Source: an uncultured Monoglobus sp.
Lineage (GTDB): Bacteria; Bacillota; Clostridia; Monoglobales; Monoglobaceae
Direction: 5' to 3'
Length of the DNA stretch: 34,239 nt
Assembly: GCA_947630505.1 (NCBI GenBank)
Contig: CANRHV010000029.1
Location: 1-34,239, forward strand
Numbering within the stretch: position 1 is the stretch's first letter; each line of letters starts with the position of its first letter. The notes beneath the pieces were generated by a model. It searched no databases. It was not told where the DNA came from and worked only from the letters and a program-made list of their open reading frames with translations. The position numbers and the translations under genes were made by a program. Positions 1 through 34,239 of the stretch are shown here, one piece after another.

Positions 1-53
1 TCATCTCTTTGATTTTCACTTGAATATCTTGCATACGCTGCACCTCTTGTCAT
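1..53 (-). CDS. Serine recombinase, N-terminal fragment (runs off the left edge)
   Basis: The minus strand opens with an ATG at 53-51 preceded by AAAGGAG at a good distance. It encodes MTRGAAYARYSSENQRD and stays open to the window edge. AxYARYSSxxQ is the conserved start of the resolvase/invertase catalytic domain of serine recombinases. The serine in YARYSS is the expected nucleophile, which would attack DNA during site-specific integration or excision. Only 17 codons are visible, so size and subfamily (large phage/ICE integrase or small resolvase) cannot be judged. It is the last visible member of a row of minus-strand accessory genes and is the main reason for reading 1-3200 as part of a mobile element. 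Confidence 0.75.
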   Translation of the reverse strand, partial: MTRGAAYARYSSENQRD

Positions 54-84
54 TTCTGTTCTCCTTTCATCACATCAAAGGAAG

Positions 85-108
85 AGGGGGATGATTGAAA
101 ATCCCCCT
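85..108 (-). terminator. Possible terminator after the small RHH-like gene
   Basis: AGGGGGAT (85-92) and ATCCCCCT (101-108) form an 8-bp GC-rich stem with an 8-nt loop between the stop of the 105-residue gene and the recombinase start. The tract that follows on the minus strand (CTTCCTTTG) is a poor U-run, so termination may be weak or the hairpin may serve another purpose. Confidence 0.4.
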
Positions 109-161
109 TGAATTCCCTCTGTATTTTTCATTGGTTGATTCAGGAAAAATGTGAATTTCCC

Positions 162-479
162 CTATTCCCCCATATTTTTCAATTTAGAGTTGTCAATAAT
201 TTTCTGCAGTTTGTCACCGCAGCCGCACCTGTTCAGATGTTCAATTATCGCAAGCTCCACAAACTCGCCAATTTTGAGGTCATTTTCGATACAGTATTCA
301 TTCATTAGAAACTGCAGCTTTTCAGACATGAATATGGTTCGCGATGATTTTTTGCCTGATATCTTATACCTATATTCCTTCATCTTTTCGTCTGCCGATA
401 GAAATATCCTCAATTTATCCTCGTTTTCTTTGATATATTTTAAAATATCCTCATAGTTTTCTGATTTTGTATTTGCCAT
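162..479 (-). CDS. Small protein of unknown function, possible ribbon-helix-helix DNA binder
   Basis: This encodes a 105-residue protein starting at the ATG at 479, chosen because AAAGGA lies 9-10 nt upstream; an in-frame ATG three codons earlier sits directly on that ribosome binding site. The first 40 residues are charged and helical. Residues about 43-90 (RTIFMSEKLQFLMNEYC onward) have the look of a ribbon-helix-helix fold: a short strand with alternating hydrophobics followed by two helices. That would suit a small regulator of the neighbouring recombinase or GTPase genes. I do not recognise a named family, and the DNA-binding reading is inference. It is separated from the GTPase gene upstream by a strong terminator, so it is probably transcribed from its own promoter or by read-through. 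Confidence 0.6.
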   Translation of the reverse strand: MANTKSENYEDILKYIKENEDKLRIFLSADEKMKEYRYKISGKKSSRTIFMSEKLQFLMNEYCIENDLKIGEFVELAIIEHLNRCGCGDKLQKIIDNSKLKNMGE

Positions 480-511
480 TATAATCATCCTTTCATTTTT
501 AACACAAAAAA

Positions 512-540
512 GGCATATGGACGACTGATGTCCATATGCC
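512..540 (-). terminator. Intrinsic terminator after the second GTPase gene
   Basis: A perfect 11-bp inverted repeat (ggcatatggac at 512-522, gtccatatgcc at 530-540) with a 7-nt loop is followed on the minus strand by TTTTTT. It lies 12 nt past the stop of the GTPase gene ending at 553 and should end the GTPase operon transcript. Confidence 0.85.
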
Positions 541-552
541 AAATTTTTATTG

Positions 553-1233
553 TTATATTGGTCGTCTTACTGTGGGTATATTGTCAATTATAAAGTCCAG
601 AAACTTATTAATGTTGTATCCGTGCAATGCTGAATAATATACAGGTCTTTTTATTATCAGTCCTGTTGAAAGTTTTACCCTACTTTGAACAGATACTGAT
701 TTTTCAATCAAAAATTGCTCCAATTCAGAATCGGGCTTTTTATTGAGATTGTTCCAATGCCTTCCCTTCATAGCAAAATCAGCTTGATTTATAGCTACAA
801 GTATTCTATCACTTTGAATGTTAGGCAATATAACATCATTGATTAATCTGTATGTTGTTCCCATGTCACGATTAGAGCCGTCTATTATTACAAGAGCTAA
901 GTCTATGAACCCATACTTGACACCATTATATGTATAAGTCTTGTTCAATAGGTTGATGATACCTTTTGAATGAACTAAATCGTTATATGTACCATCACCC
1001 AAACCCGGCGTATCCCATAATCTTATATCTTCATTCAGAGAATATGCGTCAATACTCATAGTTTCTGGGTCAACACCATCACCAACAGTCGCGACATCTT
1101 TTTGAAATACTGTATTCAAAGTTGTTGATTTACCTGCGCCTGTGACGCCTGTTATCATTACGTCAAGAGGGTGGACGCCAAGTTGTACAAGTTTTGATAC
1201 TATGGTGCCTTCTCTGTATTTACTGTAGTTCAT
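553..1233 (-). CDS. YfjP-like P-loop GTPase, paralogue B (short form)
   Basis: This encodes a 226-residue GTPase starting at the ATG at 1233, which has AAAGGA 8 nt upstream; the longer reading frame begins with TTG and lacks such a site. The nucleotide-binding motifs are clear: G1 GVTGAGKST (residues 29-37), G3 DTPG (74-77) and G4 NQAD (149-152, a variant of NKxD). The shared segment VDPETM and the DG(S/N)RDxGT(S/T)Y stretch mark it as a close paralogue of the GTPase encoded at 1435-2436, within the TRAFAC/HSR1-related group that includes E. coli prophage proteins such as YfjP and YeeP. Unlike its partner it ends after the G domain, with no membrane-like tail. Cellular function is unknown. 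Pairing suggests that the two may dimerise or act in sequence. Confidence 0.85.
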   Translation of the reverse strand: MNYSKYREGTIVSKLVQLGVHPLDVMITGVTGAGKSTTLNTVFQKDVATVGDGVDPETMSIDAYSLNEDIRLWDTPGLGDGTYNDLVHSKGIINLLNKTYTYNGVKYGFIDLALVIIDGSNRDMGTTYRLINDVILPNIQSDRILVAINQADFAMKGRHWNNLNKKPDSELEQFLIEKSVSVQSRVKLSTGLIIKRPVYYSALHGYNINKFLDFIIDNIPTVRRPI

Positions 1234-1249
1234 TTGATTTTTCCTTTTA

Positions 1250-1420
1250 TTAGTATTTTTTCTGTCTCTCAATTGAACAAGCTATGGCGTCAATAGCCGT
1301 TGTTTTAATTTTCGCTCCACAATGTGGACATACATTAGGCTTTACAGTTTTATAATAAATAAATTTGCCACATTTATGGCATTTTGCAACTAACGGCAAT
1401 TTATTAGGCATGAATAACAT
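1250..1420 (-). CDS. 56-residue zinc-ribbon protein between the two GTPases
   Basis: A short gene starts at the ATG at 1420, 7 nt after AAGGAG, and stops at 1250. It encodes 56 residues with Cys14-x2-Cys17 and Cys31-x2-Cys34 in the contexts KCHKCGK and VCPHCGA, a typical four-cysteine zinc ribbon, followed by a short helical tail. Its ribosome binding site begins immediately after the stop of the upstream GTPase (1435), and its own stop is only 16 nt before the start of the downstream GTPase (1233), so the three genes are almost certainly one translational unit. The ribbon could bind RNA, DNA or a partner protein. Function is unknown. Confidence 0.75.
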   Translation of the reverse strand: MLFMPNKLPLVAKCHKCGKFIYYKTVKPNVCPHCGAKIKTTAIDAIACSIERQKKY

Positions 1421-1434
1421 ATTATAACTCCTTA

Positions 1435-2436
1435 TCAGCCAAATATACTCCCCAATATACCCTTTACAAGACCAACTGCGCCGCCTACAACGCCGCCCAC
1501 GACTCCTCCGACTACCTCACCGGCTTTTCCAAAGATTGAGCCAATTTCCTTGCCCACATCCGCTCCGGTTTCTGCACAGTCAACGATAGATTCAATCAAT
1601 TCGCTTCTAATTTCTCTGTTATAATCTTTCAGTTTATCATTATCTTTCCATACTTCAACATCATCATTCATATTGGCAGCTATAATAATTCTTTTTTCTT
1701 TAGGAGACATTTTTACAATATAATACATAAGCTTTGACAAATTGTACGGTGGCTGCTGATCTTCACCGTTTTCTTTGTAACCTGCACTGTAATAAATTGG
1801 GTCAACAGAAATCCCGGTCGATTCCTTTATTCGCAACTTTACAGAAGCAACCTTTTCATTCAAAAATTTATCAAGTGTTTCATCCGGTCTGTTATTTTGA
1901 AAATCCCAATGCTTTCCTTTCATTGCAACATCTGCTTGATTGATAGCCACGAGCAGACGTTTTTCTGCTTCTTGCTTAGTACCAAGATTTGGAATAATAA
2001 CTTCGTTTATTAACTGATATGAAGTTCCCAAATCTCTCGAACTGCCATCGAGAATAACCAGAACAAGGTCAATCAACAAGTTACCATTCGAGTCACGCTC
2101 ATTGAGCTTTTTTACAATATTTTTAGCATGGCGTGTGTCGGCTTCTTTGCCATCTCCCAGTCCGGGACTGTCCCACAAAACAAGGTTTTTAAGATTGTAT
2201 TTCTCGATTTCCATTGTTTCAGGATCAGGAGTACAGCCGACTTTTGCAACTTCAGTACCAAACAATGCGTTTATTGTTGAACTTTTACCGCAACCGGTAG
2301 CTCCAGTAATCATTATATTAATTACTTGATTTCTGAGGTTTAGCAGATACTGTATGATTTTTGACTTGTCCTCTTCGGAAATTTTTAAGTTGTTAATTAT
2401 TTGATACAACTCATCATTTTTGACATTGTTACTCAT
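1435..2436 (-). CDS. YfjP-like P-loop GTPase, paralogue A with C-terminal glycine zipper
   Basis: This encodes a 333-residue GTPase. G1 is GATGCGKSS (45-53), G3 is DSPG (89-92) and G4 is NQAD (166-169); VDxVLVILDGSSRDLG-like sequence precedes G4, as in its paralogue at 553-1233. After the G domain there is a charged linker. The last 43 residues (about 291-333) repeat GxxxG/GGVVGG patterns ending in ILGSIFG. Glycine-zipper tails of this kind pack or insert into membranes in other proteins, so membrane association is a reasonable inference. The start has AAGGAT 6 nt upstream and overlaps the end of the Mor-like gene by 8 nt. The family is widespread in Firmicutes but its biological role is not established. 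Confidence 0.85.
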   Translation of the reverse strand: MSNNVKNDELYQIINNLKISEEDKSKIIQYLLNLRNQVINIMITGATGCGKSSTINALFGTEVAKVGCTPDPETMEIEKYNLKNLVLWDSPGLGDGKEADTRHAKNIVKKLNERDSNGNLLIDLVLVILDGSSRDLGTSYQLINEVIIPNLGTKQEAEKRLLVAINQADVAMKGKHWDFQNNRPDETLDKFLNEKVASVKLRIKESTGISVDPIYYSAGYKENGEDQQPPYNLSKLMYYIVKMSPKEKRIIIAANMNDDVEVWKDNDKLKDYNREIRSELIESIVDCAETGADVGKEIGSIFGKAGEVVGGVVGGVVGGAVGLVKGILGSIFG

Positions 2437-2830
2437 TTTTATCCTTCTTTCTTTTTTGATTTATTTTTTCATGCTCTTTTTCAGTAGATTCACGGATCAT
2501 TCGTCTTACACTTTTTTCTGAATAATCATATTTTTTTGCCAATGCCTTAATATTTCTGCCATTATATTCTTGGATTATCATTTTCTTAACACACTTGCTG
2601 TCCAAAAATCTTACAGGAAAATTAACTTGTGTTCCTTTGAACATCTGATGAAGTGTTAGAGCAGCTTCAACACCTAATTCCTCGCTTATTTCCCTGTATA
2701 CCTTGTGGAATAGATTAATGTCATATTGACTCATATTTACCACCTCTGATACGCATTTTAGCATAGTATTTGGAGCGGTACAAATACCATTGACAGGGAA
2801 TTTGTCCTTAGAAATGTCAATAGTTTTCAT
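2429..2830 (-). CDS. Mor/C-family transcription activator-like protein
   Basis: This encodes 133 residues from the ATG at 2830, which overlaps the preceding stop as ATGA and has GGAG 10 nt upstream. An alternative ATG at 2734 (Met33) has AGAGGTGG in good position and would give 101 residues, closer to the usual size of the family. Residues about 38-115 resemble the Mor activator of phage Mu and its relatives: an N-terminal helical dimerisation part (EELGVEAALTLHQMF), then the signature YNGRNIKALAKKYDYSEKSV (89-108), a helix-turn-helix. Mor proteins bind dyad sites and recruit RNA polymerase to promoters with poor -35 boxes. Here it probably activates its own cassette. The C-terminus is lysine-rich and disordered. 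Confidence 0.75.
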   Translation of the reverse strand: MKTIDISKDKFPVNGICTAPNTMLKCVSEVVNMSQYDINLFHKVYREISEELGVEAALTLHQMFKGTQVNFPVRFLDSKCVKKMIIQEYNGRNIKALAKKYDYSEKSVRRMIRESTEKEHEKINQKRKKDKNE

Positions 2831-3174
2831 ATCTCATTTGCTCCATTTTTTACTATATCAGGCGCATTTTCAACGTTGTAGAAAACAATTACAGAAAAAT
2901 CTGGGTTTAATATGTATACCGCCCTGAAAAAATTATTTGATATTTTTTGAGATATTTCGGGAATTGCCGTATTGATTGATTCCCTCAATATATCAGATGT
3001 TTTGATTGCGTCCTCCGAGTTTTCGACAATAAGAATATAACCTCCGAGGTCAGCTTCTGTTCTGTCAGTTCCGTAGTTGCTGTCAAGAATTTTGATTGTT
3101 TCAAAGACTGATTCAAAAATTTCATCTGGAATGTTTTCTGAATGCAAATCATTTTGTGAAATTAATTTTACCAT
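2827..3174 (-). CDS. Hypothetical protein, first gene of the GTPase cassette
   Basis: This encodes a 115-residue acidic protein without recognisable family motifs. The start at 3174 has AAAGGAT about 10 nt upstream. Its predicted pattern is mixed alpha/beta, with strands such as GGYILIVEN and FFRAVYILNPDFSVIVFYN, and there are no transmembrane segments or metal-binding motifs. Its stop overlaps the start of the Mor-like gene by the ATGA arrangement, so the two are probably translationally coupled and may act together. It could be an accessory subunit or an anti-activator of the Mor-like protein, but nothing in the sequence decides this. Confidence 0.6.
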   Translation of the reverse strand: MVKLISQNDLHSENIPDEIFESVFETIKILDSNYGTDRTEADLGGYILIVENSEDAIKTSDILRESINTAIPEISQKISNNFFRAVYILNPDFSVIVFYNVENAPDIVKNGANEI

Positions 3175-3212
3175 TTTTATCTATCCTTTCATGTAGATTA
3201 GTTAATATGTAC

Positions 3213-3230
3213 ATATCAGAATTATGATAT
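3213..3230. promoter_or_regulatory. Dyad upstream of the GTPase cassette, possible operator
   Basis: ATATCA (3213-3218) and TGATAT (3225-3230) form an inverted repeat with a 6-nt spacer, 39 nt upstream of the first gene of the cassette. I find no good -35/-10 pair here, which would fit an activator-dependent promoter. Binding by the Mor-like protein is only a guess. Confidence 0.3.
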
Positions 3231-3293
3231 ATGCTTGAAAGAATAGATGTTACTGTTTTTCTGCTATAGTAGCCCAACAGTAGATAAAAAATG

Positions 3294-3318
3294 CCCCGGA
3301 GCGTTGATTGCTCCGGGG
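3294..3318. terminator. Bidirectional terminator after the tRNA-Ser pair
   Basis: A 9-bp GC-rich stem, ccccggagc (3294-3302) with gctccgggg (3310-3318), has a 7-nt loop. TTTTT follows on the plus strand and CATTTTTT follows on the minus strand. It terminates the minus-strand tRNA-Ser transcript and insulates it from the GTPase cassette. Confidence 0.85.
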
Positions 3319-3345
3319 TTTTTGATCCCAAAACGGGGATTTTGC

Positions 3346-3437
3346 TGGCGGAGAAGGAGAGATTCGAACTCTCGCGCCGCTTTCACGACCTACACCCTTA
3401 GCAGGGGCGCCTCTTCGGCCTACTTGAGTACTTCTCC
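3346..3437 (-). tRNA. tRNA-Ser (anticodon GCT)
   Basis: This is a 92-nt class II tRNA with encoded CCA. The acceptor stem is GGAGAAG/CTTCTCC. The anticodon loop CTGCTAA gives GCT and reads AGC/AGU. A long variable arm and the T arm GAGAG-TTCGAAT-CTCTC are clear. It is the second tRNA of a two-gene transcript, 24 nt after tRNA-Ser(TGA). Confidence 0.95.
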
Positions 3438-3461
3438 GAATTTATAAATATTAAATTAATG

Positions 3462-3548
3462 TGGCGGAGAGGCAGAGATTCGAACTCTGGGTGCTTTCGC
3501 ATCACTAGTTTTCAAGACTAGCTCCTTAAACCACTCGGACACCTCTCC
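3462..3548 (-). tRNA. tRNA-Ser (anticodon TGA)
   Basis: This is an 87-nt class II tRNA with encoded CCA. The acceptor stem is GGAGAGG/CCTCTCC, and the anticodon stem-loop CTAGT-CTTGAAA-ACTAG gives TGA. A long variable arm and the T arm CAGAG-TTCGAAT-CTCTG are present. It is the first gene after the promoter at 3588-3617. Confidence 0.95.
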
Positions 3549-3587
3549 ATACTTATAATCGCAGCGGCTCTCGCATGCGACTTGATA

Positions 3588-3617
3588 AGTATACCACAAG
3601 CAACAATAATTTGTCAA
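3588..3617 (-). promoter_or_regulatory. Promoter of the tRNA-Ser pair
   Basis: Minus-strand TTGACA (3617-3612) and TATACT (3593-3588) are separated by 18 nt. This strong sigma-A promoter lies 40 nt upstream of the mature tRNA 5' end and just past the 3' end of dut. Confidence 0.85.
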
Positions 3618-3630
3618 TAGTTTTTTGTTT

Positions 3631-3661
3631 TAAAAATTATTTTTTTCAAAAATAATTTTTA
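3631..3661. other. 14-bp AT-only inverted repeat at the dut stop codon
   Basis: TAAAAATTATTTTT (3631-3644) and its exact complement (3648-3661) flank a 3-nt loop and include the dut stop codon. There is no U-tract beyond it in the minus direction, so it is a weak candidate for the 3' end of the nrd transcript. Confidence 0.35.
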
Positions 3662-4168
3662 AAACTTTGACGTGCTACCGAAGCCTCCGTTGCGGACGCC
3701 GTCGGCGTCATCGTCGACGGTTATGCCGTAGGGGGTGAAAATTCCCTGTACAAACCCATCTCCGCGGGCTATCTTAACGGTCTTATTCATATTGGTATCA
3801 TTTGTTATTTTGATAAAAATATGCCCCTCGTTGTCGGAGTTATAATAATCGCTGTCGATTATGCCGACCGTGTTGTTAAGCTGCAGTCTGAACTTAAAGC
3901 CGAGGCCGCTGCGGGGATAGAGGCAGAGGACCCACCCCTCGTCGATACGCGCCCTTATGCCGGTGGGAACCGTCGCTGTCTCGCCGGGGGCAAGCTCAAA
4001 ATCGAGCGTCGAGAAAAAATCATATCCGGCGCTTCCCGCTGTGGCGCGGCGCGGCAGCTTTATCTCGGAGTATATTTCATCAATTCTTTTATCATCAATG
4101 CCGAGACCGCTCATGGCCTCTCGGAACTGTTTGATGCTTACTTTTTTAAATTCAGCTATACCTTTCAT
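3659..4168 (-). CDS. dut: dUTP diphosphatase (dUTPase)
   Basis: This enzyme hydrolyses dUTP to dUMP and pyrophosphate, keeping uracil out of DNA and supplying the dTMP precursor. All five trimeric dUTPase motifs are visible in the 169 residues: AGSAGYDF (44-51), PRSGLG (85-90), GIIDSDYYN (102-110, with the catalytic Asp), RGDGFVQG (135-142) and GGFGSTSKF (161-169, the C-terminal arm that closes the site). A 40-residue N-terminal helical extension precedes the core, making the protein longer than the minimal 140-150 residues. The start has GAGGTG at good spacing. It is the last gene of the nrdD-nrdG-dut operon, 10 nt after nrdG, which ties it to anaerobic dNTP synthesis and probably to NrdR control. 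Confidence 0.93.
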   Translation of the reverse strand: MKGIAEFKKVSIKQFREAMSGLGIDDKRIDEIYSEIKLPRRATAGSAGYDFFSTLDFELAPGETATVPTGIRARIDEGWVLCLYPRSGLGFKFRLQLNNTVGIIDSDYYNSDNEGHIFIKITNDTNMNKTVKIARGDGFVQGIFTPYGITVDDDADGVRNGGFGSTSKF

Positions 4169-4178
4169 CTTGTCACCT

Positions 4179-4670
4179 CTATGCCGTGTGCAGAACTATG
4201 CTGCCGATCTCGCGTGTTTTTTTTACGTCAATAACTCTTTGGTTCGGGCTGCCTTTCCAGAAAAGCTTCGGATCGAACGCCTCCTGAATAAACCTGCCGT
4301 CAACGATAACATCTAAATATTTTATGACGGGCAGATCGCTGATCTCCTCATATGTGTATCCGGTGTAGAGCCATTGCGTCTTATTCGGATATTTTTCGCG
4401 TATCTCTTTGGCAAGCGCCGCTATATCGCCGCGGTTCGCGTGGTGGAGCGGATCGCCGCCGCTGTATGTGATGCCCGAGATATAGTCCTTATCAAGCTCG
4501 GTGAAAAGCTCCTGTTTTTCGACATCGCCGAAAGGCAGGCCGCCGTTTTCGTCCCAGGTGACCGGATTCTGACAACCGGGGCAGTCGTGCTCGCAGCCGG
4601 CCACCCAAAGCACTACCCGAAGGCCGTCGCCGTTCAGCATATCATCTTTTGTTATATTGTGATAACGCAT
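4179..4670 (-). CDS. nrdG: Anaerobic ribonucleotide reductase activating protein (radical SAM)
   Basis: This encodes a 163-residue radical SAM enzyme that generates the glycyl radical on NrdD using S-adenosylmethionine and a [4Fe-4S] cluster. The cluster motif is Cys26-x3-Cys30-x2-Cys33 (AGCEHDCPGC). The following TYSGGDPLH segment is the SAM-binding GGDP motif. Length is normal for NrdG. The gene starts 3 nt after the nrdD stop, with AGGAG inside the end of nrdD, and is followed 10 nt later by dut, so the three are co-transcribed. Confidence 0.95.
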   Translation of the reverse strand: MRYHNITKDDMLNGDGLRVVLWVAGCEHDCPGCQNPVTWDENGGLPFGDVEKQELFTELDKDYISGITYSGGDPLHHANRGDIAALAKEIREKYPNKTQWLYTGYTYEEISDLPVIKYLDVIVDGRFIQEAFDPKLFWKGSPNQRVIDVKKTREIGSIVLHTA

Positions 4671-4673
4671 GTC

Positions 4674-6794
4674 CTACATACTTCTCCTGTCTCTGATTTC
4701 CGCCATTTTTGCGTCGTTTAATCTTGTGTCGCCTTTGACTCTCGAATACGACAGATAGCCGTTCATGCGGTCGATCTTGGTCAGGTTTTTGCTGCCGCAC
4801 TTGGGACAAACATCCATTTCAAGCTCCTGATGTCCGCAGTCGTCGCAGTACGCCAGCGAGAGATTCACGCCCTCATAAAAGCCCATATCCATCGCGCGGT
4901 GGATAAGCGTCTCGATCGCTTTTTTGTTATAGTCTATAGGATATTTTACATACTGTATCTTGCCGCCGTTCATCAGGTCCCAGAAACGCTTCTCAAGGTC
5001 CTGCTTGCGGATGGGGCTTATGTCCTCGGCAACATGGCAGTGGAAACTGTTTGTCACATACTCTCTGTCGGACACGTTTTCAACAATACCGAACTTCTTT
5101 CTGAACTGCTGAACCTGAAGTCCGCAGAGGCTTTCGGCGGGAGTTCCGTAGAGAGCGTACAGATGTCCGTCCTCTTCCTTGAACCGGGCGACCTTCTCAT
5201 TGATGTGCTCCATGACCTCGAGGGCGAATTGTCCGTCCTCGACCATCGACTTCTTGTTGTGAAGCTGCTGCAGCTCGTTGAGCGCGGTAATGCCGAAAGA
5301 GGCGGTGGCAGATTTGAGCAGAGGCTTGATCTTGTCGTGGAAATTAAGATGTCCGCCGTAGAAACCTCCCTCGCAGTACGCGAGAGGATTGGTAGACGCG
5401 CGCATCTCACCAAGATACTCATAGGTGCGTATATGCAGCCTTCTGATAAGCTCAAGATAATAGTCAAGAACCTCGTAGAAATCCTTGCTCTCTTTCTTGG
5501 CCTTGGCGTATATCATGGGCAGATTAAGCGATACCGCGCCGATATTGAAACGTCCCACAAAAACGGGCTCGTCGTTCTCGTCGGCGGGCTTCATGCCGCC
5601 TCTCTCAAACCAGGGAGACAGAAACGCTCTGCATCCCATAGGTGAAATAACTTTTTTGTATTTTTTATAAATGCTCGCAACATATCCCTCGCCTGTAAGG
5701 GAGAGCCAGTCGGGATACATTGTTTTCGCGGAACACTCAACGCCCGCGCGGAACACGTCCTCAAGCTCCTTACCCGGGCCGTGGAGCTCCTCGTCGTAAA
5801 GGAAGACGATTTTGGGGAACAGAACCGGCTTTTTGCACTCTTTTTTGCCCTGTCCGTTTTTGTGAACTTCGAGCAGAGCGATGGTCGCCATTTTTTCAAA
5901 TTTGGCGGTGCCGAGGCCCGCGGTCACGGTGATAAACGGATAGTCGCCGCGGCTTGACGCGACGGTGTTGAACTTGTACTCCCAGCCCTGGAAGCCCTGC
6001 TCAAAATCGCGCTTAATGTCTTTCATCGTCTCTCTCTCGGCGGCTTCCTCGGAAATACCCAAACTCAGATAGTGCGCCTTGTTTTTCTTGTATGTCTTTT
6101 CGGCGTAAGGCGCCAGTATCTTGTCAACCTCGGGAACGGTGAAGCCGCCGTACTGCTGGCTCGCTGCCGACAAAACTATATCGCCGATAACATCAAACGC
6201 CACATCCAAAGTCTTTGGCTCGTTGTACCAGAGATTACCCATTTCAAATCCGCCTGTCAAAACGCTCTTAACGTCAAAGAGGCAGCAGTTCATGGTGTCT
6301 CGTCTTGCCGACATATCATGAACATAAATATAGCCGTCTCTGCATGCCTGAAGCTCCTCGACCGTCATAAAGAATTTCTGATACAGTTCTTTGTTAAGCT
6401 GATTGAATATAAGTGAGCGCTTTGTCGAAACCAAAGCCGAGTCGGAGTTTGAGTTCTCCTTGTCGCCTATGTACATAATCGCCTGGCTCTTTTGGTAGAC
6501 CTCGTCCAGCATGTGAACAAAGTCCTGCTTATAGTTGCGATAGTCGCGGTAGCTCTTCGCTACGATAGGATTAACCAGATCGAGGGCGCCCTCAACGATA
6601 TTGTGCATCTCGGCGATGTGTATCTCATCTTTACCCATATTGAAAACTCTGTTGTCCACAAACGAGCAGATATTGTTAAGGTCCTCCGGAGTAAAGGTTA
6701 TAAGGGCGCGGTTGGCGGATTTTGTGACCGCGGTAACAACTTTCTGTACATTATAGTCTTCTTTTGTACCGTCTTTTTTTATAATTTTTATCAT
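4674..6794 (-). CDS. nrdD: Anaerobic (class III) ribonucleoside-triphosphate reductase
   Basis: This encodes a 706-residue glycyl-radical enzyme reducing ribonucleoside triphosphates to deoxynucleotides without oxygen. The start at 6794 was chosen because GGGAG lies 8 nt upstream; a GTG three codons earlier overlaps that site. Residues 1-90 form an ATP-cone allosteric domain (IKKDGTKEDYNVQKV onward). The catalytic barrel follows. Near the C-terminus is a zinc site with two CxxC pairs (CDDC, CPKC), then RMNGYLS, where Gly679 should carry the radical made by NrdG. An oxygen-sensitive enzyme of this kind indicates anaerobic growth. Two NrdR boxes overlap the promoter. Confidence 0.96.
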   Translation of the reverse strand: MIKIIKKDGTKEDYNVQKVVTAVTKSANRALITFTPEDLNNICSFVDNRVFNMGKDEIHIAEMHNIVEGALDLVNPIVAKSYRDYRNYKQDFVHMLDEVYQKSQAIMYIGDKENSNSDSALVSTKRSLIFNQLNKELYQKFFMTVEELQACRDGYIYVHDMSARRDTMNCCLFDVKSVLTGGFEMGNLWYNEPKTLDVAFDVIGDIVLSAASQQYGGFTVPEVDKILAPYAEKTYKKNKAHYLSLGISEEAAERETMKDIKRDFEQGFQGWEYKFNTVASSRGDYPFITVTAGLGTAKFEKMATIALLEVHKNGQGKKECKKPVLFPKIVFLYDEELHGPGKELEDVFRAGVECSAKTMYPDWLSLTGEGYVASIYKKYKKVISPMGCRAFLSPWFERGGMKPADENDEPVFVGRFNIGAVSLNLPMIYAKAKKESKDFYEVLDYYLELIRRLHIRTYEYLGEMRASTNPLAYCEGGFYGGHLNFHDKIKPLLKSATASFGITALNELQQLHNKKSMVEDGQFALEVMEHINEKVARFKEEDGHLYALYGTPAESLCGLQVQQFRKKFGIVENVSDREYVTNSFHCHVAEDISPIRKQDLEKRFWDLMNGGKIQYVKYPIDYNKKAIETLIHRAMDMGFYEGVNLSLAYCDDCGHQELEMDVCPKCGSKNLTKIDRMNGYLSYSRVKGDTRLNDAKMAEIRDRRSM

Positions 6795-6856
6795 ATAGCA
6801 CACTCCCGTTTTTATAAAATTATGCTATGCCGCCGCTTTTCCCGTCGGTTGAGAAA

Positions 6857-6872
6857 TTACAACATTTAGGGC
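6857..6872. promoter_or_regulatory. NrdR box 2 (degenerate)
   Basis: TTACAACATTTAGGGC matches about 10 of 16 positions of the NrdR consensus ACACWATATATWGTGT. On its own it would not be convincing. It lies exactly 32 nt from the better box at 6889-6904, the three-turn spacing at which NrdR boxes usually occur in pairs. Confidence 0.55.
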
Positions 6873-6888
6873 AATCGCGGTTCGATTG

Positions 6889-6904
6889 ACACAACATATA
6901 GTAT
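6889..6904. promoter_or_regulatory. NrdR box 1 over the nrdD promoter
   Basis: ACACAACATATAGTAT matches 14 of 16 positions of the NrdR consensus ACACWATATATWGTGT and touches the -10 box of the nrdD promoter. NrdR is the zinc-finger/ATP-cone repressor of ribonucleotide reductase genes; binding here would block RNA polymerase when dATP is plentiful. Confidence 0.75.
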
Positions 6905-6931
6905 ATTAGCACACTTTTTCAAAAAAATCAA
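6903..6931 (-). promoter_or_regulatory. Promoter of nrdD-nrdG-dut
   Basis: Minus-strand TTGATT (6931-6926) and TAATAT (6908-6903) have a 17-nt spacer. The -10 overlaps NrdR box 1. The leader to the nrdD start is about 100 nt. Confidence 0.75.
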
Positions 6932-7155
6932 TACCCTTACCACTCAAATTTTCACAGAGCCTCAGCGCCCGCAAACAGCGTATATACGGCGCGGGCGGGG
7001 CTTCGCTCCGAGATTCTGTAAGAATATTGTAATATTTTGTAACAGATTTTTAAAATCAGCGTGTATAAAAAATTATAGCATAACGTTTTTTTCAAAACAA
7101 GAGAAATTTTAAAATTGATAAAATTTAAATAAACCGTTAAAAATCAAACTAACTA
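6932..7155. other. Intergenic stretch with two dyads, no gene seen
   Basis: Between the divergent nrdD and P-type ATPase promoters there is a GC-rich inverted repeat, CGCCCGC (6966-6972) with GCGGGCG (6991-6997). There is also an imperfect 32-bp dyad bounded by TCTGT (7015-7019) and ACAGA (7042-7046) with AATATT half-sites inside. The rest is A/T runs. No ORF with a ribosome binding site is visible. The dyads could be operators, but no regulator is identified. Confidence 0.4.
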
Positions 7156-7184
7156 TTGATTTTTTTTTTAAACTGTTGTATAAT
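7156..7184 (+). promoter_or_regulatory. Promoter of the P-type ATPase gene
   Basis: TTGATT (7156-7161) and a consensus TATAAT (7179-7184) are 17 nt apart. Transcription from about 7191 gives an 80-nt leader before the ATG at 7271. Confidence 0.8.
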
Positions 7185-7270
7185 ATACCAATATTATCAA
7201 GTAAGTGTTGGCGCGTGATAAACGCACCCAATTTAACAGCGGCTACGCATGCGGAGGAAATATAGGACTT

Positions 7271-9631
7271 ATGGAAAACACAGAAAATCTGCCGGCTTTA
7301 ATTGACAGCTGCGCCGGGCTTAATCCCGACGAAATCAGGAAACGGGTCGCGGAGGGCAAAGTAAACACATCCGCCAAAACCTCGACACGATCATATAAAG
7401 ATATAGTGCGCGACAACGTTTTCACGTATTTTAACTTAATATTCGCGGTTCTTGCCGTACTGCTTATTTTGGTTGGTTCATTCAGGAACCTGACCTTTAT
7501 GGTTGTTATATTTTTTAATACGATAATCGGTATTATTCAGGAGATACGCTCAAAACGCGCTCTTGACAGTCTGAAAATCATCAGCGACCCGAAGGCAACG
7601 GTTATCAGATCGGGCTCCGAGCATGTTATTCCTATTAACGAACTTGTGCTTGACGATCTTATCGTGCTGACCGCCGGAAATCAGATCCCCGCGGACGCGG
7701 TCGTTATTTCGGGCTCTGTCAATGTGAACGAGTCGCTTATCACGGGCGAGTCGGACGATGTAAAAAAAATCAGCGGATATGAGCTGCTGAGCGGAAGCTT
7801 TGTGGTTTCCGGAAAATGCTTGGCAAAGCTCACCAAGGTCGGCGAGGATTCGTATGTTTCAAAACTGACAAAAAAGGCGACAGACGACAAAAGAGAAGAG
7901 GAGTCCGAGATGATAAGGGCTCTTGACAAGCTTGTCAAAATTGTCGGCGTTATTATCATACCCATTGGTCTTACGCTGTTCATTCAACAGATGTTTATCG
8001 ACCATGCGGGATTCCGCGACAGCGTGACGGGCATGGTCGCCGCCGTGATCGGCATGATCCCGGAGGGACTATATCTTCTGGCAAGCGTCGCGATGGTCGT
8101 CAGCATAATGCGTCTGGCGCGCCAAAAGGTCTTGGTGCGAAGCATGAAGTGTATCGAAACGCTCGCACGCGTCGATGTGCTTTGCGTGGATAAAACCGGA
8201 ACTATCACCGAAAACACCATGACCGTCAGCAAGCTTGTCACGGTTGACGGAAACGACAAAAAGAGCGTCGAAACGCTCATATCGACAATGGTTTCGGCAA
8301 TGGACACCGACAATATCACCATGGCCGCGTTCAAAAAATATTTCACAAAAAAATCCGACGTCAAATCCGACAAAATATGTCCGTTCTCATCAAAATATAA
8401 ATACAGCGGATGCGTTATAGGCGGCCGCGGATACGTGCTCGGCGCACCCGAATTTGTGCTCCGCGATTCGTTTGAAAATTACAAAAATACCGTTGAGAAA
8501 TATTCCGCAAAGGGATACAGAGTACTGGTGTTCGCCGAATATAATGGCGAGCCCGACGGAAAAGAGCTTACCGAAATGGCGGAGCCGCTTGGTTTTGTGC
8601 TGCTCGAAAACCCGATTCGTCCCGCCGCGAAGGAAACGTTCAAATATTTCGCCGATCAGGGCGTGCAGATAAAAGTGATATCGGGCGACAACCCCGCCAC
8701 GGTCTCAAGAGTCGCGGCAAAAGCCGGGATCGAGGGCGCCGAAAGTTATATCGACGCCTCAAAATTGACTTCGGATCAGGCAATACTCGACGCGTGCACA
8801 AAATACAATGTGTTCGGCAGAGTTGTGCCCGAGCAAAAACGGCAGTTTGTTTTGGCGCTTAAAGCGCTGGGAAAGACTGTCGGCATGACCGGAGACGGAG
8901 TGAACGACGTTTTGGCCCTGAAAGAGGCGAACTGCAGCATCGCCATGGCCTCGGGTAGCGACGCGGCGTCTCAGGTGTCGCAGCTTGTTCTGGTCGATTC
9001 GGACTTTTCAAAAATGCCCTCGGTTGTCGGCGAGGGAAGAAGAGTGGTAAACAACGTCCAGCGCACGGCCGGCATGTTTCTCGTGAAAAATATTTTCTCG
9101 CTGCTTCTCGCTATCTTTTCTGTTGTTGTGGCCTGCGGCTATCCTATGGAGCCGTCGCAGGTTTCGCTTTTGGCGATGTTCACTATCGGAACTCCGGCGT
9201 TTTTCCTGTCGCTTGAGCCGAACAGGAACCTGATCAAAGGCCGATTCCTTATCAACGTGTTTAAGAAAGCTATACCCGCGGGCCTCACGGACTTTATTGT
9301 GGTAGCCGGCTTGGTCGTTTTTGGAAAGGTTTTCGGCGTGGACGATGTGAGCATATCCACGGCCTCGACAATTTTGGCATCACTGGTGGGCTTTATGGTG
9401 CTCTATCATATTTCAAAGCCTATGAACACGTTCCATATAATCCTGTTGTCGGCCATGATTGCGGGCTGGCTCGGCTGCTCTATATTCTTAAACGATTTGT
9501 TCGCGATGACCTTAATGAGCCCGCGCTGCATTTTGATTCTTGCCGTATTCCTGCTTGCCACGGACCCTCTGCTGAGAGGTCTCCGCTTTGCTGTTGAGTT
9601 CATTTTTGACAAAATTTTTAAGAATAAATAA
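7271..9631 (+). CDS. CtpE-like cation-transporting P-type ATPase
   Basis: This encodes a 786-residue membrane ATP-driven cation pump. The start is the ATG at 7271 (GGAGG about 12 nt upstream); a GTG-initiated extension at 7205 would begin almost at the transcription start. Visible elements are two N-terminal membrane helices (about 51-92), the actuator motif TGES (158-161), PEGL in TM4 (264-267), the phosphorylation site DKTGT (307-311), the hinge TGDGVND (540-546) and a C-terminal membrane bundle. The IPEGLYLLASVA segment and IETLARVDVLCVDKTGT are like mycobacterial CtpE, a calcium-linked transporter, rather than heavy-metal pumps; there is no N-terminal CxxC domain. Calcium as substrate is inferred from family. 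It is a single gene with its own promoter. Confidence 0.88.
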   Translation: MENTENLPALIDSCAGLNPDEIRKRVAEGKVNTSAKTSTRSYKDIVRDNVFTYFNLIFAVLAVLLILVGSFRNLTFMVVIFFNTIIGIIQEIRSKRALDSLKIISDPKATVIRSGSEHVIPINELVLDDLIVLTAGNQIPADAVVISGSVNVNESLITGESDDVKKISGYELLSGSFVVSGKCLAKLTKVGEDSYVSKLTKKATDDKREEESEMIRALDKLVKIVGVIIIPIGLTLFIQQMFIDHAGFRDSVTGMVAAVIGMIPEGLYLLASVAMVVSIMRLARQKVLVRSMKCIETLARVDVLCVDKTGTITENTMTVSKLVTVDGNDKKSVETLISTMVSAMDTDNITMAAFKKYFTKKSDVKSDKICPFSSKYKYSGCVIGGRGYVLGAPEFVLRDSFENYKNTVEKYSAKGYRVLVFAEYNGEPDGKELTEMAEPLGFVLLENPIRPAAKETFKYFADQGVQIKVISGDNPATVSRVAAKAGIEGAESYIDASKLTSDQAILDACTKYNVFGRVVPEQKRQFVLALKALGKTVGMTGDGVNDVLALKEANCSIAMASGSDAASQVSQLVLVDSDFSKMPSVVGEGRRVVNNVQRTAGMFLVKNIFSLLLAIFSVVVACGYPMEPSQVSLLAMFTIGTPAFFLSLEPNRNLIKGRFLINVFKKAIPAGLTDFIVVAGLVVFGKVFGVDDVSISTASTILASLVGFMVLYHISKPMNTFHIILLSAMIAGWLGCSIFLNDLFAMTLMSPRCILILAVFLLATDPLLRGLRFAVEFIFDKIFKNK

Positions 9632-9647
9632 AAGTTAAAATTTTCTA

Positions 9648-9675
9648 TTGACAAATAATTTATATGTGCTATAAT
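9648..9675 (+). promoter_or_regulatory. Promoter of cysK
   Basis: TTGACA (9648-9653) and TATAAT (9670-9675) are both perfect consensus, with a 16-nt spacer. They lie 63 nt before the cysK ATG. I see no T-box or S-box structure in the short leader. Confidence 0.85.
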
Positions 9676-9738
9676 AGTATTAGCAAAACATATTAAACAT
9701 ATAGGTTATATTGACTTTATGAAAAGAGGTTATGTCAA

Positions 9739-10668
9739 ATGTCAAAAATCTACACAAAGATCACGGATCTAATCGGAAATACTCCGCTTTTGGAGCTTTC
9801 AAATTTTGAGAAAAAGAACGGACTTGAGGCAAAAATAATCGGTAAGCTGGAATATTTCAACCCCGCGGGCTCTGTCAAGGACAGGATAGCAAAGGCCATG
9901 ATAGAAGAGGCGGAGGAAACCGGAAAGCTGAAACCCGACTCGGTTATAATTGAGCCCACATCGGGCAACACGGGAATAGGCCTCGCCTCGGCCGCGACAG
10001 CCAAAGGTTACAGAATAATCATCACAATGCCCGAAACCATGAGCATGGAGCGCCGCAATCTGCTCAAGGCCTACGGCGCCGAGCTTGTGCTCACGGAAGG
10101 CAGCAAGGGTATGAAGGGAGCTATCCAAAAAGCGGAGGAGCTTGCTAAAGAGATCCCCAACAGCTTTATACCGGGACAGTTCACAAACCCGGCCAATCCC
10201 GCCTGCCATAAGGCTACGACGGGCCCCGAGATATGGAACGATACTGACGGCGAGATCGACATATTTGTTTCGGGAGTCGGAACCGGCGGCACGATCTCGG
10301 GCATCGGCGAATACTTAAAATCAAAAAATTCGAATATCAAAGTCGTGGCTGTTGAGCCTGCATCCTCGCCAGTGCTCTCAACAGGCAAGGGCGGCCCCCA
10401 CAAAATTCAGGGCATAGGCGCGGGATTCGTTCCCGAGACCCTCAACACCGAGATATATGACGAAATAATAACCGTTACAAACGAAAACGCTCTGAAAACC
10501 GGCAAAGACGTGGCTCGCGCAGAAGGAATGCTGGTCGGAATATCCTCGGGAGCCGCAGTTTGGGCAGCGGCCGAGCTCGCCAAAAGACCCGAAAACAAAG
10601 GCAAAACAATCGTGGCCCTGCTCCCCGACACAGGCGAGCGGTATCTCTCCACAACAATGTATGACTAA
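9739..10668 (+). CDS. cysK: Cysteine synthase A (O-acetylserine sulfhydrylase)
   Basis: This cytoplasmic PLP enzyme makes L-cysteine from O-acetyl-L-serine and sulfide. Of 309 residues, the PLP-binding lysine is Lys47 in NPAGSVKDR, the substrate-binding loop is TSGNTG (74-79), and the PLP phosphate cup is GTGGT (181-185). Length and motif spacing are those of CysK. The ATG at 9739 is preceded by AAAGAGG. It is monocistronic: a consensus promoter upstream and a strong hairpin terminator just after the stop. CysM is an alternative name within the same superfamily, but the overall sequence favours CysK. Confidence 0.95.
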
Positions 10669-10684
10669 AACTTAAAAATAAAAT

Positions 10685-10724
10685 ACGGCACGAATCCGCA
10701 AAATGCGGCCCGTGTCGTTTTTTT
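10685..10724 (+). terminator. Intrinsic terminator of cysK
   Basis: ACGGCACG pairs with CGTGTCGT and the inner CCGCA pairs with TGCGG, giving a long GC-rich hairpin followed by seven T residues, 17 nt after the cysK stop. Confidence 0.9.
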
Positions 10725-10742
10725 ATTTATTTCCGCGTATGT

Positions 10743-10771
10743 TTGCAATTCAAAAACCAATGTGTTATACT
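10743..10771 (+). promoter_or_regulatory. Promoter of the two-component system
   Basis: TTGCAA (10743-10748) and TATACT (10766-10771) are 17 nt apart, 41 nt before the response regulator ATG. Confidence 0.7.
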
Positions 10772-10811
10772 GTATATAGATAAAAATAAATTTAAAAACG
10801 GGAAGGATATT

Positions 10812-11489
10812 ATGAAATTACTTTTGGTTGAAGATGATTTAAGCTTAATAAACGGACTTTCATTCGCCTTAAAGAAACAAGGCTTTGATTTGGACATAGC
10901 GCGCACAAGCGAAGAAACGTCGGCTATTTTCGCGGACGGAAAATACGACTTGGTTATTTTGGATGTGTCGCTTCCGGACGGAAACGGCTTTGATTTATGC
11001 AGGACAATACGCAAAAAATCAAAAGTGCCGATCATATTTTTAACCGCCGCGGACGAGGAAACGGATATTACAATGGGCCTTGACATCGGCGGCGACGACT
11101 ATATCACAAAGCCATTTAAGCTGTCGGTTTTAATATCGCGGATAAACGCGATACTGCGCAGAAGCGGCGGCTTTAAAAATGATGCGGAGCTTAGCTCAAA
11201 CGGAATAACCGTAAAGCTGTTCTCGGGCGATGTATATAAAAACGGCAAGCGAATAAATTTGACGGCCGGAGAATATAAGCTGCTTTGCATGTTTATGAAA
11301 AATCCCGATATTGTCTTATCATCTGACCGAATACTCGGAAAGCTTTGGGACTGCGACGAAAAATTTGTTGATGGCAACACGCTCACGGTATATATCCGCC
11401 GTCTGAGAACAAAGATAGAGGATGATCCGAGCGCGCCTAAAATGATCGTTACCGTTCGCGGTATGGGATATAAATGGAGTGTAATATGA
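10812..11489 (+). CDS. OmpR/PhoB-family response regulator
   Basis: This encodes a 225-residue DNA-binding response regulator. The ATG at 10812 follows GGAAGGAT. The receiver domain (1-115) has the acidic pocket Glu7-Asp8-Asp9, phosphoacceptor Asp51 (VILDVSLPDGNGF), switch Thr78 and conserved Lys100 (YITKPF). Residues about 130-225 are a winged helix ending in RGMGYKWS, the OmpR-type wing. It overlaps the histidine kinase by ATGA, so the pair is translationally coupled. The adjacent ABC transporter is its likely target, by analogy with BceRS/VanRS-like modules of Firmicutes that answer cell-envelope-active peptides or antibiotics. Confidence 0.93.
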   Translation: MKLLLVEDDLSLINGLSFALKKQGFDLDIARTSEETSAIFADGKYDLVILDVSLPDGNGFDLCRTIRKKSKVPIIFLTAADEETDITMGLDIGGDDYITKPFKLSVLISRINAILRRSGGFKNDAELSSNGITVKLFSGDVYKNGKRINLTAGEYKLLCMFMKNPDIVLSSDRILGKLWDCDEKFVDGNTLTVYIRRLRTKIEDDPSAPKMIVTVRGMGYKWSVI

Positions 11490-12520
11490 AAATATTTACT
11501 AACAGAAAAATTAAATCACTTTTTATATTAATGATGTTTTGCGTTTTTGCCTTTGCGGTTGTTTCGACGCTTTTAATGATTTTCGACGTCAAAAATGCGG
11601 CGGCGTATATTTTTATCGCGGCAATCGCCGCGTTTGCTGTTTCGCTTGCGGACATATACGGATATTTTCGCGATCAGAACAAAACCATAGAAACCGCCGA
11701 GGAACGGATAACGGATTATATTTCCGGAAACCACGCCGCGCGAATCGAATGTGACGACGAGGGAGAGCTTAATAAGCTGTTCCATAAGGTCAATTTGCTC
11801 GCTTCCGTATTGAACGCGCACGCTGAAAACGAGGCAAAGTCAAAAGAATTTTTAAAAAACACCATATCCGATATTTCACACCAGCTGAAAACGCCTCTCT
11901 CAGCGCTCAATATTTATAACGGCATTATGCAGATTGAGGCGGAAAATCCCGAAATAAAAGAATTTACCGAGCTTACCGACCGGGAGCTTGACCGCATTGA
12001 AACGCTTGTGCAAAATCTTTTAAAAATAACCAAGCTCGATGCGGGAACGATACAAATCGAGAAAAAGGATGAAAACATGTCGGAAATGATGAACGATATA
12101 AAAAATCATTTTATGTTCCGCGCAAAACAAGAGGGAAAGCAAATCAGCTTATCGGGAGACGACATGATCACATTGCCGTGCGACAAAAGCTGGCTCATTC
12201 AGGCGATAGAAAATATCGTCAAAAACGCTCTCGATCATACGGAACAAGGCGGAGAAATAAATATCGAATGGAAGCGCCTTCCGTCCGTTTTGCAAATCAC
12301 CGTAAAGGATAACGGCAGCGGTATTCACCCGAAGGATATACACCACATTTTCAAGCGCTTTTACCGCAGCCGATTCTCAAAGGACACGCAGGGCATCGGT
12401 CTCGGACTTCCGCTTGCGAAAGCTATCATAGAAGCTCATGACGGCAGTATCGAGGTTGTCAGCGAGGTCGGGAATGGTACAGCTTTTGTTATTAATTTTT
12501 TGATTCCTACAAAATTGTAG
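11486..12520 (+). CDS. Intramembrane-sensing histidine kinase
   Basis: This encodes a 344-residue sensor kinase. The start at 11486 shares ATGA with the end of the response regulator. Two membrane helices (about 11-33 and 38-61) are joined by only a few residues, so there is almost no extracellular sensor; such kinases usually sense through a partner transporter. A HAMP-like linker precedes the H-box SHQLKTPLS with His132. The N-box IENIVKNALDHTE, G1 DNGSGI, F-box FKRFYRS and G2 GIGLGLPLAKAI form a complete catalytic domain. The gene ends inside a palindrome (12505-12522), 71 nt before the ABC ATPase, which fits control of the transporter by this pair. Confidence 0.93.
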   Translation: MKIFTNRKIKSLFILMMFCVFAFAVVSTLLMIFDVKNAAAYIFIAAIAAFAVSLADIYGYFRDQNKTIETAEERITDYISGNHAARIECDDEGELNKLFHKVNLLASVLNAHAENEAKSKEFLKNTISDISHQLKTPLSALNIYNGIMQIEAENPEIKEFTELTDRELDRIETLVQNLLKITKLDAGTIQIEKKDENMSEMMNDIKNHFMFRAKQEGKQISLSGDDMITLPCDKSWLIQAIENIVKNALDHTEQGGEINIEWKRLPSVLQITVKDNGSGIHPKDIHHIFKRFYRSRFSKDTQGIGLGLPLAKAIIEAHDGSIEVVSEVGNGTAFVINFLIPTKL

Positions 12521-12578
12521 GATAAAATTCATCTCTCGGTAGGATTTTGGCGTTATTCTGTTATTGAAAATAACAGAA
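12505..12578 (+). promoter_or_regulatory. Putative control region of the ABC transporter: palindrome, direct repeats and hairpin
   Basis: The gap between kinase and ABC ATPase holds three ordered elements. A near-perfect palindrome TCCTACAA-AA-TTGTAGGA (12505-12522) comes first. The heptamer GTAGGAT occurs at 12517-12523 and again at 12539-12545, exactly 22 nt apart (two helical turns). A 10-bp hairpin TTCTGTTATT-GAA-AATAACAGAA (12556-12578) ends next to the ribosome binding site. No clear -35 is present. This arrangement suits an OmpR-type regulator binding tandem repeats at an activated promoter, but the assignment is inference. Confidence 0.45.
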
Positions 12579-12591
12579 AGAGGTGTTTTAC

Positions 12592-13275
12592 ATGAATTTG
12601 CTTAAAGTAGAATCCGTTTCAAAAACCTACGGCAGCGGAGAGGCGGCTGTCGAGGCGCTCAAAAACGTCAGCTTTACCGTGCCGAAAGGCGAATTTGTCG
12701 CGGTAGTCGGCGAGTCGGGCAGCGGAAAATCAACGCTGCTCAATATTATAGGCGCGCTCGACATGCCCACGAGCGGAAAAGTCTTCATTGACGGAAAAGA
12801 CACGTTTGCGATGAAAGATAAGAATCTGACGATTTTCCGCCGCAGAAATATAGGTTTTATTTTTCAGTCATTTAATCTTATCCCAGAACTCACGGCAGAG
12901 CAAAACATAATATTCCCCGTCCTGCTCGATTATCAAAAGCCCGACAAGCGGTATTTGGAGGAACTTTTGACAGTGCTTAATCTTAGTGATCGCCGTAGTT
13001 ATTTGCCGAGTCAACTCAGCGGCGGACAGCAGCAAAGAGTCGCGATAGGCCGCGCGCTTATCACCCGCCCCGCGCTGATACTCGCTGACGAGCCGACGGG
13101 AAACCTCGATACTCAAAACAGCAGCGAAGTCATTTCGCTATTAAAGGAAGCGTCCAAAAAATACGAGCAGACAATTATAATGATTACGCATAACCGCGCC
13201 ATATCCGCATCCGCCGACCGCGTGCTTCAGGTATCCGACGGTGTGCTGACAGATTTCGGGAGGTGCAGAGAGTGA
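12592..13275 (+). CDS. ABC transporter ATP-binding protein (MacB/BceA-like)
   Basis: This encodes a 227-residue ATPase subunit. The ATG at 12592 has AGAGGTG upstream. It contains Walker [10 protein letters not shown] (40-48), a Q-loop FIFQSFN (89-95), the signature LSGGQQQR (142-149), Walker [11 protein letters not shown] (161-170) and the H-loop THN. The ADEPTGNLD ending and small size place it in the LolD/MacB/BceA group that powers FtsX-type permeases without moving substrate through a classical channel. Its stop overlaps the permease start as GTGA. With the two-component pair upstream it forms a probable peptide-antibiotic sensing and resistance unit. Confidence 0.94.
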
Positions 13276-15602
13276 AAAGCTATCTTGATTTAATTCCCAT
13301 TTCCGCACACGTGAAGAAAAAGCAGAATAAAATGACGATCATATGTATTGTGCTTGCCGTTTTCCTCGTAACAGCCGTGTTTTCTATGGCGGATATGGGT
13401 ATTCGCATGGAGGAGACAAGCGCAAAGCAAAAGCACGGAAATTGGCATATTATGCTCAATAATATTTCCGCCGACGATGCCCGGAAAATCGCTGCCCGTC
13501 CCGACATTGCGGCATATTCCGAATATGACGTGATAAACTACAAAATCAACGAGGACTATTATGTCGGCAATAAAAAGGCCGCCGCCATCGGTATGGACAA
13601 AATGTGGCTTACCGATACCTTTGATTATATTACGGAGGGCGAATTTCCGCAAAACGAAAATGAGGTTGTTATATCTGAAAACGCAAAGGATATATGGAAC
13701 ATAGGTACAGGCGACACGGTAAAACTAAACACTCCCGCGGGAAATTTTGAATACACCGTGTCCGGCTTTGAGCAGGACGGCGACTCGGCAAGATATGACG
13801 CGATTATACTCTGCATGGATATGACGGCGTTTGAAAAGGTGCGCTCCGCAAACGGCAAGCCGCCTGAGACGACGTACTATTATCGGTTCAATAAGTATAT
13901 CAACGCGCGCAAGACCATAAACGAGATCAAGGAAGAATTTAATCTTACAAATGATAATATCAGCGAAAATCTTGTGATGATAGGTTTAACGGGTTTTAGT
14001 GAAAATAACGTATTGCAAGGAATGTACGCCACAGCCGCGTTTCTGTTTCTGCTGATACTGATTGCCGGAGTGCTGATGATCGCAAGCAGTATGAACAGTA
14101 ATATTGCCGGGCGGACGAGATTTTTCGGCATGCTGCGCTGTACTGGCGCAAGCAAAAAACAAATCAAACGGTTTGTGCGCTTTGAAGCGCTGAACTGGTG
14201 CAAAACAGCTGTTCCGACAGGTGTTGTTTTCGGAATTATAATCACATGGGCACTGTGCGCTACGCTTCGGTTTGGCATAGGCGGCGAGTTTTCCGAAATG
14301 CCACTTTTCGGTATAAGCGCGGTCGGTATCGCATGCGGCGTTTTGGTCGGAATTATAACGGTTCTTATTGCGGCGCGGTCTCCTGCAAAGCGTGCGGCGA
14401 GCGTGTCGCCCGTTGAAGCAGTAGCAAACGGCGCGCAAACAAAAATCCGCCGCGCCGCAAATACAAAGTTCTTGAAGATCGAAACGGCTCTCGGCATTCG
14501 CCACGCGGTATCATCTAAGAAAAATCTGTTGCTTATGACAGGATCATTCGCGCTCAGTATTATTCTCTTTTTGGGATTTTCCGCGATCCACGATTGGACG
14601 CGCCACGCTTTGAACGGCTTACAGCCGCATACGCCTGATCTGTCCATAGCAAGCGATGATCGTTCCTGCACAATTACGCGTGAGCTAGCAGATAAAGTTG
14701 GTTCTATGACAGGTGTAAAACGCGTTTTCGGGCGTGCTTTCAGCGGAGATTTCCCGATTGAAACGGATAAAGGCGTAACGGCGGTCGATCTTGTTTCGCT
14801 GGACGATATGCAGTTTAACTGGGCTGATGAGGAAAAGTGGACGGAAGATAATTTCGGTCTTGAGCGCGCTCATAGAGAGAACGACTGCATGATGACGGTC
14901 TACGATAAGGATAACCCGCTTGAAAAAGGCGACAAAATTATATTAAACGGCGAAGCGTTGGAAATCGTCTGCGTGCTGACTGACAGCCCCATAGGCGGCG
15001 GAGGAAATCCAACCATAATCTGCACTGAAGAAATATTTAGGCGGCTGACTGATGAGGCGGGATACGCTGTTGTTGACATTCAGCTTGCCAAAGACGCAAC
15101 AGACAGCAATATACGCGCCATTCGAAACGAAACCGAGGCAAACGGGTTTTTGCTGTCCGACAGGCGGGAAAGCAACCGCGGAGTGGTCGGAACATATTGG
15201 GCGTTCACTTTGCTGGTATACGGATTTTTGTCGCTGATTGCTCTTATTTCCGTGTTTAGCATAATTAACAGCATTTCCATGAGCGTGTCCGTGCGGATGA
15301 AACAGTACGGGGCGATGCGCAGCGTAGGCATGAGCGCGGGTCAGCTTACAAAAATGATATGCGCCGAAACGGTAACATACACTTTATGCGGACTTCTTTG
15401 CGGCTTGGCGGCAGGTCTGCCGATCCATAAGCGCTTTTATGAGAGCTTTGTAACGGCATATTTTGGCGAATCATGGGAGCCGCCGATTTTAGCGGCAATC
15501 GTAATTGTGACATTTATAATCTCAGCTTCCGCCGCCGCGGTATACGCGCCGTCAAGACGTATTAAAAATATGTCTGTTGTGGAAGTGATAGCAAATGAAT
15601 AA
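13272..15602 (+). CDS. FtsX-type ABC transporter permease, duplicated
   Basis: This encodes a permease of about 776 residues. The GTG at 13272 is preferred because GGGAGG lies 8 nt upstream and it overlaps the ATPase stop as GTGA; an earlier in-frame GTG at 13263 sits on that ribosome binding site. The protein has two halves, each with an N-terminal helix, an extracellular domain and an FtsX three-helix block. The first block lies around FLFLLILIAGVLMIASSMN to the SPVEAV turn, the second from WAFTLLVYGFLSLIALISV to the terminal SVVEVIANE. About eight helices are visible, rather than the ten of BceB proper. It is partner to the upstream ATPase. The substrate is unknown; family members expel or sense antimicrobial peptides. 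Confidence 0.9.
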   Translation: MKSYLDLIPISAHVKKKQNKMTIICIVLAVFLVTAVFSMADMGIRMEETSAKQKHGNWHIMLNNISADDARKIAARPDIAAYSEYDVINYKINEDYYVGNKKAAAIGMDKMWLTDTFDYITEGEFPQNENEVVISENAKDIWNIGTGDTVKLNTPAGNFEYTVSGFEQDGDSARYDAIILCMDMTAFEKVRSANGKPPETTYYYRFNKYINARKTINEIKEEFNLTNDNISENLVMIGLTGFSENNVLQGMYATAAFLFLLILIAGVLMIASSMNSNIAGRTRFFGMLRCTGASKKQIKRFVRFEALNWCKTAVPTGVVFGIIITWALCATLRFGIGGEFSEMPLFGISAVGIACGVLVGIITVLIAARSPAKRAASVSPVEAVANGAQTKIRRAANTKFLKIETALGIRHAVSSKKNLLLMTGSFALSIILFLGFSAIHDWTRHALNGLQPHTPDLSIASDDRSCTITRELADKVGSMTGVKRVFGRAFSGDFPIETDKGVTAVDLVSLDDMQFNWADEEKWTEDNFGLERAHRENDCMMTVYDKDNPLEKGDKIILNGEALEIVCVLTDSPIGGGGNPTIICTEEIFRRLTDEAGYAVVDIQLAKDATDSNIRAIRNETEANGFLLSDRRESNRGVVGTYWAFTLLVYGFLSLIALISVFSIINSISMSVSVRMKQYGAMRSVGMSAGQLTKMICAETVTYTLCGLLCGLAAGLPIHKRFYESFVTAYFGESWEPPILAAIVIVTFIISASAAAVYAPSRRIKNMSVVEVIANE

Positions 15603-15640
15603 CAAATTAAAAATTATTTTTAATTGCCGAAAAATTATAA

Positions 15641-15669
15641 AAGAGCGTATCGTTTTTGGATACGCTCTT
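15641..15669. terminator. Bidirectional terminator between the ABC permease and tyrS
   Basis: A perfect 11-bp stem aagagcgtatc/gatacgctctt has a 7-nt loop. On the minus strand it is followed by TTTTATAATTTTT and ends the lon-tyrS operon. On the plus strand it is followed by AAATATTTTATT and closes the ABC module. Confidence 0.85.
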
Positions 15670-15679
15670 AAATATTTTA

Positions 15680-16912
15680 TTATGCTTTTGTGATTTTGAG
15701 GAATGTTTTTTTGCCTTTTTTGACGATCATTTCTCCGTCTTTGAAATAGGAGGCATCGATGACCGTGCCTATGTCCTTGACCTTTTCGCCGTTGACCGAA
15801 AGTCCGTTCTGCTGGATCAGGCGCCTGCCCTCGCCCTTTGAGGGTATCAGCTTGACCTCAAGCAGCAGATCGAGGATATTAACGCCCGCCTCGATCTTGG
15901 TCGCGTCGGTCTCGGCCGACGGCATGTTGTCGGTGTTGCCGCCGCCACCGAATATCGCCATAGCCGCGTCGTTGGCCTTCTTTGCCTCGGCCTCACCGTG
16001 AACCATTTTTGTGACCTCGTATGCCAGCACGCACTTAACTTTATTAAGCTCGGCGCCCTCGCACTTTTCGTACTCGGCGATCTGCTCCATCGGCAGGAAT
16101 GTCACCAGTTTTAAAAGTCTGATAACGTCCGCGTCGTCAACGTTTCTCCAGTACTGATAGAATTCATAGGGCGAAACCTTCTCGGGATCGAGCCACAGCG
16201 CTCCCTTTTCGGTCTTGCCCATTTTTTTGCCCTCGCTCGTGGTGAGCAGAGTGAAAGTCATGCCGTAGGCCTGCTTGCCGTCCTTGCGGCGGATAAGCTC
16301 GATTCCGCCTATAATGTTTGACCATTGATCGTCGCCGCCGAACTCCATGATCGCGCCGTAATCCTTGTGCAGCTTGTAGAAATCATATCCCTGCATCAGC
16401 ATATAGTTAAACTCAAGGAACGAGAGACCCTTTTCAAGGCGGGTCTTGAAGCACTCCGCGGTGAGCATCCTGTTTACCGAGAAGTGAACTCCGACCTCGC
16501 GGAGGAAGTCAATGTAATTAAGGTCAAGCAGCCAGTCGGCGTTGTTTACCATGATCGCCTTTTCGCCGTCGAAGTCGATAAACTTTGACATCTGCTTTTT
16601 AAAATTGTCGGCGTTGTGCTGTATCTGTTCCTGCGAGATCATGGGGCGCATATCGGCTTTGCCGGTGGGGTCTCCGACCATTGTCGTGCCGCCGCCCAGC
16701 AGCACGATCGGTCTGTGTCCTGCGTTCTGCATGTGCTTCATTACGATCAGCTGCATAAAGTGGCCAATATGAAGGCTGTCGGCCGTCGGGTCGAATCCGA
16801 TATAAAACGTGATCTTTTCCTTGCCGAGAAGCTCTCTTATTTCATTCTCATGAGTGGTCTGCGCGATTAGGCCGCGCTCCTTTAAAATGTCAAATACGTT
16901 TCTCTCAGTCAT
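15680..16912 (-). CDS. tyrS: Tyrosyl-tRNA synthetase
   Basis: This encodes a 410-residue class I synthetase charging tRNA-Tyr. The ATG at 16912 has AAAGGAG about 10 nt upstream, inside the end of aspS; the start overlaps the aspS stop by 8 nt. Catalytic motifs are HIGH (48-51) and the KMSKS-equivalent KMGKT (230-234); [12 protein letters not shown] and GGDDQWSNI are the tyrosine-binding segments. An S4 RNA-binding domain covers about 345-405. It is last in the lon-engB-FAH-hisS-aspS-tyrS operon and followed by a strong terminator. No T-box leader is visible, as the gene is internal. Confidence 0.96.
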
Positions 16913-18731
16913 TTTCGGGATTCTCCTTTTCTTCATCATTATCTTCTGCAGCCGTCACGGTAATTCCGAGTTCATCGAGCTGTGCCTTGTCTACAACGCT
17001 CGGCGACTTCATCATTATCTCGGACGCGGTCTGCGCCTTGGGGAAGGGTATAACGTCGCGTATCGAGTCGCATCCCGCCATTATCATAACAAGACGGTCA
17101 AAGCCGTACGCCAGTCCGCCATGGGGCGGTATGCCGTATTTAAACGCCTCGAGCAGATATCCGAAGCGCTCCCACGCCTCGTCATGGCTGAATCCAAGCG
17201 CCTTGAACATCTTTTCCTGAAGCTCGGAGTTGTATATCCTCAGGCTTCCGCCGCCGATCTCATTTCCGTTTAATATAATGTCATACGCCTTGGCGCGAAC
17301 CTTCTCGGGCTCGGTTTCAAGTTTGTCGATATCCTCATTAACGGGATGAGTGAAGGGATGGTGCTTTGCGACGTATCTGTCCTCTTCCTCGGAATACTCA
17401 AACAGCGGGAAGTCCGTCACCCAAAGGAAGTTGAGCTTACTTTTGTCAATAAGGTCAAATCTGCGGGCTACCTCAAGTCTGAGATTTCCGAGCGCGTCAT
17501 ACACCACTTCATTTTTGTCCGCGACTATCAGAATTCCGTCTCCGGGTTCAGCTTCTGCTCTTTCGATTATCGCTTGCGCCTCGTCGTCCGTCAGGAACTT
17601 GGTTATCTGCGAGCGCAGATTTCCATCCTCGACAACTATCCATGCCATGCCCTTGGCTCTGTAGGTTTTTACGTATTCAACAAGGCTGTCAAGGGTCTTG
17701 CGGGTCAGCTTTGAGCCGAGACCCTTTGCGTTTATGCAGCGGACGCTGCCTCCGTTTTGGACCGCTCCCGAGAACACCTTAAATCCGCAGTCTTTGACGA
17801 TGTCGGATATATCGCAAAGCTCCATTCCGAATCTGGTGTCGGGCTTGTCCGAGCCGAATCTGTCCATAGCTTCGCTGTAGGACATACGGAGGAAAGGCGT
17901 CTCAACGTCTACTCCGATCCCCTCTTTGAAGGCCTTTTTGAGGAAGCCCTCGTTTACCGAAATAATGTCGTCTATATCGACAAACGAAAGCTCCATATCA
18001 AGCTGCGTGAACTCGGGCTGACGGTCGGCGCGCAGATCCTCGTCTCTAAAGCAGCGCACGACCTGGAAATATCTGTCATATCCCGCAAGCATCAGCAGCT
18101 GCTTGTATTGTTGCGGAGACTGGGGCAGAGCATAGAACTTGCCCTGCTGCACGCGGCTTGGAACCAGATAATCTCTGGCACCCTCGGGTGTGCTCTTGGT
18201 GAGCATGGGAGTTTCGATCTCCAGAAAACCGTTATCATTAAAATAATCTCTGGCGATTTTCGCGACCCTGTGGCGCAGCATCAAATTTCTCTGCATATCG
18301 GGACGGCGAAGATCAAGATATCTGTATTTAAGGCGCAGAGCGTCGTTGGTGTCTATGCCTTCCTCAATATAAAACGGCGGAGTTTCGGAGGCGTTGAGGA
18401 TCCTGAGTTCGGTAACAAAAACCTCGATCTCACCGGTGGCCATGTCCTTGTTGATATTCTCCGGAGTTCTCTTTATGACCCTGCCTCTCACCGCGATTAC
18501 ATACTCGCTCTTTAAGCGGTCGGATTTTTCAAAAACGTCCTTGTCAGTCTTGTCGTTAAAGGCCAGCTGAACGATTCCTGTTCTGTCTCTTAATGTCACA
18601 AAATTCACTCCGCCCAGCCTGCGGTTTTTGGCGACCCAGCCGGTCAGCACGACCTCGCGGTTCTCATCGGCAGCCGTTAATGTTCCGCACATGTCGGTGC
18701 GCTTCATGCCGTCTAAGTTTTCAAATTGCAT
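16905..18731 (-). CDS. aspS: Aspartyl-tRNA synthetase
   Basis: This encodes a 608-residue bacterial-type class II synthetase. The ATG at 18731 ([13 protein letters not shown]) is preceded by AGGAAGGGATAGG; the longer frame has no ribosome binding site. The N-terminal OB fold (about 20-110, [19 protein letters not shown]) recognises the anticodon. Class II motif 2 appears in [18 protein letters not shown], the bacterial GAD insertion lies in the middle, and motif 3 is [15 protein letters not shown]. An acidic tail ([13 protein letters not shown]) extends the C-terminus. The start lies 4 nt after the hisS stop. Whether it is discriminating or also charges tRNA-Asn cannot be told from the sequence alone. 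Confidence 0.96.
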
Positions 18732-18735
18732 TTTC

Positions 18736-19998
18736 CTATCCCTTCCTTGTAATGATTTCGTATATTTTATCCGGTTCAAGGCCGCAGCTCGCGGTCTCGC
18801 CGGTGCTCATATTCTTAATATCTGCCGCTCCCTGCTCGATCTCGTTATCACCCAGCACCATGCTGAATTTTGCTCCGAGCTTGTTAGCGTACTTCATTTG
18901 TGCCTTGACGCTTCTTGAGCAGAGATCACGCTCCGCCGAAACACCATTGTTCCTCAGCGAGTATACAAGTTTTTGCGCCGCCATATCCGCCTTATCGCCG
19001 ATCGCAGCGATAAAAATATCGGAAGTATCGGCCTCGCCTAAGCTAATTCCTTGATTTTTTAGGATCATCATTATGCGCTCGATTCCGAGAGCGAATCCTA
19101 TTCCGGGTGTCGGCTTTCCGCCCAGCTCCTCGACCAGACCGTTATATCTGCCACCGCCGCATACCGCCGACTGGGCTCCAAGATCGCCGGATGTTATCTC
19201 AAATACCGTCCTGGTGTAATAATCCAGTCCGCGCACGATATCGGGATCGACGATATATTCAATACCGAGCTCGTCAAGATAATTCTTCAGCGTCTTAAAA
19301 TGCGCCTTGCAGTCATCGCAAAGATTGTCTATCATCTTGGGCGCGCCTGCCGCGATCTTATGACAGATAGGCGACTTGCAGTCCAGAATTCTCATCGGAT
19401 TCTTTTCAAGTCTGTCTTGGCAGGTGCCGCACAGTTCTTCTTTATGTGACGCGAAATAGTTTTTCAGCTTCTCATTATATGCGGGTTTGCAGCTTTCGCA
19501 GCCTATGCTGTTTATGTTAAGCGTGAGCCCTTTCACGCCCAGCGCCTTTAAAAAGTCAAGCGCAAGCGTTATGACCTCGCTGTCGGCCGCGGCGTTCTCG
19601 GCGCCGTAGCACTCGATCCCGAACTGATGAAATTCGCGCAGCCGTCCCGATTGGGGCTTTTCGTATCTGTAGCACGAAATAAGATAATAGAGCTTTGTGG
19701 GCTGCGGACCCGCGTAGAGCGAGTTTTCTATATAGCTTCTGGCAAGCGAAGCTGTGCCCTCGGGCCTTAATGTTATGCTTCTGCCGCCCTTGTCCTCAAA
19801 GGTATACATCTCTTTCTGAACAACGTCGGTGGTGTCGCCGACGCCGCGACTGAACAAGGCTGTGTCCTCAAACACCGGAGTCCTGATCTCTTTGTAGCCG
19901 TATTTTCGGCAGACGTCATGGGCGGTCTGCTCAATTTTGCGCCACATTTCGCTCTCGCCCGGAAGAATATCCTCGGTTCCTCTTGGTTTTTTAATCAT
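18736..19998 (-). CDS. hisS: Histidyl-tRNA synthetase
   Basis: This encodes a 420-residue class II synthetase. The ATG at 19998 has AAAGGAG 7 nt upstream. It begins with the typical KKPRGTEDILPG. Motif 2 region CYRYEKPQSGRLREFHQFG and the histidine-specific loop RGLDYYTRTVFE are present, and an anticodon-binding domain occupies about 330-420. A four-cysteine segment near 180-225 (GCESC, CGTC, DDC) is the insertion seen in many clostridial HisRS proteins. In Firmicutes hisS is commonly followed by aspS, as here. Its start overlaps the FAH-family gene by 8 nt. Confidence 0.96.
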   Translation of the reverse strand: MIKKPRGTEDILPGESEMWRKIEQTAHDVCRKYGYKEIRTPVFEDTALFSRGVGDTTDVVQKEMYTFEDKGGRSITLRPEGTASLARSYIENSLYAGPQPTKLYYLISCYRYEKPQSGRLREFHQFGIECYGAENAAADSEVITLALDFLKALGVKGLTLNINSIGCESCKPAYNEKLKNYFASHKEELCGTCQDRLEKNPMRILDCKSPICHKIAAGAPKMIDNLCDDCKAHFKTLKNYLDELGIEYIVDPDIVRGLDYYTRTVFEITSGDLGAQSAVCGGGRYNGLVEELGGKPTPGIGFALGIERIMMILKNQGISLGEADTSDIFIAAIGDKADMAAQKLVYSLRNNGVSAERDLCSRSVKAQMKYANKLGAKFSMVLGDNEIEQGAADIKNMSTGETASCGLEPDKIYEIITRKG

Positions 19999-20758
19999 TT
20001 TGTTTCTCCTTTACCGTGTTTAAAAGCGTTCCTATACCTTCTATCTCAACCTCAACTTTATCACCGGGGCGCATCGGGCCGATCCCCGATGGCGTACCGG
20101 TGGTGATCACATCACCGGGATACAGCGTCATAACCTGCGAGATCAGCGAGACCAAACGCTTGGTTTTAAATATAAAATTTGATGTCGATGATTTTTGCTT
20201 CACTTCTCCGTTCAGCAAAAGCCTGATACCCGCGTTGTCCGGGTCAAGCTCGGTTTCGATAACAGGCCCGATCGGCGCGAATGTGTCAAAGCTCTTGGCG
20301 CGCGTCCATTGTGAATCAACTGCCTGCAGGTCGCGCGCGGTAACATCGTTCAGGCAGGTGTAGCCTAAGATATAGTCATACGCCTCAGTTTCACTAATGT
20401 ATGAAGCCTCTTTGCCGATAACTATGGCAAACTCCGCCTCGTAATCCACCTGCTTTGACATCGGAGGATAAATTATGTCGCCATTATGAGGAGCGGCGGA
20501 AGAGGATGGTTTTATAAACAGTGCCGGAAAATCCGGTATCTCAAGTCCCATCTCCTCGGCGTGGTCCCTGTAATTCAGACCTATCGCCACAATTTTGGTC
20601 GGGTCACATGGCGTCATGTATTCGGCGGAATTCATATCGACTACCGAATCGGTCTCGGAATATTCGCCGAATACGCTTCCGCTCAGAACAACGCCTTTGT
20701 CTCCGCTGACCTTCACGTATGTCAGCTCACCGTTTAATTTAATTCTGGCAAATTTCAT
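19991..20758 (-). CDS. Fumarylacetoacetate hydrolase (FAH) family protein
   Basis: This encodes a 255-residue FAH-fold enzyme. These enzymes cleave or decarboxylate diketo or oxaloacetate-like acids at a divalent metal. The conserved GLNYRDHAEE (60-69) begins the catalytic domain. Metal ligands should be Glu107 and Glu109 (DYEAEF) and Asp138 (LNDVTARD). KSFDTFAPIGP (155-165) and TGTPSGIGPM are further signatures. The exact substrate is uncertain; this large group includes acylpyruvases and oxaloacetate decarboxylases, and annotations such as hydroxyhepta-dienedioate isomerase are not reliable. It sits inside a housekeeping operon between engB and hisS with an AAAGGAG site directly after the engB stop. 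No aromatic degradation genes are nearby. Confidence 0.88.
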   Translation of the reverse strand: MKFARIKLNGELTYVKVSGDKGVVLSGSVFGEYSETDSVVDMNSAEYMTPCDPTKIVAIGLNYRDHAEEMGLEIPDFPALFIKPSSSAAPHNGDIIYPPMSKQVDYEAEFAIVIGKEASYISETEAYDYILGYTCLNDVTARDLQAVDSQWTRAKSFDTFAPIGPVIETELDPDNAGIRLLLNGEVKQKSSTSNFIFKTKRLVSLISQVMTLYPGDVITTGTPSGIGPMRPGDKVEVEIEGIGTLLNTVKEKQND

Positions 20759-20770
20759 AAACGCTCTCCT

Positions 20771-21373
20771 TTAATCATAGGTTACTTGTTTCAGCAAACC
20801 TTCTATAAGCTCGGTCAGATCCTCTCTGCCGGTTCGCTTTTCGGCGGAGAAGGGGATCAGAATACTGTCGTCATCCATGCCGAGCTTTTCGTATATGACA
20901 CTCATGTTCTTGTCTATCTGCGATTTTTTCAGTTTATCGAGCTTGGTCGCGACAACTATTCTTGAAAAGTTGTAATGCCTTATCCATTCGCTCATCATTA
21001 TATCCTGCTGCGACGGTGCGTGTCTGGCATCAACCAGCTGAATAACCTGTATCAAATTATATCTGTCCGACAGATAGCCGTTGATCATATTTGCCCATTT
21101 TTCCTGCTCAATTTTTGAGACCTTCGCGTAGCCGTAACCCGGCAAGTCAACAAGGCGGTATCTGTCATTGTCAATTGAGTAAAAATTGATCGTCGCGGTT
21201 TTTCCGGGCGTGCTGCTGGTGCGCGCCAGCTTGGCGCGATTTGTCAAGCAGTTGATAAGTGAGGATTTGCCCACGTTCGATCTGCCGACAAAGGCTATCT
21301 CGGGCACAAGCGTGTCCGGATACTGCTCGGGTTTAACGGCTGTTTTTAAAAGCTCGGCTTCTATAAAATCCAT
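20771..21373 (-). CDS. engB: Ribosome biogenesis GTPase EngB (YsxC/YihA)
   Basis: This encodes a 200-residue essential GTPase that helps assemble the 50S ribosomal subunit. Motifs are G1 GRSNVGKSS (30-38), G2 Thr in the TPGKTATINFY segment, G3 DLPG (76-79) and G4 TKLD (143-146). Size and motif order match EngB. It begins 10 nt after the lon stop, with AAGGAG placed at the junction; lon-engB is a common Firmicute arrangement. It is followed by the FAH-family gene with a 12-nt gap. Confidence 0.96.
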   Translation of the reverse strand: MDFIEAELLKTAVKPEQYPDTLVPEIAFVGRSNVGKSSLINCLTNRAKLARTSSTPGKTATINFYSIDNDRYRLVDLPGYGYAKVSKIEQEKWANMINGYLSDRYNLIQVIQLVDARHAPSQQDIMMSEWIRHYNFSRIVVATKLDKLKKSQIDKNMSVIYEKLGMDDDSILIPFSAEKRTGREDLTELIEGLLKQVTYD

Positions 21374-21383
21374 AAGTCGCTCC

Positions 21384-23804
21384 TTAAATCTTCGGTATGT
21401 CTCTTTGGCCGGTCAAATCTCCGACTCCGTCAATATTCACAATGCCCTTGTCAAGTTTCCCGCTCACCGAAAGAATAGGGCGCAGCGGCTTTGCCATCGC
21501 AAGCTTTAAAACCTCGTCCATATTTTTAGCGAATTTAAACTCCATATTATCTTTTACAATATCCGGCAGCTCCTCATAGTCCGCCTTGTTTTCAAAGGGT
21601 ATTATAACTCGTTTTGATCCCACTCTGAGAGCGGCGAGGGTTTTTTCCTTTAATCCGCCTATCGGCAGCACATTGCCGCGAAGCGTCACTTCTCCGGTCA
21701 TAGCCACGTCATGTCTGACGGGAACTTCGCTCAGAGCGGAAACCATCGCCGTTGTCATTGTGATTCCCGCCGAGGGCCCGTCTTTGGGCACCGCTCCCTC
21801 GGGTATATGAATGTGTATGTCTCGGGTTTTGTAAAAATCGGGATTTATACCGAACTTATAGGCGTTGGCGCGAATATACGAGTACGCCGCCTTGGCCGAC
21901 TCCTTCATAACATCGCCCAGATTTCCGGTAAGCTCAAGCTTTCCGCTGCCTTCCATAACATTGACCTCGATCGGCAGAGTCTCGCCTCCGACCTCGGTCC
22001 ACGCCAGACCCATAGCAATGCCGACGCTGTCCATCTTCTCGGAAGCGCTTTCATTGAATTTTCTCTTTCCGAGAAATTCGGAAACGCTTCCCTTGTTTAT
22101 AACGGCTTTATATTCAGGATCCTCTACAACGTGGACCGCGGTCTTGCGGCATATTTTCGCTATCTCGCGCTCAAGGTTCCTGACGCCCGACTCTCTTGTG
22201 TAGCCGTCGATTATTTCCTTGAGACCCGCAGTAGAGAACGTCAGGTTTTTGCCCGTAACGCCGTTCTTTTTACGCTGCTTTGAAACAAGGTATTTTTTTG
22301 CTATTATCAGCTTTTCGTTCTCGGTATAGCCCGAAACCTCTATAACGTCCATTCGGTCAAGGAGGGGTCTGGGCACATTGGCGAGATTGTTCGCCGAGGC
22401 AATAAACATAACGTTTGACAAGTCAAAGGGCAGCTCTATATAATTGTCCCTGAACTCCTTGTTCTGCTCGGGATCGAGGACCTCAAGCATAGCGGAGGAA
22501 GGATCGCCGCTGACATCCGTTGTCATCTTATCTATCTCATCAAGCAGGATCACGGGATTGTTTACCCCCGCGCGCTTCAGCGCGTCAATAATTCTGCCCG
22601 GCATGGCGCCAATATAAGTCTTTCGGTGTCCGCGTATCTCGGCCTCGTTGTGAACGCCGCCCAGACTCAGGCGTATATACTTCCTGCCGACGGCCTTTGC
22701 CATCGAGCTGACAATAGATGTTTTTCCGGTTCCCGGAGGGCCCGCAAGACAAAGAATATTTCCCGAGGTTTTTCCGGTGAGCTTTCTCACCGCAATATAC
22801 TCAAGAATTCTCTCTTTTACCTTGTCAAGGCCGTAATGATCTTTTTCCATCCGAGATTTGGCGGCGGAAATATCCAGTTTTTCCTCGCTCGACTTATCCC
22901 AGGGCAGAGCCAGAACCGTCTCAATATAAGTCTGTATCAGCGCATATTCCTGAGAATGGGGCATCATTTTTGACATTTTATCAAGCTCGTCATCGAGCTT
23001 TTCTCTCACGTCATTCGAAAGCCGCATTTTAGACATTTGACTTTTGTATTTTGAAATGTCAACGCTCGGATCGTCGTCCTCACCAAGCTCGTCGCGGATG
23101 ACCTTTAACTTTTCGCGCAGCACATAGTCTCTCTGATTCTCGTCAAGATTCTGCTGCACCTGCTCCATGACATTTTTTTCTATGTCGAGCAAATCGATTT
23201 CGTCGGAGAGTATCGTTATAAGCTTTTCCATGCGGTCATGCACGTTATTGCTGTTTAAAACCGACTGTTTAAGCGTGGGCTTAACGGGAAGATTGGATAT
23301 AACTATATCCGTCATCTCTCCGGGGTCTTCGATAGACATGAGAGCCGTAATCGCTTCGGGAGACACACGATCATATACATCGAGATACTCCTCGATCAAA
23401 TGCTGAATTTTGCGCATCAAAAGCTGGGTATATGTATCATCATCGTCAATCTCATCATCAAGACAGCGAATCTCGGCGCGCACATAAGCTCCGGTGTCGG
23501 TAAGAGACATCAGTCTCGCCCTTTGCTTTCCCTCAACAAGAATTCGCACAACACCGTCCGGAAGACGCAGGATCTGGCGAACCTCGCAAACCGTTCCCAC
23601 CTCAGCGAGATCGGTTATATCAGGATTTTCCGTGAGATAGTCGTTTTGATAGCACAAAAACACAAGCTTGTTGTGCTGAAGCGCACTCTCGACAGCCTCA
23701 ATGGATTTCGGTCTGCTCACATCAAAATGCAAAATCATCTCGGGAAAAACAATAATTCCCCGCAGCGGAACCAAAGGCATCGTGTATATATTTTCACTCA
23801 TAAT
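21384..23804 (-). CDS. lon: ATP-dependent protease Lon
   Basis: This encodes an 806-residue cytoplasmic AAA+ serine protease degrading misfolded and regulatory proteins. The ATG at 23804 has AAGGA about 10 nt upstream. The N-terminal substrate-binding domain spans 8-200, with a coiled region to about 300. Walker A is GPPGTGKT (354-361) and Walker B is VILLDEID (417-424). The catalytic dyad is Ser677 (PKDGPSAGI) and Lys720 (GGLKEK). It is the first gene of a six-gene operon. I find neither a CIRCE element nor a CtsR-like repeat in front of it, so heat-shock control is not evident. Confidence 0.97.
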
Positions 23805-23840
23805 ATCAAATCCTTGCAAAAATTATTTTCAATCTGAATT

Positions 23841-23869
23841 ATTATACTATTATTTAGAAGAAATATCAA
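23841..23869 (-). promoter_or_regulatory. Promoter of the lon operon
   Basis: Minus-strand TTGATA (23869-23864) and consensus TATAAT (23846-23841) have a 17-nt spacer, 37 nt upstream of the lon ATG. Confidence 0.85.
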
Positions 23870-23957
23870 GTATTTCAGCAAAAATTCATTGCATAAAATT
23901 ATAGTGCGCCGACATATTATTTTTGTGCAACGACTCTACTTTGAAATATATTTGCTA

Positions 23958-23986
23958 TTTACAATTTATTGAAATTCTGATATACT
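23958..23986 (+). promoter_or_regulatory. Promoter of the CmpB-like gene set
   Basis: TTTACA (23958-23963) and TATACT (23981-23986) are 17 nt apart. They lie 32 nt before the ATG at 24018 and diverge from the lon promoter. Confidence 0.7.
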
Positions 23987-24017
23987 GGTTTATATTCTTA
24001 AAAACAGGAGCGAGATC

Positions 24018-24821
24018 ATGGAAACGAATTATGTTTATCTTATGGCGTGGTTTTTCTTTATATACGCGTTTCTAGGCTGGTGCACCGAGGTGGTGTACGC
24101 CGCGCTGGTTCACGGCAAATTTGTCAACAGAGGCTTTTTGAACGGCCCCGTGTGTCCGATTTACGGTTTTGGCGTTGTAATAGTTTTATGTGCCCTTGAG
24201 CCGATACGCAACAATTTTGCGCTGCTTTACCTCGGCTCGGTCGTGCTTACCACGGCTCTGGAGTTTATCACGGGATTTGTGCTCGACAAGCTGTTTCACA
24301 AGCATTGGTGGGACTATTCAAAAGAGCATTTTAACATAAAAGGATACATATGCCTGAAATTTTCTCTTATCTGGGGCTTTGCCTGCCTTATCGTCGTTGA
24401 TATTGTTCACCCGGTAATACACGAGTTTGTTAAGCTGCTGCCCGACAAAATCAGCATCGTTATATTAATTATATTTACCTTTGCGATTATTTCCGATATG
24501 GCCGTCACCGTCCTGGGAATCAACAAGACCAACAAGTATCTGATGCTCATGCAGGCGACCGCGAAAGAGCTGCGCGAGCTTTCGGACTCGATCGGTACCG
24601 AGTTATCGGACAAGGCAGTCCATGTGGCCGAAAAGCATGAGTCCGCCAAGGCGGAGCGGGAGAATAGAATTGAGAATATACGCGGGAAAATTTCGGAGCT
24701 TCAGAAAAAATACGACGAGCTGCGCGCAGATATGCCTAAAACGGGCAGGCGTATCCAAAAAGCTTTCCCAGCACTTAAGCTGGCCGAACACCGCATAGGC
24801 AAAAAATCAAAGGAGCAATAA
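24018..24821 (+). CDS. CmpB-like putative ABC-transporter type IV membrane protein
   Basis: This encodes a 267-residue membrane protein. About five to six hydrophobic helices lie between residues 6 and 168. The family signature FLGWCTEVVYAAL (18-30) is followed by NRGFLNGPVCPIYGFG (37-52), typical of the PF06541 'ABC_trans_CmpB' family. Residues about 178-245 are a charged coiled coil (EKHESAKAERENRIENI onward) expected in the cytoplasm, and the C-terminus is lysine-rich. Despite the family name there is no ATPase gene nearby and transport is unproven. The gene has AGGAG upstream and is followed by the metal-binding lipoprotein with a one-nucleotide gap, suggesting co-expression. Confidence 0.8.
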   Translation: METNYVYLMAWFFFIYAFLGWCTEVVYAALVHGKFVNRGFLNGPVCPIYGFGVVIVLCALEPIRNNFALLYLGSVVLTTALEFITGFVLDKLFHKHWWDYSKEHFNIKGYICLKFSLIWGFACLIVVDIVHPVIHEFVKLLPDKISIVILIIFTFAIISDMAVTVLGINKTNKYLMLMQATAKELRELSDSIGTELSDKAVHVAEKHESAKAERENRIENIRGKISELQKKYDELRADMPKTGRRIQKAFPALKLAEHRIGKKSKEQ

Positions 24822-24822
24822 A

Positions 24823-25773
24823 ATGCCGAAAAAAATATTAATCTTATTTTTGACCGCTGCTGTTTTATTCCTTGCATCATGCGGCGGCGAAAAAGCGGCT
24901 GAACCCGGGGGCAAAACATCAATAGTATGCACGGTGTTTCCCGCCTATGATTTCGCTCGCTCGATTATCGGACAGAGTGATGAGTTTGATATAAAACTGC
25001 TGCTTAAACCCGGCTCGGAAGTCCACTCGTTTGAGCCGACGCCGCAGGATATAATTAACATAAAGAATTGCGATATATTTATATACACCGGCGGCGAGTC
25101 CGACGAATGGGCCAAAAATATCCTTGAGTCGATCGACACAAAAGACATGAAGATCATCGCTATGATGAACTGCGTTGAAACTGTCGAAGAGGAAACGGTT
25201 GAGGGAATGCAGAAAGAGGAAGAAGATAAGGAGCCGCAGTATGACGAGCATGTGTGGACATCCCCTGTCAACGCCTCAAAAATCGCGCGGGCAATAAGCG
25301 AAAATATTATTGAAGCAGCCGAAGAAAACGGAAACGACACAGAATTATATAAAAAAAATACCGAGGAATACTTGGCTAAATTATCGGAGCTCGACCAAAA
25401 TTTTCGTGAAATAATAAATAATTCAAAAAGAAAAACAATTGTTTTCGGCGACCGTTTTCCTTTCAGATATTTTGCCGAGGAATACGGACTTGATTATTAC
25501 GCCGCGTTTCCGGGTTGCTCTGCGGAAACCGAAGCTGACGCCAAGACGGTGGCATTCCTGATAGACAAGGTTAATTCCGAGCAAATACCGGTGGTGTTTT
25601 ATCCCGAGCTTTCAAATCAAAAGGTTGCGTTAACGATTTGCGAGTCGACAAACGCCGAGCCGATGCAGCTGAACTCCTGCCACAATCTGACGGTCGACGA
25701 GTTTAAAAGCGGAGCCGATTACTTATCGCTTATGAATAAAAATTTGGCGGCGATCAAGACCGCGCTCAATTAG
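24823..25773 (+). CDS. Zinc/manganese-binding lipoprotein (ZnuA/TroA family)
   Basis: This encodes a 316-residue substrate-binding lipoprotein for a metal ABC importer. Residues 5-19 are a signal helix ending in the lipobox LASC with Cys20. Expected ligands are His68 (GSEVHSFEPTP) and His143 (YDEHVWTSP), with an acidic loop before the latter (EEEDKEPQYDEH). The third position, usually His, is Asp210 in VFGDRFPFRYFAEEYGL. The fourth is the Glu in VVFYPELSN. The fold and motif order are those of cluster A-I binding proteins. No cognate ATPase or permease is in the window, so it is an orphan here. AAAGGAG precedes the ATG. Confidence 0.9.
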   Translation: MPKKILILFLTAAVLFLASCGGEKAAEPGGKTSIVCTVFPAYDFARSIIGQSDEFDIKLLLKPGSEVHSFEPTPQDIINIKNCDIFIYTGGESDEWAKNILESIDTKDMKIIAMMNCVETVEEETVEGMQKEEEDKEPQYDEHVWTSPVNASKIARAISENIIEAAEENGNDTELYKKNTEEYLAKLSELDQNFREIINNSKRKTIVFGDRFPFRYFAEEYGLDYYAAFPGCSAETEADAKTVAFLIDKVNSEQIPVVFYPELSNQKVALTICESTNAEPMQLNSCHNLTVDEFKSGADYLSLMNKNLAAIKTALN

Positions 25774-25785
25774 GAGACTAAATTT

Positions 25786-27021
25786 ATGAAAGTAATTGTT
25801 ATAGGCGGAGGACCTGCGGGAATGATGGCGGCCGGAACCGCCGCAAAAAACGGTCACGATGTCATCTTGATCGAGCAAAATAATATGCTCGGCAAAAAGC
25901 TGATGATCACAGGAAAAGGCCGCTGCAATCTCACAAACGCCTGCGAGGATGTCGAGAACTTGATCCGAAATGTTACGAAAAATCCCAGATTTATGTACAG
26001 CGCGTTTTACGGCTTTTCAAACGCGGACGTTATTGATTTTTTTAACCGCCTCGGCGTTCCGACAAAAGTTGAAAGAGGCGGAAGGGTTTTTCCTCAAAGC
26101 GACAAAAGCGCAGACATCGTTAACGCCATGAAAAAATTTGTATCGAGCAGCGGTGTAAAAACAGTATTCGACAGAGCGGACGAAATTCTCGCGGATAAAA
26201 GCGGCGAAAAACCAAAGGTTGTCGGCGTAAGATGCAAAACCGGCGGCAAAATATACGCGGATCGCGTAATAATCGCTACCGGCGGCATGTCATATCAGAG
26301 GACGGGCTCAACGGGAGACGGCTATTATTTTGCCGAGGAGCTCGGACACACCATAACGGACATAATCCCGTCGCTTGTGCCGCTTAAAGTTGAGGAAAAA
26401 TGGATCACAAACCTTGCGGGACTCACGCTTAAAAACGTAAAAATAACCGTTAAGGGATCGGGCAAAAAGCCGGTATATGAGGACTTCGGCGAAATGATGT
26501 TCGCCCACTTCGGTCTGACCGGTCCAATTATTCTGAGCGCCAGCGCGCATATGCGAAATATGAAAAACGAAAAATACACGATCGAACTCGATCTCAAGCC
26601 GGCGCTTTCCGACGAGGACCTTGACAAAAGAATACTGCGGGATTTCAACGAAAACTTAAACAAGGACTTCCGCAACAGCCTGTCAAAACTGCTGCCGAAA
26701 CGCTTGATCGACGTTATTGTCGGACTGTCCGGAATCGACCCTATGAAAAAAGTAAACTCGATAACAAAACAAGAGAGAGCGCGGCTTGCGGCTTTGCTCA
26801 AACATATAATGTTTCACGTGACAAACTTTTGCCCGATAGAGCAAGCGATAATAACCTCGGGCGGAGTCTCGGTCAAAGAAATAGACCCGTCCACTATGCG
26901 CTCCAAGCTGGTTGACGGTCTAAGCTTCGCGGGCGAGGTAATAGACGTTGACGCCTATACCGGCGGGTTCAACTTACAGATAGCGTTTTCGAGCGGCTTT
27001 CTTGCGGGATCGTCTTGCTGA
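25786..27021 (+). CDS. BaiN/HI0933-like FAD-dependent oxidoreductase
   Basis: This encodes a 411-residue flavoprotein. The N-terminal dinucleotide fold GGGPAGMMAAG (7-17) is followed by GKKLMITGKGRCNLTN, the hallmark of the HI0933/YhiN/BaiN family, and a second FAD contact AYTGGFNLQIAF near the C-terminus. Family members include BaiN, implicated in bile-acid dehydroxylation, but most have no proven substrate, so no bile-acid role is claimed. It follows the lipoprotein gene after 12 nt with AGGAG and is probably in the same transcript. Its last 48 nt overlap the convergent acyltransferase gene. Confidence 0.9.
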   Translation: MKVIVIGGGPAGMMAAGTAAKNGHDVILIEQNNMLGKKLMITGKGRCNLTNACEDVENLIRNVTKNPRFMYSAFYGFSNADVIDFFNRLGVPTKVERGGRVFPQSDKSADIVNAMKKFVSSSGVKTVFDRADEILADKSGEKPKVVGVRCKTGGKIYADRVIIATGGMSYQRTGSTGDGYYFAEELGHTITDIIPSLVPLKVEEKWITNLAGLTLKNVKITVKGSGKKPVYEDFGEMMFAHFGLTGPIILSASAHMRNMKNEKYTIELDLKPALSDEDLDKRILRDFNENLNKDFRNSLSKLLPKRLIDVIVGLSGIDPMKKVNSITKQERARLAALLKHIMFHVTNFCPIEQAIITSGGVSVKEIDPSTMRSKLVDGLSFAGEVIDVDAYTGGFNLQIAFSSGFLAGSSC

Positions 27022-28059
27022 CGAGCGGGCAAAGCTCTGCTTGATATTGTTGTGAGCGGTAGCCCACAGCACGCACGAAACGATCGACAAGGCATAAGTC
27101 GCGACGGCTGTTATAAAAAATCTTATCATGGCGTCCTCGAGACCGACGTAATTCAGGATCTCCTGCGCGGAGGTGATAATCAGACAGTGCACCAAATAAA
27201 TATAATATGACGCGCCCGAAATACTGATAAAAAATCCCTTGCCTCGGCTTTCGAGAGACTCGGTAAGGCCGTAAGCGTACTGATAAAAGCCGAATGTCGA
27301 GAACAGACAGAAAAATACAACAAACACCGATGACAGCGAATTGTTTATAACGCCGCCGTATTCCATATACGAGGTAACGCTGTGAAGTATGGCAAAAACA
27401 AGCCATCCCGCATACACCATCAATCTAGAGCGGCTTAAAAATCTTATAAATTCATTGTAATACATTCCTGCGTACATTCCCAGAACCCAGAAAACCAAAT
27501 ATGACGGAAAAATCTTGTGGGTATAGTCTTCTCCGGCCAAAATCATACGCGCGGCAACGGAGAAAATTATAGATAAAATTATTATAATAAGATTAAATAA
27601 TTTATTTTTCTGCTTGCTGAGAAGTATCCAGACCGGCATCAGCAGATAAAACTGCATGATCAGAACTATAAAATAGAACTGTGCCGACAGATCACCGTTT
27701 AATATGTATTTAATGAGCGACACAGGATTAAACTCATATATATGAAACGCGTATATAAAAACAACATAATAAATTATGACCATAATGATATACGGCAGAT
27801 ATATTTTTCTTATACGGTCAAGCAAAAAAGGAATGTATGAAAATTTACGCTCGCTGAACTTATAAAACAATTTAAGCGCGCTTGTAAAAATAAAAGCGGG
27901 CACAGCAAATGTTGTGAGGCGCGTGACCGTGAAAAACACGATCGACTGCACGCTCCACTTTGGAAAAACATTGACCCCCTCCGAAAGCAGGTGTATTAAA
28001 ATAACGAACATACAGAGGAAGAATTCAAAAACCGAAACCTCTGTTATTTTTCTCTTCAT
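26974..28059 (-). CDS. Membrane acyltransferase (acyltransferase 3 family)
   Basis: This encodes a 361-residue integral membrane protein with about ten helices. The first helix contains His23 (FFLCMFVILIHLL), which corresponds to the conserved catalytic histidine of the OafA/NodX-type family, followed by the FAVPAFIFTSALKLFYKF segment. Such enzymes acetylate or succinylate cell-surface sugars, peptidoglycan or lipids. The substrate is unknown because no glycosyltransferase genes are adjacent. The C-terminus is strongly basic (ARRSRKKAARKRYL). The start has GAGG about 9 nt upstream and its own promoter. The 3' end overlaps the convergent flavoprotein gene by 48 nt. Confidence 0.85.
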   Translation of the reverse strand: MKRKITEVSVFEFFLCMFVILIHLLSEGVNVFPKWSVQSIVFFTVTRLTTFAVPAFIFTSALKLFYKFSERKFSYIPFLLDRIRKIYLPYIIMVIIYYVVFIYAFHIYEFNPVSLIKYILNGDLSAQFYFIVLIMQFYLLMPVWILLSKQKNKLFNLIIIILSIIFSVAARMILAGEDYTHKIFPSYLVFWVLGMYAGMYYNEFIRFLSRSRLMVYAGWLVFAILHSVTSYMEYGGVINNSLSSVFVVFFCLFSTFGFYQYAYGLTESLESRGKGFFISISGASYYIYLVHCLIITSAQEILNYVGLEDAMIRFFITAVATYALSIVSCVLWATAHNNIKQSFARSSARRSRKKAARKRYL

Positions 28060-28090
28060 AAGCCTAACCTCAAATAATAATTATGGGTAT

Positions 28091-28119
28091 ATTTTATACT
28101 ATTTTTATTATTAAGTCAA
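28091..28119 (-). promoter_or_regulatory. Promoter of the acyltransferase gene
   Basis: Minus-strand TTGACT (28119-28114) and TAAAAT (28096-28091) are 17 nt apart, 32 nt before the ATG at 28059. Confidence 0.7.
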
Positions 28120-28340
28120 TACTTGTCACATAATTTTAAAATAACAATATGTAAAGCTAATTTCTTTACGCGCACATTTTAAAGAAAGCCGCACACTTTA
28201 CATAATGCATTTTAAAAATAAACGTTTTTAGTAAGATTTATCGCACGTGTAAATTAAATTAACTTTACAATATTTATATCAAAAATTAGACGTTAATCGG
28301 TTGCAATTTTGATTTTTATAAAAATTTTTACAGATACGTA
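28120..28340. other. AT-rich intergenic DNA without a visible gene
   Basis: This stretch between the divergent acyltransferase promoter and the tRNA-Asn leader promoter is mostly A/T runs with scattered TTTACG/CGTAAA-like words. I see no ORF with a ribosome binding site, no stable GC hairpin and no repeat longer than a few bases. Confidence 0.5.
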
Positions 28341-28369
28341 TTGACAAATTTAAAATAAAGAGGTATAAT
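28341..28369 (+). promoter_or_regulatory. Consensus promoter of the tRNA-Asn leader
   Basis: TTGACA (28341-28346) and TATAAT (28364-28369) are both perfect, with a 17-nt spacer. Transcription would begin near 28376 and run 170 nt through the repeat leader into tRNA-Asn. Confidence 0.85.
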
Positions 28370-28406
28370 ATTATCTGTTGATGATAAACTAATGTTATAG
28401 TAATTC

Positions 28407-28427
28407 ATATATATTTAAAATATATAT
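28407..28427 (+). repeat. AT hairpin, possible degenerate first unit of the tRNA-half repeats
   Basis: ATATATATTT and AAATATATAT (28407-28427) can pair, and the hairpin is preceded by TTATAG (28395-28400), resembling the CTATAG that opens the two clear units downstream. The D-arm part is missing, so this may be a decayed unit or merely AT-rich sequence. Confidence 0.3.
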
Positions 28428-28429
28428 TT

Positions 28430-28488
28430 TCCACTATAGCTCAGTTGATAAAGCACTTGTATATTTAAAAAAATATACAAAAAGATAT
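28430..28488 (+). repeat. tRNA 5'-half mimic with hairpin, unit 1
   Basis: CTATAGCTCAGTTGATAAAG and the next bases copy the acceptor 5' strand and D-arm of the tRNA-Asn gene located 116 nt downstream. In place of the anticodon arm there is a hairpin, TTGTATATTT-AAAA-AAATATACAA (28457-28480). There is no U-tract after it, so it is not an obvious terminator. No T-arm or 3' acceptor is present. Confidence 0.75.
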
Positions 28489-28545
28489 TTCACTATAGCT
28501 CAGTTGATAAAGCATTTGTATTTTTGAAAAAATACAAAAATATAT
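28489..28545 (+). repeat. tRNA 5'-half mimic with hairpin, unit 2
   Basis: This repeats unit 1 with a 59-nt offset. The D-arm is nearly the same; the hairpin is TTTGTATTTT-TGAA-AAAATACAAA (28515-28538). Relative to unit 1 the stem sequence has changed on both strands so that pairing is kept. The unit ends directly at the 5' end of the tRNA-Asn gene. Confidence 0.75.
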
Positions 28546-28621
28546 TCCTCTATAGCTCAGTTGGTAGAGCATGCGGCTGTTAACCGCAGGGTCGTTGGTT
28601 CGAGTCCAACTGGAGGAGCCA
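28546..28621 (+). tRNA. tRNA-Asn (anticodon GTT)
   Basis: This is a 76-nt tRNA with encoded CCA. D arm GCTC/GAGC, anticodon arm TGCGG-CTGTTAA-CCGCA giving GTT, T arm GTTGG-TTCGAGT-CCAAC and acceptor TCCTCTA/TGGAGGA are all formed. It is preceded by two partial copies of its own 5' half and followed by a terminator. Confidence 0.96.
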
Positions 28622-28649
28622 AAAAAGCTTCGGACAACCGGGGCTTTTT
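28622..28649 (+). terminator. Terminator after tRNA-Asn
   Basis: AAAAAGCTTCGG pairs with CCGGGGCTTTTT (two G-U pairs) around the loop ACAA and is followed by GTTTTAT. It begins one nucleotide after the tRNA 3' end. Confidence 0.8.
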
Positions 28650-28868
28650 GTTTTATAAAACACTCGAGCGCGGGGGTATGTAAAACTCTTGTGTTAATTA
28701 ATTCCGTGTATTCGCTAGTCACTAATTCCTAATCACTACGTTGGTATTCACCATTTAAACTGCCTGAAAAAATTAACAAATTGAATTTTATAATTTTTTG
28801 TGATTTTATGCACTCATACAATATTCACGTAAAACATAGGTTTTGATGTATAAAATCAAATTTTACTC
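28650..28868. other. Intergenic DNA with a short imperfect direct repeat
   Basis: No gene is visible. TAGTCACTA (28716-28724) and TAATCACTA (28730-28738) form a 14-nt-period imperfect repeat. GAATAC-like words flank the area, possibly a worn small repeat element. The rest is A/T-rich. Confidence 0.35.
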
Positions 28869-28897
28869 TTGACTTATTTGAAAATTTCTTGTATTAT
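28869..28897 (+). promoter_or_regulatory. Promoter of the HPr-family gene
   Basis: TTGACT (28869-28874) and TATTAT (28892-28897) are 17 nt apart, leaving a leader of about 60 nt before the ATG at 28963. Confidence 0.7.
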
Positions 28898-28962
28898 ATT
28901 AGTGATATTTTTATATATGCTTATAAGAATATTATTAAAAAGTTTCTAAGGAGCGGTTTATT

Positions 28963-29223
28963 ATGTATATGAAAGAAGTAGTGGTTCAGAATCAGGTTGG
29001 ACTTCATGCAAGACCGGCGACATTCTTTATCCAGAAGGCAAATGAGTACAAATCAAGCATTTGGGTTGAAAGCGAGGACAGAAAAGTCAGCGCAAAAAGT
29101 CTTCTCGGCGTGCTGTCGCTCGGTATCACCAAAGGTCTCACTATCACGATCATAGCTGACGGCCCCGATGAGGAAGACTCCGTTAATGATTTGGTCAATC
29201 TGATTTCGTCGAACTTCGCATAA
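28963..29223 (+). CDS. HPr-family phosphocarrier protein
   Basis: This encodes an 86-residue HPr-fold protein. His15 in VGLHARPAT (12-20) is the residue phosphorylated by enzyme I of the phosphotransferase system. Ser46 in SAKSLLGVLSLGI (43-55) is the site for HPr kinase, which makes HPr a catabolite-repression cofactor in Firmicutes. With both residues it could be HPr itself rather than the His-less Crh. The first of two near-start ATGs is chosen because AAGGAG is 9 nt from it. ptsI is not adjacent; the gene stands alone between a promoter and a terminator, so it may be a second HPr paralogue. Confidence 0.9.
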   Translation: MYMKEVVVQNQVGLHARPATFFIQKANEYKSSIWVESEDRKVSAKSLLGVLSLGITKGLTITIIADGPDEEDSVNDLVNLISSNFA

Positions 29224-29244
29224 ACCGTTTTTATACGCAATATC

Positions 29245-29276
29245 GGGTAAGCCGCATTTTCGGTTTACTCTTTTTT
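29245..29276 (+). terminator. Terminator of the HPr-family gene
   Basis: A 10-bp stem (29245-29254 with 29261-29270, containing GTAAGCCG and CGGTTTAC) has a 6-nt loop and runs into TTTTTT, 22 nt after the stop. Confidence 0.8.
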
Positions 29277-29301
29277 ATTTAAAAAAGGATATAATATTAT
29301 C

Positions 29302-31179
29302 ATGACTGACGAAACATTATCAAGAATTAAAGAAAAACTGAAAACCCTTCCCATGTCCCCGGGAGTTTATCTTATGAAGAACGAAGACGGGGATATTATT
29401 TACGTGGGCAAAAGCAAAGTGCTTAAAAACCGCGTCAGCTCGTATTTTATAAACTCAAAAGGCCACACTGTCAAAACCTTGAGGCTTGTCGAAAATATCT
29501 ATGATTTTGACTATATGCTGACCGACAGCGAGGTTGAGGCGCTGATTCTGGAATGTAATCTTATAAAAAAATACAAGCCTAAATACAATATACTGCTTAA
29601 AGATGACAAGCAATATCCTTATATAAAAATAACCGTAAAAGAACCTTTTCCGAGAATATTTATCACGCGCAGGGTCGAAAAGGACGGTTCTCGCTACTTC
29701 GGCCCGTACATGAGTTCGAGCAGTACCAAAGATACTCTTGAAATTATAAAAAAAATATTTAAGATACGCACCTGCAACAAGGTATTGCCCAGAGATATCG
29801 GCAAAGACAGACCATGCCTCTATTATCACATAGGCCAATGCAGCGCGCCTTGTGACAGAAAAATCTCCGCTGAAGAATACTCCGAAATGTTTAACAAAAT
29901 TTCATCGGTGCTTTCGGGCAATTACTCTGTGCTGCGCGACGAGCTTACAGAAAAAATGCTTAAAGCCTCCGATAAGCTCGAATTTGAAAAAGCCGCGCGC
30001 TACAGAGACAGCATAGCTCATCTTAAAGCGCTTGACGAAAAACAAAAGATCGTCTCCGCACACGAGGATAATCGTGACATAATAGGTTTTTTTACCGACG
30101 GCACGGATTGCTGCGTTCAGGTGTTTTATATGCGAGGCGGTAAAATGCTCGGCTCCGAAAAATACGTTTTTGAAAACTTTGACGACACGCAGTCCGAACT
30201 GATCTCAAGTTTTATTAAGCAGTTCTATTTTTCCGCCACAAGCATACCAAGGGAAATATTGATCCCGACGGAAATTGAGGACAGAACCGAAATATCCGAT
30301 TGGCTTTCCGAAAAGTGCGGTCACAAAATCAATGTTCATATGCCCGTGCGCGGTGCAAAGGCTCGAACCGTGGAAATGGTTAACAAAAACGCCGAGGAGT
30401 CTTTAAAGCTCCACAAATTCAAGCGCGACAAGCAGCAGACCGACCAAAACGCAGTACTCAAAGAATTGATGAACCTGCTTGAGCTTGACGATGTGCCGTT
30501 TCGAATCGAGAGTTACGACATCTCTAATATTTCGGGGGCTCAGAGCGTCGGCGTATGTGTCGTTTACAACAACGCGCATCCGATGAAATCGGCTTATCGG
30601 AAATTTAATATAAAAACCGTCGAAGGCGCCGATGATTACGAAAGCACCAGAGAGGTTATATACAGGAGAATAAAGCGCGCCTACAAAGAGGAGGATGCGA
30701 TAAACGAAGGCAGCCTTGAACCCTCAAAAGCCAAATTTCTCCCGCTCCCCGACCTTATTTTGCTTGACGGAGGCAAAGGACATGTTTCGGCGGTAAGAGA
30801 ACTGTTTGAAACAATGGGCGAGGATATCCCGGTATACGGAATGGTTAAGGATGACAAACACCGAACCCGCGCGTTGACTGATATTAACGACGAGTTCGAT
30901 ATAGACAAAGACGGGGCACTGTTTAAATTCCTGACGGCAATGCAGGAGGAAGTACACCGATTCGCGATAACCGCGTTCAGAAAAAAACATATGAAAGCCG
31001 GACTTAAAAGCGAGCTTGACAATATAGAAGGTATAGGACCCGCAAACAGGAACAAACTGCTGCTTCATTTTTCTTCAATTAAAAAAATCAAGTCCGCCTC
31101 AATTGAAGAACTTGAAAAAGCTGTCAATAAGCGCGCCGCAAAAAATGTTTATAACTTCTATCATCAGGACCCGCAATAA
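29302..31179 (+). CDS. uvrC: Excinuclease ABC subunit C
   Basis: This encodes the 625-residue nuclease of nucleotide excision repair, which cuts on both sides of a UvrAB-marked lesion. The N-terminal GIY-YIG domain shows GVYLMKNEDGDIIYVG (21-36), a cysteine cluster follows (CNKV...CLYYHIGQCSAPC), the UVR helical motif that binds UvrB is around 200-230 (DKLEFEKAARYRDSI), the RNase H-like 3'-cleaving domain includes SYDISNISG and LILLDGGKGH, and tandem helix-hairpin-helix motifs end the protein (NIEGIGPANRNKLL). Length is normal. AAAAGGAT precedes the ATG. Confidence 0.97.
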   Translation: MTDETLSRIKEKLKTLPMSPGVYLMKNEDGDIIYVGKSKVLKNRVSSYFINSKGHTVKTLRLVENIYDFDYMLTDSEVEALILECNLIKKYKPKYNILLKDDKQYPYIKITVKEPFPRIFITRRVEKDGSRYFGPYMSSSSTKDTLEIIKKIFKIRTCNKVLPRDIGKDRPCLYYHIGQCSAPCDRKISAEEYSEMFNKISSVLSGNYSVLRDELTEKMLKASDKLEFEKAARYRDSIAHLKALDEKQKIVSAHEDNRDIIGFFTDGTDCCVQVFYMRGGKMLGSEKYVFENFDDTQSELISSFIKQFYFSATSIPREILIPTEIEDRTEISDWLSEKCGHKINVHMPVRGAKARTVEMVNKNAEESLKLHKFKRDKQQTDQNAVLKELMNLLELDDVPFRIESYDISNISGAQSVGVCVVYNNAHPMKSAYRKFNIKTVEGADDYESTREVIYRRIKRAYKEEDAINEGSLEPSKAKFLPLPDLILLDGGKGHVSAVRELFETMGEDIPVYGMVKDDKHRTRALTDINDEFDIDKDGALFKFLTAMQEEVHRFAITAFRKKHMKAGLKSELDNIEGIGPANRNKLLLHFSSIKKIKSASIEELEKAVNKRAAKNVYNFYHQDPQ

Positions 31180-31182
31180 TCA

Positions 31183-31211
31183 TTGACAAACAACAATAAT
31201 TCTGATATAAT
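31183..31211 (+). promoter_or_regulatory. Promoter of tRNA-Leu
   Basis: TTGACA (31183-31188) and TATAAT (31206-31211) are both perfect, with a 17-nt spacer. They start 4 nt after the uvrC stop and lie 12 nt before the mature tRNA. Confidence 0.9.
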
Positions 31212-31222
31212 ACCAACATCTT

Positions 31223-31306
31223 GCGGGTATGGCGGAATTGGCAGACGCGCCGGATTTAGGTTCCGGTGTCTTTGACGTGGAGGTTCAAGTCCTCTTATCC
31301 GCACCA
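31223..31306 (+). tRNA. tRNA-Leu (anticodon TAG)
   Basis: This is an 84-nt class II tRNA with encoded CCA. The acceptor GCGGGTA/TATCCGC has one G-U pair. Anticodon arm CCGGA-TTTAGGT-TCCGG gives TAG, there is a long variable arm, and the T arm is GAGG-TTCAAGT-CCTC. It marks the left edge of the accessory patch with the IS and retron remnants. Confidence 0.95.
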
Positions 31307-31313
31307 AATAACG

Positions 31314-31356
31314 AAAATCCGAACCCTCACCCGATCGGCGAAGGTTTCGGATTTTT
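31314..31356 (+). terminator. Terminator after tRNA-Leu
   Basis: AAAATCCGAACC (31314-31325) pairs with GGTTTCGGATTTT (31343-31355) with one bulge and is followed by a T-rich tract (TGTTTTGG). Confidence 0.75.
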
Positions 31357-31412
31357 GTTTTGGATTTGAAACATGACATTTTAATTTACTTAGATATATT
31401 TATGGATTAATG

Positions 31413-31985
31413 TCAATAAAGTAGACAGAAAAAAGCGAAGAATTATACACGCATAAACATCGCCTCTTTCTGATTTGGCGTCAGACCGTCATTATGAGAA
31501 TGCGGTCTTACAGAATTGTAGAATCCATTTATGTAAGTGAACAAACTTTGTTTAAGTTCCGTAATGCTACGATATGTTCTTCTGTCGGTTTCCTCTTTCT
31601 TCAAGTATTTGAAGAAGCACTCCATAACAGCGTTATCATAAGGGTGTCCTTTTGCGGAAAATGACTGCACAATATTCATTGTGTCAAGATACTGTCTGAA
31701 AGCCACAGAGGTAAATTGAGAGCCTCTGTCGGTATGAAATATCAGACCGGCATGCATATCTCTTGAAGCCAAAGCCAAGTTAAGCGTATCCATAGCCAGT
31801 TGTGTATCAATATGATTAGACACCTTGTAAGCTATAACCTTTCTTGAATACAGGTCTAAAATAGCACATACATAACAAAACCTTCCGGCAACCCGAATAT
31901 ATGTAAAGTCACAAACCCATACCAGATTTGGAGCAGGTTGGTTAAAATTCTGTTTGAGAATATTAACGCATTCGCTGTCATCCAT
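31413..31985 (-). mobile_element. Remnant of an IS3-family insertion sequence
   Basis: The fragment consists of a 3' part of orfB and a probable terminal end TGTCAATAAAGTAGACAG (31413-31430) just past the transposase stop. The opposite end, orfA and the N-terminal part of orfB are missing; the sequence changes to AT-rich DNA at about 31986. It is therefore a dead copy. Confidence 0.6.
31443..31985 (-). pseudogene. IS3-family transposase (OrfB), 5'-truncated
   Basis: This encodes 180 residues of an rve-type DDE transposase. The catalytic triad is intact: Asp26 (VWVCDFTYI), Asp86 (FHTDRGSQFTS) and Glu122 (NAVMECFFKYLKKE), with the 35-residue D-to-E spacing typical of IS3. The C-terminal FYNSVRPHSHNDGLTPNQ is also typical. 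Full OrfB proteins have roughly 100 more N-terminal residues (helix-turn-helix region) and are made by frameshift with OrfA; here a TAA lies directly before the first ATG and no orfA is seen. The remaining frame lacks a convincing ribosome binding site. It is judged inactive. Confidence 0.85.
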
Positions 31986-32037
31986 TTATATCATTTTTTA
32001 ATATATACATAATATTTTGAAATATTTTTAAAATTAG

Positions 32038-32066
32038 TTGAAAAATTTTTTATAACATGATATACT
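32038..32066 (+). promoter_or_regulatory. Promoter of the retron RNA
   Basis: TTGAAA (32038-32043) and TATACT (32061-32066) are 17 nt apart and predict a start near 32073, within 3 nt of the first base of the a1 repeat. A second possible -10, TATAAT (32070-32075), abuts a1. Confidence 0.65.
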
Positions 32067-32075
32067 TTTTATAAT

Positions 32076-32219
32076 GAACTTAGGGGAATTTGTTTTTCGT
32101 TAGCGATACGCAACGTAGTATTTAAAGTCTACCGGAGATTCGCAAATTGCATTCTTTTGAAACTTTAAGCCTTATAATTTAATACTTTCTCTCAGAAAGT
32201 AGAAATTCCCCTATAGTTC
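32076..32219 (+). ncRNA. Retron msr-msd-like non-coding RNA
   Basis: A 144-nt segment is bounded by long complementary ends, GAACTTAGGGGAATTT (32076-32091, a1) and AAATTCCCCTATAGTTC (32203-32219, a2), pairing over 16 bp with a single bulged T. Between them are a hairpin CGTTAGCG-ATA-CGCAACG (32098-32115, one bulge), a 7-bp helix TTAAAGT/ACTTTAA (32122-32128 with 32162-32168) and a hairpin TACTTTCT-CTC-AGAAAGTA (32183-32201) just before a2. This a1-msr-msd-a2 layout directly before a reverse transcriptase start is the retron pattern. The branching G would be G32092 (next to a1) or G32103 (in TTAGC). The msr/msd boundary is not determined. Confidence 0.7.
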
Positions 32220-32237
32220 TTTTAATGGAGGTATTAT

Positions 32238-32543
32238 ATGTTTATTAAATCTGATGACGAAATTGTAAAAAAGTTTTATAATATGCAATCACGATTAGAT
32301 GTAGCTAATTTAACAGAAATTAACGAAAAAAGTCTAAGATATTTTTTATATAAACGACGTCCCGATAATATGTATTCAACATTTGTGGTAGTAAAAAGAA
32401 ATGGTGATTTTAGAGAAATTTGTTCACCATTTAATGAACTTAAAAATATTCAAAATAAGCTTAAATATGTATTAGAATTAGTTTATAAACCAAAAATTTG
32501 CGCTTATGGTTTTATTAAAGGTAATGCGAAAAGATTCTGTTAA
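32238..32543 (+). pseudogene. Retron-type reverse transcriptase, truncated after the N-terminal region
   Basis: This encodes 101 residues from the ATG at 32238, which has GGAGG 7 nt upstream. LRYFLYKRRPDNMYSTFVVV (33-52) and KRNGDFREICSP (53-64) with ELKNIQNKLKYVLELVY (67-83) and ICAYGFIKG (87-95) match the first conserved blocks of retron reverse transcriptases. Normal proteins are about 300-350 residues. Here the GKSI-like residues expected after YGFIKG are absent, NAKRF stands where the retron NAxxH motif belongs, and a stop follows at once. The palm domain with YADD and the VTG RNA-recognition motif are missing, and no continuation is found in any frame downstream. A deletion is the likely cause, so the protein cannot be active. 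Confidence 0.8.
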
Positions 32544-32545
32544 AG

Positions 32546-32570
32546 CGGGGAAACCAATTTTGGTTCCCCG
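32546..32570 (+). terminator. Hairpin after the truncated reverse transcriptase
   Basis: CGGGGAAACCA (32546-32556) pairs with TGGTTCCCCG (32561-32570) with one bulged A around ATTT. The tail TCTGTATTT is only moderately U-rich. It may be the original retron operon terminator left after an internal deletion. Confidence 0.6.
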
Positions 32571-32715
32571 TCTGTATTTAATATAACATTGAAATAACAA
32601 TCCGCCCCATTTTATCGTTAATATACTGAGTTTAATGCTTATCCTGTTGTTCCCACCACTATTATTCTTTCACCTTAATTGGTCTCTCACTTTTAATGCC
32701 AATTACAGCTGTATA

Positions 32716-34011
32716 CTAAATGCAAAATGCCGCGTAGAGCGGAACCGTCTTTTTATTGTTTTCAAATCCGAAATTTTTTGACGACAGCTTGATCGCATAG
32801 TCAGGCTTATATGTTTTCATATAAACATTAAGGCTTTTGGCTTTGGTATTGTCGGCGGACTTGACCTCTATCGGTATAAGTCTGCCTTCGCGTTGAATAA
32901 CAAAGTCTATCTCCGCTCCGCGGTCGGACTCCCAATAATGCGTTTGATAACCGTTGATCTCAAGCTGCACATTTACATAATTTTCAGCCATGCCGCCCTT
33001 AAAATCATTAAGCTCATCAACCATATACAGCACATCATTCGCCGCCAAATTCTTTTTGGAACACAGCAGTCCCAAATCCGAAACATATATTTTAAACGCG
33101 TCAATATTGCGATAGTTTTCAAGAGGCTTTTTAATTTGCTCGACCTTGTATATCCGAGACACGATTCCTGATAAACTCAGCCACTCTATGGCGTTCTCAA
33201 ACTCCTTTGCCCGTCCGCCTTTCTTTATCAACTTATATTGAAAACGCGTGTTCTTCTTTGAAAGCTGCACGGTTATGCTGTCATAGGCAAGTCTCGTCTT
33301 TTTGATCTCGTTTAAATTATTGTATTTGCTCATATCGTTTAAATAACTCGCGAGTATCGTGTCCTGAGTGTGGCGCACAAGAATATAATCGTTGGTTTCA
33401 ACAAATTGCTTCACGCACTCCGGCATACCGCCGACGACAAGATATTTGCGATACAGCTCCATCGCTGTATCATGCAAAGCCGACGGCATAGGACTGTCGG
33501 TTTTAAAGCATTTTTTGATTCTGTCAACCAGCGCGTCCTCACCCATCGCGAGCATAAATTCTTCCATATCCATAGGATACAGCGTTTTCATATCTACCTT
33601 GCCGACGGGAAATGAAAACGCCGCTCTGTTGACCGCGACTCCGAGCAGACTGCCCGCGACAATAATATGATAATCGGGCGCGTCCTCGCAAAAATATTTC
33701 AGCGAAGTCAAAGCCCTTTCGCAAAGCTGAACTTCGTCAAACACTATCAGAGTTTTTTCTTTTACTATAGTCTGCCCCGCGATATGCGACAGAATCGGAA
33801 TTAAATACCCGGGACTGATATTCTCGGCAAATGTGTCATTCAGCTTTGGATTTGTTTCAAAATTAAAGTATGCCACATTCTCATAATGCGTGCGCGCAAA
33901 CTCAAGCACCGAATAAGTTTTGCCAACCTGCCTTGCGCCCTGCAAGATCAGCGGCTTGCGATGCTCGCTCTCCTTCCATTCTTCCAAAAAGCTCATAATT
34001 TTTCGATACAT
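32716..34011 (-). CDS. AAA ATPase with C-terminal DUF4143 domain
   Basis: This encodes a 431-residue ATPase. The ATG at 34011 follows GGGGGTG at 8 nt; a longer frame starting at 34104 would include the promoter. The N-terminal AAA_14 domain has Walker A GARQVGKT (25-32) and Walker B TLIVFDEVQ (87-95). The second half is DUF4143, with a terminal segment GAEIDFVIQREGRLIPIEVK whose spaced D...ExK resembles the PD-(D/E)XK nuclease fold. Such proteins are abundant in gut anaerobes and variable between strains; their function is unknown. The gene faces the retron remnant convergently and is not part of its operon. Confidence 0.9.
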   Translation of the reverse strand: MYRKIMSFLEEWKESEHRKPLILQGARQVGKTYSVLEFARTHYENVAYFNFETNPKLNDTFAENISPGYLIPILSHIAGQTIVKEKTLIVFDEVQLCERALTSLKYFCEDAPDYHIIVAGSLLGVAVNRAAFSFPVGKVDMKTLYPMDMEEFMLAMGEDALVDRIKKCFKTDSPMPSALHDTAMELYRKYLVVGGMPECVKQFVETNDYILVRHTQDTILASYLNDMSKYNNLNEIKKTRLAYDSITVQLSKKNTRFQYKLIKKGGRAKEFENAIEWLSLSGIVSRIYKVEQIKKPLENYRNIDAFKIYVSDLGLLCSKKNLAANDVLYMVDELNDFKGGMAENYVNVQLEINGYQTHYWESDRGAEIDFVIQREGRLIPIEVKSADNTKAKSLNVYMKTYKPDYAIKLSSKNFGFENNKKTVPLYAAFCI

Positions 34012-34041
34012 ATCAACACCCCCCGATATTAAGATGATAAC

Positions 34042-34070
34042 ATTATAACACACATTCGCGTAAAAATCAA
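34042..34070 (-). promoter_or_regulatory. Promoter of the DUF4143 ATPase gene
   Basis: Minus-strand TTGATT (34070-34065) and TATAAT (34047-34042) are 17 nt apart, 30 nt before the ATG at 34011. Confidence 0.8.
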
Positions 34071-34191
34071 TGGCGTTAATAAAATAATTTACATTAAACT
34101 GCATAAATATTTTTGCAATTTCAACACAATTATACAGAAATATATTATTTTTATATTGCTTAACTTAAGAAATAAAGGATAACTTAGAATT

Positions 34192-34239
34192 ATGTATATA
34201 AAATTTATTTATTTTTCAATCAATATATATTTGGGGAGT
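34192..34239 (+). CDS. Possible start of a gene leaving the right edge
   Basis: ATG at 34192, with AAAGGAT about 12 nt upstream, opens a frame (MYIKFIYFSINIYLGS) that stays open to the window end. Only 16 codons in very AT-rich DNA are seen, so this may be chance. Confidence 0.2.
   Translation, partial: MYIKFIYFSINIYLGS

What the first reader, a model, noticed from the sequence alone, without database searches (positions are those of the whole stretch)
32038..32219. Well-formed retron non-coding RNA with its own promoter
Seen: TTGAAA-17-TATACT predicts transcription starting within 3 nt of a 16-nt sequence (32076-32091) that pairs, with one bulge, with 32203-32219. Hairpins lie between, and the structure ends 18 nt before an RT start codon. 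Known: retrons consist of a1-msr-msd-a2 RNA directly upstream of the RT. Inference: this is a clostridial retron RNA, short and AT-rich, with no GC-rich msd stem, which may explain why it would escape detection.
Basis: partly seen in the sequence, partly recalled or inferred. Interest (0 to 1): 0.8.

Follow-up and report, generated by a model that had tools for sequence, protein, structure and literature searches.

The report
Retron RNA beside a broken RT gene
The sequence is a genuine retron RNA gene, the template that a phage-defence reverse transcriptase copies into DNA, but in this genome its enzyme gene is cut off after 95 codons by a DNA rearrangement, so it is most likely a recently broken copy of a known kind of system.

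Summary
A 16-bp a1/a2 stem (32076-32091 with 32203-32219, one bulge) encloses an msr hairpin 18 nt before an RT start codon.

The decisive evidence is comparative. Two intact relatives in other clostridial genomes (L002, L101) encode 552-562 aa RT-trypsin-like-protease fusions (PADLOC retron type XI) that are about 53% identical to the RT fragment. Both carry an RNA at the same place, with the identical core TTTTCGTTAGCGATACGCAACG. A covariance model built from these two alone finds window 32073-32222 (58.7 bits, E 3e-10). Six of 16 a1/a2 pairs show two-sided compensatory change in the structure-fitted alignment.

From 32523 the DNA is a prophage lysis-region fragment, so 'NAKRFC*' is not RT. 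No other matching retron RT was found in the genome. The second hairpin conserved in relatives is missing, and the inner folds beyond hairpin 1 do not exceed chance. The promoter hexamers are weak evidence alone.

The locus is a decayed, horizontally acquired, 24% GC retron remnant: a new member of a known kind. Whether type XI RNAs have been described could not be checked.

The parts
32038..32066 (+). sigma-70-type promoter TTGAAA-17-TATACT (TG before the -10)
   Evidence: a TATAAT-like -10 box sits upstream of a1 in six of seven relatives shown
32076..32091 (+). a1 arm
   Evidence: 16 pairs with 32203-32219; compensatory change against L002/L101
32092..32092 (+). G next to a1, probable priming (branching) guanosine (inferred)
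   Evidence: G at this place in window, L002 and L101; spacing to the hairpin like Eco2 G15 (PMC12405507)
32098..32115 (+). msr hairpin 1 CGTTAGCGATACGCAACG
   Evidence: identical in L002 and L101; folds in all three
32116..32202 (+). remaining msr and msd template region; lacks the hairpin with ACATATG loop seen in L002 and L101; CAGAAAGTAGA block before a2 partly conserved
   Evidence: alignments; inner fold not significant
32203..32219 (+). a2 arm (one bulged base)
32238..32522 (+). N-terminal 95 codons of a retron reverse transcriptase, truncated before the catalytic YADD motif
   Evidence: 53-54% identical to L002 and L101 RTs
32523..32651 (+). prophage lysis-region fragment that supplies the false end NAKRFC*
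   Evidence: 88% identical to G009:C147:700-831, also in G007:C14, between a PHROG phage ORF and an endolysin-like gene
31403..31982 (-). IS3-family element remnant on the upstream side, transposase lacking about its first 200 residues (marks the left edge of the retron remnant)

Best explanation
The feature is the non-coding RNA gene (a1-msr-msd-a2) of a retron whose RT belongs with the RT-protease (type XI) retrons of clostridia. In an intact relative the RNA would be transcribed from just before a1, a1 and a2 would pair, the RT would bind hairpin 1 and start 2'-5' primed DNA synthesis at the G beside a1 (G32092 here), copying the msd leftwards from next to a2. The resulting msDNA would hold the C-terminal trypsin-like protease in check until phage infection. 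In this genome the RT gene was cut at 32522/32523 by recombination with prophage DNA, so only the RNA and 95 RT codons remain and no msDNA is expected. Shown here: the RNA anatomy, homology, covariation, truncation and lack of a replacement RT. Inferred: transcription, priming G, msDNA, protease control, loss of function.
For: Fold z -4.35. L002 and L101 have intact RT plus Trypsin_2 domains, with PADLOC best match RT-Protease_XI at 567 and 535 bits, and an RNA with the identical core hairpin upstream. A model built without the window finds it at 58.7 bits, E 3.4e-10. In the a1/a2 helix 97.9% of cells pair and 6 of 16 pairs changed on both sides; 1 of 500 shuffles reaches the whole-structure score. 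Weaker model hits lie directly upstream of RTs in L148, L157, L004, L006, L156 and L016. The a1/a2 finder recovers the Ec86-type RNA as positive control. Truncation and prophage junction. No other RT match in the genome even at E 10.
Against: Only three close members were found, so covariation rests on few sequences, two of which share nearly the same arms. The fragment alone scores slightly higher for type XII (RT-TIR) than for type XI models, and a tree of 91 columns does not resolve its position, so the lost effector is inferred. The second conserved hairpin is absent here. The classical AGC priming context is not at G32092. Nothing shows transcription. The junction could be an assembly error.
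Confidence: 0.93

Rival explanations
1. The RNA is still functional: it is transcribed and used in trans by another reverse transcriptase of the cell, or serves as a decoy for retrons of incoming elements.
For: Promoter, a1/a2 and hairpin 1 are intact, although the RT is broken.
Against: No other match to a type XI RT was found in the 98% complete genome at E up to 10. The second conserved hairpin is missing. An intact look is also expected if the break is recent.
Confidence: 0.04
2. The window RNA belonged to an RT-TIR (type XII) or RT-Toprim (type I-C) retron rather than an RT-protease one; the mechanism is the same but the effector differs.
For: The fragment scores 82 bits for XII, 77 for XI and 62 for I-C models.
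Against: The highest-scoring single RTs are type XI (53-54% identity, 102-104 bits; the next RT has 76 bits, and others 47% identity or less), and only these share the 22-nt core; the type XII E. coli plasmid locus has a different RNA (L019).
Confidence: 0.08
3. The structure is an ordinary leader or terminator-like hairpin or chance pairing upstream of an RT fragment.
For: Strong duplexes are common in the GC-richer parts of the window.
Against: Identical core and retained, compensated pairing at the same place in two intact retrons.
Confidence: 0.01

Closest known systems
Retron type XI (RT fused to trypsin-like protease; PADLOC RT-Protease_XI)
   Same: RT N-terminus, closest relatives L002 and L101 and the shared RNA core belong to it.
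   Different: Here the RT ends at residue 95, the protease is absent, and the second conserved hairpin is missing.
Retron type I-C (Eco2/Ec67, RT-Toprim)
   Same: Same order a1-G-short unpaired stretch-hairpin-msd-a2 directly before the RT; weak model hits in Gram-positive relatives with RT-Toprim-like ORF lengths.
   Different: Different hairpin and arm sequences, different effector; G context AGA in the I-C-like relatives, TGT here.
Retron-Eco1 (Ec86)
   Same: a1/a2-flanked RNA upstream of RT, found by the same procedure.
   Different: Priming G lies in AGC right beside a1; here the AGC lies inside hairpin 1 and the G beside a1 is in TGT.

Membership tests
Retron ncRNA (a1-msr-msd-a2) | inverted-repeat arms at the two ends, pairing kept among relatives | tested here: met
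Retron ncRNA (a1-msr-msd-a2) | lies directly upstream of a retron-type RT gene | tested here: met
   18 nt before an RT start codon; RT stub matches retron models; intact RTs in homologous loci
Retron ncRNA (a1-msr-msd-a2) | priming guanosine beside a1 | tested here: inconclusive
   G32092 at this place in three of three, but not in the classical AGC context (PMC6868368)
Retron ncRNA (a1-msr-msd-a2) | production of branched msDNA | not testable with these tools
   needs nucleic acid extraction
Functional retron | complete RT with YADD catalytic motif | tested here: not met
   homology ends at codon 95, downstream DNA is prophage; no second copy
Retron type XI | RT fused to a trypsin-like protease | tested here: not met
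   absent in the window; present in both closest relatives
Retron type XI | RT sequence closest to type XI RTs | tested here: inconclusive
   best single-sequence matches are type XI; HMM scores XII 82, XI 77 bits

The most novel reading that the evidence does not exclude
The 22-nt core (TTTTCGTTAGCGATACGCAACG) with varying a1/a2 arms defines an RNA subfamily of clostridial RT-protease retrons that has not been described, with priming at a G outside the AGC context. The window copy shows that the RNA can be recognised even when the RT is gone.
Probability: 0.35. Interest if true: 0.42.

Novelty: new member of a known kind. Interest (0 to 1): 0.3.

Why it matters
It shows that a retron RNA can be recognised from sequence alone next to a broken RT, and it gives an anchored anatomy (arms, core hairpin, probable priming G) for the RNA of RT-protease retrons in clostridia, which makes msDNA tests on the intact relatives straightforward. 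In this genome itself it is a defence-system remnant.

Tried and rejected
Rfam found nothing, but it also misses the Ec86-type RNA, so this is uninformative. Searches for the RT and the core in phages and viral contigs gave no close relative. No relative of the RT was found in the other genomes of the family (38 searched, own included) or order (51 searched). The missing RT part was looked for elsewhere in the genome and not found. A tree of the N-terminal 95 residues was unresolved around the window. An msd structure shared by all three members was not found; inner folds differ and the window's is not significant. The key classification and census papers on retrons are not held, so whether type XI RNAs were already described stays open. 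An ungapped count of 11-12 two-sided changes in a1/a2 was replaced by the more cautious six from the structure-fitted alignment.

Full report
The described elements are present at the stated coordinates. TTGAAA (32038-32043) and TATACT (32061-32066) are 17 nt apart with TG before the -10. GAACTTAGGGGAATTT at 32076-32091 pairs over all its 16 bases with 32203-32219 when one base is bulged, and a2 ends 18 nt before an ATG at 32238. The strand folds at -39.2 kcal/mol, z -4.35. The signal comes from the arms and hairpin 1; the stretch between the arms has z -1.07. Arm pairing as good occurs in 1 of 2000 shuffles, and promoter-like sites are frequent in this AT-rich stretch, so the single sequence is suggestive and the proof has to be comparative.

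The ORF after the RNA matches retron RT models (best in PADLOC: XII 82, XI 77, I-C 62 bits) and is 53% identical to the start of an intact RT in another genome of the same class (L002). A scan of genome contigs found a second one, in Clostridium sp. DSM 17811 (L101). Both are RT plus Trypsin_2 proteins with RT-Protease_XI as best PADLOC model. Both have, just upstream, 16-bp perfect arms around the identical core TTTTCGTTAGCGATACGCAACG.

A covariance model was built from L002 and L101 alone. It finds window 32073-32222 with 58.7 bits, E 3.4e-10; the next match in the 34 kb has 16 bits. In the structure-fitted alignment of the three, the a1/a2 helix has 97.9% of cells paired and six pairs with changes on both sides. 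One of 500 shuffles reaches the score, and sliding the partner by 1-3 columns drops pairing from 96% to 38-53%. Among 61 further loci, six of the eight best weak matches lie directly upstream of the RT gene (L148, L157, L004, L006, L156, L016), several of them with RT ORFs of the length of RT-Toprim proteins. A further 62 loci gave only one weak match, elsewhere. The general a1/a2 finder recovered the Ec86-type RNA in L080-L085, a positive control.

Anatomy by comparison with Eco2, whose RNA has IRa1, branching G15, four unpaired bases and one stem-loop before the msd (PMC12405507): the window has a1, G32092, five unpaired bases, and hairpin 1 (32098-32115). The G is at the same place in L002 and L101. 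The AGC usually found at the priming G (PMC6868368) occurs here only inside the stem of hairpin 1, away from the a1 end, so G32092 is preferred, as an inference. L002 and L101 share a second hairpin with loop ACATATG that the window lacks. A TATAAT-like -10 box precedes a1 in L002, L101 and four of five more distant loci printed, which supports transcription from just before a1.

The locus is broken. RT homology stops at codon 95. From 32523 the DNA is 88% identical to an intergenic piece next to an endolysin-like gene in a genome of the same genus, so the last residues NAKRFC are not RT. No other match to a complete RT of this kind exists in the genome at E up to 10. The retron part (about 31990-32522) matches none of the other 11 genus genomes and has 24% GC against 44% for the window. 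It sits between an IS3 remnant lacking its 5' part, placed after a tRNA-Leu gene, and the prophage piece, followed by an AAA_14/DUF4143 gene that is 96% identical to one in a different setting in G009. This is a horizontally acquired remnant in a mosaic region. An assembly error at the junction cannot be excluded here.

The family is best described as RT-protease (type XI) affinity, with the effector inferred from relatives because it is missing here. Function in this genome is unlikely. Whether RNAs of type XI retrons have been described before could not be settled, because the classification papers are not in the held library.

Noticed in passing
window 31223-31402: tRNA-Leu gene after uvrC; in two relatives (G009, G012) similarity to the window stops right at the tRNA 3' end (in G012 the contig also ends there), so this may be an integration site.
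   Followed up: partly
window 31403-31478: About 75-bp IS3 end sequence present in many near-identical copies in this genome and in genus relatives.
   Followed up: no
window 32716-34104 (-): AAA_14/DUF4143 ATPase gene; the stretch is 96% identical to G009:C73 in another genomic setting, so it appears mobile.
   Followed up: partly
L103, L104, L106, L108, L015, L018: Cyanobacterial relatives of the RT share another a1/a2-flanked RNA with a hairpin like CCGTTGTTGATCCTGCGACGG before RTs of about 350 aa, followed in L015 and L018 by a hypothetical gene and an ATPase gene: possibly a related retron type with separate effectors.
   Followed up: no
L148, L156, L006, L157, L004: Gram-positive relatives, several with RT-Toprim-like lengths, share arms like CGTGTGGCTAG / GTAGCCACACG and a hairpin CTTGTGTTTCGCAAG or similar.
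   Followed up: partly
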